Positions 1 through 64,000 of a stretch of DNA of 64,000 bases are shown here, piece by piece. The stretch comes from Frigoriglobus tundricola (GTDB lineage: Bacteria; Planctomycetota; Planctomycetia; Gemmatales; Gemmataceae). Location of the stretch: assembly GCF_013128195.2 (NCBI RefSeq), contig NZ_CP053452.2:8928001-8992000 (forward strand), written 5' to 3'. The translations under genes were made by a program, and so were the position numbers. Every line of letters begins with the position of its first letter. Positions within the stretch are counted from its first letter, which is position 1. The notes beneath the pieces are model-generated. The model made no database searches and was not told the origin of the DNA. It saw only the letters and a program-made list of their open reading frames with translations.

Positions 1-787
1 CGTCGCCGCCTGGGGCCAGAACGAGCCCCCCGGCGTCGGCATCCAGGTCAGCACCGACGGCGTCAACTTCACCACCGTCTTCACCGGCACCACTAACACC
101 GCTAGCGCCAACCTCAGTCAAGTGGCGGCCGTCCAAGGCGTCAGTGGCGCGGTCACGGTCCGGGTCTACCTGTACGGCATCGGAGCATACGAGAGCAGCG
201 GCATCGGCCGGGCACCCGGGAACAGTGTGACGGTGACGGGGTCTGTCCAGTCGGCGACCCGTCAGCCCGTCGCGGGCTTCAATTTCGCCGGCGATACCGG
301 GAAGGAGACCAGCGACCCGGCCACGACCGTGGCCACCGGCCTGTCGGCGTCCGCCATCACCCGCGGCACCGGCCTGAACCCCGAAACGCAGGCGCTGGGC
401 GCCAACTCGATCGCCAGCGGGGCGGTCGGGCACGTGTACGGGGCCACCCTCGCCGCCGCCGTCAACCTGCAACAGTACTACCAGTTCACCGTCCAGCCCA
501 CCAGCGGCGACACCCTCTCGCTGAGCGGCATCAACGTCACCGCCTGGGGCCAGAACGAGCCCCCCGGCGTCGGCATCCAGGTCAGCACCGACGGCGTCAA
601 CTTCGCCACCGTCTTCTCCGGCAACACCAACACTGCCGCCGCCGCCCTGAGCGGCAACCCGGCACTCCAGGGGCTCAGCGGCGCCGTAACCATTCGCATC
701 TACCTCTACGGCGTCGGGCCGTACGAGAGCAGCGGCATCGGCCGGGTAGCCGGAGACGCCCTCGATCTCCTTGGAAGTGTGAGTTGA
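1..787 (+). CDS. Repeat-built extracellular protein, 3' fragment
   Basis: The reading frame is open from base 2 to the stop at 785-787 (261 residues visible), so the start lies outside the window. The product is Thr/Ser/Ala/Gly-rich with no enzyme motif. It is made of repeats: the segment starting VAAWGQNEPPGVG at base 2 recurs as VTAWGQNEPPGVG at base 536, a period of 534 bases (178 residues). Each unit ends with a YESSGIGR motif before a short hydrophobic beta strand. Bases 8-70 and 542-604 are identical even at wobble positions, which points to recent duplication or gene conversion. The composition and strand pattern suggest a surface or secreted beta-sandwich protein. The exact family is not recognised. 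No sorting signal is visible at the C-terminus (ends LDLLGSVS). Confidence 0.75.
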   Translation, partial: VAAWGQNEPPGVGIQVSTDGVNFTTVFTGTTNTASANLSQVAAVQGVSGAVTVRVYLYGIGAYESSGIGRAPGNSVTVTGSVQSATRQPVAGFNFAGDTGKETSDPATTVATGLSASAITRGTGLNPETQALGANSIASGAVGHVYGATLAAAVNLQQYYQFTVQPTSGDTLSLSGINVTAWGQNEPPGVGIQVSTDGVNFATVFSGNTNTAAAALSGNPALQGLSGAVTIRIYLYGVGPYESSGIGRVAGDALDLLGSVS

Positions 788-935
788 TGCGACCGGGGAG
801 GAGACACGAAGAGCGCGGCGATCGGAAACGTAAAGTTCCACCCCCGACGTCGCCCGGCTATGCTGTCCCAGCCCCTGGGGCCGAAGAGAGCATGCCGTCG
901 AACAGCGTTTGAGGTTTCAACGGATCAATCCGATC

Positions 936-982
936 ACAGAAGGCCCCGATCACGCCAGGACGGCGTGATCGGGGCCTTCTGT
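936..982. terminator. Perfect 21-bp hairpin between convergent genes
   Basis: Bases 936-956 pair perfectly with 962-982 around a 5-base loop (957-961). The hairpin lies between the end of the repeat protein (+, stop 787) and the end of the phosphatase gene (-, stop 1052), so it probably serves both as a bidirectional terminator. The + side is followed by TTCTTCCC rather than a clean T tract. Confidence 0.6.
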
Positions 983-1051
983 TCTTCCCGCGGGTCTCGG
1001 CCACGTGGGCGAGATGTGGCCGCCGATTTGTCGGGGGACGGTCCCGTTACT

Positions 1052-1702
1052 TTATTTCTCGGAATCCATTGGGAGTAATCGCTGCGGGAGGTCGCGGAAC
1101 GTGGCCTTACCGCCGTCATCGTAGTTGATCTGCCAAACACGATCGAAAACGTGGTCTCCCCATTTTTCAGGGACCTTTCCCGCCTTCAGCGCCCGAGCCA
1201 GATCGGGGATCGAACTGTGTCGCCACGAGATCAGAACCGTTTTCCCGGCATACTTGGAACCGGAAAGGAGTTCGTCGCAGAGTTCGGGGATGCCCTCCTT
1301 CGGTTTCTCCATCCCCTCTTTGGGAAGCTTGCTATCGAACGTTTCATTGATTGTCAACTTGTGCTTTTTGGCGAGCGGCGCGACCGTGTCCACGGGCCTG
1401 TGGCTCTCCTTGTGGGATTTGGCCGCGAATATGAAGTCCGGCTTTGGGAACGGGTTCGGTCGCGGCGCAGAGGCCACGAACAACTGGTCTAGTACCTCGG
1501 CGCGCTCGTTCCCCTTTTTAGAGAGGTGCGCGTCGTCCTTCTCGCCGGTCTTCTCGGCATGGCGAATGATGAGCACGCACTGGGGATACCGGACGGCCTT
1601 GGCCCCGCCGTCCGCCGGCGCACCAGCCGGACACAACAGTGCGCTCGCAACGAACAGTGCCGATGCGACAACGGCCAATCGAGTGACTCGGATCCAGTAC
1701 AT
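1052..1702 (-). CDS. Secreted histidine phosphatase family protein
   Basis: A protein of about 216 residues from the ATG at 1702; a TTG at 1726 in the same frame is an alternative start. The N-terminus (YWIRVTRLAVV followed by a hydrophobic stretch to LLCPAGAPADG) looks like a signal peptide. The phosphoglycerate-mutase-like signature RHAE follows about 30 residues later (IIRHAEKTGEK), then a LSKKGNERA stretch typical of the branch. A second conserved His lies in ISWRHSSIPDLARAL. These residues form the phosphohistidine catalytic pocket of branch 2-like histidine phosphatases, so phosphatase activity outside the cytoplasm is likely, substrate unknown. The gene stands alone: a bidirectional hairpin lies downstream and the pseudo-subtilase gene lies upstream on the same strand, 119 bases away. 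Confidence 0.75.
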   Translation of the reverse strand: MYWIRVTRLAVVASALFVASALLCPAGAPADGGAKAVRYPQCVLIIRHAEKTGEKDDAHLSKKGNERAEVLDQLFVASAPRPNPFPKPDFIFAAKSHKESHRPVDTVAPLAKKHKLTINETFDSKLPKEGMEKPKEGIPELCDELLSGSKYAGKTVLISWRHSSIPDLARALKAGKVPEKWGDHVFDRVWQINYDDGGKATFRDLPQRLLPMDSEK

Positions 1703-1821
1703 GCAGGAGCCCCCAGGTAAGACCAACGGTGCTCACGAGCGCCGGTGATCTTACTGTAGATACCGAATGGGTGGTTTCCGGTATTCAACTCGGGCGCTGC
1801 GCCCCTTCGGTCGGTGCGGGA

Positions 1822-4482
1822 CTACGGTCTCACCGGGGGCAAAAACTTCAGCCATCCGGCTGGAATAACGAGCTTCTTGCCCGGTTCGATCCCGGCCGAG
1901 AAGAAGACGTTCGGCGGCGCGGTCCGCGCTTGAAGCAGGACGGCCGCCGCCCCGCCCGCGAAGCCGGTCGCCGGTCCCGGACCGCCCACGGAGTCTCCGC
2001 CCAACGCGAACGCGGCGGGTCCGAGGACGTCCGGCTTTCCGCGCAACAGCAAGCCGGTTCCGCCACCCGTCTGCGCGCCGGTCGCGTCGGAGCCAACCGT
2101 GATCGCGCCCAGCGCGTCGCCGGGCGTGCCGACACCGGCGGTCTGATTCGAGAACGACCGGAACACCGCCCGCGGATCGCTTGTCGCGGTACCCAGGGTT
2201 TCAATGACGACCCGCGGGTAGATCTCCTCGTCGCGCCGCAGCGCGGGTAACAGCGGGACGGGGAGCGCACCAGTTTCGATCATCAGCGCGTACCGTCCGA
2301 CCGCCGGCACCGTCACCTCCAGGATCTGCTCGAAGACGAGGAACCGCGTCGTTCGGTAGATCACGTTCGGTACGCTCTGCGAGCGCGCCACCTCGGCCAA
2401 GTCGTCACTCGCGCGCTTCTCGCCCATGGGATCGAGCTGCTGCAACAGGCGGAGCGTGAGGGCGTACTTGGGAGTGACGCTCTCGGGCTCTTGCGGCGAG
2501 GCCGACTCGCGCCACTGCACCACGATCCGGAGCTTCGCGTCCTTGGCGAGTTCCGGGGACACGTCCCCGGACACGTTCCGGGTGCCGAGGAAATTCAGTT
2601 GCGGCGACCAGTCGTCCGCCGGGAGCTTCGTGCCGGGCGGCACGAACTCCATCACGCCGTCGCGGTTCGCGTCTAGGAACGGCCCGCCCCACACGGCCGC
2701 ACCCGCGTTGCTCGCGGCCTGGACCCACACGAGCGGTTGCCGCTGCGGGGAGTTTGGCCTGACGAGCCGCTGGGGCAGCGGGGTCGCGAGGGTATCGAGG
2801 GTGCCCGCGAACTCGTTGATCGCGTCGAGCGGGTAGCCCGATTCCCACACGAGCGTGTTCACGATCACCCGCGCGCCGCGCAACACGGTGGTGATGTCCC
2901 GTTGGTAACTGTTGAACCGGTTGATGAATACCGCCAGTTCCTTTTCGCGGGCGTACACCGCGTCCAGATCGGCCTTCGCCTTCGCCCGAAAGTCCACCGC
3001 GATCTTGGTGTCGCTCAGGTCGCCGTAGGCGGCCTTGTAGGCTGTGATCGCGTCGTTCCGGTCGCTGTCGAGCACCTTCGAACGCGTGGTGATCTCGGCC
3101 AGTCGCACGCGAAGGGCGTCCGTGTACTCCAGCTCACCGTTCACGAGGCGGGTGATGGTGTACAGATGGAAGTAACAGCCCGGATCGATCCGGACGAGGA
3201 CCAGTTCGGCGCCGGGAGCGCTCACCGCGAGCGCCTTGGCCGCCGCGGTGCCCGAGCCCGCGCGGGTGGGATCGGTCTTCGCGGGTAGGAGGTCCGGCGT
3301 GAGTTCCGTCGTGAGGTCGACGATCCGGGTGCGCTTCGGCAGCTCGGTTCCGATCAGCTTCTCGGCCCCGCTGAAATCGGAACCAATCAGCACCACCTTC
3401 ACGCCGGCTCCGGTGTATCCGAGCTTGTGGATCTGATCCAACCCCGCCGACTTGAGTGCGTCCGCCGGGCTGACGCCCTTCCCGCTCGCGAGCGAAACGA
3501 CCGTCTCGGTCGCCTGGCGCGGCAGCCGCACGCCGACCACCTCGGGTTCGAGGGACAAGGTCTCGACGGCGGCCGGTCGCGGGAAGCGGATGCTCATGAC
3601 GTTCCCGATGACACCATCGACGGACGCGCCGATGTAACGACCGGCGACCCGGCCGCGAAGCCCCTCGATGTCGTCAACGCGACGGTCGAATATGGCTTCC
3701 ACGCGGACCGGCGTGTCTTTCATGGCCGGATCGAGCAGCACGGCGCGCAGTTCCGGGGTGTACCGCAGTTGCGCCGGGATCACGGGCGCTGGCGAATACG
3801 GTGCGGGAAAGTCCGTGACCGGCAGCACCTCGGTCCAGCGGAGCGGGTTGCGGTCACGCAGCGGCACTGGCAACTTGTCGATCGGGATCGCTGTGAGGAA
3901 CCAGCCGCTCGGCTCGCCGCGGACGTCCTTGACCAGAAGGTTCAGGTTCTTGTTCGGAATCACGCCCCGGACAATCGTGTAGCCGAACGTGTCGTACCCG
4001 AGTGCCTCACTAAATCCCAACAGGCCCAGGTGTTCGACGGTCTGGCGGTGCAACTGCTGCTGGACGGGGCCGAGCAACCCGGTGCGGAGCCCGATGCGCA
4101 CCGCCACGGGCTTCTCCGGAGCATCGGGATACGTGAAGCCCGTTGGCGCGAACACGATGTTCTGCACGCGGACGTCGCTCAGCACGTCCAACACCTTTTT
4201 GCCGGGAATCGTCCCGACGAACCGCTCCGCGTTTGGGTCAAGAATGTCGAGATCGCGGTCGGGATCGTCTCTGCGCGCGTCGACGAACCCGAGCCCCGCC
4301 AGGTGCTTCTCCAGAACCCGGAACTGGCGGATTCGTTCGTCGCGGTCGGCCCGGATGCGGTACCGAATTTGAACGTCCATCTTGTCCGCCCGCGCCGGCT
4401 CTTTGACCTGCGCGGGGGCGAGCGGGGTTGCAAAAGTCGCCACGGTGACCGCGGCGAAGAAACGGCGGAAGGCGTGCGTCAT
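1822..4482 (-). CDS. Subtilase-like protein with all catalytic residues replaced
   Basis: An 886-residue exported protein. The ATG at 4482 is preferred over an ORF start at 4530 because it gives a clean signal peptide (MTHAFRRFFAAVTVATF, then AQVKEP). The first ~340 residues match no family I recognise. From ~350 the subtilase landmarks appear in order but altered. GYTGAGVKVVLIGSDF (~352-370) matches the Asp region but has Gly367 at the catalytic position. SGTAAAKALAVSAPGAEL (~410) matches the HGTHVAG region with Ser410 replacing His. AASNAG keeps the oxyanion Asn (592). GPGPATGFAGGAAAVL (~834-849) matches GTSMATPHVAGAAALL with Gly836 in place of the nucleophilic Ser. A long helical insert lies at ~440-570. 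I infer an inactive subtilase fold used for binding or scaffolding; the alignment is by eye. Confidence 0.6.
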   Translation of the reverse strand: MTHAFRRFFAAVTVATFATPLAPAQVKEPARADKMDVQIRYRIRADRDERIRQFRVLEKHLAGLGFVDARRDDPDRDLDILDPNAERFVGTIPGKKVLDVLSDVRVQNIVFAPTGFTYPDAPEKPVAVRIGLRTGLLGPVQQQLHRQTVEHLGLLGFSEALGYDTFGYTIVRGVIPNKNLNLLVKDVRGEPSGWFLTAIPIDKLPVPLRDRNPLRWTEVLPVTDFPAPYSPAPVIPAQLRYTPELRAVLLDPAMKDTPVRVEAIFDRRVDDIEGLRGRVAGRYIGASVDGVIGNVMSIRFPRPAAVETLSLEPEVVGVRLPRQATETVVSLASGKGVSPADALKSAGLDQIHKLGYTGAGVKVVLIGSDFSGAEKLIGTELPKRTRIVDLTTELTPDLLPAKTDPTRAGSGTAAAKALAVSAPGAELVLVRIDPGCYFHLYTITRLVNGELEYTDALRVRLAEITTRSKVLDSDRNDAITAYKAAYGDLSDTKIAVDFRAKAKADLDAVYAREKELAVFINRFNSYQRDITTVLRGARVIVNTLVWESGYPLDAINEFAGTLDTLATPLPQRLVRPNSPQRQPLVWVQAASNAGAAVWGGPFLDANRDGVMEFVPPGTKLPADDWSPQLNFLGTRNVSGDVSPELAKDAKLRIVVQWRESASPQEPESVTPKYALTLRLLQQLDPMGEKRASDDLAEVARSQSVPNVIYRTTRFLVFEQILEVTVPAVGRYALMIETGALPVPLLPALRRDEEIYPRVVIETLGTATSDPRAVFRSFSNQTAGVGTPGDALGAITVGSDATGAQTGGGTGLLLRGKPDVLGPAAFALGGDSVGGPGPATGFAGGAAAVLLQARTAPPNVFFSAGIEPGKKLVIPAGWLKFLPPVRP

Positions 4483-4630
4483 GGTGTCGGACTCGAAGGC
4501 GTCGAACGAGGGCGCGCGGAGTCTCAACACTCATCCTGACCCAGGGCGACGGACTTGCCAAGCCTTCGGCCGGAACAATGCCACAACGAACGGGCGCGCG
4601 GCGCGGTTGTAGCGCGTGGGAAAGAGATGA

Positions 4631-4704
4631 GCCGCGCGCGGAACGCAGGGGAAGACACGAGCAGGTGGAAGAAATCGTGCCTCTCTCTGCGTTCCGCGCG
4701 CGGC
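4631..4704. terminator. 18-bp inverted repeat downstream of M20 peptidase
   Basis: Bases 4631-4648 are the perfect reverse complement of 4687-4704, with a 38-base spacer. The repeat lies 9 bases beyond the stop of the M20 gene on the minus strand. It probably acts as that gene's terminator or 3' stability element. No T tract follows on the minus strand. Confidence 0.45.
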
Positions 4705-4712
4705 GCTTGATT

Positions 4713-6116
4713 TTACTTCACGCTGCCGGGAGTGAGCTTACCGAGGTTGTCGAAGAGCCCGACCAAGGACGACATCAGTTTCTTGAAGTCGCCTTCGTGC
4801 AGGCTCTCGTTCGGGGCGTGGGCGTTGCTCGCGGGGTCCTCGATCCCGAGCAGTAGCGCCGGCGCGCCGCCGAACAGTTGGGTAAGCGGGCCGACGAAGC
4901 CGATCGTGCCGCCGCTGCCGATCCCGACCGGGTCGCGGTCGAACCCGTTCCGCATCGCCGCGAGCGCGGCCTCGAACGCCGGACCGTTCGGGTCCGTCAT
5001 CCACCAGTCGACGGACGGGCCGGCGGGAGTGACAGACACTTCACACCCCCACGGCGGGTTCGCCGTCAAGAACGCCGTGAGCTTCTCCAGCACGTGTTCC
5101 GGCTTCTGGTCGGGGACGATCCGACAGCTCACGATAGCGGACGCTTTCGGGAGCACCTGATTTGAGGCACCCTTGATCGAACTCGCTTCCTGAGCGATCA
5201 CCGTGATCGCCGGTCGGCGCCACGTCTGGCCGTAAGTGTTGTATCCGGTTTCCGTCGCCGCTCGGGCGCCGGGCACCACGCCGAGTGTCTCCCGGAACTT
5301 CGTATCATCGAACGGGAGCTTGCTGAACGCCGTCCGCTCCTTATCGGTCAGGGGGCGGACCTGGTCGTAGTAGCCGGGGATCGGCAGCGGGCCGTTGTCC
5401 CAGTACAGGCGGCCGAGGATCGCGTTCAGGGCGATGGCGGCGTCCGGGAGCGCGCCGCCCCCCATACCGCTGTGGCACGGAATTCGCGCGGTGGTCACCT
5501 CCACCTTCACCGCGACCAGCCCGCGCAGCGAATAGGTGATGCTCGGGACCCCGACCTCGATGTTCTCGGTGTCGCACACCACGATCACGTCGGACTTCAG
5601 CCGGTCGCGGTGCGTCTCGAAGAACTTGAGCAGGTTCTTCGAGCCGATCTCCTCCTCGCCCTCGACGAGCATCTTGATGTTCACCGGGAGCGCGTTGCCG
5701 GTCTTGCGGTACGCGGCGATCGCGGCGAGTTGCGCGGAGATGGCGCCCTTGTCGTCGGCGGAGCCGCGGGCGTACAACCGGCCGTCGCGCCGGGTGAGCT
5801 TCCACGGGTCGCTCAACCACTGCTCCACGAAGTTCACCGGCTGAACGTCGTGGTGCGCGTACAGGAACACCGTCGGTTTGCCCGGCGCCTCGAGCCACTC
5901 GCCGTAGGCGTAGGGGAGCGACTGCCCGACGCGGAGGATGTCAACGTTGTGGAGCCCAGCCGCCCGCATCTGATCGCAGGTGAGTTTGGCGGTGCGGTCG
6001 ATCTCCGGGTTGTGTTCCCCGTCGGTGCTGATGCTCTCGATGGCGACCAGTTCGGCCAGCCCGTGAATGATCTCTTCGTGGTTCCTGGTCAGCCAGTCGT
6101 GTGCGGCGGCTTGCAT
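4713..6116 (-). CDS. M20 family metallopeptidase (CNDP-type dipeptidase)
   Basis: A 467-residue cytoplasmic protein, a normal length for M20/M25/M40 dipeptidases. The metal-site motifs appear in order: YAHHDVQP (His ~88-89, Asp90), RGSADDKG (bridging Asp), EGEEEIGS (catalytic Glu pair), VVCDTENIE, and the final His in SNAHAPNE near the C-terminus. The lid/dimerisation domain begins around CHSGMGGGALPDAA. The protein should hydrolyse dipeptides or related amides with two zinc ions. The ATG at 6116 is supported by GGAGG on the minus strand about 9 bases upstream. The gene is apparently monocistronic, divergent from the small gene at 6251. Confidence 0.9.
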   Translation of the reverse strand: MQAAAHDWLTRNHEEIIHGLAELVAIESISTDGEHNPEIDRTAKLTCDQMRAAGLHNVDILRVGQSLPYAYGEWLEAPGKPTVFLYAHHDVQPVNFVEQWLSDPWKLTRRDGRLYARGSADDKGAISAQLAAIAAYRKTGNALPVNIKMLVEGEEEIGSKNLLKFFETHRDRLKSDVIVVCDTENIEVGVPSITYSLRGLVAVKVEVTTARIPCHSGMGGGALPDAAIALNAILGRLYWDNGPLPIPGYYDQVRPLTDKERTAFSKLPFDDTKFRETLGVVPGARAATETGYNTYGQTWRRPAITVIAQEASSIKGASNQVLPKASAIVSCRIVPDQKPEHVLEKLTAFLTANPPWGCEVSVTPAGPSVDWWMTDPNGPAFEAALAAMRNGFDRDPVGIGSGGTIGFVGPLTQLFGGAPALLLGIEDPASNAHAPNESLHEGDFKKLMSSLVGLFDNLGKLTPGSVK

Positions 6117-6250
6117 GGACGTGAGCCTCCAAATGGTCCCGTGCGTTCACTCTACCGGTCCGGCGGGTCAGGGTAAACCCGTTCGGATATGCTTGAAGAC
6201 AGCCGTATGCGTTTCGCGTCTCATTTCACCCCCCGTCGAGGAACGGCTCC

Positions 6251-6724
6251 GTGTCACCAATCGCTTTCCCCCGCGCGCTGGCCGTCGTGACCGTACTAAT
6301 CGTCGCACCGCTCGCCAGCGGGGCCGACGACGAAAAAGACATCCGCGCCGTGCTGGATGCCCAGGTCGCCGCGTGGAACAAGGGCGATCTGGACGGATTC
6401 ATGGCCGGCTACTGGAACGACGAAAAACTCACCTTCGTCTCGGGCGGCGACATCACCTCGGGTTGGAAAAAAACGAAGGAGCGGTACGAGAAGCGGTACA
6501 AGGCCGATGGCAAGGAGATGGGCCAGCTCACTTTCAGCGAGCTGTACGTCGAAACGTTCGGGCCAAACGCGGCCATGCTCCGCGGCAAATTCGAGCTGAC
6601 CTTAGAGAAAGAGAAGGACGAGAAGAAGAAGCACCCGCGCGGCCGGTTCACGCTCATCCTGAAGAAATTCCCCGACGGGTGGAAGATCGTTCACGACCAC
6701 ACTTCGGCCGAAGAGGTGAAGTGA
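6251..6724 (+). CDS. Secreted SnoaL/DUF4440-like (NTF2 fold) protein
   Basis: A 157-residue protein starting at GTG 6251, with GAGGA about 8 bases upstream. The N-terminus (PRALAVVTVLIVAPLASG, then ADDEKD) is a signal peptide. The mature part has the NTF2-like pattern: IRAVLDAQVAAWNKGD helix, then FMAGYW, and a last strand pair ending DGWKIVHDHTS, which is characteristic of DUF4440/SnoaL-like proteins. A Lys/Glu-rich stretch (EKEKDEKKKHPRG) forms an unusual charged loop. The role is unknown; the fold usually binds a small ligand or forms a dimer. It sits between a divergent M20 peptidase and a same-strand ECF sigma factor 144 bases downstream. Confidence 0.8.
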   Translation: MSPIAFPRALAVVTVLIVAPLASGADDEKDIRAVLDAQVAAWNKGDLDGFMAGYWNDEKLTFVSGGDITSGWKKTKERYEKRYKADGKEMGQLTFSELYVETFGPNAAMLRGKFELTLEKEKDEKKKHPRGRFTLILKKFPDGWKIVHDHTSAEEVK

Positions 6725-6868
6725 ACGCCGCTTCATGAGCTTATTCATTCTCAAGGCCCGTTCGGAGCAAACGCCACCCCAGAAGGAGCGAGAGGTGGTT
6801 TCGCCACAAAAAGTTTGAATCACGCGGCCGGTCGCGGGCACTTCTCGGGTTAGACAGCGGAGGTGATC

Positions 6869-8614
6869 GTGGCGGGACGCATACGCGGGCTTCTGGAACG
6901 ACTGTTGGCCCATCGGCGTGAGGCCGCGGGCGTGGGTGTTCCGGATTCCGAACTGCTGCACCGGTTCACACTCGACCGCGACGAAGCGGCGTTCGAGTTG
7001 CTCGTGTGGCGCCACGGGAGCATGGTGCTCGGCGTGTGTCGGCGCGCGATCCGCGACGAGCAACTCGCCGAGGACGCGTTCCAGGCCGTGTTCCTCGTCC
7101 TGGCGCGCAAAGCCGCAGCCGTTCGGGGTAATCTCGGCGGGTGGCTGTACAAGGTCGCCCGCCGAGTGGCGACTCGGGCACAGAAGAAACACCTCTCCAC
7201 TCAGCCGGTGATCGAGACAGTCGCAGCCCCGGTTCCCGATCTCACCGAGCGCGACGAAATCACGCAGGTACTCGACACCGAAGTCGCGCGGCTCCCGGAG
7301 CGCCTCCGGCGCCCCGTCGTGCTGTGCTACCTCGGCGGATGGAGTACCGAAGACGCCGCGCGTGAAATCGGCTGCCCACGCGGCACGGTGTTGTCGCGCC
7401 TCGCAACTGCTCGAAAACACCTCGCGGATCGCCTGGTTCGGCGCGGCGTCACGTTGCCCGCGGCACTCGCCACAGTGGGGGTGAGCGGACGACTCGTTTC
7501 GACCGCAACCGGCGCGGTGTCCCGCTATCTGACCGGTACGCTTTCCAGTTCGACCGCAGCACAACTCGCAAACGGAGTGATTCAAACGATGAGCCGTGCA
7601 ACGCTTCTCGGCGCGATGAGCGGGCTTCTCCTCGCCGCGACCCTCGTCACCGGCGTCGGCTGGGTGACGGCCCAACCGGGTGAGAAACCCGCGGGTGCGT
7701 CGGCCCCAACCGCACCCGTCGCGGCGGACCCGCGTCCCGAGCAGCCCACGCCGCCCCCGAAAGCTGCTCAGCCCGAGCCCGATGTCGCCCGGAAGGCTGT
7801 CGCCCTCAAAATCCGAACTCTGGAGCGCTTCGCAGAGACGCTAAGTACTGAGATTGAGGCGACCGAGAAGCACCTCGAACTCCTCAGCAAAGCAAACGGG
7901 CTCGGAGACAATCAACGCTCGATTCGGGAAAAGCAGATCGTCGAAACCGAGGAGGAGTATCGGCGCCAAAATCGGGAGGTAAACAAACTCGAGGCCGAAC
8001 TCTTTGTTCTCCGAAAACGATTGGAGAACAAGCACCTACCCGCACCCGATCCGATCCTGATTCAGAGCGAAGTCAACAGCGATGTCACGGTCCGACAGAC
8101 CCGCGACGTAGTGGAGAGAATTAAGAATGAGCTGAAAAATGCCACTCCCGTCACCGGCCCGAAAGAGACCCCTCAGACCACAGAGTTGAAATCGACACTC
8201 GCACGAGTGGAAAAGGCATACGCGGAGGCGGTGAAGAGCGCAACGGAGAACGCGATCGAAGCTGCCCAGACGAACGTGAAAATAGCCGCCGGCCTGCGAA
8301 TTGCAAAAATCTCACCCGATCTCGAAATTCAAAAGGAGATCCGTGAGAGGCTCAAGGACGAATTGATAACGGTCAAAAAATTTTATGACCAACTTGCCGC
8401 CACCGCAAACATCGCCGAACTGCGGAAGTCTATCGAACCCCAACGGGAATTACTCGCCCGCATCAAGCGCGAGATCATTCTGTTGCAGCTCCAAGCGGAA
8501 GGGGTTCAACTCCCCGAAGTGAGTGGAGCTGAGGGTAAGCTCGACGCAATCTTCCGAGAACTTGTGATGCTGAGAAAGGAAGTGCAGGAGTTGAAAGAGC
8601 AGAGCAAGAAATGA
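6869..8614 (+). CDS. ECF sigma factor fused to membrane-anchored coiled-coil tail
   Basis: A 581-residue protein. GTG 6869 is chosen over GTG 6863 because GGAGG at 6859-6863 then lies 5 bases upstream. Sigma region 2 is about residues 25-105 (DEAAFELLVWRH, DEQLAEDAFQAVFLVL, GGWLYKVARRVATR). Region 4 is about 135-190 (LPERLRRPVVLCYLGGWSTEDAA, GTVLSRLATARK). A transmembrane segment follows at ~245-268 (LLGAMSGLLLAATLVTGVG), then a Pro/Ala linker and about 290 residues of charged, coiled-coil-rich sequence with no domain I recognise. ECF factors with a C-terminal membrane tail are known from Gemmata-type planctomycetes. The layout suggests that an outside signal sensed by the tail controls the sigma part, with no separate anti-sigma gene nearby. 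Confidence 0.85.
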   Translation: MAGRIRGLLERLLAHRREAAGVGVPDSELLHRFTLDRDEAAFELLVWRHGSMVLGVCRRAIRDEQLAEDAFQAVFLVLARKAAAVRGNLGGWLYKVARRVATRAQKKHLSTQPVIETVAAPVPDLTERDEITQVLDTEVARLPERLRRPVVLCYLGGWSTEDAAREIGCPRGTVLSRLATARKHLADRLVRRGVTLPAALATVGVSGRLVSTATGAVSRYLTGTLSSSTAAQLANGVIQTMSRATLLGAMSGLLLAATLVTGVGWVTAQPGEKPAGASAPTAPVAADPRPEQPTPPPKAAQPEPDVARKAVALKIRTLERFAETLSTEIEATEKHLELLSKANGLGDNQRSIREKQIVETEEEYRRQNREVNKLEAELFVLRKRLENKHLPAPDPILIQSEVNSDVTVRQTRDVVERIKNELKNATPVTGPKETPQTTELKSTLARVEKAYAEAVKSATENAIEAAQTNVKIAAGLRIAKISPDLEIQKEIRERLKDELITVKKFYDQLAATANIAELRKSIEPQRELLARIKREIILLQLQAEGVQLPEVSGAEGKLDAIFRELVMLRKEVQELKEQSKK

Positions 8615-8619
8615 AAAAG

Positions 8620-8724
8620 GTCGGGCCGGTTAGCCTTCGGGGACGCTGCCAACCCCTCAGCTTACCGGCCCGACACAGTCGCTCCCACATGAGCAGGGGG
8701 ACGCTGCCAAACAACCCCCTACTC
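8620..8724 (+). other. Two consecutive hairpins sharing one loop sequence
   Basis: Hairpin 1: 8620-8630 pairs with 8664-8674 (11 bp). After a T/T mismatch the stem extends by 8632-8634 with 8660-8662, and is capped by GGGG 8639-8642 with CCCC 8653-8656. Hairpin 2: 8691-8693 and 8695-8700 pair with 8715-8720 and 8722-8724, with one mismatch. Both tips present ACGCTGCCAA (8643-8652 and 8701-8710) above a G-run/C-run stem. The element starts 5 bases after the sigma factor stop and ends 119 bases before the next gene. It could be a terminator, a structured 3' UTR, a small RNA or a dispersed repeat pair. The sequence alone does not decide, and the strand is a guess. Confidence 0.4.
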
Positions 8725-8843
8725 ACAGTTTCGATGCGCGACACAGAACAGTTATTGCCTCGAGCCAAAGATTTTTTTGCTTGCGGCCGCATCTCGAATG
8801 CCGATCATGAGTTCCGGAACGCCCTTCCCTCCCGGAATCGGCC

Positions 8844-9728
8844 ATGAACTCTCTTTCTCGACGCTCGTTTCTGGCGGCAACGGTGATTTCTCCCCTCGCC
8901 GTTTCGGCGCAACTCGCCAAAGTGGCAGCCGCCGAAGAGGCCGCGAAGTTCAAACTCGGCATTGTCACTTACAACGTGCCCAAAGACTGGAACCTGCCCA
9001 CGCTCCTGAAAGTGTGCAAGGAAGTTGGGATCGCGGCGGTCGAGTGCCGCACCACACACAAACACGGCGTGGAACCGAACCTGAGCGCCGAGCAGCGCGC
9101 AAATGTGAAGAAGCAGTTCGCGGACTCCGGCGTCGTCTTCTGGGGGTGCGGGAGCGTGTGCGAGTTCCACTCCGAAGACCCCGCTGTTGTGAAGAAAAAC
9201 ATTGAAGAGTGTAAGCTGTTCGTGAAGCTCGTGCAGGATATCGGTGGGCGCGGTGTCAAGGTCCGGCCCAACGGCGTGCCGAAGGGCGCGGACGAGCAGA
9301 AGACCTTCGAGCAAATCGGCAAGGCGCTCCGGGAGTGTGGCGAAGCCGCGGCCGATGCGGGCATCGAAATCTGCGTCGAGGTCCACGGCCCCGTCACGCA
9401 GATTCCCAGGAACATGAAGGCCATCATGGAAGCTTGCGGTCACAAATCGGTTGGCGTGACCTGGAACTCGAACGCGACCGACGTGCAAAAAGGATCGGTC
9501 GCAAGCTCCTTCGACCTCCTGAAGCCGTGGATCCGGTCGTGTCACATCAACGAGCTGGAGAACGACGCTAAGGGCACCTACCCGTACCGCGAGCTGTTCA
9601 AGCTGCTCCGCGGAATCGGTTACGACCGGTACACGATGTGCGAGGTCGGGAAGTCCTTCGATGTGGAGGCCGGCACCGCATTTCTGAAGGGCTACAAGGC
9701 CCTGTGGGACAAGCTGGTAAGTAGTTGA
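8844..9728 (+). CDS. TAT-exported sugar phosphate isomerase/epimerase-like protein
   Basis: A 294-residue protein. The N-terminus carries a twin-arginine signal (SRRSFLAATVISPLAV) ending near AKVAAAEE. The rest is an AP-endonuclease-2-like TIM barrel: KLGIVTYNVPKDW at strand 1, IAAVECRTTHKHG, GVVFWGCGS, GGRGVKVRPNG, IEICVEVHGP with a metal-type Glu/His pair, VGVTWNSNAT, RSCHINELE, and YTMCEVGKS near the end. These acidic and His positions resemble the metal site of xylose-isomerase-like barrels. Planctomycetes encode many exported members, often of unknown substrate. The gene stands alone; a perfect hairpin follows at 9746-9786. Confidence 0.8.
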   Translation: MNSLSRRSFLAATVISPLAVSAQLAKVAAAEEAAKFKLGIVTYNVPKDWNLPTLLKVCKEVGIAAVECRTTHKHGVEPNLSAEQRANVKKQFADSGVVFWGCGSVCEFHSEDPAVVKKNIEECKLFVKLVQDIGGRGVKVRPNGVPKGADEQKTFEQIGKALRECGEAAADAGIEICVEVHGPVTQIPRNMKAIMEACGHKSVGVTWNSNATDVQKGSVASSFDLLKPWIRSCHINELENDAKGTYPYRELFKLLRGIGYDRYTMCEVGKSFDVEAGTAFLKGYKALWDKLVSS

Positions 9729-9745
9729 ACCGAGGTGTTCTACAG

Positions 9746-9786
9746 AGCGGCCACAGATCGCGCCGAGGGCGCGATCTGTGGCCGCT
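9746..9786. terminator. Perfect 18-bp hairpin between convergent genes
   Basis: Bases 9746-9763 pair perfectly with 9769-9786 around a 5-base loop. The hairpin lies between the stop of the TIM-barrel gene (9728, +) and the stop of the lipoprotein gene (9823, -). It is a likely bidirectional terminator, although neither side has a strong T run. Confidence 0.6.
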
Positions 9787-9822
9787 GGTTCGTTGTCCGC
9801 TATCGAAGTCCGGCCGACCCGG

Positions 9823-11139
9823 TCACGGCGCCTTTTTCGGAGCACTCAGATCCAGTTCGGCCACCTTGCCCGCAACAACTTCAACCGTGCGGCGTTCGGT
9901 CCCGACCCGGACCTCGTACTTGCCCGGGGCGAGGTTCTTGACGACCGCTTTCCCGCCGATCAATGCGACCTCCTGGCGCACCACCTGGAACGCGACCGCC
10001 TGGAAGAGTGACTCCTCCAGAGCCGGCTTGTTCGGATCATCCACCGGAGCCAGAAGCACCTTGTCCGTCGCTCCGGGCGCGGCGTTGACCTCGACCCCGC
10101 CGGTCTTTGTCGCGTCGAGAACAAAGTGTTCGGTGAGCGCGCCGCCGGCCGGCACGTCCACCCACTTCCAGACCGCCGGACCGCCAGCCACCGCGGCGGA
10201 GAGCAGGTAACGACCGGGCGGCAACTTCAGGTGTTCGTACCGGAACGGCCGGCCCTTCCCGTCGCCCGCGATCAAACGACTCGCGCGCGGCCTGTCGCTG
10301 TCGTCCGGGAGCCAGCGCGCCTCGGCTTCTGGTGCCGGGTCGAACCCGAGTTGCAGTTCCTTGAAGATCGGCCCCGCCGAGTTGAAGCCGGCGTACCCGA
10401 CCCGCACTTCCGCACCCGCTTGCGTCCCGGTCACGGTCACCGTGCCGGTCACGTACGGCGCGTCGTCCGGACCCGGGCGTTCGGTGTGGGGCCGGAAGTA
10501 GTCGGCCGTGAACGTGCCCGCGAGAACTGTCTTCTTCGCGTCCGGGATGCTGAGGTACACCTTCCCGGTCACCTTCCCGTCCTTGCGCGGTCCGAGTTCG
10601 AGCGACAGGGCGTAGCCCCCCGGGTAGAGCTGGATCGCCTTGCCCTCGTCTTCGAGCCAGATCTCGGGCACGAGCGGACCGGGCTCGGACTCCAACCGCA
10701 CCTTCCAGGTGCGCCCGAGAATGGGCTGGGCCGGTTTCTCGGCGGTGGGCGCGGGCGTGAGTTTCAACGACACCTTCCGTTCAACGGTCGTCGTGCCGGC
10801 CTTCAGCGTCCGAAAAACCAGCTCTCCGGTCTCGATCAGCACCTCGGGTGTCACGTCAACACCGCCAATGCTCCCACGCACCGCCGTCGTCGGAACGACG
10901 TGTTTATCCGGGTCGCCTTCCCACACCGGCCCCTTCGGCGCCTCGGCTTTCGGTACGGAATCCGCCATCTCCGCCTTCGGCGGAGGTGCCGGATCGGGGT
11001 TCGGTGACGGAGCGGGCGGCGTCGGAGTCGGTTCACCCTCTAGCGCCACCTTCGGCAACGGCTGGTCCGACCCCGACCCACAACCGAGCGCGACCACCAG
11101 CCCGAGCGCGAGCGCGACCCCGAATACTGTCCGTGGCAT
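9823..11139 (-). CDS. Large secreted lipoprotein, function unknown
   Basis: A 438-residue protein from the ATG at 11139, which has GGGAG 8 bases upstream on the minus strand; the longer ORF to 11229 adds only a low-quality leader. The signal MPRTVFGVALALGLVVALGC ends in a lipobox Cys. A Pro-rich linker follows (residues ~30-65, PTPTPPAPSPNPDPAPPP). The mature domain is strand-rich, with segments such as GRYLLSAAVAGG and a C-terminal APGKYEVRVGTERRTVEV, which looks like a small carnitine-type or PEGA/CarboxypepD-like beta-sandwich. No catalytic motif is visible. An envelope-anchored structural or binding role is an inference. Upstream on the same strand is a P-loop kinase gene 278 bases away, so an operon is uncertain. 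Confidence 0.65.
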   Translation of the reverse strand: MPRTVFGVALALGLVVALGCGSGSDQPLPKVALEGEPTPTPPAPSPNPDPAPPPKAEMADSVPKAEAPKGPVWEGDPDKHVVPTTAVRGSIGGVDVTPEVLIETGELVFRTLKAGTTTVERKVSLKLTPAPTAEKPAQPILGRTWKVRLESEPGPLVPEIWLEDEGKAIQLYPGGYALSLELGPRKDGKVTGKVYLSIPDAKKTVLAGTFTADYFRPHTERPGPDDAPYVTGTVTVTGTQAGAEVRVGYAGFNSAGPIFKELQLGFDPAPEAEARWLPDDSDRPRASRLIAGDGKGRPFRYEHLKLPPGRYLLSAAVAGGPAVWKWVDVPAGGALTEHFVLDATKTGGVEVNAAPGATDKVLLAPVDDPNKPALEESLFQAVAFQVVRQEVALIGGKAVVKNLAPGKYEVRVGTERRTVEVVAGKVAELDLSAPKKAP

Positions 11140-11417
11140 CGTTCCACTCCCTCTCGCAGAACTGAACTCGGAACGCGGAACGACCGACGCGCGGGCGGCT
11201 TCTGAACCGATTTCCCGTTCCGCTTTCACACGGGAGTAGACCCAGAACGGCGAATTCGTGCAACACGAACAGCACGCCGTTCGGAAAGTCGGTCACGAGC
11301 GGGCGGCTCGCGACGGAAGCTCATTGACTGATGCGATTTCTGGCCGTCGAGGTGTTTCGAGTATGCCGTTCTCGTGCCGGAGAATCCGATCACGGAGAAA
11401 AAAGAGACGTTCCCCCT

Positions 11418-11939
11418 TCACTCAGAGATGTAAGCTCTTGCCCGGTCCACGCACTCTTCCGGCGGAATCGCCCCCGTGTCCAACGTGAGTCGAGGAACAT
11501 TGAGTGCGACCGCAGCGGCCTTAACGCGGTGGTAGAGGTCCGGCGTCCGGTTGCGGGCGAGATGCGCCCCCGCAGCGTGGTCCGTGGTGAGCCGTGCGCG
11601 GGCCACTTCGTCGGAGCACACGCACTCGATCAGACGGAAGGGTTGGCCCAATGTCGCTGCGAGTTCGACCGGAGCGTCGAGTTGCCCCGGCTTGAGAAAC
11701 GTGCGGCCGTCGAGGATCACGTTCATGTTCGGGTGCGCGCCGAGGACGTACCGCGCGGCGTCATACACCGCGGACATGGCGATCTCGTCTTGCGCGGCGG
11801 AGTAGTCCAGCACGTTCGGTGGGAACAGGGCGGCCCGTACCACATCTTTCGAGAGGATCGTACCGCCCGCTTCGTCTGTGAGCCTGGCGGCGAGTGTACT
11901 CTTGCCCGTTCCCGGGAGCCCCGCCAGCACGATCAGCAC
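11418..11939 (-). CDS. Small P-loop kinase (AAA/zeta-type ATP-binding protein)
   Basis: A 173-residue cytoplasmic protein. The Walker A motif GLPGTGKST is at residues 7-15, right after strand 1 (MLIVLA). Then come SKDVVRAALF (acceptor-binding acidic residue), a Walker B-like NVILDGRTF near 75, and an Arg-rich lid region (DEVARARLTTDH ... ARNRTPDLYHRV). This is the layout of small P-loop kinases such as gluconate/shikimate-kinase-like and zeta-like enzymes that phosphorylate a small molecule or RNA end. I see no antitoxin gene beside it, so a toxin role is not supported. The substrate cannot be named. Confidence 0.75.
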   Translation of the reverse strand: MLIVLAGLPGTGKSTLAARLTDEAGGTILSKDVVRAALFPPNVLDYSAAQDEIAMSAVYDAARYVLGAHPNMNVILDGRTFLKPGQLDAPVELAATLGQPFRLIECVCSDEVARARLTTDHAAGAHLARNRTPDLYHRVKAAAVALNVPRLTLDTGAIPPEECVDRARAYISE

Positions 11940-12082
11940 GCTGGAAACCTCATGAGAGTATTAAGCTTTCCGGACACATGTCCCCGGCAGCAGATCGAGG
12001 AGGCGCGAATATTCGTCTGAAGTGGTCGCTGTCAACTGGGTGGGCGTCACGGATCGGACTCACCCACCTCGGGCGGTCGGGT

Positions 12083-12154
12083 CGGACGAAAAAACGGAAA
12101 AGCCTCTCGGGAAACTCGGCGGCTCACTTCCGCAAACGGACGCGCCCGAGAGGC
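12083..12154 (-). terminator. Rho-independent-like terminator of lipoprotein gene
   Basis: On the minus strand, 12154-12145 pairs with 12111-12102 (10 bp, long loop). TTTT and then TTTTTT (complement of 12083-12101) follow within about 15 bases. It lies 17 bases beyond the stop of the small lipoprotein gene. It is one of the few hairpins in the window with a clear T tract. Confidence 0.6.
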
Positions 12155-12170
12155 CGGGGTCACTAAGCAG

Positions 12171-12368
12171 TTACGGATCGAGAGTCGTTCCCTCAGACTT
12201 GGCGACCTTTCCGCCCTTGGTGCGGCCCTTCGGCGCGTCGCCCTTGGGCGCATCCACTGCACCCGCGCCCGGCGTTTTGGTATTGAGAACTGCCGGTTTC
12301 GTGGGTTCACTGCCGCATCCTATCACGAACCCGAGCACAAGACACACCGGCAAAAGGACACGACGCAT
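12171..12368 (-). CDS. Small lipoprotein downstream of DUF1559 protein
   Basis: A protein of about 65 residues. The ATG at 12368 is preferred over GTG 12380 because GAGG lies 6 bases upstream of it. MRRVLLPVCLVLGFVIGC is a lipoprotein signal ending in the lipidated Cys. The mature part is Gly/Lys/Pro-rich (DAPKGDAPKGRTKGGK) and probably unstructured. Small lipoproteins directly downstream of a DUF1559 gene are common in planctomycetes. The pair here is separated by 193 bases that contain a long hairpin. The function is unknown. Confidence 0.7.
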   Translation of the reverse strand: MRRVLLPVCLVLGFVIGCGSEPTKPAVLNTKTPGAGAVDAPKGDAPKGRTKGGKVAKSEGTTLDP

Positions 12369-12409
12369 ATCAAGCCTCACTCATGTTAATACGAATAGAA
12401 AACGGAGAT

Positions 12410-12466
12410 CGGCCCGACGGGCTTGCCCGGAGCGAATGTCCGCTCAGGGGCAAGCCCGTCGGGCCG
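12410..12466. other. 19-bp hairpin between DUF1559 and lipoprotein genes
   Basis: Bases 12410-12428 pair perfectly with 12448-12466. The 19-base loop contains a further 5-bp stem (12430-12434 with 12441-12445). It sits 96 bases past the DUF1559 stop and 42 bases before the lipoprotein start, so it could be a partial terminator setting unequal expression, or a dispersed palindrome. Confidence 0.5.
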
Positions 12467-12561
12467 GACAAATAATACGGAGATCACCTTAGTGGCTCGG
12501 ACGGACTCGCTTAAAGGGCGATCAATCTCGAGTCGCGCCGCGCCACTCTTACACGAGCGGG

Positions 12562-13575
12562 TTACCAGTCGGACCCCGGGATGTCACCGTCCTTTGCCGT
12601 GTTCACCGCGATCCAGGTTCCCACGGAGACGCCCGCAGACACGGAACGACCGCTCCCGTCGGCCATGCCGACCAGGACGACAGCCGTGTGGCCCGCGTTG
12701 GGGACCGCGAAGTAGCACTGGCCAATGGGCGGCGCGATTTGCGGCACATAGCCGAACGGACTGCCGTTGGCCGAGCTGTAGTAGCCGTAAATGGGCCACT
12801 GGGCATGCCCCGCAGCGGCGCCTGGTTCGTTCCAGTCCCACAGGCACGCGCGAACGCCCCCCGTGGTGGAGCCGCCGCTGGGGAAACTGAAGTTGGTCGG
12901 GTCGCAGACCCCGATGCGCTCCGCAAACATCACCGTACCCGAAGTGCCGTCCGTGATCTGCACGATCGACATCGCCTTACTATTGAAGCCGTAGTCGTTG
13001 TTCGCGAAAATTTGGAAGTTACCCGCATAGTTTCCGATCGCCCAATTTGGTTGTGAGTCGCTATACGATCCGATGGAATTCTGTGTGTAGACACCATTTG
13101 ATGGCGCGGTCGCGTCCGAAGGGCACAGATACGTTTTGATCGGAACGGCCCCGATGAAGCTCGCGGTACCGAAGCCTGCTTCGCTGCTGTAGTACGGTGT
13201 CGAGGGCGGGTTAGGGATGCCAATCGAGCCCGTGTACTGGTTGATGCCACCGAGCGAGCTGTTGTAAAGGTTGCCCTGCTCAATGTACGGCAGCATGTGG
13301 AAGAACAGAGTGCCCCAGCCCGCGCCGCTTACCTGTGGTTGGCCCGGGTACCAGCCGTAGAAGTGAGGGAAGTAGCCGTTCGTGTCGTGGCAGTTGTGGG
13401 CGGCCAGACCCAACTGCTTGAGGTTGTTCGAACACTTCATGCGTGCCGCCGCTTCACGCACTTTTTGAACGGCGGGCAACAGCAGGCCGATGAGGATCGC
13501 GATAATCGCGATCACCACCAACAGCTCGATGAGGGTGAAGGCGCGTTGCGCCCCACGGCGTGGGCCGGAGTACAT
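12562..13575 (-). CDS. DUF1559 protein with type IV pilin-like N-terminus
   Basis: A 337-residue protein of the planctomycete DUF1559 family. The N-terminus has the prepilin-type cleavage/methylation motif: [19 protein letters not shown], with Glu +5 and a ~20-residue hydrophobic helix, followed by [20 protein letters not shown], the hallmark of the family. The body is Gly/Tyr/Asn-rich and probably a beta-rich pseudopilin head. Near the C-terminus, [18 protein letters not shown] matches the usual H-x(n)-DGS ending. The protein is exported through a type II secretion/pilus-like machinery and stays membrane-attached. Genomes of this group encode dozens of copies with unknown roles. The ATG at 13575 has GGAG upstream. 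It probably heads a transcript with the small lipoprotein gene. Confidence 0.92.
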
Positions 13576-13923
13576 GAGGGGGCTCCGAATAAGAAAAAAT
13601 AAACTAAGAACCAGAAGAAATCATCAACTCCATCAACAGGCACCGCTTCGAGTATAGGTGTCTGTTTTTGTTGATATTTCTGGGAGGGTTCCAAGTATGA
13701 TAATCTCCGCTCTTTACTCAGCAAGAGAATTCTGAGAATTTTCCCATTTTCTTCCTTCGTCGCTTCCGCACGTTGGTCCCGAGATTCTCCGCCCAGCTCG
13801 TGTTCGTTATGGTTGTGCAACGCCCCCGTCCGTATCACGACCGCCCGGCCATTGCGCTCCGACCGGCACGATTCGCCCTGGGCTCAGCAGACCGGTTGCG
13901 CGTTCCCGTTTCGAGCCGCTCTG
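13576..13923. other. AT-rich intergenic region between divergent genes
   Basis: This 348-base region separates the DUF1559 start (-) from the membrane protein start (+). Bases ~13585-13760 are clearly richer in A/T than the surroundings. They hold a TATACT on the minus strand (complement of 13651-13656), which could be a -10 element for DUF1559, but no convincing -35 is seen. In-frame sequence from 13813 upstream of the membrane protein looks non-coding. No RNA gene is recognised. Confidence 0.4.
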
Positions 13924-15777
13924 ATGTCTACCGCATGGTGCTTCTCGGTCGCGTTTCTGGTTCCCTGGGTCGTGGGCGTACCGGTCGCCTGGTTCACCCG
14001 CGGGTGCCGATCACTCCGGCCGCGCGATTGGCCCTGGGTCCCCTTTCTCGGACTGGCCGCGATCATTTGCCCGCTCCAGACCCTGAGCGTATTTGCCGAT
14101 CTCCCGCTCTCGCGGACGGTTACGTGGTTCTGGGGCGCAACGGGTGCGGCCTGGGCGGCCTTACTCGTGAGTAGGAACGGGCGCCGAAGCCTTCGCACCG
14201 TCCCGTGGCGGCTTCTCGCTCTCACACTGGCCGTTTACACGGGTCAAGGGGCCGGGGTGTTGGTGCGGGGTATCGAGGGGTACCGCGGGAATTTGAAATC
14301 GGATCAGTACCACTACGTCGTCCTCGCTCAGTTCCTCATGGAAGAACCCTTTTCGATCGAATGCTCGGATCTGGGCGACCGCCCCTGGCTGATCATGCCA
14401 CTCATCTTGAAGGCGGATCGCCTCGGTCAGTCCGTCGCCCACGGCTTTATCGCGATCACCGCCGGACGCGACGCTCTCGACACATTTTTCCCCGCGCTCC
14501 TACTCGGCCCCGGTCTCATGGTCCCGGCCGTTTTCCTGCTGGGCGGCCAGTGCGGCCTCTCCCGGCGCTGGACCGTGTGGGCCGCCCTGGCCGCCGCGCT
14601 GGCACCGGGGGTCGAGATCCCGGTGAGCTATTGCTACCTCTCCCAAGCCCTGGGCGACTCGGCCCTGATCGCTTTCATGGCCGGTGTGATCCGGCTCGCC
14701 CGCGGGGGCGATTGGAGAGCGCTACCGGGAACGATGGGAACGCTCGTGTTGGGCTTCTCTGTGTACACCGAGTTCGTGCCCCTCTTCGCCGGGACGGCCG
14801 GAGCGGCACTCGTTCTGGGCGTTCTCCGAAGGCACGTTCGTCCTTTGCGGGCGGCGGGCGTGGCGGCCGCGCTGGTGCTGTCTCTGGGGCTCAATCCGGC
14901 CGCGGCATCCGGCGCTCGAACGGTTTGGAAGCGGGGGACCACCGCAGGTGTTCAAATGAACACGGGGCACCGGACCGCGTTATGGGTGTCGGCGGTTTGG
15001 GTGCATTTTGATAAGGCCGGCTCGATGGCGCGCCGCACTGTCACCACCTATTCGCACGCGTTCGTGTACGGGAGCGAGGTCGCCGCTTTGTTCGGGGGCC
15101 TGGCACTCGTCAACCGTGCCCTGCGCTCACGCCGGCGGCTGCTTCCCTCACTCGCAAGTGTTTCCCTGCTCGTTCCGCCGGCCCTCCTCTGGCTGGGTCG
15201 CCCGGAAGCCGCCTACGCCGTTGGCAAACTGATTCTGACCCTCACGCCCGTCTTGATTCTGTTCATTGCTTGTGGGGCCGACGCCCTGGAACGCCGGTGG
15301 CCGACTCGGCGGGGCCGCCGGGTCGTGAGAGCCCTTGGGACGGGGCTGCTGGCTGTGCTGATCGCTCAGAGCGGTATGGAGCAGTGGACGTGGTTGCGCG
15401 GGGGCCGAGACGTCGGGCCGGCGCGGGCCTGGAACGAACCGGACTTGCAACAACTGTGTCGCGTGCTGAGCGAACACGCCCCATCGGATGTGGTTATCGT
15501 TTTGCCCGGGGACGGCGGGGATACTGAACCGGCCGTTGAGAGCGGCGCGCTGTGTTACTTCGGCCGACACCACCGCATTCGGCTCGTGCCCCCGTTGCGA
15601 ATTTGGATGGTGGACCTCCCCGATCTCAAAGGCTACCCCCACACGACGCTTGAGGGCTTACGGGCGGGCTCGTTCGTGGTAACGCGGCGGAGTGGACCGG
15701 CGCTGCGGGTCCAAGCTCAGGACGTGTTGTTCGAGAACCAAAGCTACCGGCTCGTTCGGATCGATAGGGTCGAATGA
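13924..15777 (+). CDS. Polytopic membrane protein, GT-C-like, function unknown
   Basis: A 617-residue protein. The ATG at 13924 is chosen because it begins directly at a hydrophobic segment (MSTAWCFSVAFLVPWVVGV); the frame is open back to 13813. About 11-13 transmembrane segments run to residue ~500 (for example LGLAAIICPL, LLGPGLMVPAVFLLGG, AALVLGVL, LILTLTPVLILFIACG). An acidic/aromatic loop lies after the third or fourth segment (LKSDQYHYVVLAQFL). A soluble C-terminal domain of ~110 residues follows (SDVVIVLPGDGGD ... FENQSYRLVRID). The plan resembles GT-C glycosyltransferases and O-antigen-type enzymes, but I see no decisive motif. No Shine-Dalgarno is obvious. Confidence 0.65.
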   Translation: MSTAWCFSVAFLVPWVVGVPVAWFTRGCRSLRPRDWPWVPFLGLAAIICPLQTLSVFADLPLSRTVTWFWGATGAAWAALLVSRNGRRSLRTVPWRLLALTLAVYTGQGAGVLVRGIEGYRGNLKSDQYHYVVLAQFLMEEPFSIECSDLGDRPWLIMPLILKADRLGQSVAHGFIAITAGRDALDTFFPALLLGPGLMVPAVFLLGGQCGLSRRWTVWAALAAALAPGVEIPVSYCYLSQALGDSALIAFMAGVIRLARGGDWRALPGTMGTLVLGFSVYTEFVPLFAGTAGAALVLGVLRRHVRPLRAAGVAAALVLSLGLNPAAASGARTVWKRGTTAGVQMNTGHRTALWVSAVWVHFDKAGSMARRTVTTYSHAFVYGSEVAALFGGLALVNRALRSRRRLLPSLASVSLLVPPALLWLGRPEAAYAVGKLILTLTPVLILFIACGADALERRWPTRRGRRVVRALGTGLLAVLIAQSGMEQWTWLRGGRDVGPARAWNEPDLQQLCRVLSEHAPSDVVIVLPGDGGDTEPAVESGALCYFGRHHRIRLVPPLRIWMVDLPDLKGYPHTTLEGLRAGSFVVTRRSGPALRVQAQDVLFENQSYRLVRIDRVE

Positions 15778-15908
15778 GGGTGACCGATGAAACAGTTCGT
15801 GCCTCAATCACTTTCCCGGTCGTGATCGAGCCAGCGAGCGGGCGTGAGCCCGCCGCTCGCGTGCCGGCCCAAGCACCGGCGCGCATACCGCTCGCGCGAC
15901 GGCCGAAG

Positions 15909-17828
15909 CTACTTCTTCGGTGCCTCGCGCAAGAGCCTAACACGGGTTTTACCGACGGGCACCGCTCCGACGAACCCGAAGAGCATTTCGTCGGTCGTTT
16001 CCTCACCGTAGGTAACGAGCTTCGGCGGATTGCGGGGGTTGTTCGGGTTCTTCGAGGAGTTGTCGTAAACTGCCTCGATGTCCAACCGCGTCCCGGCCTT
16101 CGCGACGATCGGCTTCGCCAGCCAGTAGGATTCCTGCCAGTTGTAGTCCCACTTCGCGATGTCGAGGAGGACCTGCGTCTCACCGCCGGGCGGCGTCATA
16201 CTGATCTTCACGCTCTTGCCGAGCAGGTGCATGTGCGGCATGAGGCTGTAGAGGGTCGCGTCGGCGCTGAGCCAACCGGACCCCTTGATGACATGATCGG
16301 ACTGCCCCGGGAGGATGAACGCCCACCGCATCATGCCCGTGATGAGGAGCGTGTTCCACGGCTTCTCGACCGGCTTCTTGGCGAAGTACAGACCGATCTT
16401 CGTGCGGTCCTTTTCCGGCTTACCCGTTCGGTGATAATGGACCTGGAGGATGATGTCGGAGTCTTTCGGGAGCAGGATGCCGGACCCCTCGGGGAGCGGA
16501 GTTCCGAGCTGCCCCGGCGCCCAGCCGCCGAGCCCGCCGACCGCGGGCACGTCCTTGCGGGGTGCGTCGGCGGGGTTCGGGATGAAGCCGATGCCCATCG
16601 CCACGGAATAACCCGGCCCCTTGTCCGACTCGTCGGTGTTTTTCTTCCGGTTCTGCTCGGCGTGTTCGAGCTTTCGGGCCTTCCCGGTCGTGTCGAAGTA
16701 GTTGAGCGTGTGGTGAACGACACTCGCGTTGCCCGGCTTCACCTCGTACCCAACAACGTACTTGTCTTCTGACAGTCCCGTCGGAATGACGAAGCAGCGG
16801 AACGTGTCCTTACCCGTGGCACCGACGTGGAAGTCCTCCGGCACGGTCACGACCAGATCCGGCTCACCGAGCCGCCAGCCGTCGGTAAACTTTGCGGGTG
16901 CCGGCGCGTCTTTCGGGTCCCCTTCGGGGCAGCCGCCCTTCTCCCACGCGGCCAGCGTGTCGATCTCGCGGAGCGTCAGCGCGCGGGCGTTGGCGAACTC
17001 GACCCCGCCGACCGGCTTCCACGGCGGCATCTCCTTGTTCTGCGTGTAGTGAACGATGTCCGACGCCCACGTGACCGCCTGCTTGTAGTTCATGAGGGCG
17101 AACGGTCCGACGTCGCCCGGCCGGTGGCAGCTCTGGCAGTGCTTCTGAATGATGGGGGCCACGTCACGGAAATAGGTGACGGCGTCCGACGTGACTTTCC
17201 GCTCCTTCGGGTCGATGTGGCAGCCGATCGCGCGGGTCGCGGCCGCGGGCACGTCTTTTCCGGCCACGAGCGCGTCAAGAGCCGCCTTGAGGTCGTGTTC
17301 GGTGACCTGCGGGTTCCTCTTCAGCCGGCCGGAGTACGCGTTGTCGATGCGCCCGCGGTACCGCAGGACGAGGTTGTGGTCGAGAACGAACGCTTCCGGC
17401 GTCACGGTCGCTTTGAACGCTTCGGCCGCGACGTATTTGCTGTCGGAGAGCACGGGGAACGGATAGTCGAACTCGGCCGCCTTCTTCGCGACCTTCGCCG
17501 CATCATCGCCGGTCGGCACAAACGCGACGAACCCGACGCCCTTCTCGGCGTACCGCTTGTGCAGGGCGGCGAGGGTGCTGCAGTAACTGTTCGAGACGGG
17601 GCAATCGAAGGACAGGAACACAACGACGGTCGCAGTCTTCCCGGCGTGATCCTTGAGGGCGGAGGGTTTCCCCGACGCGTCGGTGAACGACACGTTCTCG
17701 ATGGTCTTGTTCAGCCGGTCCGTGCTGGGCGCCGGGTCCGCGCCGGTCACTTCTGCGCGAAAGCCGAGGACTGCGACGATGAGGGCAAGTGAAGCGATTG
17801 CGCAAGCGAACTGAGCCGAGCGAACCAT
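15909..17828 (-). CDS. Redoxin + cytochrome c + Cu-monooxygenase-like fusion
   Basis: A 639-residue exported protein from the ATG at 17828 (GGAGG 7 bases upstream), with signal peptide MVRSAQFACAIASLALIVA. Three modules follow. Residues ~35-180 are an AhpC/TSA-like thioredoxin fold with FLSFDCPVSNSYC at the active site. Residues ~220-300 are a mono-haem cytochrome c-like segment (IIQKHCQSCHRPGDVGPFAL) ending in TLAAWEKGGCPEGD. Residues ~320-639 resemble the two copper type II, ascorbate-dependent monooxygenase domains, with His-rich sites HHTLNYF, ILQVHYHRTG and LMPHMHLLG, plus a late DEMLFGF. The fusion is recurrent in planctomycetes; the reaction is not known to me. It should act in the periplasm. 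It is apparently monocistronic. Confidence 0.8.
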   Translation of the reverse strand: MVRSAQFACAIASLALIVAVLGFRAEVTGADPAPSTDRLNKTIENVSFTDASGKPSALKDHAGKTATVVVFLSFDCPVSNSYCSTLAALHKRYAEKGVGFVAFVPTGDDAAKVAKKAAEFDYPFPVLSDSKYVAAEAFKATVTPEAFVLDHNLVLRYRGRIDNAYSGRLKRNPQVTEHDLKAALDALVAGKDVPAAATRAIGCHIDPKERKVTSDAVTYFRDVAPIIQKHCQSCHRPGDVGPFALMNYKQAVTWASDIVHYTQNKEMPPWKPVGGVEFANARALTLREIDTLAAWEKGGCPEGDPKDAPAPAKFTDGWRLGEPDLVVTVPEDFHVGATGKDTFRCFVIPTGLSEDKYVVGYEVKPGNASVVHHTLNYFDTTGKARKLEHAEQNRKKNTDESDKGPGYSVAMGIGFIPNPADAPRKDVPAVGGLGGWAPGQLGTPLPEGSGILLPKDSDIILQVHYHRTGKPEKDRTKIGLYFAKKPVEKPWNTLLITGMMRWAFILPGQSDHVIKGSGWLSADATLYSLMPHMHLLGKSVKISMTPPGGETQVLLDIAKWDYNWQESYWLAKPIVAKAGTRLDIEAVYDNSSKNPNNPRNPPKLVTYGEETTDEMLFGFVGAVPVGKTRVRLLREAPKK

Positions 17829-18214
17829 CCGCGAACCTCCACCGAGCCGCGACGGCGTAATGAGGTGGTGCCGACCGCATGCCGTCATCATACCGCACGG
17901 GGGCAAGGGGTGATGAGGAGTTGCAGTGGGTTAACGCGAACAATCGGTTGTGGAGAAGAAGTGAGGACCGACCCCGCTTGCGACTTCGAAAGAGGTTGTC
18001 GCCCGATCGTACCATCAGGGATGACGGGAGCGCCACACGGCCGCACACCTTGCGCCACAACCTGAGCGGGCTGCGGCGCTTCGCGCTGTTCCGGCTCGAG
18101 CGCCACACAACGACGGACGGCACCGCGGCAGAAGGATCCGATGCCTCTTGAGCGCCGCGTTCCTCCCCGAAGCCCTTGCCCCACTACGACCTGAAGCGCG
18201 CTGGCGGTGCCCGG
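17829..18214. other. Intergenic region without recognisable gene
   Basis: These 386 bases lie upstream of the redoxin fusion (-) and downstream of the next minus-strand gene. Frames here give only short Arg/Ser-rich translations typical of non-coding GC-rich DNA. No clear hairpin, promoter or RNA is seen. It probably contains the promoter of the redoxin fusion. Confidence 0.5.
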
Positions 18215-19666
18215 CTACGGCAGAACCGGGCCGAGCAGTATCAGCTTCTGATTGATCGGACACGACGGCGGATACAGGGTCGTTTCCAGGACGATTGGGC
18301 GCCGCGCCAGTTCATCCGGGGCGAGTTGATCGGCCGACTTGTACTGTACGTCCGTTACCAGGAGCCACAGGTCCGGCCGGGGGTGTTGTTCCGGCTCGTG
18401 CCAGGGGAGCAGAACGACCTCTCTCCCGAGCGACCAGCCGAACAACCCGACGTAGCGATCCACGCCCACCGTCTGTCCTTCCGGAATGACCCGGCGGAGC
18501 GACTCCCGGGCCGGCCCCGTGTCCATCGACCGCGCCCACAGAACCAGTTCCCGGGTCCGCACCAGGTTCCATGCCGCGCTCGGGAGCCAGCCCGCAACGA
18601 GCAGCAGGGCCGCGACGCGCAGCCACCACCGCGCCCCCCCGCTTCGGGATTCCAGCGCCGCGCCGACAGCAACGACCGGCCACAACGTGAGGGTGACGAG
18701 GTTGTACGGGAACGCGCACCGGGCGAGTACGACGAAGCCCAACAGCCCGCAAATGGCGAACAGGGCCGCCGCTCGAGCCACCGGGTCGGCCCCCACGAGC
18801 CGCCGGTGCCGAGCGACCGAAACGGCGGTCCCGATCCCCAGCCCGGTCGTGACGATGACGACGGCCGCGGCCCAGAACCCGGACCAGTGGAGGACGCGGA
18901 ACAGTCGAACGACCTGGTCGGTTAACCGGGACTGGTTCGTGGCGTACAGCCCGGCGTGCCACCGGAACTGCTCGAACGCGGCCGCCGGGTCGGGCCCGAC
19001 AGCGAGCACCGTGACGACCGCGGCCAGACCCGCGCCGGCAGTGTACCCGACGGCCGCCCGGCGCCCGTGCGCGAGTGCCCACACCCATCCGGCCGCGGGA
19101 AAGAACAGGGCGACCGGCTGGAACCCGCAGCTCGCAGTGAGGGCCGCCCCGGCGGCCACGAACCCGCCGCGCCGGCTATTCAGGAGCCCCCAGTACCCGG
19201 CCACCAGGCACAACAAGCAGAGCCCCTCCATCCGGGCGAAGAGGACTTCCTGTTGAGAGCGGTCCCCGACCCACGCGACGGCGACGAGAACGGACGTCCA
19301 AGTGTAGTTGCGGCCGAGGAGTGTGGCGCAGAGCAGTAGCACGGCGAGGTAGGCCGCGAGGAACTGCGGCGCGCGTGCCGCTGCGATCGAGACGCCAACC
19401 GTTCGAAACACCGGGACCAAAAGTCGCGGGTAAAGCGGCCCGTGGTACGCCCAGAGCCGGTCACCGTGCGGGGCGTCCGGTCGGGTGGCGTGGGCAAACG
19501 GGCCGCCCGAAACGGCCGATGCGGCCGGGGCGGGGTAGAACGATTCGTCCTGATACGGAACCGGGTAGTACGGCAGCGCCGCTCCGTACACGCCACCGGA
19601 TATGAGGACGGGCACGGCGCAGACGAGGTACGCCCACCCCGGTGACCGCTGCCGAGACAACTCCAT
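18215..19666 (-). CDS. GT-C family (RgtA/B-like) membrane glycosyltransferase, putative
   Basis: A 483-residue polytopic membrane protein with a start supported by GGGGAG 6 bases upstream. After the first transmembrane segment (AYLVCAVPVLISGGVYG) a periplasmic loop carries YQDESFY, in the position of the catalytic acidic residue pair of the GT39/RgtA-RgtB-like enzymes. At least nine more hydrophobic helices follow (AAYLAVLLLCATLLG, GLAAVVTVLAVG, AAAVVIVTTGLGIG and others), then a ~110-residue soluble C-terminal part. Enzymes of this type transfer sugars from polyprenyl phosphate donors on the outer face of the membrane; donor and acceptor are unknown. Neighbouring genes give no pathway clue. 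Confidence 0.65.
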   Translation of the reverse strand: MELSRQRSPGWAYLVCAVPVLISGGVYGAALPYYPVPYQDESFYPAPAASAVSGGPFAHATRPDAPHGDRLWAYHGPLYPRLLVPVFRTVGVSIAAARAPQFLAAYLAVLLLCATLLGRNYTWTSVLVAVAWVGDRSQQEVLFARMEGLCLLCLVAGYWGLLNSRRGGFVAAGAALTASCGFQPVALFFPAAGWVWALAHGRRAAVGYTAGAGLAAVVTVLAVGPDPAAAFEQFRWHAGLYATNQSRLTDQVVRLFRVLHWSGFWAAAVVIVTTGLGIGTAVSVARHRRLVGADPVARAAALFAICGLLGFVVLARCAFPYNLVTLTLWPVVAVGAALESRSGGARWWLRVAALLLVAGWLPSAAWNLVRTRELVLWARSMDTGPARESLRRVIPEGQTVGVDRYVGLFGWSLGREVVLLPWHEPEQHPRPDLWLLVTDVQYKSADQLAPDELARRPIVLETTLYPPSCPINQKLILLGPVLP

Positions 19667-20060
19667 CTCACGCTCCCCTCACGCCGCGGCGTGGGCTGAA
19701 AGGTAGAACGAGCGCGGCCACCGGCCCCGCCGTCGGCTCGGGCGCCCGCGCGAGACGCCCCCCCGTCACGACGTCGGCTCGCACGGAGAGCAGTGCCCTC
19801 CGGCCGGTCCGAACTCACACGCGGTGACTTCGCGCGAACTTTCGAGAGCCGCTCGGCCCGTACCGTCCGATCAATACAGCTGATCAACTTATAAACAATC
19901 ATATTGATTTTAACTGCGCGCCATCGCGACAGGAACAGGGCCTCTTGCCGGTGCAAGAGTGCTCGCGCCCGGCGGAACGAGTTCCCGCGGAGTAGGACCG
20001 AGGCCGCGCACACAGTCGGGTTGGGGTCGAGCGAGGTGCGGGCCCCCACTGAGATGGCCG
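19667..20060. other. Intergenic region with AT-rich island
   Basis: This 394-base gap lies between two minus-strand genes. It holds a 14-base perfect palindrome near 19680-19694 and an AT-rich island at ~19865-19920, unusual for this genome, which is the most promoter-like sequence upstream of the glycosyltransferase gene. Only weak -35/-10 matches are visible on the minus strand. No protein or RNA gene is supported. Confidence 0.4.
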
Positions 20061-21140
20061 TCAACCGCCCAACGAAATGGCCCTGCCCTCACGACTGGAT
20101 TGATAGATCGCGCTGAACAATTCGACCACCGCGCGCCCGGCTTCGCCGGTCACGAGCGGGGGCCGGTTCTCCCGAACCGCGGCGAGGAAGTCCGCGATCT
20201 GAAGGGCGTGGTAGTGCGTGGTCGCGTTCACGCGGGCGAACGCGGCGCGGTCGCTCGCCTGGAACGCGGCCAACTCTCCCTCCTCACCCGGAACCGTCCA
20301 CAGGTCCGTGAGGGGCGGTTCCGCGATCTGGGAAACGCCCGCGATGAACGTGGCCCCGCGGTCCGTCTCGACGCCCACGGACGCGCCGCTCGCACCGTGG
20401 ATGTGGACCTTCGTGTAAATGCCCGGCTTCTGCGACAGGCTCGTGACGATCGAGCCGACGCCACCGTTCTTGAAGCGAACGGACGCGACCGCGGTGTCGT
20501 CCACTTCCACCGTGGGGTGGTTGAGGTTCGCCCAGTAGCCGCTCACTTCGAGCGCCGGCCCCATGAGCCACAACAGGATGTCGAGCTGGTGCGGCGACTG
20601 GTTCACGAGCACGCCGCCGCCTTCCGTGTCCCACTTCCCGCGCCAGGGGTCGGAGCGGTAGTACGCGGCGTCGCGCCAACTGTACTGGATGAACACGCCC
20701 AGCGCCGGTGCCCCGATCTTCCCCTCATCGATGGCGCGCTTCATGCGCTGGACCGGCTCGTAGAAGCGGCGCTGGCTGATGACGCCGAAGGTGATCCCGC
20801 TCTTTCGCGCCGCGGCCAGCATGGCGTCGCAGTCGGCCAGGTTGGCGGCGAGCGGTTTCTCGACGAGGACGTGAACGCCGGCCTCCGCGGCTTGAACCGC
20901 GGCTTCCGCGTGCAGCGGGTGCGGGGTGCCGATGATGAGCACGTCCTGGCGGGCGTCGCGGAGCATCGCGCCGAGGTCGGTGAACGGGCGCACGCCGTAC
21001 CGCGTGGCGAACGCATCGGCGCGGTCGGCGCTAACGTCGCACACCGCGACGAATTCCACGTCCGGAAGGGACCGAAGGGCCGCCGCGTGGATGCTCGCGA
21101 CCTTCCCACACCCGACGAGCGCAACGCGAATGGGAGCCAT
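20061..21140 (-). CDS. Gfo/Idh/MocA family oxidoreductase
   Basis: A 359-residue protein from the ATG at 21140; the longer ORF to 21350 runs into a dispersed repeat and is rejected. The N-terminal Rossmann fold has APIRVALVGCGKVASIHAAAL (GxGxxx dinucleotide loop). EKPLA near residue 97 supplies the family's catalytic Lys. The C-terminal alpha/beta domain has LVNQSPHQLDILLWLMG, the usual H-x-x-D motif. It should oxidise or reduce a sugar or polyol with NAD(P). The sugar isomerase-like gene 21257-22153 lies upstream on the same strand, 116 bases away, separated by an inverted repeat. Such pairs act in inositol or sugar catabolism, so co-function is plausible. No TAT signal is present, unlike many planctomycete paralogues. 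Confidence 0.88.
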   Translation of the reverse strand: MAPIRVALVGCGKVASIHAAALRSLPDVEFVAVCDVSADRADAFATRYGVRPFTDLGAMLRDARQDVLIIGTPHPLHAEAAVQAAEAGVHVLVEKPLAANLADCDAMLAAARKSGITFGVISQRRFYEPVQRMKRAIDEGKIGAPALGVFIQYSWRDAAYYRSDPWRGKWDTEGGGVLVNQSPHQLDILLWLMGPALEVSGYWANLNHPTVEVDDTAVASVRFKNGGVGSIVTSLSQKPGIYTKVHIHGASGASVGVETDRGATFIAGVSQIAEPPLTDLWTVPGEEGELAAFQASDRAAFARVNATTHYHALQIADFLAAVRENRPPLVTGEAGRAVVELFSAIYQSSREGRAISLGG

Positions 21141-21149
21141 GAGGAGCCT

Positions 21150-21251
21150 CACCACGAAAGGCACAACGATCAACACAAAGGAACACAAAGGGACCCGGAT
21201 TTCAATTCTTCTCTTTGTGATTCTTTGTGCGACCTTTGCGTCTTGGTGGTG
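21150..21251. repeat. Imperfect inverted repeat of CACGAAAGG/ACACAAAGG type
   Basis: Two arms of about 40 bases (from 21150 and ending at 21251) are imperfect reverse complements rich in short CACAAAGG/CCTTTGTG units, around a ~20-base spacer. It resembles the widely dispersed intergenic repeats of this composition found in many bacterial genomes. It lies wholly between the isomerase stop and the oxidoreductase start, and could act as an RNA hairpin between them. Confidence 0.6.
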
Positions 21252-21256
21252 AAATC

Positions 21257-22153
21257 TCATGGGAAGTATAAGGCCGTGACGCGACGCAGGAACGCAAGCG
21301 ACTCGGCCATTTCGCCCATGCCGTTCATTCCGTCTTCGATGCTGACCCACCCGCTGTAGCGGTGGTCGGCGAGGGTGCGGAAGATCGCATCGAAGTCGTT
21401 CAGCCCCTTGCCCGTGACGCCGTGCCGGAGCTTATCGAAGTAGCCGATGGTGCCGTCGGCCGCACGGAGGTCATCGAGTGTGGCGCCGTCCACGAGGTAG
21501 CGGTCGCTGGCGTGCATACTCACCACCCGATCGGCAACGGCGCGGAGGAGTTCGAGGGGGTCGTCGCCGGCCACGACCGCGTTCGACGGATCGTACTGAA
21601 CGCCGAAGTGCGTGCGGTCGGAGATCGCGTTCACGAGGTCGAGGAACACGTCCTTTTTCTGTGCGAACTCGGGGTACTTCCAGAAGCCGTCCTTGTAGTG
21701 GTTCTCCAGTCCGAGGACGACATCGCATTCGCGCGCGACCGGCAGCACCGCGGTGATGCACTCGACGCACCACTCCAGACCCTGTTGGCGCGACACGTCG
21801 GGGTAGCGCGGGCCGCTCAGGACGCGACACACGGCACGCGGCCCGCCCAGCCGGCGCGTGACGCGGACCATGTCGCATTCCTTGTCGATGGCGCGCTTGC
21901 GGGCGTCGGCGTCCGGGTTCGTGAAGTCCGGGGAGCAGCAGAGCATGGGCATGGCGCGGCCCGTGGCGCGAATGGCATCGCCCACCGAGTCGAGGTAGCC
22001 GGGCTCGAGGCTGGTGAAGAAGCCCTCGTACATTTCGAGGCCGTCGCAATCGAGCGCCTTCGACATCTCGATCCAGTCGAAGACGGACATGCTCCGCGCG
22101 CCCGCGATGGCGTCGAGGTAGCACTTCGGGAAGGCGGAGACGCGGAGGGGCAT
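21257..22153 (-). CDS. Sugar phosphate isomerase/epimerase (TIM barrel)
   Basis: A 298-residue cytoplasmic protein of the AP-endonuclease-2/xylose-isomerase-like barrel. Visible strand-end motifs are CDGLEMYEGFF, MLCCSPDFTN, RVLSGPRYPD, VVLGLENHYKDG (Glu/His metal site), HFGVQYDPSNA, VVSMHASDRY and SGWVSIEDGMNG (final Glu). The metal-type residues are all present, so it is probably active as an isomerase, epimerase or dehydratase. It precedes the Gfo/Idh/MocA gene on the same strand, a typical sugar-catabolic pairing. The start at 22153 has only a weak Shine-Dalgarno (GGCGGA). Confidence 0.85.
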   Translation of the reverse strand: MPLRVSAFPKCYLDAIAGARSMSVFDWIEMSKALDCDGLEMYEGFFTSLEPGYLDSVGDAIRATGRAMPMLCCSPDFTNPDADARKRAIDKECDMVRVTRRLGGPRAVCRVLSGPRYPDVSRQQGLEWCVECITAVLPVARECDVVLGLENHYKDGFWKYPEFAQKKDVFLDLVNAISDRTHFGVQYDPSNAVVAGDDPLELLRAVADRVVSMHASDRYLVDGATLDDLRAADGTIGYFDKLRHGVTGKGLNDFDAIFRTLADHRYSGWVSIEDGMNGMGEMAESLAFLRRVTALYFP

Positions 22154-22215
22154 GGGAGAGATTCCGCCCCAGCCGAGTCAAGGGGTCGGCTGGGGCGAGA
22201 GCTTGGGGAGGACGT

Positions 22216-23538
22216 TTACACCAATCCGGTCAGCGGCCCGGCGGCGCAGTGGTTAGGGTTGCCGAACGTCTTGACCTCGTGGCCGAACCCGTGGGCCAGC
22301 GCCATGAGGAGGCGGTTGTGCGCCACCTTCGGGAACTTGAGCGACCGGCCCATCTTGAAGTCGAGACCGCCGCCGACCAGCACGAAGGGGATGTTGTCCA
22401 TCGTGTGCGAGTTGCCCTTGCCCAACTCGTTCGTCCAGACGAGCAGCGTGTTGTCGAGCAGGTTCCCGCTGCCACCCGGTTCCGGCGTCTCGGCGAGCCG
22501 CTTCGCGAGGTACGCGACCTGCTCGCAGTACCACTTGTTGATCTTGACGAGCTTCTCCTGGGCCTTCTCGTTCGTGTCCGGTTCGTGCGAGAGGCCGTGG
22601 TGCCCTTCGTCGATCCCCAGCCACTTCATGCGCGGCTCGCCCACCGAGTTCGTGATCTGATACGTTGCGACCCGGGCGAAGTCGGCACTGAAGCTGTTCA
22701 CCAGCAGATCGATCTGCGCCTTGCTGACCTGGGGCATGTTGTCGTTGACCTTCTTCATGCCCGGTTCGAGCTTCGGAACCGCGTGGCCCGCCGTTGCCGC
22801 GGCCCTCGATTCTTTGAGTTCCTTCTCCATGTCCCGGACGAACGCCGCGTGCTCCTCCAGGAGCTTCTTGTCCGCGGCGCCGACGTTGTCGCCAACCTTC
22901 TTCAGGTCGTCCTTGACGTCGTCGAGGACGCTGGCGAGCGCCTCGTTGTCCTTCGCGCGGCCGTAGAGCTTGTTGAACAGTTGATACGGGTCGTCGATTG
23001 GCGTGAGCGGTTTGTTCGCCCCGGCGTAGCTCCACCGCGTCCAGGTGTCGGCCCGCTCGGGCACCATCACGCCGAGTTCGAGTGAACCGAAGCGCGTCTT
23101 GGTTGCCGCGCTCTTCTGGAGGTGGTTCCGGATCTCCTGGTCGATGGAGATGCCTTTCGCCCATCCGGCCGGCGTATCGGAGCCGCCCTGAATGTTCCCC
23201 GGGAACAGTTCGATGCCCGTGAGGAGGCACCCGATGCCGCGCATGTGACCGTCGCCGTCGCCACGGATCTTGTCACACACGCCGTGGAGCGTGAGCGTCT
23301 GCTTCTTGAACAGTTCCAGCGGCGTGAGGATCTCTTTCAGCTTGAAAGCGGCTCCTTCTTCGTCCGGCCAGAACGACTTCGGCACGATCCCGTTCGGGCT
23401 GAAGATGAAGACGATCCGCTGCTTGCGCTGAGCCTGGTTAGCAAAACTGAGGCCCGGCAGGTTGAGCAGAAACGGAACGGCCGCGGCGCTGATGCCGAGG
23501 TCGCGCACGAATTCGCGCCGGGTGCGGGTCACGGGCAT
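22216..23538 (-). CDS. DUF1552 exported protein
   Basis: A 440-residue protein of the planctomycete DUF1552 family. The ATG at 23538 puts a TAT-like signal at the N-terminus ([20 protein letters not shown]). The family signature [18 protein letters not shown] follows, then CLLTGIEL, a [11 protein letters not shown] stretch, and near the end [18 protein letters not shown] and VLVGGG, which give it a sulfatase/DUF1501-like look. It is encoded just downstream of the DUF1592 gene on the same strand, a pairing seen repeatedly in planctomycetes, where both are exported and presumed to work together. The substrate is unknown. A 96-base palindromic repeat separates the two genes. Confidence 0.9.
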
Positions 23539-23588
23539 GGGATATGGCTCCGGGCGGTGATTTCGGCGGTGGGTCATTTAGTCCGGTC

Positions 23589-23684
23589 CGCTCGCTCCGC
23601 GAGCGGTGTGATGCAAGGCGAGTCGATCAGGAGGACTCGCGCCGGGTCGCCTGGTGTACAGGTAAGACGCTCGCGGAGCGAGCG
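23589..23684. repeat. 17-bp perfect inverted repeat with inner stem
   Basis: Bases 23589-23605 are the exact reverse complement of 23668-23684, and each arm is itself nearly palindromic. A second inner stem of at least 7 bp lies around 23620-23650. It fills the gap between the DUF1592 gene and the DUF1552 start. It may be a dispersed palindromic repeat or an intra-operon processing/termination element. Confidence 0.6.
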
Positions 23685-23691
23685 CACTGCA

Positions 23692-26013
23692 CTATTTGGG
23701 CGGTTTCGTGTCCTTCGGCGGCAGCGCTCCCGTCACAGCGACTTCCACCAACAATTTTCGCACGCTGTAACCGTTTTCGGCAAACGTTTTCCGCAGTTCA
23801 TCGGGTTTCCTAAGTCCGTAAGCTCGCATGGGTTGCTTGAGATAGTGATGGAACGCCTGCTGAGCGAATGCATAGTGCGTCTCGTCACTGTTCGCAAGGA
23901 ATTCCGCGAGCTGCTTCGCCCCGGTAAATTTGGCCACCGCGCCCGTGCGTTGCTCGTAACTGCCCGATACGTCAATGACCTTCGCTCTCTCCTTCTCACG
24001 GTATCGGCCGACCGCGTCGTAGTTTTCCAGCGCGAAGCCGAGCGGGTTCATGATCGAGTGGCACCCGGAACAGGCCATCGGCTTGGTCTGGAGTGACACG
24101 CGTTCGCGAGTCGTAAGGTTCGGGTGCTGTTCCGCCGCCAGCGGCGTGAACGCCTCCATCGGCGGTTTGATGGCGATGCCCAGTAACCCGCGGCCGACGA
24201 ACACCCCGCGGTGGATCGGCGAGCTCTCCGCCGAATAAGCCAGCGTCGAGAGCGTGTACGGGTGCGTGAGCACCCCGCTCCTTCGTGCGGCTTCGAACTT
24301 CACTTTCTGGAACGGCGCGTCGGGCGGAAGGTCCACGCCGTAGAACTTTGCGAGCCGACCGTTGAGGAAAGTCTAGTCCGCTAAAAGCAGTTGCCGAAAA
24401 TCGGACGACGCACTCCAGACGACCTCGTCGAGCAACAGTTCCAGGGAGGTGCGGAGGTCGTTCGCGAGTTCGGCATCGAAGCCGGGGAACCGTTTCGCGT
24501 CTTTCGACAGTTCCTTGGCCTGGTCGAGCTTCAACCAGACGATCAGGAACTCGCGGAGTTTGGCCCGTGCACGGGGGTCGCTCAACATCCGTTCAGCCTG
24601 TTTCGCGACCTCGTCGCGGGTGCCGAGTTTGCCAGCGGCTGCGGCGGCGAGCAGTTCCTTATCGGGAGGAGCGTCCCAGAGGGCGAAACTGAGCCGGGTA
24701 GCGGTCGCATAAGGCTCGGGCGCCGTGCCCGCATCGGGATAGAGGAAACGCGGCGACTTCAGTACGAGGAGCACAAAGCGCTTCACCGCGAGGTCGATGT
24801 CCGGCGTGCCCTCGAACGGTCGGTCGATGAACAGCGCCGTTTCGGCTGCTGTCAGCGGGCGGCGGAACGCGCGCTCCGCGAACGTTCGACAGAACGCTTT
24901 CACCTTTGGGAGCCGGTCCGCTGCTGTTGCATTGGCGGCGGCGCCGGAAAGCTCGGGCAGGCGTGCGACGACATAGGCCGCCGTTTCGAGCGCGCCCTCG
25001 GTGGCTGCGGCGTCCCACTCCTTCGAGACGGTCGTTCCGCGCTCCCAGCCGAGCGAGCGGTCGTCGGGCGGGAACGGCGCTTCGACCACGTACACTTCTG
25101 GGAACTTCTGCGGCGTGAGGTTGCGGGCGGGAATCACTTCGATCGCCCGGTTCGGTCGCTTCCAGTTGAGGGAAACGAAGGCCGGCTTCACCGGGGGCTT
25201 CGGGGTCTTGTTCGAGTCGTCCACCCCCTGCTTCGCCTTCGAGAACTCCAACCGGATCGGGTACGCCCGGCCCGCGAGTAAGAACAGACTCGCTTTGAAC
25301 TCGGTGTTGTCACCGGATTTGACCCAGGCGTCGATCACCGGCTTCCGGTTTTCGTTCACCCAGAGCCGGAGGGCGTGATCGGTGCGGACGACGAACTCGT
25401 ACACGCCCGTGTCCGGCGCCCACACGGACCCTTCCCACCGGATGCAGAACGTGTTCGGGTCGAACGTTTCGGGCTTGTCCGGGTCCGGCCCGGCCTTTCC
25501 GAAATCGAACTTCACCTCGGCATCGGTCCGATCGATCACGCGCTTGTTACCCTGAAAGCCGCGTGAGTTGAAGTACTCGCCGCGCAGCCCCTGCTTCTCT
25601 TCCACTTTCGGCGCACCGCGGAAACTGCCGATCACGTCCGCCACGCTGTTCCGGTACTGCTTCACCGTGAGGCGCGACAGTTCCACGCGGGGCGGGTTCC
25701 GTTTGGCCTGGGCGTCCGGCGAATAGAAGCTGTCGTAGATGAAGGCGGCCACGCGCTTGCCGCCCTCCGCGTCGAGGGCTTCCGGCTCGCCTTCGGGCAT
25801 GGTGCGGGCGATCACGCCGGTCAGTTGGGGCAGCGATTTATCGCCGGTGAGGGGCAGCGGGTAGTTCTTCGCGCCTTCGCCCTTCGCGCCGTGGCACCGC
25901 GCGCACATCTGCTTGTAAATCTGCTCGCCCGTGCGCTCCTCGGCCGGCGCGGCGCCGGCCAGCACCGCGAGCGCGACGAGGGCGGACCCGAATATGTGCG
26001 GGGTGAACGTCAT
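23692..26013 (-). pseudogene. DUF1592-family protein gene with in-frame amber codon
   Basis: The intact frame would encode 773 residues, starting at ATG 26013 with a signal peptide (FGSALVALAVLAGAAPAEE). The order is: cytochrome c-like CARCHGAKGEG (~residue 35), DUF1587 region (RLTVKQYRNSVADVIG), PA14-like segment (GEYFNSRGFQG ... YEFVVRTDHALRLWV), DUF1595/DUF1592 regions (FAERAFRRPLT, TRLSFALWDAPPDKELL, FLIVWLKLDQAKELS), then DUF1588/DUF1585 (ACSGCHSIMNPLGFALENYD, RKLLVEVAVTGALP). Codon 547 (bases 24375-24373) is TAG, between SDFRQLLLAD and TFLNGRLAKFYG; relatives usually have Tyr there (DYTFLN). The reading frame does not shift and both sides look intact. Either the gene is newly broken, the stop is read through, or the base is a sequencing error. 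The final stop is also TAG. Confidence 0.85.
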
Positions 26014-26196
26014 GCGGTTGGGTGGGAAAGCGGAAAGAGCGACCCGGCGGGCGGTTGAAATTAGTGTGTGTGGGAACAGAGCAGAAGTCAAGCAATCCGA
26101 CCCCGGCGGCGCGGCCCTGGCCTCCGGTGTTGGTATCAATGGAGGAAGACGGCGGGTTCGACTCGCGCCCGCCAGTAACCGTCACGAGAGATCATC

Positions 26197-27141
26197 ATGC
26201 CCCCCCTTCCCCGCGTCCTGGCCGATCTCCCGGTGTCGCCCGTCGTCGTCGACCTGCTCGGCGGGCGCGTTGAACTCGTACCCTGGAACACGAGCGGACG
26301 GGTAGATGCCATTTACACGTATGGCCACCCCACCGTGGACGGGGCCGTGCTCGATCGGTTCCCGGACACACGAGTGGTGAGCAATTTCGGTGTCGGGGTC
26401 GATCACATTGACCTGACGGCCGCGGTCGCACGGAACATCCCCGTTGGCAACACCCCGGGCATCCTCGACGGCGCGACGGCCGACCTCGCGTTCGCCCTCA
26501 TCCTCGCTGCCGGACGCCGCGTGGTCGAGGGCGACCGGTACGCCCGCGGCCCGAATTTCACGCACTATGACCCGTCGTTCATGCTCGGCCGCGAGGTGCA
26601 CTCCAGCACGATCGGCATCTTCGGCATGGGCCGCATCGGGCGCCAGGTCGCCATGCGGGCGCTCGGTTTCGGCATGAAAATCCTGTACCACAACCGCAAC
26701 CGCAACGACGAGGCTGAAGTCGCGCTCAAGGCCCGCTACGCCACCAAGGCCGAACTGCTCGCACAAGCGGATTACATTGTGCTGACGGTTCCGCTCACCC
26801 CGCAAACGCGGGGGCTGATCGGCCGGTCGGAACTCGCACAGATGAAATCCACCGCGATCCTCGTGAACGTCGCACGTGGCGCGATCGTCGATAAGGACGC
26901 GCTCGCCGAAGCGCTGGCCGCGCGGCGCCTGTTCGCGGCGGCACTCGACGTGACCGACCCCGAGCCGCTGCCCCGCGATCACCCACTGTTGAAGCTGGAC
27001 AACGTCATCATCACCCCGCACCTCGGCAGCGCCACCGAAGAAACGCGGCGCCGGATGGCCGAGCTATCGGTCGACAACCTATTAGCGGGGTTGAAGGGCG
27101 CTCCGCTCCCCCACCCGGTTGCGGCAAACGGCGCCGTGTAA
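26197..27141 (+). CDS. D-isomer-specific 2-hydroxyacid dehydrogenase
   Basis: A 314-residue cytoplasmic enzyme of normal family length. The NAD-binding motif is IGIFGMGRIGRQVAMRALGF (about 145-165). The catalytic Arg lies in NVARGAIVDKDAL, the Glu in DVTDPEPLP, and the His in ITPHLGSATEETR. FGVGVDHIDL near residue 68 belongs to the substrate loop. The likely substrates are glyoxylate, hydroxypyruvate or 3-phosphoglycerate; the short form without an ACT domain argues against classical SerA. GAGAG lies 5 bases before the ATG. The gene is divergent from the DUF1592 gene. Confidence 0.9.
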   Translation: MPPLPRVLADLPVSPVVVDLLGGRVELVPWNTSGRVDAIYTYGHPTVDGAVLDRFPDTRVVSNFGVGVDHIDLTAAVARNIPVGNTPGILDGATADLAFALILAAGRRVVEGDRYARGPNFTHYDPSFMLGREVHSSTIGIFGMGRIGRQVAMRALGFGMKILYHNRNRNDEAEVALKARYATKAELLAQADYIVLTVPLTPQTRGLIGRSELAQMKSTAILVNVARGAIVDKDALAEALAARRLFAAALDVTDPEPLPRDHPLLKLDNVIITPHLGSATEETRRRMAELSVDNLLAGLKGAPLPHPVAANGAV

Positions 27142-27262
27142 GTCGCCGGCACCGTTCGGTTGAAATCCTTGCGCCCGACCGCCGTCTTCCGGTCAGCGGG
27201 AAATCTTTTCTCGCACGTTTCGAATGTCATGTCATCGCCCCCGCACCCGTCACGAGGTCCCC

Positions 27263-28006
27263 ATGTCGCGTGCATTGCTCGTTTGTGCCCTTGCCGTCAG
27301 TCTCCTGCCCGCCGCTCGGGCCGCCGACGAGCCGAAGGACCTTCTCGCGAAAGCCATCAAGGCCCACGGCGGTGAGGAGCACCTCACCAAAACCAGGGCC
27401 GCGCAGATCAAAACGAAGGGCAAGATCGACCTGCCCGGGGTCGGTGAGGTCGATTTCACGCAAGAATCGTCCCACATGTTCCCCGACAAGTTCCGCGACA
27501 CGTTGGAATTCAAGGTGATGGGCCAGGACGTGAGCGTGTTCACCCTCATCAACGGCGACAAGGTCACGCTCGAAGTGAACGGGAAGGCGATCGACGCCGC
27601 CGACAAGCTGAAGGAGGCGGTGAAGGGTACGGGGCAAGTGTTCGAGGTGAGCCGGCTCGTGCCCCTCAAGGACAAGAAGTACGAGTTGAGCACCATCGGT
27701 GAAGACAAGGTGGAGGGGAAACCGGCGGTCGGCGTGCGCGTGTCCACGAAAGGTCAAAAGGACGTGAACGTTTACTTCTACAAGGAGACGGGTCTGATCG
27801 CGAAGATCGAGCACCGCACGACCGATCAGGCAACCGGCAAGGAGATTAATGAGGAGCGGATCCTGGTGGAGTACGCCAAGAACAAGGACGGCATCCAAAC
27901 CCCGAAGAAGGTCGTCATCAAACACGACGGCAAGCAGTTCATCGAAGCCGAAGTGCTGGAACTGAACCTGCTGGAGAAGCTCGACGACAGCGAATTCAAG
28001 AAGTAA
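27263..28006 (+). CDS. Secreted hypothetical protein, LolA-like beta fold possible
   Basis: A 247-residue protein from the ATG at 27263 (GAGG 5 bases upstream). The signal peptide MSRALLVCALAVSLLPAARA is followed by DEPKDLLAKAIKAHGGEEHL, an opening typical of exported planctomycete proteins that have a long antiparallel sheet. Repeated strand patterns (AAQIKTKGKIDLPG, GDKVTLEVNGKAI, VNVYFYKETGLIAKIEHR, VEYAKNKDGIQTPKKVVIK) resemble the half-barrel of LolA/LolB-like outer-membrane lipoprotein carriers, but there is no proof. The C-terminus ends in a short charged tail. It is alone on its transcript; a hairpin follows directly after the stop. Confidence 0.65.
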   Translation: MSRALLVCALAVSLLPAARAADEPKDLLAKAIKAHGGEEHLTKTRAAQIKTKGKIDLPGVGEVDFTQESSHMFPDKFRDTLEFKVMGQDVSVFTLINGDKVTLEVNGKAIDAADKLKEAVKGTGQVFEVSRLVPLKDKKYELSTIGEDKVEGKPAVGVRVSTKGQKDVNVYFYKETGLIAKIEHRTTDQATGKEINEERILVEYAKNKDGIQTPKKVVIKHDGKQFIEAEVLELNLLEKLDDSEFKK

Positions 28007-28007
28007 T

Positions 28008-28043
28008 CACCGAGTGAGCGCGAGCGGTCTGGTGCACTCGGTG
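28008..28043. terminator. 9-bp hairpin between convergent genes
   Basis: Bases 28008-28016 pair with 28035-28043 around an 18-base loop, starting 2 bases after the stop of the + gene. The opposite gene ends at 28131. A terminator role is likely from position; no T tract is present. Confidence 0.4.
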
Positions 28044-28130
28044 CTGTCCGAAATCGCCCGCTCGGCGCGCCGACGGCCCCGTTGAGAACGGTCGCATCCC
28101 GCACTCTCTCGAGCGCGGGCGCGTCTGCTG

Positions 28131-29156
28131 TCACTTCTTCTCGGGTTTGGTGAAAACGGTGATCCGACCTCTCGGACCGACGGCCCAACCTTCGCCGCTC
28201 GCCGTGAATCCGACGCTGTTGTACTTACCTTGGTCCAGCGGCTTCCAGCTCCGTCCGTCGTCCCGTGAAAAGTCGGAACCCGACGTTCCGACCGCGACCC
28301 ACCGATCGTTCGCCCACGCGACGCCGGACCGAAACGGCAGCGCCTTGTCGATGAGCGTCCACGTCTTGCCCCCGTCGCTGGTCGTCGCTGTTGTGGCTCG
28401 TGTGTCGTCGGGTTTACGGTAATCGCCACCGACGATGACGCCGTGCTTTTGATCGCGAAATGCGATCGAAAACGCTCCCGCCGATTCGATCCCTGCCAGA
28501 AGTGGAGTCTCACTGGCCGTCCAGGTCTGCCCGCGGTCGGTCGAGTGAAAAACCCGAGCCGTTTTCGCTCCGCCGGTGCAAAACCACACGTCGCTCTCGC
28601 CCCGCGTGACAAGACAGGTCCCGCTGGCCGCGAACGCGCCCTCATTCGGTAATGCTACTGGTTGGCTCTTTTCCGGAAGCGGTTTCCAGTTCGCCCCGCC
28701 GTCCTCGGTGACGATCACGGGGAAGCGTCCCTTGACGGGATCACTGAGCGCGATGCCGTGCTTCTCGTCCCAGAAGGCGATCGCATCGAAGAACGCCTCC
28801 GGTTCGGCACATTTGAACTGCAAGGCCCAGGTTTTCCCAGCGTCCGTTGTTTTGTAGATCCGCGAGCCCGAGCCGGGGCCGGCGCTCATGAGGTAGGCCG
28901 TCGCTTCGCCGAACGCCTCGACATCGCGGAAGTCGAGTTTGTCCGCATCGGGCACTGTCCCGGCGGACCAGGTCTTACCCCCGTCGGTGGTCCGCCCGAA
29001 GGTGCCTTTCGTTCCACTGACCCACGCGATTTTCGCGCTGACGACACTCAAGCCACGAAAGTCCGCCTCGGTCTTGATCGACTGTGGGTGCCACTGCCCG
29101 TTAGCGCTGGAGTGACCGAGAGCGATCAGCGCCACAATAGCAAAACTCTGTTTCAT
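28131..29156 (-). CDS. YCF48/sialidase-like beta-propeller, secreted
   Basis: A 341-residue protein with signal peptide MKQSFAIVALIALGHSSANG. It carries at least four BNR/Asp-box repeats with the S/T-x-D-x-G-x-x-W pattern: TTDGGKTWSAG, TTDAGKTWALQ, TEDGGANWKPL, STDRGQTWTAS and TSDGGKTWTLI, plus RDDGRSWKPL. Between repeats it has typical propeller strands such as FWDEKHGIALSD and FRDQKHGVIVGG. This matches the photosystem II stability factor YCF48-like family, which in non-phototrophs is a periplasmic or secreted propeller probably binding proteins or glycans. No hydrolase residues can be assigned. Confidence 0.88.
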   Translation of the reverse strand: MKQSFAIVALIALGHSSANGQWHPQSIKTEADFRGLSVVSAKIAWVSGTKGTFGRTTDGGKTWSAGTVPDADKLDFRDVEAFGEATAYLMSAGPGSGSRIYKTTDAGKTWALQFKCAEPEAFFDAIAFWDEKHGIALSDPVKGRFPVIVTEDGGANWKPLPEKSQPVALPNEGAFAASGTCLVTRGESDVWFCTGGAKTARVFHSTDRGQTWTASETPLLAGIESAGAFSIAFRDQKHGVIVGGDYRKPDDTRATTATTSDGGKTWTLIDKALPFRSGVAWANDRWVAVGTSGSDFSRDDGRSWKPLDQGKYNSVGFTASGEGWAVGPRGRITVFTKPEKK

Positions 29157-29172
29157 GAAACTTCCTAATGAA

Positions 29173-29262
29173 GTCTCAGGTCATCAGTCGCAAGTCGTAA
29201 AGTCGACAACCCAGCACACTCCGCTCTCCGACTCTACGACTTGCGACAGGGTGACTTGAGAC
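29173..29262. repeat. Imperfect inverted repeat upstream of YCF48-like gene
   Basis: GTCTCAGGTCATCA... from 29173 and the segment ending at 29262 are imperfect reverse complements (about 32-base arms, few mismatches; the inner 19 bases differ at one position). It lies just upstream of the YCF48-like start and downstream of the peptidase stop. It has the look of a dispersed intergenic repeat; a terminator role for the peptidase gene is possible. Confidence 0.55.
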
Positions 29263-29316
29263 CGAACTCCACTGGCTCCCGTAGGAGTTGGATGAACTGC
29301 TGTGTCCCGAATGAGG

Positions 29317-31425
29317 TCACTTCCGGAGCACCAGGTTCTCGATGAAGTACTCCATCATCCGCGGTTGTGAGATGCCGGAGTGCCCCTGATCCGGGCCGAC
29401 CTGGACGTCGAAGCTCTTACCCGCGCGCTGGAGGGCGCGGATGAGTTGCAGCGAGTTCGACGGGTGTACGTTATTGTCCGCAGTGCCGTAGTAGATCATC
29501 AGGCGGCCCTTCAGCTTGGCAGCGTGAACGACGGCGCTGCCGGCGTCGTATCCGGCCTTGTTGTCCTGTGGCAGGCCCATGTAGCGCTCGGTGTAGATCG
29601 AGTCGTACAGGCGGTAATCGGTCACCGGCGACGAGGCGCACGCGGCCTGGAACACGTCCGAATGCCGCAACAGGCACATGATCGACGCGTACCCGCCGTA
29701 CGAGCCGCCGTAGATCCCGACGCGGGTCCGATCGAGGTAGGGCCGCTCCCAAAGTGACTTCACCCCGGCCGCCTGGTCGTCGATCTCGACCACCCCGAGT
29801 TTCCCGTAGATCGCGTCGAGGAACTTCTTCCCGCGCCCGCCCGCGCTCCGCGAATCGAAGGACGCGACCAGGAACCCGTATTCGGTCAGCGCCGACGGCG
29901 GGGAGAACGTCTCGCGCGCACCGTTCGTGCCCGGCCCGGCGTACACCGAGACGAGCAGTGGGTACTTCTTCGCGGGATCGAAGTTCGACGGGAAGCTCAG
30001 GAGCCCGTACAGGTCCGTGGTTCCGTCCGCGGCTTTAAAGGTCAGCAACTCGGGTGCGCGAAAGCCCAGCTTGTCGAACGTGCTCGTATCGGCCTTCCCC
30101 AGGTCCGCGACCGTCTTGCCGTCCGCCGAAACGAGCCGGCTCGCGGGGGGCGATGCGTGCGTCTGGTACACGTCCACGAAGTGCCTGGCGTCCGGGGCGA
30201 GGTCGATGGTGTGGTGGTACGCGGGGTCGGTCAGCCGGGTGTCGCCCGTGCCGTCCAGACCCACGCGGTGGAGCTGGAGCTTCATCGGATTGTCGCCGCT
30301 GCGGGCAGTGTAGTAGACGTGTCCGGCGGCTTCATCCACGCGGAGCACGTTGGCCACCTCGAACGGGTGCCCCGTGAGCGTCGCAAGTTGCTTCCCGCTG
30401 AGGTCGTAGAGGTAGAAGTTGCGCCAGCCCGTGCGTTCCGACGTCCAGATGAAGCGGCGGCCGTCCTTGAGGAACAGCATACCCGGCAGGTTCTCGACCC
30501 AGCTCGCCGGCCATTCCTCTCGAACGATGACCCGACACTTGCCGGTAACCGGATCGGCCGCAACCAGCTCCAGCACGTTCTGGCGGCGGTTCGTCCGCTC
30601 GAAGAGGAGTTCGGACCCGTCCGCCGTCCACGACACCCGGTACGCGTAGTGCCCGACCGTGTCGTCTCCGAACGGCTTCCCGTCGCGGACGTCGATTTTG
30701 ACCGTCTTCTTGGAAGCGAGATCGTAGACGAGCAGATCCACGACCGGGTTCGGGGCGCCGGCCTTCGGGTACGGTTCGGCGTCGAGTTTGGTCATCAGCG
30801 CGGTCTGATCGAGCGCGAGGTAGTAATCCGCCACGGCCGTTTCGTCGAACCGGTAGAAGGCGATTTTCTTGCTGTCCGGTGCCCACCACATCGCCGAGCG
30901 CTGGAACAGTTCCTCGCCGTACACCCAACTCGCCGAGCCGTTCTTGATGCGAGATTTCTCGCTCCCGTCGGTCGTCACGGCCATTTCGATCAGCCCCTTG
31001 GCGTCCGAGAGCCACAGGTTCCGGTCGCGATAGAACGCCTTGAACTGGCCGTCGGGAGAACCGGCCGTTGAGGACTGCCGACCACGCGCCGCACCCCCTG
31101 GGGGTATGCGGGCACCCGGCCCGGGACCCTTCGGCGGCCCTTTCGGGATCTCCTTCGGCTCGGTGACCTGAGTGACCATCCCCGTCCCGACATCGAAGCG
31201 GTGAAGCTTGCCGTCGCGCATGTACTCGAACGCCTTCCCCTGGTCCTTCCACGTCACGAGGACGGCCCCCGACTTGACTGCCCCGACCAGCTCCTTGCTC
31301 ATCTTCTGGTAGTTGTCGTAGCCCGGCATGGCCGGGAGTCGGTCCTGCGCAGCCAGTCCGCTACACGCAACGAGAACGACAACGCAAGGAAACGTGAAAA
31401 AAAACCTCTGGCCCGGCGTCTTCAC
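29317..31425 (-). CDS. S9 family prolyl oligopeptidase (DPP-IV-like), secreted
   Basis: A 702-residue protein if the GTG at 31425 is used; it follows a GGGGGAT stretch and puts KTPGQRFFFTFPCVVVLVAC at the start of a signal peptide. The frame allows GTG 31449. Residues ~60-450 form the beta-propeller of DPP-IV-like enzymes (IKNGSASWVYGEELF carries the Glu motif of dipeptidyl peptidase IV). The alpha/beta-hydrolase domain has GIYGGSYGGYASI with nucleophile Ser575, Asp650 in YGTADNNVHPSNS, and His682 in DQGHSG. It should release N-terminal dipeptides after Pro or Ala outside the cytoplasm. A Pro/Gly-rich insert (KGPPKGPGPGAR) near residue 100 is unusual. Confidence 0.9.
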   Translation of the reverse strand: MKTPGQRFFFTFPCVVVLVACSGLAAQDRLPAMPGYDNYQKMSKELVGAVKSGAVLVTWKDQGKAFEYMRDGKLHRFDVGTGMVTQVTEPKEIPKGPPKGPGPGARIPPGGAARGRQSSTAGSPDGQFKAFYRDRNLWLSDAKGLIEMAVTTDGSEKSRIKNGSASWVYGEELFQRSAMWWAPDSKKIAFYRFDETAVADYYLALDQTALMTKLDAEPYPKAGAPNPVVDLLVYDLASKKTVKIDVRDGKPFGDDTVGHYAYRVSWTADGSELLFERTNRRQNVLELVAADPVTGKCRVIVREEWPASWVENLPGMLFLKDGRRFIWTSERTGWRNFYLYDLSGKQLATLTGHPFEVANVLRVDEAAGHVYYTARSGDNPMKLQLHRVGLDGTGDTRLTDPAYHHTIDLAPDARHFVDVYQTHASPPASRLVSADGKTVADLGKADTSTFDKLGFRAPELLTFKAADGTTDLYGLLSFPSNFDPAKKYPLLVSVYAGPGTNGARETFSPPSALTEYGFLVASFDSRSAGGRGKKFLDAIYGKLGVVEIDDQAAGVKSLWERPYLDRTRVGIYGGSYGGYASIMCLLRHSDVFQAACASSPVTDYRLYDSIYTERYMGLPQDNKAGYDAGSAVVHAAKLKGRLMIYYGTADNNVHPSNSLQLIRALQRAGKSFDVQVGPDQGHSGISQPRMMEYFIENLVLRK

Positions 31426-31569
31426 AGCGATCCCCCATGTGGACGGCACTCACGACAGCGCCCGGCGAGTTTCGGGCGGTCGAGTCACCATAATTTCATG
31501 ATTGAGGGTCGGGGTCAAATGAGAAGGTTCGAGGAATCGGCACGCCTTTTGGAAATGCGGATGAATGAC

Positions 31570-31650
31570 AGCGCCCCAGATGGCACAGGGACCACCGAGC
31601 AGAGGACCCATTGTCTCCTGCTCGGCGGTCCCTGTGCCATCTGGGGCGCT
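31570..31650. other. 33-bp hairpin with one mismatch
   Basis: Bases 31570-31602 pair with 31618-31650 with a single mismatch, around a 15-base loop. TTTTT follows on the + strand, although the flanking genes are both on the minus strand. It lies 59 bases past the stop of the GAP1-like gene. It could be a terminator, a miniature palindromic element, or an antisense-strand terminator. Confidence 0.6.
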
Positions 31651-31708
31651 TTTTACTTCACGTCTCGTCGTCGACTTGCTGCGGTCACAGGCTATACGCG
31701 GCTGCGTC

Positions 31709-34198
31709 TCAGCGAGTGAAGTACGCGACGACGAACCACACCACGGTTGCGGCCCCCGCACCGGCGGCGAACAGGCACAGTTCTCGAAGTGACCGGCCGA
31801 TCTCCTTGGGCCGGACCGCTTCGACCAGGAAGCCCCACTGCGTGCGCGCCGACTTCGGCCACCCTTGCGAGTGCGCTTCGATCTCACGAATCGCCCGCCG
31901 CCCGCCGCGCCGGGCCGCGTCCGTCGCGATCGCGAAGGCTTCGGCTTCCAGCCCTTCGGTCTGACGAGCGACGTCCTCGGACTGCGCCGCGCCCAGCGCG
32001 ACGGCCAGGAACGCCCGAGCGCTCTTCGTCGAGACGCCGAACTCGCGCCGGGTCCGCTGGCGCCGCAGGAGTTCCCGGTAGAGGCCGGCGGGGTTCTCCG
32101 CGAGGACCGAGCCGAGGTGGAGCAGAACGAGTTCGAGGTCGCGCTGGAACTCGTTCGATTCGGACCTTCGACTCAGCTCGGTGGAGACGCCCTCCAGCAC
32201 TTGTGTGCCGGCGGACGCGGGGAGGATCGCCGGTTGAGCGGCGAGTGCCCCGGCCACGGGCTGGAGCGTTTCGGCGGTAAACTCCGGTGCGTCCAGGAAC
32301 TGGCGCACGACCTGGACGGCGGAAATCCGGTCCTTGACGTCGGCCCCGACCTGGGGCTCGTCCTTCAGCTTCCCGAGGAAGTCGAGGAGCGTCCGGTTCG
32401 TGAACACGTCCGCGGGCGGGTTGGTGAGGAACAGCCGACCGAGCCGGTCGAGCCCGGACCCACCCGAGAACAGGCTCAGGAGCGCCGCGCCCTGGCTCCG
32501 GATCACGCGGTCGGGGTCGATCGTGCCGACCGAAAGGGCCACTTCGAAGAGCCGGTTCCGGGCCGGGGCCGAGTACGCGTCGGCCTGAGCCAGAACGTCC
32601 TCGAACCAGGGGCGGGACGGGATCTCGGTGAGCAGCACGGTGAACAACATCGCCGCGCGGTCGCTGCTGGAACCTGCGCCTTTCAGGAGTTCGAGGACGA
32701 CCGCCGGTTGGGTCGCGACGGCGTGCGCGAACAGCGTGGTCGGCTCACCGTCCTGCACCAGACACGCCTGAGCCGCGGCGAACTGGTACGGCTTCGGCAG
32801 TTCGAGGGTGAGCAGATCCTGAAGGTGATCGGCCGGCACCTCGAGCCATTTCGCCAGCGCGGGATCGACGGCCGCCGCGGGCGCGTTGGGGTGTTTGAAC
32901 CGTACCAGGCGCGGGAGCAGGTAGCGCCGCATGTCCCAGGCCAGGGCCTTCGGCTCCGGGACGTGTTCGAGGAGATCGCCCCAGACCGCGTTCGCCTTCG
33001 CCGGTGCGACCATCGGGAGGATCACTTCCAGCGCGTTCGCGGCGCGCGTCCGGTCGCCCGATGCCACGGCCGCCAGCCCGGCCCGCCGGACCTCGGTGGC
33101 GACGCGGGCGATCGCATCGGTCTTTTGCCGCAGCGGGGCCACCAGCCGACTCAGCGCGCGGTGCGCGAACTCGGTATCGTCCAGCGCCCACGCGACGAAC
33201 TGCGAGACGGCGTCCGGCCGGGCCGCGATCCACGCCGCGAGCGTCGGGGACCCGACCGCCGCCACCGCTTCGTCCTTGGTCAGCACCGCCGACCCGCGGG
33301 ACAGCCGGTAAACGAGGTCGAACTGCCGGGCGTCGGTGAGGCCGAGGAGCTGCCAGGTGGTCTGGAGTTCATCGAGGTGAGCGGTTTCGCCCCCGGCGAG
33401 GGCCGCCACCGCGAACGCCGCGAACGGCACATCGGCACCGAGGTCCGACTTCCGCCCCGTGTGCAGATTGAACGCGACCGACCCCGACGTGTAGCACCCT
33501 TCGGGCAGGTCGCGCTCGGGACGGCCCGTGTCGTGCCCGACGAGGCGGATGGCCGCGGCGCGGGCGTCCGATTCGTACGTCGAGAACGTGAAGCCTTCCA
33601 GGAGCCCGTGCGGCAACGCGCGGGTCACGGCGTAGACGATCCGGGCGACGTCGTCGGCCGGAGCGGCAACGACGATTCGGGTTTCGGCCGGGGTCGTGAG
33701 TAGCGCGCCGATCACGAACTCGACCATCGTCCGCCGCGCCGGCTCGTCGAGCCAGTTGCGGAGGGATTCGTCGTCGAGCAGGTCGGCGACCGGCAGGTAC
33801 GGCAGTTCGGGAAGGTCGCCCGCCGTGTCCGGGTCGTGCCGCTGCCAGCGCGGGCTGCCCCACGTCCGGATCGCCAGTTGGGCATCCGCGGTGGACGGGA
33901 CGTTCAACAGGGCGTGGGCGAAGTAGGTCCCGCCATTGGGCGCGACGTGAGTCAGAATCCGACCCGCGGACGCGGTTTGGAGGAGTGCAAGGCGAACCGG
34001 AAGCGGGCCAGTGGATTCGCCGGACCAAGTTTGCGGGAGGGCGTATCCGGTGTACGGCAGAGCGGACTGAACATCTTCCGGACGCAGCCCACGTGAGGCG
34101 GCTTTGCAGGCCGGCAGAGCGCTCACGGCTGGCGCGTAAGGGCCGTCCGAAGCGGCAGAAAGACCGGCGAGTGGTCCGACCGAATACAGTTGCTTCAT
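31709..34198 (-). CDS. GAP1-like (GTPase-associated protein 1) with C-terminal anchor
   Basis: An 829-residue protein from the ATG at 34198. The N-terminal ~110 residues (KQLYSVGPLAGLSAASDG, then PVRLALLQTASAGRILTHV and TYFAHALLNVP) resemble the GAP1-N2 domain. Residues ~150-240 contain VVAAPADDVARIVYAV and FTFSTYESDARAAAIRLVG, the pattern of GAP1-M. The rest is mainly helical, Ala/Leu/Arg-rich, and ends in one transmembrane segment (FAAGAGAATVVWFVVAYFTR) at the extreme C-terminus, so most of the protein probably faces the cytoplasm. GAP1 proteins were described computationally as partners of GTPases in conflict-type systems. Here no GTPase, vWA or TerD gene is visible nearby; only a small beta-rich protein lies upstream. 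The assignment is by motif and needs a profile search. Confidence 0.5.
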   Translation of the reverse strand: MKQLYSVGPLAGLSAASDGPYAPAVSALPACKAASRGLRPEDVQSALPYTGYALPQTWSGESTGPLPVRLALLQTASAGRILTHVAPNGGTYFAHALLNVPSTADAQLAIRTWGSPRWQRHDPDTAGDLPELPYLPVADLLDDESLRNWLDEPARRTMVEFVIGALLTTPAETRIVVAAPADDVARIVYAVTRALPHGLLEGFTFSTYESDARAAAIRLVGHDTGRPERDLPEGCYTSGSVAFNLHTGRKSDLGADVPFAAFAVAALAGGETAHLDELQTTWQLLGLTDARQFDLVYRLSRGSAVLTKDEAVAAVGSPTLAAWIAARPDAVSQFVAWALDDTEFAHRALSRLVAPLRQKTDAIARVATEVRRAGLAAVASGDRTRAANALEVILPMVAPAKANAVWGDLLEHVPEPKALAWDMRRYLLPRLVRFKHPNAPAAAVDPALAKWLEVPADHLQDLLTLELPKPYQFAAAQACLVQDGEPTTLFAHAVATQPAVVLELLKGAGSSSDRAAMLFTVLLTEIPSRPWFEDVLAQADAYSAPARNRLFEVALSVGTIDPDRVIRSQGAALLSLFSGGSGLDRLGRLFLTNPPADVFTNRTLLDFLGKLKDEPQVGADVKDRISAVQVVRQFLDAPEFTAETLQPVAGALAAQPAILPASAGTQVLEGVSTELSRRSESNEFQRDLELVLLHLGSVLAENPAGLYRELLRRQRTRREFGVSTKSARAFLAVALGAAQSEDVARQTEGLEAEAFAIATDAARRGGRRAIREIEAHSQGWPKSARTQWGFLVEAVRPKEIGRSLRELCLFAAGAGAATVVWFVVAYFTR

Positions 34199-34485
34199 CG
34201 GGTCACCCAAAAAGGGGGCAGCGGCGAGTCCATGTTGGCGCTACGGAGCTTGTACGAGTCGGCTCCGCACGTTTCCGATTGGAACATAGCACGGAATTGC
34301 GCGCCGGACCGCGAGATGAATTGTTGGCCCGTAAAGCTAGAAGTGATGGGAGAGGGGGACGTCTCCGTGGCCCGAGGGGGCCATCAGTTTGTGGCAAGCT
34401 GTGCGAGCAAAGGAGAGTTCAGGGATCGTCACCCGGGCATCCGGTCTCGCCCGTGCGAGACGGATTCCAACGTCTCGGTCGGGAA

Positions 34486-34809
34486 TCAGACGAGGGCCGA
34501 TGTCGGCAGGGTCACGGAATCGGCCCTCGTGCCGTTCACGAACAGCGTGACCGTGCCGAAATTCCAGGTCACTCCGATCAGCAACCCCGCGGGGAGCGGC
34601 GGCAGCGGGCGGCGGAACGTGACGTCCTCCGCCCCGTCGTCCACTCGCACCTCGAGCGATCCGTCTGGGTGCTTGGTTGCGGCGACCCGCACTCCCTCGG
34701 GAGAAGCGGGCGACGGACCGAACTCGTAATACAGGCCGTCGGTCGCCCAGTGCGGCGCCGGGGCGGACGACGTGAACGTGAACCGACCGGAAGCAGAGGC
34801 GAGGCTCAT
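34486..34809 (-). CDS. Small beta-rich (LamG/lectin-like?) protein
   Basis: A 107-residue protein from the ATG at 34809; the frame is open to 34881 but the ATG starts the conserved-looking part. It has no signal peptide or membrane helix. The strand pattern GRFTFTSSAP ... DGLYYEFGPS ... GSLEVRVDDG ... VTWNFGTVTLFVNGTRADSV recalls a concanavalin/LamG-type sandwich, where the last strand often reads xLFVNGxxxxS. It lies 287 bases upstream of the GAP1-like gene on the same strand and could form a unit with it. The function is unknown. Confidence 0.5.
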   Translation of the reverse strand: MSLASASGRFTFTSSAPAPHWATDGLYYEFGPSPASPEGVRVAATKHPDGSLEVRVDDGAEDVTFRRPLPPLPAGLLIGVTWNFGTVTLFVNGTRADSVTLPTSALV

Positions 34810-35025
34810 AGGTGGTCCCCGGTGGGTCGAGCCGGGAAGGGGTTCCGGCTCGTCTCCCGACTGAACTTTAACCGGCCGCAAAATGAGTACAAGGGGCTAG
34901 TACACAGAGTTACTATCTCGAATTCAGTCCAGAGTTGAATCGGCCCGGTGTCTGAGGAAAGATCAAAGGAAGCCGGTGGGGACCGGCGAAAGACGTGCGT
35001 ACCTCGATGTGTCTGCCGAATCGCT

Positions 35026-35457
35026 TCAGTCAAACAAACTGCGCGTGGCGGTACGTTTCCGCCATTCGGCCAAACGGTAACCCTTTTTGTCCTTTGGGTT
35101 TACCAGTTCACCCGCGACCATCAGGTCGGCCAGCGCTCGAGCAACGGTTCCCGGACCGTGTCCCTTCCCAGCAGTCAGGAGTCCTTGAACAACTTCTCGG
35201 GCTGTTAGTGCCCGCCCGGCGGCCCGAACAACCTCAACAATATCTCCTCGACACCGGCCCCGACCTGTTCGGGACAGGCGGCGCCGCTCGGAACCGGCGG
35301 TCGGCATGGCTGCAGCGGCGTCCCAGACCTGAATGAGACACGCCACCCGCCCGTGCGAGTCGGCCACCCGCAGCGTCGGCGGGATCGGCAGTTCGGCCAG
35401 CGCCACCAGTAACGCTCGGGCCGCGTTCTCGACGGCTGTTCTCGGATCGGAGCTCAC
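35026..35457 (-). CDS. Winged-helix domain protein, Gemmata-type
   Basis: A 143-residue cytoplasmic protein starting at GTG 35457. The first half is an Ala-rich helix (RTAVENAARALLVALAELP) followed by a poorly conserved linker rich in Arg. Residues ~70-135 form a winged-helix unit: CRGDIVEVVRAAGRALTAREVVQGLL as the first helices, HGPGTVARALADLMVAGELV as the recognition helix, and NPKDKKGYRLAEW as the wing. This pattern recurs in multiple-copy DNA-binding proteins of this lineage, which are often without a known role. The start has no good Shine-Dalgarno. Confidence 0.7.
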   Translation of the reverse strand: MSSDPRTAVENAARALLVALAELPIPPTLRVADSHGRVACLIQVWDAAAAMPTAGSERRRLSRTGRGRCRGDIVEVVRAAGRALTAREVVQGLLTAGKGHGPGTVARALADLMVAGELVNPKDKKGYRLAEWRKRTATRSLFD

Positions 35458-35728
35458 GACGGCCTACGGGTTTGAAAAAACCGGAACACAAACCTTTGCC
35501 TTTCACCTAGTATGCGAATGTACAGATTCAAGCACAAGACGGCACGGAGGCGTGGTCGGGCACACGCACGATCCGGAGAACCGTTACGGGCGATACGTTG
35601 ACGAACGGGCCCACATGGTGATGACGGAAACGCTGTAACAGGTCCGTTCACTCAGTCACAGTTCTCCTCACAAGTCCGTACCGACGCGCGCCGATAGTCA
35701 AATCCCAGTACGCGCGCCGCATTGGAAG

Positions 35729-36103
35729 TCAGGGGTGCCACCGTTCGTCTCTGGGACCCGAAATTGCAGTCCACACCACTTCACGATCTTCGACGAGAGT
35801 CGGGGATTTCAGTGGGATTTGGTTAATCGAGGCTTGAAGCAGTTCGGTGCTTATTTTCGATTCGCCCTCGGGAGAACCGGGATCGTCCCGAATCACAATC
35901 ACAACGGGCAGGCGCGCCAGTCCGGTCGCGAGCGCGGGCTGCGCCACGAGCGGCACGGCACTCGCCGTTCGCACCGGCGGGAGATGAGCGTTCCACGTGG
36001 TCGGGCAGAAGGGGGCAACGGTAGTTCTTGTGTCGGGTGTCGCGCACCCGGTCGCGAACCCGACGAGCCAGATGAACGGCGAGAGCCGATAGCGATATCG
36101 CAT
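35729..36103 (-). CDS. Small putative lipoprotein
   Basis: A 124-residue protein with a lipoprotein signal (LSPFIWLVGFATGCATPD) and no recognised domain in the mature part. The sequence LPVVIVIRDDPGSPEG looks like one beta strand and turn; the rest is of mixed composition. The opposite strand carries an open frame over the same region that is unlikely to be coding. The lipobox makes this strand the better choice. The function is unknown. Confidence 0.5.
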   Translation of the reverse strand: MRYRYRLSPFIWLVGFATGCATPDTRTTVAPFCPTTWNAHLPPVRTASAVPLVAQPALATGLARLPVVIVIRDDPGSPEGESKISTELLQASINQIPLKSPTLVEDREVVWTAISGPRDERWHP

Positions 36104-36277
36104 AGGTGCCCCCGACGAACATCACCCGGCGTACCGGTTCTATCGGTTCTACCGGCACCCCCGTCACAACTTATTATTCGACACGCGCACCTCTGTGAAT
36201 TGCACCGACACGGACAGACACAATGGCATCAATTTTGCAGATACGCCAAACTCATTTCTCGCCCGGTCGGAGTCGCC

Positions 36278-36592
36278 ATGAACCCGGCATGGTGGATTGG
36301 TCTTTCACTTGTACTTCTCCCGTGTGGTTTCTGGGCCGCTCGGCGCTTCTTACTCGCTGCCGGTGCGAGCCGGTGTCCACATTGCGGCTCAAAATTTCAT
36401 GCCGTCCCCGTTTGTGGGGACCGTCGCTATGAGCGCTGGCACTGCTCTGCGTGTAATAGAGATTGGGACGAGAGATACGACGATTGGGACCCCCGCGCCG
36501 GCGAGGAGTCCGGCGCGGGGTCGGATGCGGCTCCGAGACGTCGTCGCACGCGCTTAGGTCTGCGCCGCAGTCGCAGACACAACGGGCCGTAG
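36278..36592 (+). CDS. Small membrane protein with zinc ribbon
   Basis: A 104-residue protein; the ATG at 36278 has GGAG 6 bases upstream, so the open frame back to 35735 is not used. One N-terminal transmembrane helix (WWIGLSLVLLPCGFWAARRF) is followed by a zinc ribbon with two Cys pairs, CPHCGSKF and HCSACNRDW, about 22 residues apart. The tail is acidic and then Arg-rich (RRRRTRLGLRRSRRH). The ribbon would face the cytoplasm if the helix is a reverse anchor. The role is unknown; similar short ribbons act as structural or protein-binding units. A short GGGCCG/CGGCCC hairpin follows the stop. Confidence 0.65.
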   Translation: MNPAWWIGLSLVLLPCGFWAARRFLLAAGASRCPHCGSKFHAVPVCGDRRYERWHCSACNRDWDERYDDWDPRAGEESGAGSDAAPRRRRTRLGLRRSRRHNGP

Positions 36593-36695
36593 GCGTTTCG
36601 GCCCACGTTCGCATCCGAAGGGACAAATGCGGAAATGGACACGTTCCGGAGTTGCGGCACTCACGCTGTGTCCCGGTGACGCCGTACCGGTCCAA

Positions 36696-37868
36696 TTACT
36701 TCTCCGGAGGCAACTGTTTGAGTTGCTCCTCAATGCTCTTTGCGCGCTGCTTGACCGCGTCGCGCAAGCGGTTCACCTGATTCTTGTAATCGCGGCCGGC
36801 ATCGGCATCGACCGAGGCCAGCGCCGGTTGGACGACGGCTTCCAACTCGTCGAGCCGTTTTGTCAGCCGGTCCACGCTGTAGACCGTTTTCATGATCTCC
36901 CGCATCCGGGCGAAGTACCGCCTCTTGCCCTCTTTCGTGTTCACCACCTGGGCCGCGACGATGCCCTGGAACTGAGGCAAAATGGGGCCGTTCGGATCGG
37001 TGAACATCTGATCCATCCCGGACGGGATGAACGTAATCTTGTTCAGCTTCGGGTCGTGGTAGATGCGATAGTTGTTCCGGTTGGTCGGGTACCCGTCCCA
37101 ATCCCACGTGACCACCTGGAGGACGAGGAAGGTGATGAAGCGGTCCATGTCGAGCAGCTTCTCCATCTTCTCGAACCGCTTCTTTTCGTTCTTCTCTTGC
37201 GCCGCAGCCAGTAGCGCCTTCAGGTCCGCTCGATCCGCCACGTCACCTTTGCCCGAGATGAGTTCGAGGGGCTGATCGATGTCCCGCAGAAACCCGCCGT
37301 CGTAAAAGTTGCCGGTGCTGACACCGAAGTGGTTGCGGAGGAACTGCTTGTCGTAGCCCTCCTTGATGTAGTAAAGGCCGCGCTTGCGGCCGGCGAGCGT
37401 GAGCGTGGCGTGACTGACGCGCGACGCCGGGACGCCGGCGGCGCGGTACAGCTCGCCACAGATCAGTTCCGTGATGTAGCTGGGGTCCTGAACCGAGTTC
37501 GCGAGGTGGAGCTTGTCCATCCCCCGGAACCGCAGGCCGTCGGTGAACTTGTCCATGTTCAGGGTGAGGCCGGGCTTGTCGTCAAAGCCGCGCGAACTCC
37601 CGGCCGCGCCCTTGAGGTGCATGGCGGCATCGACGCATTCGATGGCGCCGTCCTTGAGCGTCACCTTCACGTATTTTCGCGGCTCTCGACGCAACGATTC
37701 GGCCTCGTCCTTACCTACCTCAATGGTGAGATCCAGGACTTGTGCTTTGCGAAAAAGTGCGTCGCGATCGGAAATGAGCTTGGGCGGCGGGGCGGGATCG
37801 GCGGCGGGCAGTGCGGCGGTCGCGAAGACAACGGCACCCAAACTGATCGCAAAGAGGGCTCGCTTCAC
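36696..37868 (-). CDS. CotH kinase family protein, exported
   Basis: A 390-residue protein. The GTG at 37868 is chosen because GGAG lies 6 bases upstream and a signal peptide follows (KRALFAISLGAVVFATAALPA). The CotH pattern is clear: LKGAAGSSRGFDDKPGLTL, GMDKLHLANSVQDPSYI (the N/D-rich loop), AGVPASRVSHATLTL, and TWDWDGYPTNRNNYRIYHD with FIPSGMDQMF, which holds the metal-binding Asp residues. CotH domains are atypical protein kinases of spores and secreted proteins, so it may phosphorylate an exported substrate. It ends with a Lys/Gln-rich helix. It is alone on its transcript. Confidence 0.88.
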   Translation of the reverse strand: MKRALFAISLGAVVFATAALPAADPAPPPKLISDRDALFRKAQVLDLTIEVGKDEAESLRREPRKYVKVTLKDGAIECVDAAMHLKGAAGSSRGFDDKPGLTLNMDKFTDGLRFRGMDKLHLANSVQDPSYITELICGELYRAAGVPASRVSHATLTLAGRKRGLYYIKEGYDKQFLRNHFGVSTGNFYDGGFLRDIDQPLELISGKGDVADRADLKALLAAAQEKNEKKRFEKMEKLLDMDRFITFLVLQVVTWDWDGYPTNRNNYRIYHDPKLNKITFIPSGMDQMFTDPNGPILPQFQGIVAAQVVNTKEGKRRYFARMREIMKTVYSVDRLTKRLDELEAVVQPALASVDADAGRDYKNQVNRLRDAVKQRAKSIEEQLKQLPPEK

Positions 37869-38373
37869 GGGTAACTCCGTTGATCGCGTTGCGGCAAAGC
37901 AGGTCGATTTTACTCCCTGGCGCGAGAATGCCACAAGTACGACACCTATAATGAATCATGAAGAACGCAAGAAGCCGGACGCGATTTGGCGATTCATGTT
38001 TGAATTTCTTATCACTGAAGGGAAAGCCTGTAAGCGTATTGGGATGGAATTCAACCGGCCTCAAATACTGAGGCTGTTTCATGTTCCGCGTTTCACAGAC
38101 CGGCACGGGCGCGGTCTAGTCGCAGCGCACGGTATCGTCGCGCGCGGCCGGCCGACGGCCCCGTACGGGCGAGCGCGGCAATAGACATTTCTGGTGAGCT
38201 AACGTCAATCGAATAAATGAGTTCGGGCTCGCCGGTGCCGCGCAGCGATATCCACGCTTGGCAACGATCGCCCGCGAAGGTAAAACGGTTGGGGGCTGTT
38301 GGACGGCCTATCGCCCATCCCGTCGGACCTGCCACACGGACGTGACGGGCCGGTCTTCATGAGGATGCCTGCC
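37869..38373. other. Intergenic region between divergent genes
   Basis: This region of about 505 bases lies between the CotH start (-) and the DHH phosphoesterase start (+). The first part (37935-38060) is less GC-rich and holds a TATAAT at 37947-37952, but no matching -35 at the right distance on either strand. Frames across 38093-38370 give Arg/Pro-rich shadows only. It must carry the promoters of both neighbours. No RNA gene is recognised. Confidence 0.45.
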
Positions 38374-39471
38374 ATGGCGCGACGTAGCGCCGATCCTGAT
38401 GGTTGTTCCACCTCGAAATCAACACCCGGGCTTCGCCGCTCGGACCGCTTTCTGATCGGGCTCCAGGACTTCGAACGTGTCGTTTTCGTCTCCCACGTTC
38501 AGCCGGACCCCGACAGCCTCGGGAGCATGTTGGGGCTCGCCCACCTGGTCGAAACGCGCCTGGGCAAGCCCACCGTCGTCACCCGCGACGGCCTTATCAG
38601 CCGCGCCGAGAACCGGGCCATGGTGGACGTACTCCACCTGGATCTCGTTCCGGTGGAGGAAGTGGTGTGGCGCGAAAACGATGCCGTGGTGATGGTCGAT
38701 AGCCAACCCCGGACCGGTCGGCACACCTTCCCGGACGCCGTTCCACTCTTCGCGGTGCTGGACCACCACGACACGCCGGGCGACCTCGAAGGGGTTGCGT
38801 TCACGGACATCCGCTCCAGCCACGGCGCAACGTGTTCCCTTGTGACGAAATACCTGATGGAACAGGGCGTCGTAATACCGGAGAAGGTCGCGACGGCGCT
38901 ACTCTACGGGATCGAGACAGAGGTCACCGGGTACCCGCGCGAAGCCTGCCCGGCCGACGACGCAGCCCTCCTCTCACTCTACCCCCTCGCCGATAAGGAT
39001 CTCATCGCGCAAATCCGCAACGCCCGGCTGCCGCACAGCTACTTCGAGTGCATGCTCCAGGCGATGCAGAGCACGTTCATCTACGACCGGCTCCTGATGA
39101 GCTGGGTGAACCCGCTCCCCCAGCCCGAGCAGGCCGCCGAAGTCGTGGACTTCATGATCCGCTTCGAGAAAGTGGACTACGCGGTGTGCGGCGGGGTGTA
39201 CGAAGACACGCTGGTGTTGTCCGTGCGGTCCGCGATCGAAAACGCCCGCGCCGGTGAACTCCTCCGGCAGGTCGTCGGGAAGCTCGGCCGCGCCGGGGGA
39301 CACGACCGCCGGGCGGGCGGTGCGATTCCGCTCTCGAGCACGGCCCCGAGCGCGATCGAGGACATCCAGAGCGAACTCCGCCGCCGGTTCCTGAAGGTCA
39401 TGAAACTCGAAGACATTCGCGGTCAGCGCCTCGTGCCGCTGCGCGACATGCTCGAGAACTTGCAGTCCTGA
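38374..39471 (+). CDS. DHH/DHHA1 family phosphoesterase (NrnA-like)
   Basis: A 365-residue protein from the ATG at 38374 (GAGGAT 7-8 bases upstream); ATGs at 38359 and 38365 are possible. The DHH motifs are in order: HVQPDPDSLGS (His41, with both metal Asp residues), VMVDSQP, and LDHHDTPGDL with D130-H131-H132. The DHHA1 domain ends with GRAGGHDRRAGGAIPL, the glycine-rich substrate loop. This is the layout of NrnA-type oligoribonuclease/pAp phosphatases and related cyclic-dinucleotide phosphodiesterases. About 40 residues after DHHA1 form a C-terminal extension (RRRFLKVMKLEDIRGQR). It begins a + strand run towards SppA, DksA and HtrA, but gaps of 200-460 bases argue against one operon. Confidence 0.85.
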   Translation: MARRSADPDGCSTSKSTPGLRRSDRFLIGLQDFERVVFVSHVQPDPDSLGSMLGLAHLVETRLGKPTVVTRDGLISRAENRAMVDVLHLDLVPVEEVVWRENDAVVMVDSQPRTGRHTFPDAVPLFAVLDHHDTPGDLEGVAFTDIRSSHGATCSLVTKYLMEQGVVIPEKVATALLYGIETEVTGYPREACPADDAALLSLYPLADKDLIAQIRNARLPHSYFECMLQAMQSTFIYDRLLMSWVNPLPQPEQAAEVVDFMIRFEKVDYAVCGGVYEDTLVLSVRSAIENARAGELLRQVVGKLGRAGGHDRRAGGAIPLSSTAPSAIEDIQSELRRRFLKVMKLEDIRGQRLVPLRDMLENLQS

Positions 39472-39533
39472 TTGTTCGAGATGCCTGTCCCGTGATACGG
39501 AATCGTCGTGAGTTCTGAGCGGAGCCGGCATCT

Positions 39534-39574
39534 GTGAGGCCGGGGCCGTGCGCCGCGTGTCGCTCCGGCCTCAC
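39534..39574 (+). terminator. Hairpin after DHH gene
   Basis: Bases 39534-39543 pair with 39565-39574 (10 bp, 21-base loop). An alternative hairpin, 39565-39571 with 39577-39583, overlaps the right arm. It lies 63 bases past the stop. The segment 39561-39575 is shared with 61639-61653, so a dispersed repeat is possible. Confidence 0.4.
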
Positions 39575-39672
39575 CGAGGCCGGCTAAAGCAGAAGCGCCG
39601 ACAGCGGCGCGAATTCACCCGATCGCGCTTGAGTCGGTTGCAGCCTACCTCGTTCGCGGCGGTGCCTTTCTC

Positions 39673-40827
39673 ATGTCCACCGTACCGTCACCACCCGACA
39701 CAACCCAGACGGCCCGACGGCGCGGACTGCGGGGGTGCGTCCTGCCGGCCACGATGTTGGTTCTGCTCCTCTCGGTCCTCGTCAATCTCGTGTTCGTCCT
39801 GGGCTACGCCGGCGTGATCAGTGATCCCCTCTCGGACGCCCCCAATGGTGTCGAAGAACACCTCTATCTCGGTGACGCCCGCGCCCGCGACAAGATCGCG
39901 ATCGTGCGCGTGAGCGGCGTCATCTCGGAATCGGGAATCGCGTTCCCGGTCCGCCAGTTACGCGCGGCGGCGGCCGACCGCCGCGTCAAGGCCGTTGTCC
40001 TCCGCATCGACAGCCCCGGCGGCACCGTCAGCGCGAGCGAAGAACTCTACCAGTGCGTCGTGAACGTCCGGGACAACACGGGCCGCCGCTTCGCCGGTAC
40101 GGCACCGAAGCCCGTGTCCGTTTCAATGGGCGCTCTCGCCGCGTCCGGTGGCTACTACATCGCGGTCGCGGGGCACCCGATCGTGGCGGAGCGGGTGACC
40201 ATTACCGGCTCCATCGGCGTGTTCGCCGCGCTCCCGAACGTGGCGGAACTGGCCCACAACACCGGGGTGAAACTCGAACTGGTGAAAGCCGGCGGCATCA
40301 AGGCGAGCGGATCGTTCTTCCACAAGCTCACTCCGGAGGAGCGGCAGACGTGGCAAGACACGGTCGATAATGCCTACGACACGTTTCTCGACGTGATTTC
40401 GAAGGGGCGGCCCGAACTCTCGACCGACGCGCTCCGCAACACAGTCGTTCTGGAGCGCACCGTGCCCAGGCGCGATGAGAAAGGAAATCCTGAACCGGGC
40501 GAGGCCCAGAAGCCAACGGTGAAGTACACACGCATCCGGGCCGATGGGGGCACCTTCACCGCCCCACAGGCCTATCAGTTCAAGTTGATCGACGGCATCG
40601 AGGATTTACCGTCTGCCGTACGCAGTGCCGCGGCCCGGAACGGACTACCGAACTTCAAAGCCGTGATCTACGAGAAGCCGTCGGGTTTAGTGGAAAAGGT
40701 GACCGGCCTCCCGCTCGGCCGTCAGGGGAATCCCTTGAACTGGCCTGATGTTTCGGGGGCACTCACCCCGCGTCTCTGGTACCTGTCCCCCTCTGCCGAT
40801 GCCGGTCTGCTGGCGCCCGTTCCGTGA
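39673..40827 (+). CDS. sppA: Signal peptide peptidase SppA (S49), short form
   Basis: A 384-residue membrane serine protease. One N-terminal transmembrane anchor (residues ~24-46, VLPATMLVLLLSVLVNLVFV) places the catalytic domain outside the cytoplasm. The fold motifs are IAIVRVSGVISE, KAVVLRIDSPGGTVSASEELY and VSVSMGALAASGGYYIA with nucleophile Ser158. Lys210 in IKASGSFFHK is the catalytic base; the 52-residue spacing equals that of Bacillus-type SppA. GSIGVFAALPN and LTPEERQTWQ are also conserved. The C-terminal ~100 residues, including a stretch RDEKGNPEPGEAQKPTVKYT, are longer than usual. It should degrade membrane-embedded signal peptides. It lies between DHH phosphoesterase and DksA. 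Confidence 0.9.
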   Translation: MSTVPSPPDTTQTARRRGLRGCVLPATMLVLLLSVLVNLVFVLGYAGVISDPLSDAPNGVEEHLYLGDARARDKIAIVRVSGVISESGIAFPVRQLRAAAADRRVKAVVLRIDSPGGTVSASEELYQCVVNVRDNTGRRFAGTAPKPVSVSMGALAASGGYYIAVAGHPIVAERVTITGSIGVFAALPNVAELAHNTGVKLELVKAGGIKASGSFFHKLTPEERQTWQDTVDNAYDTFLDVISKGRPELSTDALRNTVVLERTVPRRDEKGNPEPGEAQKPTVKYTRIRADGGTFTAPQAYQFKLIDGIEDLPSAVRSAAARNGLPNFKAVIYEKPSGLVEKVTGLPLGRQGNPLNWPDVSGALTPRLWYLSPSADAGLLAPVP

Positions 40828-41287
40828 ATCGCCCTCGTCCTTCATGGGCTCTTCTTGACCACCCCACCAGTCACCACTAGCGACTGGACATTTGGTATTT
40901 GATCACAGCCGAGTCCCATTCGCGCCCCAGTCCGATTTGCGCACTAGTATTCGCACAATGCTCACGGCGCCAACGAAACTTCACTTGTCCCGTCTGAAAT
41001 TCTGAAACTGTTTGCGGTTGCCGACGATCATAATAGCAGCGGTTTCGCTCGGGGAGCGGCGAATGGCACGCTCTGTGCATTAGAAAATCGCTCGAAACGC
41101 CATTTATGTGGTGGTTTTGTGAAAGATTGCCCGAAGATCGACCTATAGTATCAGACAGCGGGGGAAAGAGAACTGCCGCAGAGCGGATTCGCCGTTCTGG
41201 GTTCCGACCCCTAACCAGAATCTAACCCAACCCGAACACGCTCCCACGGTTAGGACCACGGAAGCTGAAAACCCGGGAGGCACACTC
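40828..41287 (+). other. Intergenic region upstream of DksA/TraR-type gene
   Basis: These 460 bases are less GC-rich than average. They contain a short hairpin right after sppA (six-base arms CCAGTC/GACTGG, ~40870-40890) and an AT-rich stretch before dksA with TATAGTAT at 41144-41151, about 140 bases upstream of the start, which could be a -10 element although no good -35 is placed. No gene is supported; a 67-codon minus-strand frame looks like chance. Confidence 0.4.
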
Positions 41288-41752
41288 ATGGCTCGTCAAG
41301 ACGCACTACTGCGACTCCATAAGAACCTGATCGCCCGTCGGAGCGAACTGCGCAAACGGCTCGGTCTGGAACTGGAAGAACTGGCCCACGTTAAACACTC
41401 TTCCGCTTCGGGCGACGCGGCCGATGCCGCGTTCGACGCGAGCGGCGAAGAAATTGCCTCGACCTTGGCGGAACTGGAATCGAAAGAGCTCGCTCAGATC
41501 GAGCGCGCCCTCCGCCGCCTGAAGTCGGGCACCTATGGAAAGTGCGAATCGTGCAGCATCACCATCCCGGTGGCGCGCTTGAACGCCCTCCCCTTTAGCA
41601 CGTTGTGCGTGAAGTGTCAGCGTGATCTCGAAGCCGACGGCGGCTGGGGGAGCGGTCGCGGGACCGCGGACTGGGGTCGGCTCGCCGACGGTAACCCGAT
41701 GGAAGACCGCGAGGTCAACATCTCCGACCTCGAGATCGACATGACCAAGTGA
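41288..41752 (+). CDS. DksA/TraR C4-type zinc finger protein
   Basis: A 154-residue cytoplasmic protein with a strong GGGAGG 8-10 bases before the ATG. The N-terminal ~70 residues form the antiparallel coiled coil (LLRLHKNLIARRSELRKRL ... LAELESKELAQIERALRRL). The zinc finger has Cys86-x2-Cys89-x17-Cys107-x2-Cys110 (CESC ... CVKC), complete. A C-terminal extension of ~40 residues is Gly/Asp-rich. Such proteins bind the RNA polymerase secondary channel and alter initiation, often with (p)ppGpp. The coiled-coil tip lacks the classical DksA DxxDxA in obvious form (SASGDAADAAFDASGEE is acidic at that place), so a distinct regulator of this family is likely. A true terminator follows. Confidence 0.88.
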   Translation: MARQDALLRLHKNLIARRSELRKRLGLELEELAHVKHSSASGDAADAAFDASGEEIASTLAELESKELAQIERALRRLKSGTYGKCESCSITIPVARLNALPFSTLCVKCQRDLEADGGWGSGRGTADWGRLADGNPMEDREVNISDLEIDMTK

Positions 41753-41775
41753 TTCCGGTCGTGCCGGTCACATCG

Positions 41776-41809
41776 AGCCCGTGGCCTGGATAGGCTACGG
41801 GCTTTTTTC
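41776..41809 (+). terminator. Rho-independent terminator of DksA-type gene
   Basis: Bases 41776-41786 pair with 41793-41803 (with one G-T pair) around a 6-base loop, followed directly by TTTTTT. It starts 24 bases after the stop. It is the clearest intrinsic terminator in the window. Confidence 0.85.
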
Positions 41810-41961
41810 GTTGGGTGCCGACTGCTGGGTGTCAAACTCTCGGAGTTTTGCCGGACCCGTCACGGTTCCGGATCGGGCGGTGGGTAGAGTGGGAATGGTC
41901 GCGCGGGCGCGAGTCGTCTCGTGTGCGCGAACGCGTCCGCTTTTTACTCAAGGCAAGCGTC

Positions 41962-43110
41962 ATGCGCAGACATCTGGGCCTGATCGTGGTGTGCGGCTCG
42001 TGCGCCTTCCTGGGCGGCCTGTCGGCGGAAACCGTTCTCTCGAGTTCGGGCAACGTGTCGGCCCAACCCGGCGGCCCGCCCCTCCCCCCGCTCCCGTCGA
42101 ACACCGATTCTGAAAAAGCGGCCCCGACGCCGGAGCGGTTTCAAGGGGTCATCAAGCAACTCAGCCCATCGGTCGTTGCGGTGGACGCGGTGAAACCGCC
42201 GGAACCGGGCTCGACCAAGCGCGAACCCCTGGAAGAGTCGGGGTCCGGCGTGATCGTTAAGTTCCCCGGCGCTTCGGGGGTGGTCGTCGTCACGAACTAC
42301 CACGTCGTCGGTGCGGCGGTGCCGTCCAAGGTGTACGTCACACTGTCGGACGGCCGGATCGTCCAACCCGCGCGCACCTGGACCGATCCCGAATCCGATA
42401 TCGCGCTCCTGAACATTGACGACGACTCGCTCCCGGCCGCGCCACTGGCCGACAGTGACCGGGTCCGCCGCGGCCAGTGGGTCCTCGCGTTCGGCAGCCC
42501 GTTCGGGTTGAACCAGACGGTCACCCACGGGATCATCTCCGCGACCAACCGCGGACAGATCTCGCTCGGCTCGACCATCCGGATCAAAGAGTTCCTCCAA
42601 ACCGACGCCGCCATCAATCCGGGCTCCAGTGGCGGCCCGCTCGTGGACCTCGACGGCCGGGTGGTCGGCATCAACACGGCGATCGCTTCCAAGAGCGGGA
42701 GCAACAGCGGCGTGTCGTTCAGCATTCCGGCGAACATGGTGAAGCGGATCGCGGCCCAACTCATCGAGAAGGGCGTGGTGACGCGCGGCTACCTGGGCGT
42801 GCAACTCGCCAGCGCGCTGGAGCCGGCCGAGGCGCTGCGGCTCGGATTGAACCGGGTCAGCGGGGCGCTGGTGGAGATCGTCCACACGGGAACACCGGCC
42901 GCGGCGGCGGGGCTCCGGGTGGGCGACGTGATCCTCCAGATCGAAGACGTCACGGTCCGCGACGAGAACCACCTCATCAACGTGGTGTGTGCCCTGCCCC
43001 CGGGACAACGGGTGCGGTTGACCGTCTGGCGGGACCGGAAGGCACAGGTCGTGGACGTGACGGTGGGGGAATACGGCGGGGGCCAAAGGACGCGATCGGC
43101 GAAGCCGTGA
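41962..43110 (+). CDS. HtrA/Deg-type serine protease with one PDZ domain
   Basis: A 382-residue protein from the ATG at 41962; the frame upstream to 41815 is not needed. The N-terminal signal or anchor is RRHLGLIVVCGSCAFLGGL, followed by a Pro-rich linker. The trypsin-like domain has His114 (VTNYHVVG), Asp146 (ESDIALLNI) and Ser223 (NPGSSGGPLVD), so the triad is intact. A single PDZ domain (GYLGVQLASALEPAE ... GLRVGDVILQIEDVTV) closes the protein. It degrades or processes misfolded envelope proteins. It sits after the DksA-type regulator on the same strand, with an intrinsic terminator between, so it is transcribed separately. Confidence 0.92.
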   Translation: MRRHLGLIVVCGSCAFLGGLSAETVLSSSGNVSAQPGGPPLPPLPSNTDSEKAAPTPERFQGVIKQLSPSVVAVDAVKPPEPGSTKREPLEESGSGVIVKFPGASGVVVVTNYHVVGAAVPSKVYVTLSDGRIVQPARTWTDPESDIALLNIDDDSLPAAPLADSDRVRRGQWVLAFGSPFGLNQTVTHGIISATNRGQISLGSTIRIKEFLQTDAAINPGSSGGPLVDLDGRVVGINTAIASKSGSNSGVSFSIPANMVKRIAAQLIEKGVVTRGYLGVQLASALEPAEALRLGLNRVSGALVEIVHTGTPAAAAGLRVGDVILQIEDVTVRDENHLINVVCALPPGQRVRLTVWRDRKAQVVDVTVGEYGGGQRTRSAKP

Positions 43111-43149
43111 TGTGCGAGCGGGCGAGTCACGGCACACGAAAGTCCGGGT

Positions 43150-43173
43150 CGGGCCGCCCTTCGTGGCGGCCCG
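43150..43173 (+). terminator. Hairpin terminator after HtrA gene
   Basis: Bases 43150-43158 pair perfectly with 43165-43173 around a 6-base loop. CGTTGTTGTTG follows, a moderately T-rich tract. It also lies beyond the stop of the small minus-strand membrane peptide gene (43244), so it may act for both. Confidence 0.6.
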
Positions 43174-43243
43174 CGTTGTTGTTGTGTGCTCCCCTGGCGA
43201 GTCAACAGAGGGTAAAGTGGCGGAGGCCGGCGGCGACCCGAGC

Positions 43244-43366
43244 TTATTCTTCGTCCTTGTTCTTGTTCTTCAGGAACAGGTACACGCCGATCAGCACCAC
43301 GAGAGCGACAATACAGCCGCCCATGAACACCCAACTGTCCATAACGGACATCAGCTTATCCCACAT
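43244..43366 (-). CDS. 40-residue single-span membrane peptide
   Basis: The minus-strand frame from ATG 43366 to TAA 43244 encodes 40 residues: a short N-terminal part with MWDKLMSVMDSW, one transmembrane helix VFMGGCIVALVVLIGVYLFL, and a charged tail KNKNKDEE. GGGGGCGG lies just before the ATG. The composition (perfect-length helix, positive-then-acidic tail) is far from what a random GC-rich frame gives, so the gene is likely real. It lies alone between HtrA and glutamate synthase, both on the other strand. The helix-KNKNK tail layout places the C-terminus in the cytoplasm by the positive-inside rule. The function is unknown. Confidence 0.65.
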   Translation of the reverse strand: MWDKLMSVMDSWVFMGGCIVALVVLIGVYLFLKNKNKDEE

Positions 43367-43651
43367 ACCGCCCCCTGCCCTTCCGAGTGAGTGTGACGGG
43401 AATAATTGGCACCCGCGCCGAGCGATTTCCCGACGCCGCGCCCGCCGGCCTTGTGAAACAAACGTGTTCTACCCGCCGCCACGGGGTGTAGCAAGCGTCC
43501 CGGCGAGAAATCTTCGTGTAGGGGAACGAATGCGCAGCCACTTGTCAGCGCAGGTATTTACCTGCAAGATATGAGGTTATGAGTCTCGCCGTTGTGGCGG
43601 GCATCAGAATTTTCGACATCGAGATATCGCCCCTCTCCGGGCAAGGCGACG

Positions 43652-46600
43652 ATGAACGCGACCGGCTTGGATCGGGTCCGAAGCGGCAAACTGCTTTACA
43701 CCGACGAGGTGGGCCACGACGCGTGCGGCATCGGGGGTGTCGCCGCCCGCGACGGGAAACCGTCCGCCGAGGTGATGCGGAAAACGGTCCTCGCCCTCAA
43801 GGCGATGGAGCACCGCGGCGGCGTGTGCGGCGAGGCCGGCGACGGCGCCGGCGTACTGGTCGCGATCCCGCAAGCGTTCTTTCGTGAAGAGGCCAAGCGC
43901 CTCCGCTTCGACGGCGCCCGGGACCTGCGGCCGGAAGACACCCTCGCCGTCGGCGTGCTGTTCGTCTTCGAATACGACCCCGCCCGCGCCGAGCAGGTCC
44001 GCGCGATCGTGCGCGACGCGTTGACCGGCGGCCCGGTCCGGCTGATCGGCACCCGTACCGTTCCCACAAACGAAGGCGCGCTTCCGGCCAAGGCCCGGGC
44101 TACCCGCCCTGCCGCCATCGAACACTTCGTCTTCAAAGTGGAGGGCGACGCCACCGCCGCCGACCAGTGGCTCGCGCTGCGGCGCCTCGGGCTGCGCCAG
44201 CGGCTCCTGGAAGCCGGACTGTCGGCCTACGTCCCGTCCCTCTCGGCGCGGCTCGTCGGCTACAAGGGGCTCATGACCAGCGGCCAGCTCGCGGACTTCT
44301 ACGCGGACCTGACGGACCCGGCGTTCGAGACGGGGATCGCCACGTTCCACCGCCGGTACAGCACCAACACGTTCCCGAACTGGACCCTCGCGCAGCCGTT
44401 CCGCCTCACCTGCCATAACGGTGAGATCAACACCGTCAAGACGACCCGGAACGCGGTCACAGCGTTCGCGCGGGGCCTCCGGCCGCCGCTCCCGGGCGGC
44501 GACCTGCTCACCCCGAAGATGAGCGACTCGTCCAGCCTCGACGAGTGGGTCGAGTACCTGATGCTCCAACAGAACTGGAGCCTGCTGCGGGCGCTGCGGC
44601 TGAGCGTCCCGCCCGTGTGGGACACCGAAGCGGACGTGTGGGGCCAGGAGGCGTTCGACCTCTTTACGTACTACCGCCGGACGTTCGGCAGCCTGACGGC
44701 GTGGGACGGCCCGGCCGGCATCATCGGCACCGACGGCCGCATGCTCGTGGGGCTCGTGGACCGCATGGGGCTGCGCCCCGTCCGGTGGTGCTCGGACAAG
44801 CGCGGCTGGCTGTACATCGGCAGCGAGTCGGGCGTCTTCGGCCTCGACACGACCACCATCGTCGCCAGCGGCCAGCTCCAACCGGGGCAGATGATCGCCC
44901 TAGACACGGCGACCGGCGAGCGCCTCGACAGCTACCAGATCATGGCCCGCGTGGTGGCGGAGGCGCGGGACGAACTCGGCGACGTGCGCGAGCTGAACCG
45001 CCGGCAGATCATCATCCCGGAGGGGTTCGACTACACCCGCCAGACCGACGACGCCGTCGGCGCGATGCTGACCGAGCGGAACTGGTCGCTCGACCACCTG
45101 CTCCAGGCGGCGGGGTGGGACTTCGACCGCGCCGTGTTCGTGCGCGAAATGGCCAAGCTGAAGAAGGAACCGCTGTCCAGCATGGGGCACGACCGCGTGC
45201 TGACCGTGTTCAGCCAGCACCACCCGACGCTGTTCAAGTACCTGCAACAGACGTTCGCGGAGGTGACCAACCCGCCCATCGACCCGTACCGCGAGGGCGG
45301 GGCGATGTCGCTGGCGACCTACTTGGGGCGCGGGCCGCTGGCGAGTTCGGTGCGCGAGGGGGCGGGCGACGCGTTGCCCGTGCGCCAGATGGAGCTGCCT
45401 TCGCCCGTGATCTCGGACGCGATCGTGGAGGAGATCCGCCAGAACGAGGTCCTGGGGTTCAAGCTCCTCGACGCGACGTTCCCGATCCAGGGCGGCGCCG
45501 ACGCCATGCGGGCCAGCCTCGTCGCGATCCAGAGCGCCGCGGAGAAGGCCGTCCACGACGGCTACCACGTCCTCTGCGTCTCGGACAAGGAGGCGTGCAA
45601 GCGCGGCATCTTCCCGATCCCGTCGCTGCTCGCGCTGGGGGCCGTCCACCAGTACCTGTGCCAGCAGGGCCTGCGCGACAAGTGCAGCCTCATCGTGCAG
45701 GCCGGCGACATCCAGGAGGGCCACGACGTCTGCTGCCTCGTGGCGTTCGGGGCGGACGCCGTTCACCCGTACCTGATGCTCCGCCTCGTCAAGGACGGCC
45801 TGACGTTCAAGGACCCCGATTCGAAGAACGAGTTCAAGCTCGAACCGCGCGAGGCGCTCGAGAACCTCTTCGCGGCGCTCGAGGACACCATCAAAAAGGT
45901 GATCTCCAAGATGGGGATCACAACCATTGAGGGGTACCGCGGGGCGCAGCTGTTCGAAGCGGTCGGGTTCGGCCCCCAGATGATGGCGTTCCTCGGCGAC
46001 TTCCCCAGCCGCCTCGGCGGGATCGGCTTCACCGAGCTGGTCGAGGACGCCCAGTGGCGGGTCGCCCAGGCCGAGAAGATGACGGTGCTGGGCCGCAACC
46101 GCGACTACCACGCGTTCAACGCCAAGGTGCGCATGGCCCTCCGGGACGCGGTGAAAGAGGCGCACCCCGAACCGGAACAGGGCGGCGGCGAAATGGCGTA
46201 CACCGCCCCGCCGGCCGAATCCGACCCGGCCGCCCCGCAGCGCGTGGCCGACAAGTTCGTGAAGTTCACGGACATGGTCAACACGCGGGTGCCCACCGTC
46301 CTCCGCGACCTGTTCACGGTCAAGCCCGGCACGACCGCGACCCCCTTGAATGAGGTGCAGGCAGCCGCGGACATCATCGCGAACCACTTCCGCGGCGCCG
46401 CCATGAGCCACGGCGCGCTGACCGGTGCGTCGCACATGACGATCGCCGCCGCCCTCAACGAGATGGGCGGGCTCAGCAACTCCGGCGAGGGCGGCGAGGC
46501 CCGGTGGCGGAACGACATCCCCGAACGCGCCTACGGCGCGCACTGGGACAAGGTGCGGGCGCAGCGCGAAGCCCACCCGGAGATCTACGCGCTCGGCGGG

Positions 46601-48367
46601 AACATCGCGAAGAGCCGGTTCCGCAGCCGCATCCGCCAGATCGCGTCCGGCCGGTTCGGCGTGGACGCCGAGTACCTCGTCAACGCGGACGAGATCTCCA
46701 TCAAGATGGCGCAGGGGGCGAAGCCCGGCGAGGGCGGGCAGTTGATGGGCAAGAAGGTGACGACCGAGATCGCCGAGATCCGGTTCGCCAAGCCCGGCAC
46801 GGACCTCATCAGCCCGCCCCCGCACCACGACATCTACTCCATCGAGGACCTCGCGCAACTGATCTACGACCTGAAGGCCGTGAAGCCGGGCATCCCGGTC
46901 TCGGTGAAGCTGGTCGCGGTGGAGAACATCGGCACCATCGCGGTCGGCGTGGCGAAGGCCGGGGCGGACATCATCGAGATCGACGGCATCGACGGCGGCA
47001 CCGGGGCCGCGATGGTCTCGTCCAAGGAGCACGCCGGGCTGCCGAGCGAGATGGGGCTGGCCGAGGCCCACCAGGCGCTCGTGGTGAACGGCCTCCGGAC
47101 GAGCGTCGTCCTCCGGGTCGGCGGCGGCATCAAGAACGGGCACGACGTCGTGAAGTACGCGCTGTTCGGTGCGGACGAGTTCACGTTCGGTCAGGGGCTG
47201 ATGGTGTCGGTCGGGTGCATCGTGTGCAAGAGCTGCCACATCCCGAACTGTCCGACCGGCATCACGGGCAGCCCCGAGATCTTCAAGGGCCACCCCGAAC
47301 ACACGAAGGCGTACCTCACCGCGGTCGCCATTGAGGTGCGAGCGCTGCTGGCGCGGATGGGGTTCAAGCGGCTGAGCGAGGTCACCGGGCGCTCGGACCT
47401 GCTGACGCGGCGCACGGACTTCAAGAAGGAGCACTCCCGGGCCGCGCTGCTCGACCTGTCGCGGTTCATTCACCCCGACATGGCGGTCGCGCTCCTGGCG
47501 AAGAACCACCCGCAGGTGGAACCCAACCGGGGCCTCTGCGCCCCGGCGGGGTCGCTCAACGAGCGCGTCCTGGCGGCGGCGTTCGACGCGATCGACACGG
47601 CGCAGAACGCGGACCTGGTGTTCCGGGTGCGCAACTCCGACCGCGCGGTCGGCGCGACGGTAGCGGGCGAGATCGCCAAGCTGTACGGCCGCGAGGGGAT
47701 GCCGAACAACCGCAAGGTCAAAGTGCGGCTCGACGGCGAGGCCGGACAGAGCTTCGGCGCCTGGTGCATCAACGGCCTCGACCTCGAACTCCGCGGGTTC
47801 GCGCAGGACGGCGTCGCGAAGGGCATTTCGGGCGGAACGGTGGTGGTCACGCTCGACTACAGCGCGAGTGACTACGGCGGTGAGATCCAGAGCGTCGCCG
47901 GGAACAACGTGGGCTACGGCGCTACGGGTGGTACGGTGTTCGTCGGCGGCCGCGCCGGGCACCGGCTCGGCATCCGCAACTCCGGCGCAACGATCGTGGC
48001 GGAAGCGGCCGGTAAGTACGCCTGCGAGTACATGACCCGCGGGCGCGTCCTCATCCTGGGACCGGTCGAAAACGAGATCGGCTCCGGAATGACCGGTGGG
48101 GAACTGTTCATTTACGACCCGAAGACCGACGTTCCGGCGAAGCTCCACGGCAAGAGCGTGACCGTGATCGAGTGCTCCCACGTCGATTACGAGTGGATGC
48201 ACCCCCTGCTCCACCAGTACTTCGCACGCACGGGGAGCCGGCAGGCGGAGTACATCCTGAAGAACTGGGCGGACGTCCGGCGCGGGCGTCGGCTGCGTAA
48301 GGTTCTCCCGCTAGCGGTTGCCCGCGCGATGGAGGATCTGAAAACGGCCGGGACGAACGCGGGATGA
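43652..48367 (+). CDS. gltB: Glutamate synthase large subunit (GltB)
   Basis: A 1571-residue enzyme. The ATG at 43652 gives a 24-residue propeptide before Cys25 (EVGHDACGIGGVA), the N-terminal nucleophile of the class II glutamine amidotransferase domain (25-~430). The central and FMN barrel domains follow, with ISPPPHHDIYSIEDLAQLI, VSVKLVAVENIGTIAVGVAKAG, IDGIDGGTGAAM and the 3Fe-4S cluster CKSCHIPNCPTGI. The last ~270 residues are the GXGXG beta-helix (GISGGTVVV, GYGATGGTVFVGGRAGHR, GSGMTGGELFIY). It makes two glutamates from 2-oxoglutarate and glutamine. The small subunit gene gltD is not next to it on either side, so the partner must be encoded elsewhere or electrons come from ferredoxin. 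Confidence 0.96.
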   Translation: MNATGLDRVRSGKLLYTDEVGHDACGIGGVAARDGKPSAEVMRKTVLALKAMEHRGGVCGEAGDGAGVLVAIPQAFFREEAKRLRFDGARDLRPEDTLAVGVLFVFEYDPARAEQVRAIVRDALTGGPVRLIGTRTVPTNEGALPAKARATRPAAIEHFVFKVEGDATAADQWLALRRLGLRQRLLEAGLSAYVPSLSARLVGYKGLMTSGQLADFYADLTDPAFETGIATFHRRYSTNTFPNWTLAQPFRLTCHNGEINTVKTTRNAVTAFARGLRPPLPGGDLLTPKMSDSSSLDEWVEYLMLQQNWSLLRALRLSVPPVWDTEADVWGQEAFDLFTYYRRTFGSLTAWDGPAGIIGTDGRMLVGLVDRMGLRPVRWCSDKRGWLYIGSESGVFGLDTTTIVASGQLQPGQMIALDTATGERLDSYQIMARVVAEARDELGDVRELNRRQIIIPEGFDYTRQTDDAVGAMLTERNWSLDHLLQAAGWDFDRAVFVREMAKLKKEPLSSMGHDRVLTVFSQHHPTLFKYLQQTFAEVTNPPIDPYREGGAMSLATYLGRGPLASSVREGAGDALPVRQMELPSPVISDAIVEEIRQNEVLGFKLLDATFPIQGGADAMRASLVAIQSAAEKAVHDGYHVLCVSDKEACKRGIFPIPSLLALGAVHQYLCQQGLRDKCSLIVQAGDIQEGHDVCCLVAFGADAVHPYLMLRLVKDGLTFKDPDSKNEFKLEPREALENLFAALEDTIKKVISKMGITTIEGYRGAQLFEAVGFGPQMMAFLGDFPSRLGGIGFTELVEDAQWRVAQAEKMTVLGRNRDYHAFNAKVRMALRDAVKEAHPEPEQGGGEMAYTAPPAESDPAAPQRVADKFVKFTDMVNTRVPTVLRDLFTVKPGTTATPLNEVQAAADIIANHFRGAAMSHGALTGASHMTIAAALNEMGGLSNSGEGGEARWRNDIPERAYGAHWDKVRAQREAHPEIYALGGNIAKSRFRSRIRQIASGRFGVDAEYLVNADEISIKMAQGAKPGEGGQLMGKKVTTEIAEIRFAKPGTDLISPPPHHDIYSIEDLAQLIYDLKAVKPGIPVSVKLVAVENIGTIAVGVAKAGADIIEIDGIDGGTGAAMVSSKEHAGLPSEMGLAEAHQALVVNGLRTSVVLRVGGGIKNGHDVVKYALFGADEFTFGQGLMVSVGCIVCKSCHIPNCPTGITGSPEIFKGHPEHTKAYLTAVAIEVRALLARMGFKRLSEVTGRSDLLTRRTDFKKEHSRAALLDLSRFIHPDMAVALLAKNHPQVEPNRGLCAPAGSLNERVLAAAFDAIDTAQNADLVFRVRNSDRAVGATVAGEIAKLYGREGMPNNRKVKVRLDGEAGQSFGAWCINGLDLELRGFAQDGVAKGISGGTVVVTLDYSASDYGGEIQSVAGNNVGYGATGGTVFVGGRAGHRLGIRNSGATIVAEAAGKYACEYMTRGRVLILGPVENEIGSGMTGGELFIYDPKTDVPAKLHGKSVTVIECSHVDYEWMHPLLHQYFARTGSRQAEYILKNWADVRRGRRLRKVLPLAVARAMEDLKTAGTNAG

Positions 48368-48429
48368 CCGGCGGGATCGCTCTGAGATGCAAAGGGGTTA
48401 CAGGTTACCTGTCGTTTCGTTTCGTCTTG

Positions 48430-48584
48430 GCCCTCTCCCCTTGCGGGAGAGGGTGGCCGGCGCTTCGCCGGCCGGGTGAGGGGGCGCTGAGTTAATGAGA
48501 ACACCGCGAAGCGGTATTCAGTGCAAAACTTCCCCCCTCACCCGGCTCGTAGACTCGCCACCCTCTCCCGCAAGGGGAGAGGGC
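48430..48584. repeat. Large palindromic element with 28-bp perfect arms
   Basis: Bases 48430-48457 are the exact reverse complement of 48557-48584, and each arm is itself a CCCTCTCCC/GGGAGAGGG hairpin. Inside, CCGGGTGAGGGGG and CCCCCTCACCCGG form a second nested pair, and a small hairpin lies at the tip. The sequence family is dispersed in many high-GC bacterial genomes as intergenic repeats. It lies between the convergent stops of gltB and the FHA/coiled-coil gene, so it may also terminate both. Confidence 0.75.
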
Positions 48585-48666
48585 AAAAACACATCCCGCG
48601 GTCGATCTTTCAGCACGATTATGGATGAGCCGCGTGAAGCGAGTCGCATCTGCTCCGTTTTTTGCC

Positions 48667-51600
48667 TTACCCGGCTTTTCGCAAGCCGGCCGGTGAGTCG
48701 GGGGCGTTGTCCGCGACGTGCTTGAGTAACTTTTCCCACGCGTCATCGCTGAACGGGGTGTCGCGGGCGATGCGCTGGAGATCGCTGAGCAGTTCCGCAG
48801 CCGATTGATACGGTTGCGCCGCCGCAACCGTATCGCCCATCGGGGGTTCCGCATCGGCTTCCAACCGGCGGATTACTGCCCACAGCGACTCGGGAAACGC
48901 TTTCGATCGCGCCACCCGCTTCTTGCCCGCCAACTGCGACCACCCGAACGCGACCTGGCCGAACGCCCGCAGATCGGCCGCGACCGACACTTCGGGCGAA
49001 GCGCCCGCGGTGCCCGAGAGCCACGGCGGTTCACCGAAGCCCGTCACCTTCAGCACGCCCTCCGCGGTCAGAACGAACGCGTCCGACGTGAGCCGACCGT
49101 GAACCAGCCCGACGCGGTGGGCCGCATCGAGCGCGCCGGCGGCCATCGTCGCGAGCCGGACCCAGCAGCCCGGATGGGCCGCAAACGCCGGCCAGTCGGC
49201 ACTGAACAGGCCCGTCAACCACTCTTGAAGCACGGCCGGGCGGCCGTTGATCTCCGAGACTTCCACGACACCGGCGAGGTTCGCGTGGCCCGCGTCGCGG
49301 GCGGCCGAGAACCGCTGCCGGAACTCGTCGGGGTGAACCGCGTCGAGCATCTCGGCTTCGCTCAGGTGCCGCAACAGGTAGAACCCGCCGGACCTCTCGC
49401 CGGCGCGCTTCGGGTCGTGAACGCGGTAGATCGCCTCCCGCGGGGTCGCGCGGAGCCGGTCGATGACGCGGAAGCGCCCGAGGACCAGCGCGTCGAGGTT
49501 GCCGGCCTCGATGAGCGCGAGCTGGTACAGCGAGATGGCCCCGCTGGCGAGCAGCACCTGTCGGAGGGTCCGGCGCTGCCGGTTGGCTTCCGCCCACAGC
49601 GCCGCGAGCGTCTCGTTATCGACCAGTGCGAGCGAGCGGAGCAGTTCGCCGAGCTGGCGGTCGCCCGGCTCCAGATCGTCCGGCCCCGGTTGCGGCGGGG
49701 CCGGCGCATCCGGTCCCGGCGAGTGCAGCCGCGGCAGGGTCGGTTCACCTTCACCCGCGGGGGCCGCGGCTTCGTCCCGGGCGTTCGTCCGGGCGAGTTC
49801 GCGGAGCTTCCTGCGGTACCACTCGCGCATGTCGGCGAGGTGCCGTTCCATTTCGGTGCGGCGCGCGGTCAGCTCCTCGCGCTCGCGGCGGAGGCGGTCG
49901 GTCTCCTCGACGAGCTGGCGGGTGGCGTCGGCGGTGGCGGCCTGTTTGGCGTCGATCCGGGTCTCGCTCGAGGAGAGCAACCGGCGCATGTCGGCCACGG
50001 TGCCCTGCCACTCGACCAACTGCTGCCGGAACGCGGCGACCGCGAGCCGGTGCTCGTCCTTCGCGCGGTCGAGCGCCTCGTGCTGCTCGCGCAGCCGCTC
50101 CGCGTCCTGGCGGATCTGGGCGCGGGCCGTTTCCAGATCGGCGCGGCTGGTGCGTGCGAAGTCGTTCAGTTCGTTGAGGTGCCCGCGGAGCATCTCGCGC
50201 GCGGCGCCGACCCGGTCGAGTGCGAGTTTCGCCTGATCGTCCAGTTCCGGGGCTTGAGCGCGCAGCGCGTCCAGTTCGGCCGCGACCTGCTCCCGGAACG
50301 CGGCGAGTTCGACGCGCTCGGTGTCGTACGCCTCGCGCGCCTGCGACAAGCTCTTCCGCTCCGCGGCGACCGCGGCGCCGACGTCCTTCAACCGCCCGAC
50401 CTGCCGGGCGAGCGCCTGTTCCTTTTCCGCGTAGTCGGCCGACTGGCGCTCGACCGTCGCCGCACGGGCTTCGAGGTCGGCGCCGCGGGCGGTCAGTTGG
50501 TCCTCGATCTGCTGGCGCAGCGCCTCGACTTCGGCGCGGCTCTCACCGATCGCGGCCCGATCGGCGGCGAGCTGCCGCGCCATCTCGTCGAGGGCCTTCG
50601 CGCGCTTGCCCAGGTCCTCCGAGCGGCGGCGGAGCTGTTCCTGGAGGGACTGCCGGGCCTCCTCGGATTGCGCCAGCGCCGACTCGCGCTCGCGCACCGC
50701 GACCCGGTCGGCTTCGAGGCGGTTCTGCAGGTCGAACGCCTGTGTCATGCGGCCCTTGAGCATCCCGGCCTGCTCGGCGAACTCGGCGGCGCGGGCGTCC
50801 AGTTGCGCCTCGCGCTCGTTGAGCCGGGCGGCCTCCGCCGCGAGCAGCTCCCGCTGGCGCCGGATCTCCTCCAGCCCGGCGGCCAGGAGCGAGTCGCGCT
50901 CGTCGAGGCGCTCGCGCTCCTGGGCGGCGTCCGCCTGGACCGCACTCAGCGCGGCCCGCACCTCCTCCGCTTCCTGAATGCGCTTCCGCAGTTCGGCATG
51001 GGCCTCGTCCTCGCGGACGCGGGCCGCGGCCAGTTGCCACGCCTCGCGCTCCATGTCCTGTCGGCTGCGGTCGAGCTTGGCCCGGAACACCGCGACCACG
51101 GCCTGCTGGCTCTCGATCTGACCCGCGCGATCGGCCAGGAGCGCGAACTGCTCGTCGAGTTCGGCCTTCTGCCGGTCGAGCCGGTCGGCCTCGGCGCGGA
51201 GCCGCTCCTGCTCGGCGGTCACGAGCCGGACGGTCTCCTCCCACTCGCCGGTGTCGCGCTTCAGTTGCTCCAGGCGGACGTCCACCTCCCGGGTGCGGGC
51301 GGCGACTTCGCGCTCGGCCGAATCGACGGCGGCCGCGCGGCGCTCCAGGAGGGTGAGTTCGTCTTCGAACCCGGCGCGGTCCGACTCGAACGCGTCGCGG
51401 GCCGCCGCGAGCAGCCCCTCGCGGCGCGTCACCTCGGCGTCGCGGGCGGCCAGATCGGCCTCCCACGCGCTGAACCGGGCCGTTTCGGCCAGCCGCCCGG
51501 CCTCGAAGGTGTCGCGCGCCTTCTCGAAAATGTCATGATCGGCCGCGAACAGTTCCCGCTGGCGGGCGAGTTCCTGGGCCTGGGCCGCGGTCCGCGCCTG

Positions 51601-52560
51601 CTCGTCGCGGACCTCCTGCTGCACAACTTCCCACGCCGCGCGCTCGGCCTGAAGTTCCTCGCTCTGTCGGACGACGGCTGCCCGCTGGCGGTTACATTCC
51701 TCCAGCCACTTCTGCCGCAGGCTGACGATCTCGGCCCGCGCCCGGCCGAGTTCCGTCGAATCCGCGGCGGCGTCGGCCGCCCGGCGGTCGGAGAGTTCCT
51801 GATCGAGTGCGCGGCTGCGCTCGTGCCACCGGAGGCGGTCCGCTTCGAGTTCTTCGGCCAGCGCGTCGAGCGCGCGGCGGCGGCGGATCAGGTCCGCGTC
51901 CTCGGCCGCCCACGCGGCGCGGCGGTCGGCTTCCTCCGCGTCAAGGGCCCGCCTTCGTTCCGCGTGCTGACGGTGTTCGTCGGACGGGGTGGCGGCCGTG
52001 ACCGGCTCGGGCGGCAGGTCGGGCACCAGCTCGGCGGTCGGCACTTCCGCTTCGAGCGAGATGAAACGCGGGGTGATGTAAACGGGTTTGGGGTCCGGCG
52101 CGACCGGACGCGGGGGGACCGGTGCCACGGGCGGCGCGACCGGCGGAACGGGTGGCGCGACCGGCGGTGCGGACACGGTCGGAACGCGGGCACTTGTCGC
52201 GGTCGGGGCGGGCGCGACGTGAACGGTCAGCGTCAACCCGGCGAGTTCCAGAACGTCGCCGTCGCGGACCGGGGTCACCGTGCCGGCCGGCAGGGGGGCA
52301 CCGTTCAGGACGACCAGCAGCCCCGCGGTCACGCGGCGGACGCGGACGCCCTCCGGTTTACGCATGAGTTGCACTCCGACAGGCGGGGCGCCGGTGGCCG
52401 TCAGCCGCAGGTTGCAGGCCCCGGCCCCGCCAATGAGGAACTCGTTGCCGCCGAACTCGTACCCGATCGTGCGCCCGGTGCCGGTGCGTACCTCGAGCCG
52501 GACCCGAGGGAGTTCGGGCCGGTAGCCGGGCGGGCTCGGTGTCGGCAGCGGGGCCATCAT
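48667..52560 (-). CDS. FHA-like, giant coiled coil, C-terminal pseudokinase
   Basis: A 1297-residue protein from the ATG at 52560 (a second ATG follows at once). Residues ~15-120 are FHA-like (FLIGGAGACNLRL, then LNGAPLPAGTVTPVRDGDVLELAG), but the phosphothreonine-contact Arg after the first Gly is missing. A Pro/Val-rich linker (APPVPPVAPPVAPVPPRP) leads to ~800 residues of continuous coiled coil rich in Glu/Arg/Ala/Gln. The last ~280 residues follow the planctomycete Ser/Thr-kinase plan (LRQVLLASGAISLYQLALIE, GRFRVIDRL), but the motifs are degenerate: HRD is H1154-G-R, DFG is G1174-F-G, and the VAIK region reads FYLLRHL without Lys. I infer a filamentous scaffold with a dead kinase domain. 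There is no transmembrane helix. Confidence 0.8.
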   Translation of the reverse strand: MMAPLPTPSPPGYRPELPRVRLEVRTGTGRTIGYEFGGNEFLIGGAGACNLRLTATGAPPVGVQLMRKPEGVRVRRVTAGLLVVLNGAPLPAGTVTPVRDGDVLELAGLTLTVHVAPAPTATSARVPTVSAPPVAPPVPPVAPPVAPVPPRPVAPDPKPVYITPRFISLEAEVPTAELVPDLPPEPVTAATPSDEHRQHAERRRALDAEEADRRAAWAAEDADLIRRRRALDALAEELEADRLRWHERSRALDQELSDRRAADAAADSTELGRARAEIVSLRQKWLEECNRQRAAVVRQSEELQAERAAWEVVQQEVRDEQARTAAQAQELARQRELFAADHDIFEKARDTFEAGRLAETARFSAWEADLAARDAEVTRREGLLAAARDAFESDRAGFEDELTLLERRAAAVDSAEREVAARTREVDVRLEQLKRDTGEWEETVRLVTAEQERLRAEADRLDRQKAELDEQFALLADRAGQIESQQAVVAVFRAKLDRSRQDMEREAWQLAAARVREDEAHAELRKRIQEAEEVRAALSAVQADAAQERERLDERDSLLAAGLEEIRRQRELLAAEAARLNEREAQLDARAAEFAEQAGMLKGRMTQAFDLQNRLEADRVAVRERESALAQSEEARQSLQEQLRRRSEDLGKRAKALDEMARQLAADRAAIGESRAEVEALRQQIEDQLTARGADLEARAATVERQSADYAEKEQALARQVGRLKDVGAAVAAERKSLSQAREAYDTERVELAAFREQVAAELDALRAQAPELDDQAKLALDRVGAAREMLRGHLNELNDFARTSRADLETARAQIRQDAERLREQHEALDRAKDEHRLAVAAFRQQLVEWQGTVADMRRLLSSSETRIDAKQAATADATRQLVEETDRLRREREELTARRTEMERHLADMREWYRRKLRELARTNARDEAAAPAGEGEPTLPRLHSPGPDAPAPPQPGPDDLEPGDRQLGELLRSLALVDNETLAALWAEANRQRRTLRQVLLASGAISLYQLALIEAGNLDALVLGRFRVIDRLRATPREAIYRVHDPKRAGERSGGFYLLRHLSEAEMLDAVHPDEFRQRFSAARDAGHANLAGVVEVSEINGRPAVLQEWLTGLFSADWPAFAAHPGCWVRLATMAAGALDAAHRVGLVHGRLTSDAFVLTAEGVLKVTGFGEPPWLSGTAGASPEVSVAADLRAFGQVAFGWSQLAGKKRVARSKAFPESLWAVIRRLEADAEPPMGDTVAAAQPYQSAAELLSDLQRIARDTPFSDDAWEKLLKHVADNAPDSPAGLRKAG

Positions 52561-52771
52561 GGCGAAAGTTCCATCCGCTCCCGGAACGTTCCGGGTGTGC
52601 GTCCATGCGTGCGGTCCTGGCGCTATTGCAGATTGGAGCGAATTCCTCGCGCGCACACAAGCCGAAGTGCGCGAACCCCGGCGGCGAACCGTTCCGCGTG
52701 CTTGACCGTACTTGTTGATGCACCTAGCGTGATACCACTCTCGCACTTGCGCCGTCAGCTATGAGGTCGTC

Positions 52772-55700
52772 GTGAAGCTGTCCGCACCGCCGCCTCCCCC
52801 GCCCCCGCCGCCTGAAGATCCGAACCCGGCGCCCTCACCCGATGACCCGACTCCGGCGCCCGCACCGCCCGAATCCGCAGCCGCGCCGGCGGCCCCGGAG
52901 GCGCAAACTCCGACCCCCACCCCTCCTCCGCCCGCACCGAAACCATTAACCTGGCCGGAGTGGTACTCCGGCATGGACGTGGCGCTGGCGGGTCTGGTTG
53001 TGGTGTTCGCGTTTGCGGCCGCGTCGTTCACCGCCCGGAACTCGGACGTGTGGATTCACCTCGCGGCCGGCCAGCGCCTCCTCACGGGCCAGTATGTGCC
53101 TGGCACCGACCCGTTCAGCTTCTCCGGCGCGGACCGGCCGTGGGTCAACCACAGTTGGCTCGTGGACGCGGCCTCTTATTTGCTCTACGGCGGGCAGGGC
53201 AAGGTGCTCGTGATCGCGAAAGCGGTCATCGTCGCCCTCGCGTTCGGCACCGTGATCGGGATCCGCCGGCCCCGTTTCGCGCTGTGGCCGTGGGCCGCGG
53301 TCGCCGGCGTCGCGGTTCTGGCCTCGGCCCCGCACCTCGTCTTGCGGCCGAACGTCGTGTCGGTTCTCTTTCTCGCGATCACCCTGTTCCTCCTGTTCCG
53401 CGTGAACCACCGACCGAACTCGTGGCGGTTCCCCGGCGCCATCGGTGTCACGTTCTGGCTCTGGGCCAACTCGGACCCGTGGTTTTTCATCGGGCCGATG
53501 GCGCTCGCGCTCATAATTGTCGGCGACCTGATACAGACGAACTTGTTGGACGCTCCGGGCGGGCCGGAGCCCGCCGGGGGGGACGAGCCGCTGGGTCGAG
53601 CGCCGGACACCCGGACGCTCGCCAAGGCGCTCGGGGTCGGCGTGCTCGCGTGCATGTTGAACCCGCACCACGTCCGCGTGTGGGAGCTCCCGTTCGAACT
53701 GGTCGGGGCCCCGAACCTTGAGGGCGACGTGCGGTTCAAGCTACTGTTGATGTCGCCGACCAGCAGCGACTTCATCAACAATCCGGGGTACGGACAGAAC
53801 GCCAACGGCTTGGCGTACGCGGTCCTGGTGGTGGCCGGCGCGGCCGTCCTGGGCTTCGGTCCGGGCCGCGTCCGGGTCGGGAACATCGCGCTCTGGATCG
53901 GGTTCGCCGCGCTCAGCCTGCGGTCGGTGTTCGCCATCCCGTTTTTCGCGGTCGTCGCGGTCCCGCTGATCGCGGGGCAACTCAACGCGCTCTCGGCCCG
54001 GATCGGCGCGGAGCAGTGGGCCGATCCGAAGAAGCGCCCGCTGCTGATCGGCTCCTCCCTCGGCCGGGCCCTGTGCGCACTGGCCGTGTGTGCGGGCTGC
54101 GTCCTGGCGTACCCCGGCTGGGTGCACCCGGACATCAGCAACCCGGCATACGCCCGGCGGATCTCCTGGGCCGTCGAGCCCGAACCGTCGCTGAAGCAGG
54201 CGGCCGAGCAGTTCCAGCGCTGGCACGAGACGGGGGCGCTGCCCGCGGACGCTCACGGGCTGGTCGCCAGTACGGACCTCGCGAACTATCTCGCCTGGTT
54301 CGCCCCGCAGGAAAAGGTCTTTTTCAACGCGCGGTACAATTTCCACCGCCCCGAGCTGACGGATTTCTTCGCGCTCCGTAGGGGGCTGGGGCTCCTCGCG
54401 ATCGAGGGCGAACGGCCGAACCCGAAGGACACGACCGCGGTACTCGAAAAGTGGGGCGCCGAGTATCTGGCCGTGTACACGGCCGCCGGCGACAGCCTCT
54501 TCACCCGCCTCCGGGCCATCGACGCCGCCTCGGGCATGTACCGGAACGAGGACAACTGGTCGCCCTGGTACGTGGACGGGCGAACGACCGTGTTCGGTTG
54601 GCGGGCGCCGGGCGGACCCGCGAGGCCGACCTTCGCCCGGCTGCGCGTCGACCCGGTCATCCTCGCGTTCGGACCGCAAGTGGTGCCGGTGCCGCCCGCG
54701 GACCTGCTCCCGCCCCTCCCGCAGCTCGGGTGGGAGGGCGCGTTTATTCGGCCGGCCCAAGTGGCGCCAGTCGGGGCCGCCGAAGCGCTCGGCTGGGCGC
54801 GGTTTAAAGAGGGACCGGCCACACGCCAGGGCCGCCGCGGGGTCGTCCGCGAAAATGTGTCGCGGCCCCTGTTCGTTCTCGGTGTACCGTCCGTCACCAA
54901 CTTCTCGATGCACCAGTTCGCGATGGTGGTTACGACCGCGTCCGGCGGGGTGCGGTTCGAACCCAACGAGGCCACGCCCGCCGGTGCGGCCGCGAGCGGC
55001 GACGCGAACGAGATGGCGGCGGTCCCGCTCCTGGCCCTGCGCGCGGCGCGCCGGGCGATCGCGGAAAACCCCGACCACCCGGACGCCTACTACGCGCTCG
55101 CGCAAGCCCTCCGGGACAAGGACCTGCCGCTGACCGAGGGCGAGCGGCTGTTGGGCATCGTGACCGCGTACCGCCAGTGCCTCGAGCGGCTGCCGCCGCC
55201 CGAGCAGTACAAGCGCGGCCAGTTCGAAACGAGCCCGACCGAGGTGGCACTCCAGTTGGCACTCATCTATCTGAACCCGCGCTCGCGCAGGGACCCGAAG
55301 ACCGGAAAGGAGAAGCTCAATTTCATCGGGATGGCGCTCGACGTGGCCCCGCTCAGCGAGCTGCTCGGGCAATCGGTGTTCGAAGACGCCCAGGGGCGAC
55401 AGATCCGGGTGATGACGGCGGACCGCGGGCGCGTGAAGATCCCCTCGACGTTCCGACCGGTCACGGGCGATACGCCGCACGTGCTGCCCATCGACGCCGC
55501 CCGCAAGCTCCTGGAGCGGGCGCTCGCGTACGGCCCGGCCGACTTCGCCGGCGACCCCGCGGACCGGTTTCAGGAGTGGCTCCAGGGCGTCGAATCGGTG
55601 CTGAAGGAGGTGGAGGCGAATCTGATTCAGGCCCGCGAGCAGTACGATCAGTTCAAAGACCGCGGGCTCCCGGTCGCCGTCGATCGAGCGCGCCGCAACG

Positions 55701-56425
55701 GGCTCATAGTTCAGGCCGTGGACCTGTTGGTCGATAAGGAGGCCGAACTCGCGGCGGAGTACCGCGAGGGCGTGCCGCAGGCCATGATCCTGCGCGTCGG
55801 GATGGAACTCGTGCTGGGGCGGATCGAGCGCGCGAATGCGCTGCTCGACGTTCTCGGCACGGGGGAGTGGGACAAGCAGTTCAAGAGCATGGGGCTGGCG
55901 GGTGCGATTCTGCAACTCAAGTACGTCAAGGCGCTGATCGCCGGCGAGTACAAAGCGGCCGGTGACATCTGGGAGACGCTCGCCGGCGCAGAAATCGGCC
56001 TCCTGGATAACATGCCGCCGCCCGGTCCGACCGTGCCCGCGCCGTTCGTGTCCCGCACGATCGGTGCGATGCTCGGGAAGCAGTCCCCGACCGATGACCA
56101 GAAGGCGGTCGATGCGTTGCTTCACCCCCCGTTCATTTCGAGCCCCTTTTCGCAACCGCTCGCGCTCTTCCAATTGCGGCTGCTGGCGGGCGTGACGGAC
56201 GAGCTCCGGGTGCGCGTCGCCTTTCAGTTGCAGACCGAGTCCGCGTTCTTCTTCCGCCGCGGAGCCCTCTCCCTCCTGGAAGGCGACATCGCGTCAGCGA
56301 AGCAGCGGTTCCGGCAGTCCACGCGAAAGCCCCCGCCCGGCTGGGGGCTGCCCGAGTATTCTCAGCAATCTGCCCTGGGGTATTTGAAACTGATCGAGCT
56401 GGCGGAAAAGAGGGCCGCGCCCTAA
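52772..56425 (+). CDS. GT-C-like membrane protein with periplasmic C-terminal domain
   Basis: A 1217-residue protein starting at GTG 52772 (GAGG 6 bases upstream). The first 65 residues are almost only Pro/Ala/Glu/Asp/Thr and cytoplasmic. The first transmembrane helix (~70-88) is followed by SDVWIHLAAGQRLLTGQY and TDPFSFSGADRPWVNHSWL, a motif found in GT-C-like glycosyltransferases of planctomycetes. About 10 more helices reach residue ~450, then a ~750-residue soluble part with helical hairpins (AMVVTTAS ... ALRAARRAIAENPDHPDAYYALAQALRD is TPR-like). It is divergent from the FHA/coiled-coil gene and followed after 17 bases by the nitrilase gene, probably co-transcribed. The sugar substrate is unknown. 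Confidence 0.75.
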   Translation: MKLSAPPPPPPPPPEDPNPAPSPDDPTPAPAPPESAAAPAAPEAQTPTPTPPPPAPKPLTWPEWYSGMDVALAGLVVVFAFAAASFTARNSDVWIHLAAGQRLLTGQYVPGTDPFSFSGADRPWVNHSWLVDAASYLLYGGQGKVLVIAKAVIVALAFGTVIGIRRPRFALWPWAAVAGVAVLASAPHLVLRPNVVSVLFLAITLFLLFRVNHRPNSWRFPGAIGVTFWLWANSDPWFFIGPMALALIIVGDLIQTNLLDAPGGPEPAGGDEPLGRAPDTRTLAKALGVGVLACMLNPHHVRVWELPFELVGAPNLEGDVRFKLLLMSPTSSDFINNPGYGQNANGLAYAVLVVAGAAVLGFGPGRVRVGNIALWIGFAALSLRSVFAIPFFAVVAVPLIAGQLNALSARIGAEQWADPKKRPLLIGSSLGRALCALAVCAGCVLAYPGWVHPDISNPAYARRISWAVEPEPSLKQAAEQFQRWHETGALPADAHGLVASTDLANYLAWFAPQEKVFFNARYNFHRPELTDFFALRRGLGLLAIEGERPNPKDTTAVLEKWGAEYLAVYTAAGDSLFTRLRAIDAASGMYRNEDNWSPWYVDGRTTVFGWRAPGGPARPTFARLRVDPVILAFGPQVVPVPPADLLPPLPQLGWEGAFIRPAQVAPVGAAEALGWARFKEGPATRQGRRGVVRENVSRPLFVLGVPSVTNFSMHQFAMVVTTASGGVRFEPNEATPAGAAASGDANEMAAVPLLALRAARRAIAENPDHPDAYYALAQALRDKDLPLTEGERLLGIVTAYRQCLERLPPPEQYKRGQFETSPTEVALQLALIYLNPRSRRDPKTGKEKLNFIGMALDVAPLSELLGQSVFEDAQGRQIRVMTADRGRVKIPSTFRPVTGDTPHVLPIDAARKLLERALAYGPADFAGDPADRFQEWLQGVESVLKEVEANLIQAREQYDQFKDRGLPVAVDRARRNGLIVQAVDLLVDKEAELAAEYREGVPQAMILRVGMELVLGRIERANALLDVLGTGEWDKQFKSMGLAGAILQLKYVKALIAGEYKAAGDIWETLAGAEIGLLDNMPPPGPTVPAPFVSRTIGAMLGKQSPTDDQKAVDALLHPPFISSPFSQPLALFQLRLLAGVTDELRVRVAFQLQTESAFFFRRGALSLLEGDIASAKQRFRQSTRKPPPGWGLPEYSQQSALGYLKLIELAEKRAAP

Positions 56426-56442
56426 CGTGCCGAGGACTTCCG

Positions 56443-57315
56443 ATGCCCAACTGGACCGTCGCCGGCGTACAGATGAACTGCGCGCTCGGCGACCCGCCCG
56501 CGAACCGCGCGGCGATCGTCGAGCGGCTGCACCGCGCCGCCGATCGCGGCGCGAAGCTCGTTGTGTTTCCCGAGTGCGTGCTTTCGGGCTACGGGTTCGA
56601 CTCGCGCGCGCAGGCCCGGGCCGCCGCGGAACCACTGCCCGGACCCGGTACGGATGCCGTCGCAGCGGCGTGTGCCCGGCTCGGCGTGTGGGCCGTGTTC
56701 GGCCTGCTCGAAGCGGCCCCGGGCGACAAACTGTACAACGCCTGTGCGCTGGTCGGCCCGACCGGCTTCGTCGCGGGGTACCGGAAGATCCACTTGCCCT
56801 GCCTGGGCGCGGACCGCTTTACCGACCCCGGAGACCGGCCGTTCGCGGTCCACGACCTCGGCGGCCTCAATATCGGGATGAACATCTGCTTCGACGGCAG
56901 CTTCCCCGAATCCGCCCGCATTCTGACGCTCCTCGGGGCGGACCTCGTCGTCCTGCCGACCAACTGGGCGACGAACGCCCGCAAGATGGCCGAACTCGTG
57001 TCCGCGGCCCGCGGGTGGGAGAACCACATCTACTACCTGGCGGTGAACCGCGTCGGTGACGAGAGCGGCTTCCGGTACATCGGGCTGAGTTCCGCCGCCG
57101 ACTACATGGGCAACGTGATGCACTTCGCGCCCGAGGGCGAAGAAGCGATTTTTACCATCGAGGTGGACCCGCCCGCCGCGGCGCAAAAGCGCGTGGTCAC
57201 GTGCGCCGGTGCGTACGAGATCGACCGCGTGAACTGGCGGCGCCCGGAGCTGTACGGACCCCTCGTCGAGAACCCGGGAGCGTTCACGGGCCACTTCAAC
57301 ACGACACGAGGGTGA
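56443..57315 (+). CDS. Carbon-nitrogen hydrolase (nitrilase superfamily)
   Basis: A 290-residue cytoplasmic enzyme of typical length, with GAGGA about 10 bases before the ATG. The Glu-Lys-Cys triad is complete: Glu44 in FPECVLSGYGF, Lys115 in YRKIHLPCLG and Cys149 in NICFDGSFPES. LPTNWAT and ENHIYYLAVNR are further conserved segments. It hydrolyses an amide, nitrile or carbamoyl bond. The 17-base gap to the large membrane protein upstream suggests one transcript, but no functional link is evident. Confidence 0.92.
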   Translation: MPNWTVAGVQMNCALGDPPANRAAIVERLHRAADRGAKLVVFPECVLSGYGFDSRAQARAAAEPLPGPGTDAVAAACARLGVWAVFGLLEAAPGDKLYNACALVGPTGFVAGYRKIHLPCLGADRFTDPGDRPFAVHDLGGLNIGMNICFDGSFPESARILTLLGADLVVLPTNWATNARKMAELVSAARGWENHIYYLAVNRVGDESGFRYIGLSSAADYMGNVMHFAPEGEEAIFTIEVDPPAAAQKRVVTCAGAYEIDRVNWRRPELYGPLVENPGAFTGHFNTTRG

Positions 57316-57407
57316 ACGGATTCGGTCGCCCTGCGGGCCGGGCTTCGCCTGTGGTTTTCCTCATCCCCCCTCCTCGTCATGGGTAGAATTGCGGGGGGGA
57401 TGAAGTT

Positions 57408-58256
57408 ATGCGATTCAACAACCCGGAGCAACGTCGGCCGGCTCCCGTACCGCCGGGAGCGACGGTTTCGGCCCGCGTGACCCCCCTTCCCCTCGACGAC
57501 CGGGTCGTAACGCGGGACGACACTCTCGCCGTGGAAGCGCCGCTCGAACTGCGTCTGGGTGGTAAGCCGCTGACGGTGCTGATGCGCACGCCGGGCCACG
57601 ACGAAGAACTCGTGACGGGGTTTCTCTTTAACGAAGGCATCATCGCGGACGCCGACGAACTCATTTCTCTCGAGCACCCGTCCGACGCGCGCGACGCCGA
57701 GCACGGGAACGTGCTGGACGTGCGGCTCATGACCGCGCGGCGCCTCCCCTCCGAACGGCTGTTTTTGAGCAACTCCAGTTGCGGCATCTGCGGCAAACAG
57801 TCGCTCGCGTCTGTCGAGTTACACGGTGTCCCGGTTCGCTCGGATCTGGTGGTCCCCAGGCGCGTCCTGGCCGCCCTTCCCGACCGTTTGCGCGGGGCGC
57901 AGCCCGTGTTCGCCGAGACCGGCGGGGTTCATGCGTCCGCGCTGTTCACACCCGCGGGTGTGTTGGTGGCCGTGCGCGAGGACGTGGGCCGACACAACGC
58001 CCTCGACAAAGTTGTCGGCTGGGCGCTCACAGAGGGTCGCGTACCACTCGGAGATTGTCTGCTGCTGGTGTCGGGCCGGGTGAGTTACGAACTGGTTCAG
58101 AAGGCGATCGCCGCTGGCATCCCATTGATCGCGGCGGTCGGCGCGCCGTCGTCACTCGCGGTGGCACTGGCCGAACGTTTCGGGATCACGCTCGTCGGCT
58201 TCCTGCGCCCCGGAAGTATGAATTGCTACGCCCACCCGTCACGCGTGACGGAGTGA
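57408..58256 (+). CDS. fdhD: Formate dehydrogenase accessory sulfurtransferase FdhD
   Basis: A 282-residue cytoplasmic protein. Residues 125-128 hold the active Cys-x2-Cys (SSCGICGKQ), which passes sulfur from IscS to the molybdenum cofactor of formate dehydrogenase. PGHDEELVTGFLFNEGI, ETGGVHASALF, AVREDVGRHNALDKVVGWAL and LVSGRVSYELVQKAI are the family's conserved blocks, in order and with no gaps. A 40-residue N-terminal extension rich in Pro/Arg is of unknown role. No formate dehydrogenase gene is in this window, so the client lies elsewhere. GGGGGG about 9 bases upstream supports ATG 57408. Confidence 0.93.
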   Translation: MRFNNPEQRRPAPVPPGATVSARVTPLPLDDRVVTRDDTLAVEAPLELRLGGKPLTVLMRTPGHDEELVTGFLFNEGIIADADELISLEHPSDARDAEHGNVLDVRLMTARRLPSERLFLSNSSCGICGKQSLASVELHGVPVRSDLVVPRRVLAALPDRLRGAQPVFAETGGVHASALFTPAGVLVAVREDVGRHNALDKVVGWALTEGRVPLGDCLLLVSGRVSYELVQKAIAAGIPLIAAVGAPSSLAVALAERFGITLVGFLRPGSMNCYAHPSRVTE

Positions 58257-58301
58257 GTTCACTGTGCCCGGCTTGGCTTCACCACTTCGCGCGGTGTTGG
58301 C

Positions 58302-58832
58302 TCACTTTGCTTTCAGTGCATCTAGAAGTGCTTGAATTCCCGCCTTCGCTACTTCGGTGTCCTGTTCCCCGGTCCCGCCCCCCACGCCGACGGCACCGAT
58401 GACCTGACCGTCCACCACGATCGGCACTCCGCCTTTGAGTGTCGTGATCTTTCCACCGCTGGCCGCTGCGGCGTTCTGCATACTCAGGCTCAGGAGGGTG
58501 TCCGGCTCACCTTTCGCCGGCAGCGTGCCCGTCTCCTGGCGGAAGGTCGCGGCAGACACTGCTTTCGTCATGGCGGTGGCGGCACTCGCCGGCCGCGCGC
58601 CGTCCATTCGCGCGAACGCCAGCAGGTGCCCGCCGTCGTCAACGATCGCGATGTTGCTCTTCAGCCCCATCGCCGTCGCCTTCTTCTTGGCCGCTTCGAC
58701 GATCGTTTCGGCTCCGGCCAGGTTCAATTGCACGCGCCCGCGTGTCACCAGCGGGTTCTTCTCTTGTGCCAGAGCCGCTGGCGAAAGCACACCGATGCTC
58801 AAGAGGCCGATCACGATTCGGGCGGGGACCAT
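58302..58832 (-). CDS. GlcG/HbpS-like (heme-degrading family) exported protein
   Basis: A 176-residue protein; the ATG at 58832 with GAGGAA 9 bases upstream gives a signal peptide (ARIVIGLLSIGVLSPAALA). The mature part is a complete GlcG/HbpS domain: ETIVEAAKKKATAMG helix, NIAIVDDGGHLLAFARMDGA, ATAMTKAVSAATF, KGGVPIVVDGQVIGAVGVGG and GEQDTEVAKAGIQALL. Members bind haem or act as sensor partners. The export signal makes a periplasmic ligand-binding role likely. It ends convergent to fdhD with a 45-base gap and no clear hairpin. Confidence 0.88.
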   Translation of the reverse strand: MVPARIVIGLLSIGVLSPAALAQEKNPLVTRGRVQLNLAGAETIVEAAKKKATAMGLKSNIAIVDDGGHLLAFARMDGARPASAATAMTKAVSAATFRQETGTLPAKGEPDTLLSLSMQNAAAASGGKITTLKGGVPIVVDGQVIGAVGVGGGTGEQDTEVAKAGIQALLDALKAK

Positions 58833-58894
58833 AATGACGTTCCTCGGAATCTCGCACGTGAAGACAATGTACGTTGTTCTTCTCACTCAGAAGC

Positions 58895-59200
58895 TCACGA
58901 ACCGGCCAGTGCCGTCAGGTCGGCCCGCAACGTGGCCTCGTTGGTAACGCCCTCGTAGCGGCGCACCACGCGACCGTTGCGGAAGATGAGCAGCAGCGGA
59001 ATGGCCGACACGTCGAATTTCGCGGCCAGTTGCGGGTTGGTTTCGGTGTTAACCTTGCAGACCTTGAACTCGCGGGCGATGGCGGTTAGCACCGGGTTCA
59101 TCGCCCGGCACGGACCGCACCACGCCGCCCAGAAGTCCACCAGAACCGGCCCCGGGGCGTCCATTACCTCTCGTTTGAAGTTGTACTCTTCGAGCAGCAT
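58895..59200 (-). CDS. Thioredoxin
   Basis: A 101-residue cytoplasmic thioredoxin with WCGPC at residues 27-31 (reactive Cys28 and Cys31) and the cis-Pro in VSAIPLLLIFRNG. It has no signal peptide. It lies 4 bases downstream of the TAT-exported metallo-beta-lactamase gene on the same strand, so they are co-transcribed. It is a general dithiol reductant. The pairing with an MBL/rubredoxin-like protein suggests a shared redox role, which is an inference. Confidence 0.9.
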   Translation of the reverse strand: MLLEEYNFKREVMDAPGPVLVDFWAAWCGPCRAMNPVLTAIAREFKVCKVNTETNPQLAAKFDVSAIPLLLIFRNGRVVRRYEGVTNEATLRADLTALAGS

Positions 59201-59204
59201 GAAC

Positions 59205-60113
59205 TTACCCTCCGATCTTTTTCAAGTAGCGATCCGCCGACCGCTCCACCGCGCCCTTGGCGTCGGTTTTGACCACCTGTTCGGGGAACGCGCCGTAAAG
59301 TCGGTCGAACGCAAACGGTTGGAGGCTCTTGGCCACCTGTCGGATTCCAGTAGGCCCGAGGGGAATCAAATTCGGGTAGCTCCACATGAAACTGACCCAC
59401 TTCCGGTCCTGGCACACATACGGTTGGTCGCCACAGAGGAGGACGCCCTTCCCGCCCGCGCCGGCCGGCCAGTGCAGAACCTGAAACCCGTCGAAGTGCC
59501 CGCCGGTTTTGATCAGCGTCAGACCGCCCAGTAACGGTTTCGTCTCGCCATCCCAGATGTTGACCACCTCGTCCGGGCGCATCACCCACTTCGCGTCCAA
59601 CTTGTGGATGTAATCCGGCACCTTTCCAAAGGCGTGACTCCATTCCACCATCGTCGTGTAGTAATGCGGGTGCGAGACCGCCACCGCGGCCAGGCCGCCG
59701 AACTTCTTGACTACGGTGACGGTCGCACCGTCGAGGGGCGGAACGCAGTCCCACAGCACGTTTCCGTCTTTGGTCCGGACCACGAACGCGCGCTGCCCGA
59801 TCCCGGCCTTCGGTTGCGGATGGACGCTGTACAGGTCCGGTTCTTCTTCCGCGAACACGTTCTTGTGGGTCTTCTTGTACTCGTCCAGGGTCGTCCATTT
59901 CTGACCGCCGGGCCCGACGTACTGCCGTTCATCGAGGCAGATCGGGCAGCCCTCGGGCTCTTTTTCGCTCGGGGCGTACTGCATCCCACAGGTCACGCAG
60001 ATAAAGTGCTTCATGTCGGCCGCTCCGGCGGGGGTCGGACCCGCGAGCCCGAGCGCGAGGCCGGCCGCGGTCGATTTCTTGAGGAACGTTCGGCGTGTGG
60101 CGCGCTCCGGCAT
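59205..60113 (-). CDS. TAT-exported MBL-fold protein with rubredoxin-like ribbon
   Basis: A 302-residue protein. The twin-arginine signal is at the N-terminus (RATRRTFLKKSTAAGLALGLAG). A zinc ribbon follows with Cys39-x2-Cys42 and Cys56-x2-Cys59 (CVTCGMQY, GCPICLDE). The rest is a metallo-beta-lactamase-like fold: VSHPHYYTTMVEWSHAFGKV keeps His and acidic positions, GGLTLIKTGGHFDGF holds the next His, and GVLLCGDQPYV the bridging Asp. The classic HxHxDH is present only as SHPHYYT, so the metal site may be altered. It should be periplasmic. The downstream thioredoxin is encoded 4 bases away but has no export signal, so the two do not meet unless the TAT signal is not used. Confidence 0.75.
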   Translation of the reverse strand: MPERATRRTFLKKSTAAGLALGLAGPTPAGAADMKHFICVTCGMQYAPSEKEPEGCPICLDERQYVGPGGQKWTTLDEYKKTHKNVFAEEEPDLYSVHPQPKAGIGQRAFVVRTKDGNVLWDCVPPLDGATVTVVKKFGGLAAVAVSHPHYYTTMVEWSHAFGKVPDYIHKLDAKWVMRPDEVVNIWDGETKPLLGGLTLIKTGGHFDGFQVLHWPAGAGGKGVLLCGDQPYVCQDRKWVSFMWSYPNLIPLGPTGIRQVAKSLQPFAFDRLYGAFPEQVVKTDAKGAVERSADRYLKKIGG

Positions 60114-60197
60114 GTCGGGTGCTCCGTGTTCGTCCGGACGGGGCGAATCGTGCCGGCTATTTTACCCACGCACCGACCGGGCCGAAGCGAGAAACGC

Positions 60198-61541
60198 ATG
60201 AAGGCAGCCCCCGACCCCACCTCCCGCTTGCGCGCGATGGGCCGGGCGTTCGCCGACCGAAACTATCGGCTGTTCTTCGCGGGTCAGGGCGTTTCGCTCG
60301 TCGGCACCTGGATGACCCGGCTCGCGACCGGGTGGCTCGTATACCGCACCGGCGGCGCGGACGCGGCCTGGTTGCTCGGCGCGGTCAGCTTCGCCGGTCT
60401 GGCCCCCACGTTCTTCCTCGGGCCGCTGGCGGGCGTGCTGGTCGATCGGTGGAACCGGCACACGGTTCTGATCGTGACCCAGGTGCTGTCGCTGCTCCAG
60501 TCGGCCGCGCTGGCCGGGGTGGCGTTCGCCGCCGGGCCGGGTCCGGGCACCGTCTGGCTCGTTGCCGCACTCAGCGTCTTTCAGGGGATCGTCAACGCGT
60601 TCGACATGCCCGCCCGGCAGTCGCTCCTCGTCGAGATGATCGCCCGGCGCGAGGACCTGCCGAACGCCATCGCGCTCAACTCCACGCTGGTGAACGGCTC
60701 GCGCCTGATCGGCCCGGCCGCGGCCGGCGCGGTGATCGCGGCCGCGGGCGAAGCGTGGTGCTTCGTGATTGACGCCGTGAGCTACCTGGCGGTCGTCGCC
60801 GCGCTCGTCGCCATGCGCCTCCCGAAAAGGGATCGCCCCCGCACGGCCGGTTCGATCCGCGCGCATTTGATCGAGGGGATGCGGTACGCGTTCGGGTTCG
60901 CGCCGATCCGTGCGCTGCTCCTGCTGCTCGCCCTCGTCAGCTTCGCGGCCATGCCGTACAGCGTCCTGCTACCGGTGTTCGCGGCCGTTGTCCTCGGGGG
61001 CGGGCCGCACACCCTCGGCCTGTTGTCCGCGGCAAGCGGGGTGGGCGCCCTGACCGGGGCGCTGTACCTCGCGTCGCGGCGATCGGTCCTGGGCCTGGGT
61101 CGGGTGATCGTGATCGCGACCGTTGCCCTCGGATCGGGTCTCGTTGCGTTCGCACAGTCGGAAGCGGTCTGGCTGTCGGCGGGGCTACTGGTCCTCACCG
61201 GGGCGGGGATGATGGTGCAGATGGCGGCGGCGAACACTCTGATTCAGACGATGGTCGATGAGGACAAACGCGGGCGCGTCATGGGCTTCTTCGGCATGGC
61301 GTTCCAGGGCGCGGCTCCGTTCGGGAGCCTTCTGGCCGGGTGGCTCGCGGGCGCCTTCGGCGTTCAGGCGGTTGTAACGGGTTCGGGCGTCATTGTGATC
61401 GGCGGTGGACTCGTGTTCGCCACCCAGTTGCCCCGGTTGCGGCGGGCCGCCCGGCCGGTGTACGCGCGGCTCGGCATTCTGCCGGAAGCCCCGGACGGGG
61501 TGAGTGCGGCAACCGAGCAGGCGCACGGGGCCCGAGCGTGA
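60198..61541 (+). CDS. MFS transporter, EntS/MFS_3-like
   Basis: A 447-residue membrane protein; the ATG at 60198 is chosen because the sequence from there begins the conserved N-terminus (RLRAMGRAFADRNYRLFFAGQGVSLVGTWM). Twelve transmembrane helices can be counted by eye. LVDRWNRHTVLI between helices 2 and 3 and MRLPKRDRPR in the central loop are typical. QSLLVEMIARREDLPNAIALNS is the conserved EntS-type segment. It is probably a drug or siderophore exporter driven by protons. It is divergent from the MBL/thioredoxin genes. The substrate cannot be told. Confidence 0.88.
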   Translation: MKAAPDPTSRLRAMGRAFADRNYRLFFAGQGVSLVGTWMTRLATGWLVYRTGGADAAWLLGAVSFAGLAPTFFLGPLAGVLVDRWNRHTVLIVTQVLSLLQSAALAGVAFAAGPGPGTVWLVAALSVFQGIVNAFDMPARQSLLVEMIARREDLPNAIALNSTLVNGSRLIGPAAAGAVIAAAGEAWCFVIDAVSYLAVVAALVAMRLPKRDRPRTAGSIRAHLIEGMRYAFGFAPIRALLLLLALVSFAAMPYSVLLPVFAAVVLGGGPHTLGLLSAASGVGALTGALYLASRRSVLGLGRVIVIATVALGSGLVAFAQSEAVWLSAGLLVLTGAGMMVQMAAANTLIQTMVDEDKRGRVMGFFGMAFQGAAPFGSLLAGWLAGAFGVQAVVTGSGVIVIGGGLVFATQLPRLRRAARPVYARLGILPEAPDGVSAATEQAHGARA

Positions 61542-61633
61542 TACGCACTCGTATGAATTCGTAAAGGCGCTGGCTGGTCGATCCGGGCACGACTTCCGTG
61601 GCCGGCCTCTATGAGACCGATGCGACAAAAAAT

Positions 61634-61687
61634 GGGATCGCTCCGGCCTCACCCACGCCGGCGACAGTAAGAAATCAGGACGATCCC
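61634..61687. repeat. Nested inverted repeat upstream of methyltransferase
   Basis: GGGATCG (61634-61640) pairs with CGATCCC (61681-61687), and CCGGC/GCCGG (61643-61647 with 61657-61661) lies inside. The stretch 61639-61653 equals 39561-39575 downstream of the DHH gene, so this may be one copy of a dispersed repeat. It lies 20 bases before the methyltransferase start. Confidence 0.35.
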
Positions 61688-61706
61688 GAATGAGCCGAGA
61701 ACGCCA

Positions 61707-62414
61707 ATGAAATCGAGCGTGGATGAAATCCGGCGGCGCTTCGACGCCGACGTGGAACGCTTCAGCAACCTCGAAACCGGGCAGGCGGCGACGGTAGACG
61801 CTCCGCTGGCGATGGCCCTCGTTGCCGCTGCGGCCGGGGCCGCAACGCCGAACGCGCGGCACCTTCTGGACGTCGGGTGCGGCGCGGGGAACTACACCCT
61901 GACGCTCCTCCGGCACGTGCCGAACCTCGACGTCACCCTGCTCGACCTGAGCCGACCGATGCTCGACCGAGCGGCCCAACGGGTGGGGGCGGCCACCCCC
62001 GGCCCGGTGGTGACGATGCAAACCGACCTCCGCGAAGCTGCGTTCCCGGACGGCAGCTTTGATGTGATTCTGGCGGCAGCGGTCCTGCACCACCTCCGAA
62101 CGGACACCGAGTGGGAGACCGTGTTCGGCTCGTTCTACCGCTGGCTGCGGCCCGGCGGCTCGGTATGGGTTTTCGATCTGGTCGACAGCCCGTTGCCGGC
62201 GGTTCGGGATCTCATTTGGCGGCGGTACGGCGATTACCTCGCCGGGTTGAAGGGACCCGCGTACCGCGACGAGGTGTTCGCCTACGTCGAGAAGGAGGAC
62301 ACGCCCCGGCCCCTGGCGTACCAGTTGGGCCTACTCCAGAGTGCCGGGTTCAGGGGCATTGAGGTGCTACACAAGCACCTGTGCTTCGCGGCGTTCGGAG
62401 GGGTCAAGGAGTGA
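61707..62414 (+). CDS. Class I SAM-dependent methyltransferase
   Basis: A 235-residue cytoplasmic enzyme. The SAM-binding motif I is HLLDVGCGAGNYTLTLL (about 52-68), motif II is VTLLDLSRPML, motif IV is FDVILAAAVLHHL and post-motif RWLRPGGSVWVFDLV. This matches the ubiE/type 11 family. A C-terminal part (AYRDEVFAYVEKEDTPRPL) with VLHKHLCFAAF is likely the substrate lid. The substrate is unknown. It is followed by a convergent second methyltransferase after 30 bases. Confidence 0.9.
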   Translation: MKSSVDEIRRRFDADVERFSNLETGQAATVDAPLAMALVAAAAGAATPNARHLLDVGCGAGNYTLTLLRHVPNLDVTLLDLSRPMLDRAAQRVGAATPGPVVTMQTDLREAAFPDGSFDVILAAAVLHHLRTDTEWETVFGSFYRWLRPGGSVWVFDLVDSPLPAVRDLIWRRYGDYLAGLKGPAYRDEVFAYVEKEDTPRPLAYQLGLLQSAGFRGIEVLHKHLCFAAFGGVKE

Positions 62415-62444
62415 ACGCCGCTCGCTCCCGCACTTGACGGCACC

Positions 62445-63458
62445 TCACGCTTTGTAAGACACCACGGCTTGCTGGGTCGTGGGCGGCAGTGGATGCAACT
62501 CGTTACGCGCGAACCCGGCCCGTGTGAAGATGCCGTCGTATTCCGCGAAGGTATATGCGTCACCGTGGGCCGTTGTGGCGAGCATCGTGAGGGCGAAGCG
62601 GGCCGTCGCTGGCGGGGTGACGCGATCGGCCTCGGGGACGAACTCCAGTGTGAGCGCCCGTCCGCCGGGCACGAGTACGGCGCGCGCTCGTGCCGCCAGC
62701 GTTTCGCAGGTCGAAACGTCGAAGTGGTGCAGAAAGTTGGTCAGGAGCACGAGGTCATACGGTCCGCCCCAATCGGTGTCGAACGCGCTTCCGGGCAGCA
62801 GCGTGTGACGATCGGAAACGCCGGCGCGCCGCGCGTTCTCGCTCGCAACGGCCAGCACGTTCGGCCAATCGAGGGCCGTGATGCGGGCCTGGGGATAGCG
62901 CTCCGCGAAGGCCAGGCCGAACAAGCCGTGGCCCGCGGCGACATCGAGGACGCGCAGCGGGTGCTGCCGATCCCCACCCGCCAGCTCTGCGAGGAGTTGG
63001 GCCGGTAGCTTCATCATCGGCGCCATCGCACGGGCGAACGCGACCCAGATCGGGTTGTCGTGCGAGACGGTCCCCTCCTCCGAGGTGGCCGTTCCCCCCT
63101 TCCGAACGGCATCAGCTAAGCGGCGGAAGCACCCCTCGATCTGCGGGGTCAACAGGAATTCCACTGCCCCACCGAGAAAGGCCGGCGAGGTACGTGTGAG
63201 GAACACCTCGGAATCGGGTGTGAGCAGGTAATCCCCGCCCTCCTTTCGGAGGAAACCAAGGATCGTGAGGTAGTCCGCCAGAATGCGCATGCCACGCGGG
63301 GACGCCTGACACGACTCCGCGATCTGTACGGCGGTGCGGCATCCCGTTCCGATAATCGTGAACAGATCGAGTACCAGCGCCGCGCGCAGCGCTTCGGTGC
63401 GTTCGTATCCGCTAATCGTATCGAAGAAGAGTGCGGGCGACGGGCCGTGCGCTGGCAT
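62445..63458 (-). CDS. O-methyltransferase, dimerisation-domain type
   Basis: A 337-residue protein from the ATG at 63458 (GAGG 7 bases upstream); the frame to 63605 enters a palindromic repeat and is rejected. The N-terminal ~100 residues form a winged-helix dimerisation domain (TAVQIAESCQASPRGMRILADYL, LTPDSEVFLTR). The C-terminal SAM fold has RVLDVAAGHGLFGLAFAER (motif I), ITALDWPNVLAVA, YDLVLLTNFLHHFD and RALTLEFVPEADRV. The catalytic His of plant-type O-methyltransferases corresponds to the LHHF region. It likely modifies a small hydroxylated metabolite or a C20-type pigment. Confidence 0.9.
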   Translation of the reverse strand: MPAHGPSPALFFDTISGYERTEALRAALVLDLFTIIGTGCRTAVQIAESCQASPRGMRILADYLTILGFLRKEGGDYLLTPDSEVFLTRTSPAFLGGAVEFLLTPQIEGCFRRLADAVRKGGTATSEEGTVSHDNPIWVAFARAMAPMMKLPAQLLAELAGGDRQHPLRVLDVAAGHGLFGLAFAERYPQARITALDWPNVLAVASENARRAGVSDRHTLLPGSAFDTDWGGPYDLVLLTNFLHHFDVSTCETLAARARAVLVPGGRALTLEFVPEADRVTPPATARFALTMLATTAHGDAYTFAEYDGIFTRAGFARNELHPLPPTTQQAVVSYKA

Positions 63459-63543
63459 CGGTGTTCCTCTCGGTGTGACCGCGAACGGGGCGCCCGCCCC
63501 GAGCGCTGAGGCATGAGCTGAGGAAACAATGGACCGTTCGTTC

Positions 63544-63605
63544 GTGTTGTGGTGCAGGCGTCTCGCCTGCCAAAGCGAGGCGGCGAGACGCCTGCACCAC
63601 AACAC
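63544..63605. repeat. 24-bp perfect inverted repeat
   Basis: Bases 63544-63567 are the exact reverse complement of 63582-63605, with a 14-base loop that itself has short palindromic ends. It lies upstream of the O-methyltransferase start and belongs to a sequence type (GCAGGCGTCTCGCCTGC core) that looks like a dispersed intergenic repeat. Confidence 0.65.
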
Positions 63606-63731
63606 AATTGAGCCTCAGCGGTCGAGCACTTTCCCGCTCCTGCCTTATTCTAGCCCGACAGGTCGGCCGATAACGTCCGGCCGTACATACCGACAGAACG
63701 ACTCGTCCTCGGTCTTTTGGTATCTTAACAA

Positions 63732-64000
63732 TCAGCCCCTGTCGGCGCCGAACTGTGCGTCAAGCTCCTTGGGGGAGCGATAGCCGACGAGTCCACCTTG
63801 TTTCAAAACGGACGGGTCGATCCGGCCGATTCCGAACTGGAACTCCAGGAAGTGGCATTCGGCCCGGTCCTTCTCGTCGTTCCAACACAAGCGCGAATCA
63901 ATTCCGAATTGGTGAACGTGTGCCCCGCGAGCCTCGACGAGTGGCACCAGCGCCGCTCGAATCTGGTCACCGGTCGCCAAAATCTCTTCGCAAGTTTGCT
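63732..64000 (-). CDS. Hypothetical protein, 5' end outside the window
   Basis: On the minus strand the frame is open from the window edge (64000) to the stop at 63732, so at least 88 residues are encoded and the start lies beyond the edge; a TTG at 63980 is a possible but unlikely start. The visible part reads EEILATGDQIRAALVPLVEARG, then FGIDSRLCWNDEKDRAECHFLEFQFGIG, ending in LDAQFGADRG. There is no signal peptide, membrane helix or motif I recognise. Function unknown. Confidence 0.55.
   Translation of the reverse strand, partial: QTCEEILATGDQIRAALVPLVEARGAHVHQFGIDSRLCWNDEKDRAECHFLEFQFGIGRIDPSVLKQGGLVGYRSPKELDAQFGADRG

What the first reader, a model, noticed from the sequence alone, without database searches (positions are those of the whole stretch)
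24360..24390. Single in-frame amber codon inside an otherwise intact DUF1592 gene
Codon 547 is TAG exactly where relatives usually have Tyr (D-Y-T-F-L-N), one base from TAC or TAT. The frame does not shift: 26013-24376 and 24372-23692 are in the same frame, and both halves keep conserved domains. The downstream half holds DUF1588/DUF1585, so termination would remove a large part. The partner DUF1552 gene downstream looks intact. Options are a very recent pseudogene, stop readthrough, or a sequencing error. The gene's own final stop is also TAG, so general reassignment is unlikely.
Basis: partly seen in the sequence, partly recalled or inferred. Interest (0 to 1): 0.65.

Follow-up and report, generated by a model that had tools for sequence, protein, structure and literature searches.

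The report
Fresh nonsense codon in cytochrome gene
One copy of a widely conserved planctomycete cytochrome-type gene carries a single stop codon in its middle that none of its examined relatives share, most likely a very recent gene-breaking mutation or a base error in the assembly, and nothing points to a special decoding mechanism.

Summary
In detail: the minus-strand gene 26013-23692 has one in-frame TAG (24373-24375, codon 547), no frameshift, and domains on both sides. No second close copy was found in the genome. Among orthologs the TAG is private: 1 of 69 match rows from 68 matching genomes (95 family genomes searched), and the only internal stop among the listed rows of a 397-genome class search (list cut). 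The part after the TAG is as constrained as the part before (dN/dS 0.166 and 0.152 against the nearest relative; 0 of 46 family-invariant residues changed), so any loss is very recent. I found no UAG-reading tRNA, no pyrrolysine synthetase above cut-off, an RF1-like gene with its motifs, ordinary TAG use at ORF ends, and no unusually stable RNA fold. The genome has other interrupted genes (TAA, TGA, a frameshift). Best reading: a young nonsense mutation removing DUF1588/DUF1585 and the second CXXCH site. A consensus base error is the main rival and needs reads to exclude. Functional readthrough is unlikely but not excluded. Low interest.

The parts
24376..26013 (-). 5' part of the gene, codons 1-546: signal-like N terminus (by eye), CXXCH at residues 37-41, PA14, DUF1595 (PSD5), first 113 matched residues of DUF1592 (PSD4)
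24373..24375 (-). in-frame TAG, codon 547; Glu in 15 and Asp in 3 of 18 same-genus orthologs
23692..24372 (-). 3' part in the same frame with the gene's own terminal TAG: end of DUF1592, DUF1588 (PSCyt3) with a second CXXCH motif (residues 648-652), DUF1585 (PSD2)
22216..23577 (-). neighbouring intact DUF1552 (HXXSHH, PF07586) partner gene, next to the ortholog in the seven relatives shown

Best explanation
A very recent nonsense mutation in a gene, present once in this genome as far as found, for a planctomycete-type c-type cytochrome (PSCyt3/PSD4, the DUF1592-DUF1588 family). Translation should end at codon 547, inside the DUF1592 domain. That would leave a 546-residue product without the end of DUF1592, without the DUF1588 domain and its CXXCH haem motif, and without DUF1585, so very probably without function. 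The downstream frame persists because there has been little time for decay. Shown: the stop, its privacy to this genome in the searches made, and constraint on both sides. Inferred: that the base is real, that ribosomes stop there, and that function is lost.
For: One TAG, no other lesion in the gene. TAG differs by one base from GAG, and Glu codons (GAA/GAG) occupy this site in 15 of 18 same-genus orthologs. Private to this genome: the only internal stop among 69 match rows from 68 of 95 family genomes, and among the rows listed from 275 matching genomes of 397 in the class (list cut, at most 7 candidates scored per genome). No constraint difference across the stop: dN/dS 0.152 before and 0.166 after against G007; ranges over seven relatives 0.129-0.203 and 0.131-0.192. 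None of 66 (before) and 46 (after) residues invariant in the other 29 orthologs is changed. The break sits at the first residue of a beta strand inside one confident predicted fold (mean pLDDT 92.8, pTM 0.90), so the halves should not work apart (inference). The genome has other interrupted genes of ordinary kinds: 4 of 133 PF07596 matches with TAA or TGA inside and a frameshifted ABC ATPase. RF1-like gene with PAT and GGQ motifs (the meaning of the motifs is recalled). A weak sign of relaxed constraint on this branch: more changes specific to this genome than to G007 with each of four outgroups (69:50, 69:49, 63:52, 72:39; p 0.10, 0.08, 0.35, 0.002).
Against: No clear decay is seen, so the data cannot tell a young pseudogene from a wrong consensus base or from a tolerated stop. 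The gene is kept in all 18 other same-genus genomes held, so losing it might be costly. No reads or second strain were available. The excess of changes on this branch is significant with only one of four outgroups and does not differ between the two halves (Fisher p 0.68-1.0).
Confidence: 0.58

Rival explanations
1. Consensus base error in the assembly: the gene is intact in the organism.
For: Single substitution, no other lesion, constraint intact on both sides. A highly conserved gene without a second close copy found, with an intact partner gene. A mid-domain frameshift elsewhere in the same assembly shows a second interruption of unknown cause.
Against: Internal stops are rare in this assembly: 0 of 84 PF00005 matches and none in the listed rows of 155 PF00069 matches, so there is no general flood of base errors. 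No read data to test it.
Confidence: 0.3
2. Functional readthrough: the TAG is real but ribosomes insert an amino acid often enough (near-cognate tRNA, e.g. Gln-CUG or Tyr-GUA) for the full-length protein to be made, perhaps at a lowered level.
For: Intact constraint after the stop. The genome holds many extra tRNA genes in arrays, including additional Gln-CTG and Tyr-GTA genes. In-frame stops with dN/dS below 1 have been described as widespread in bacteria (PMC7918605, parts 1-2 of 6 read).
Against: TAG not shared by any ortholog seen. No CTA anticodon in register among the 85 tRNA matches. PylS family only far below cut-off. No unusually stable RNA fold: z -0.57 downstream. RF1-like gene present. 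The same paper finds such stops mostly short-lived.
Confidence: 0.07
3. Split gene: the two halves are made as separate proteins, the second by re-initiation (e.g. at GTG 24336), and work together.
For: An open 214-codon frame with a GTG start begins 12 codons after the TAG.
Against: The break lies inside the DUF1592 domain and at the first residue of a strand in a confident predicted fold. No convincing ribosome-binding sequence is evident by eye before the GTG. No split in the match rows seen of relatives. The second half has no evident export signal, while PMC5615132 (passage seen) predicts periplasmic or cytoplasmic location for such proteins.
Confidence: 0.03
4. TAG is reassigned to a sense codon in this organism.
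For: None beyond the stop itself.
Against: TAG ends 50 of 225 long ORFs in a 464-kb sample and this gene itself. RF1-like gene. No CTA-anticodon tRNA found. Internal stops in the other family with any (PF07596) are TAA or TGA.
Confidence: 0.01

Closest known systems
Nonsense-interrupted bacterial genes (young pseudogenes / in-frame stop polymorphisms; Belinky et al. 2021, PMC7918605)
   Same: One in-frame stop, constraint retained after it, confined to one lineage as far as seen.
   Different: Here no second genome shares the stop, so the paper's orthologous-stop criterion is not met.
Planctomycete-specific cytochrome c proteins (PSCyt3 with PSD domains), which PMC5615132 (passages) reports next to families of unknown genes
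   Same: DUF1595, DUF1592 (PSD4), DUF1588 (PSCyt3), DUF1585 (PSD2), PA14, an N-terminal cytochrome c domain, and a neighbouring DUF1552 gene.
   Different: This copy is interrupted by a stop in DUF1592.
Programmed amber recoding (pyrrolysine, suppressor-tRNA codes; recalled)
   Same: An in-frame TAG followed by constrained coding sequence.
   Different: No shared TAG, no dedicated tRNA or synthetase found, ordinary TAG use at ORF ends elsewhere.

Membership tests
PSCyt3/PSD4 (DUF1592-DUF1588) cytochrome family | Pfam domains PF07637, PF07631, PF07627, PF07624 in this order | tested here: met
   Read-through protein: PF07631 141.1 and PF07627 105.4 bits, both over cut-off. PF07637 33.9 (cut-off 34.2) and PF07624 24.9 (cut-off 25.8) are just under in the whole protein and just over it in the separate halves (34.5 and 26.2).
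PSCyt3/PSD4 (DUF1592-DUF1588) cytochrome family | CXXCH haem motif in the DUF1588 region | tested here: met
   Cys and His of the motif invariant in all 47 aligned sequences (C319, C322, H323 of the aligned stretch); it lies after the TAG.
PSCyt3/PSD4 (DUF1592-DUF1588) cytochrome family | Neighbouring DUF1552 gene | tested here: met
   PF07586 at 286 bits in 22219-23577; adjacent in the seven relatives shown.
Young pseudogene by nonsense mutation | A stop inside a frame that is open in relatives | tested here: met
Young pseudogene by nonsense mutation | Relaxed constraint on this lineage | tested here: inconclusive
   dN/dS alike before and after the stop. Excess of changes over G007 significant with 1 of 4 outgroups. 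Contrast with the DUF1552 partner p 0.0003-0.003, but the partner has a long G007 branch.
Young pseudogene by nonsense mutation | No functional product is made | not testable with these tools
   Needs proteomics or an activity test.
Young pseudogene by nonsense mutation | The base is real (supported by reads) | not testable with these tools
   No reads or second strain held.
Conserved programmed stop readthrough | Stop codon kept at the same site in relatives | tested here: not met
   0 of 68 other match rows in the family search; none among the other listed rows of the class search (list cut).
Conserved programmed stop readthrough | Stimulatory RNA structure near the stop | tested here: inconclusive
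   No unusual stability: z-scores -0.57, -0.21 and 0.71 for three 120-nt stretches; a specific motif could still be missed.
Pyrrolysine or suppressor-tRNA UAG decoding | tRNA with CTA anticodon | tested here: not met
   None among 85 Rfam tRNA matches. 23 of 173 first-look candidates were not scored; five matches that ARAGORN did not call and one it left unresolved were read by eye.
Pyrrolysine or suppressor-tRNA UAG decoding | PylS synthetase | tested here: not met
   TIGR02367: best 28.7 bits against a cut-off of 178.15; matches at E 0.001 occur in 13 of 14 control genomes, over the cut-off in 1.
UAG reassignment | TAG no longer used as a terminator | tested here: not met
   50 of 225 long ORFs end in TAG (ORFs not checked as genes).

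The most novel reading that the evidence does not exclude
The stop is real and tolerated because this organism reads some UAG codons as amino acid with near-cognate tRNAs, helped by extra tRNA genes in its arrays, so the gene stays functional at a reduced, possibly condition-dependent level.
Probability: 0.05. Interest if true: 0.5.

Novelty: new member of a known kind. Interest (0 to 1): 0.15.

Why it matters
Mainly an annotation point: the two ORFs should be recorded as one interrupted gene. If the base is real, it marks the recent loss of a gene that the 18 other same-genus genomes held all keep, and gives a natural case for asking what this uncharacterised cytochrome/DUF1552 pair does. If readthrough were shown, it would be an example of a tolerated amber codon in a planctomycete.

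Tried and rejected
A second TAG reported by the tool for G014 looked like a shared stop; it is that gene's own terminal stop and was dropped. One search aligned loci without turning the minus-strand ones round and is void; one search replaces it.

A codon-usage scan for interrupted genes in 20 stretches of the genome plus the window gave 27 candidates and missed the known stop, probably because other frames score well in this high-GC genome; not used.

Foldseek found no PDB match with E at or below 0.001. VIA-align's best row was Z 5.1 (rmsd 3.4, 79 residues aligned, model residues 5-96 only), which is no evidence of a relation. A profile search of PDB sequences gave 0 matches at E 0.1. So no function was gained from structure.

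Relative rates: changes specific to this genome against G007-specific ones are 69:50, 69:49, 63:52 and 72:39 with outgroups G004, G016, G008 and G002 (p 0.10, 0.08, 0.35, 0.002), with no difference between the halves (Fisher p 0.68-1.0). The contrast with the DUF1552 partner (15-17 to 34-39) has Fisher p 0.0003-0.003. That contrast could mean relaxed constraint on this gene, but the eight-taxon DUF1552 tree has a long G007 branch (0.162 against 0.054 for this genome), so I did not build on it. In five-taxon trees this genome's share of total length is 0.346 before and 0.435 after the stop, 0.313 in DUF1552 and 0.242 in the isomerase; a GFO_IDH gene (six taxa) gave 0.204. One search stopped with a script error after these rows; the fourth control gene was not computed. 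One search ended with a file error after its numbers were printed.

I guessed from recall that the genome might be Frigoriglobus; the paper search (listing only) did not settle it, so no name is claimed.

On checking, I found one more array tRNA match that ARAGORN had not called (C1:2861016-2861086).

Full report
What is there. On the minus strand, one frame runs from ATG at 26013 to a terminal TAG at 23694-23692 and is interrupted once, by TAG at 24373-24375, codon 547. With the TAG read as a residue, the 773-residue protein has an N-terminal cytochrome c domain with CXXCH at residues 37-41, PA14 (140-295), DUF1595 (371-425), DUF1592 (434-560), DUF1588 (578-675) and DUF1585 (695-759) (DUF1595 and DUF1585 just under cut-off there and just over it in the separate halves). 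The stop lies inside DUF1592. It would remove the last 14 matched residues of that domain, the DUF1588 haem motif (residues 648-652; its Cys and His are invariant in 47 aligned sequences) and the rest. The neighbouring DUF1552 gene is intact, and the pair is adjacent in the seven relatives shown (that script printed at most seven hits per ORF, so the eighth region, G014, was not judged there). The genome, 9,857,393 bases in two contigs, showed no second close copy: the best of its other matches listed is 34% identical, DNA search found only short partial matches elsewhere, and 7 of 8 DUF1592 matches have no internal stop.

What relatives have. In 29 orthologs (the closest match of each genome) the codon is Glu in 19, Asp in 4, Ser in 2, and Gln, His, Ala and Arg in one each; the 18 same-genus orthologs have Glu (15) or Asp (3). 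In 46 more distant homologs it is Tyr in 33, Phe in 6, His in 3, Ser in 2, Glu in 1 and Arg in 1. In the family-level search 68 of 95 genomes had a match at E 1e-60 (69 rows), and only the window's genome had an internal stop. In a class-level search 275 of 397 genomes matched at E 1e-55, and no other listed row had a stop; that list is cut and at most 7 candidates per genome were scored. The stop is private in everything that I could see.

Constraint. Identity to relatives is the same on both sides (77.6% for residues 300-546 and 77.1% after the stop, to G007). dN/dS against G007 is 0.152 before and 0.166 after; over seven relatives the ranges are 0.129-0.203 and 0.131-0.192. Columns invariant in the other 18 same-genus sequences are changed in this genome at 5 of 185 before and 3 of 89 after; in the other 18, each left out in turn, the changes run 0-8 and 0-3. 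Of columns invariant in all the other 29 orthologs it changes 0 of 66 and 0 of 46. GC at third positions falls after the stop (0.825 to 0.758), but it falls in 17 of the other 18 same-genus genomes too, so this is not decay.

Rate on this branch. Changes specific to this genome outnumber G007-specific ones with each of four outgroups: 69:50, 69:49, 63:52 and 72:39 (p 0.10, 0.08, 0.35, 0.002), alike in both halves. The DUF1552 partner runs the other way (16:37 with G004), and the contrast has p 0.0003-0.003, but DUF1552 has an unusually long G007 branch. In a five-taxon tree this genome's share of length is 0.346 before and 0.435 after the stop. This may be a first sign of relaxed constraint; it is too uneven to build on. 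If the stop ends translation, it did so only recently.

Can the cell read UAG? 85 tRNA matches were found in the genome (150 of 173 first-look candidates were scored). No anticodon called by ARAGORN is CTA. Five matches that ARAGORN did not call were read by eye from Rfam alignments: anticodons in register GGC, GCU, CAC, CCG and CGC. In one of these the loop UUGCUAG (C1:8756263, read as GCU) contains the letters CUA one base out of register. One further match (L107:391) has an unresolved loop, CTCGTC by eye, without CTA. The PylS model matches only far below its cut-off. An RF1-like gene (415.2 bits against a cut-off of 423.25) carries PAT and GGQ (the meaning of these motifs is recalled). Of 225 long ORFs in a 464-kb sample, 136 end in TGA, 50 in TAG and 39 in TAA; these ORFs were not checked as genes. 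RNA folding around the stop is unremarkable.

Is interruption unusual here? Internal stops occur in 0 of 84 PF00005 matches, in none of the listed rows of 155 PF00069 matches (list cut), and in 4 of 133 PF07596 matches, with TAA or TGA. One ABC ATPase is frameshifted in mid-domain. The genome therefore carries some ordinary interrupted genes, or errors, of several kinds; nothing is special to TAG.

Effect on the protein. The predicted structure of residues 330-773 (47 sequences, mean pLDDT 92.8, pTM 0.90) is confident throughout most of its length, and residue 547 is the first residue of a beta strand in it. A product ending at 546 would lack about half of this part. No solved structure was found to resemble it by sequence profile or by Foldseek at E 0.001. 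PMC5615132 (passages seen) says that nothing is known about the function of these cytochromes and suggests a role in carbohydrate metabolism.

Comparison with print. In-frame stops with retained purifying selection are described as widespread in bacteria and mostly short-lived (PMC7918605, parts 1 and 2 of 6 read). This case fits that picture as a single, unshared instance. Two full-text searches for DUF1592, DUF1552, DUF1588 and PSCyt terms (4 papers, all listed; 12 listed of 243) listed no paper about this gene in this organism.

Verdict. The most likely cause is a recent nonsense mutation (0.58), next a consensus base error (0.30), then functional readthrough (0.07), two separate proteins (0.03) and reassignment (0.01). 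Reads over three bases would settle most of it.

Noticed in passing
L106 519-2789 (G000:C1:2860518-2862788) and L107 10366-12686 (C1:3076765-3079085), outside the window: Two tRNA arrays: 20 ARAGORN tRNA genes within 2.3 kb (plus one more Rfam match, CGC), and 11 in a row plus one 1.2 kb further. The ARAGORN anticodons of the two arrays do not overlap and together cover 17 of 20 amino acids (no Cys, His, Val). tRNA array units are known elsewhere as a putative antidefence system (PMC12803027, start of abstract in a listing).
   Followed up: partly
L108 366-600 (G000:C1:9201665-9201899), outside the window: Three tandem tRNA-like genes, the third (72 bases) with anticodon TCA, which would read the UGA stop codon; 38-50 bits by Rfam.
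   Followed up: partly
L212 164-235 (G000:C1:8756263-8756334), outside the window: Degenerate tRNA-like gene (40 bits) not called by ARAGORN, loop UUGCUAG, with a mismatched pair closing the anticodon stem.
   Followed up: no
L252 (G000:C1:5568567-5569003, minus strand), outside the window: ABC transporter ATPase domain broken by a frameshift between two overlapping matches in different frames; pseudogene or indel error.
   Followed up: partly
G000:C1:9783676-9784548, 2749002-2749739, 7713774-7714472, 8497653-8498105: Four of 133 PF07596 (DUF1559) matches carry internal TAA or TGA stops: ordinary interrupted members of an expanded family, or errors.
   Followed up: no
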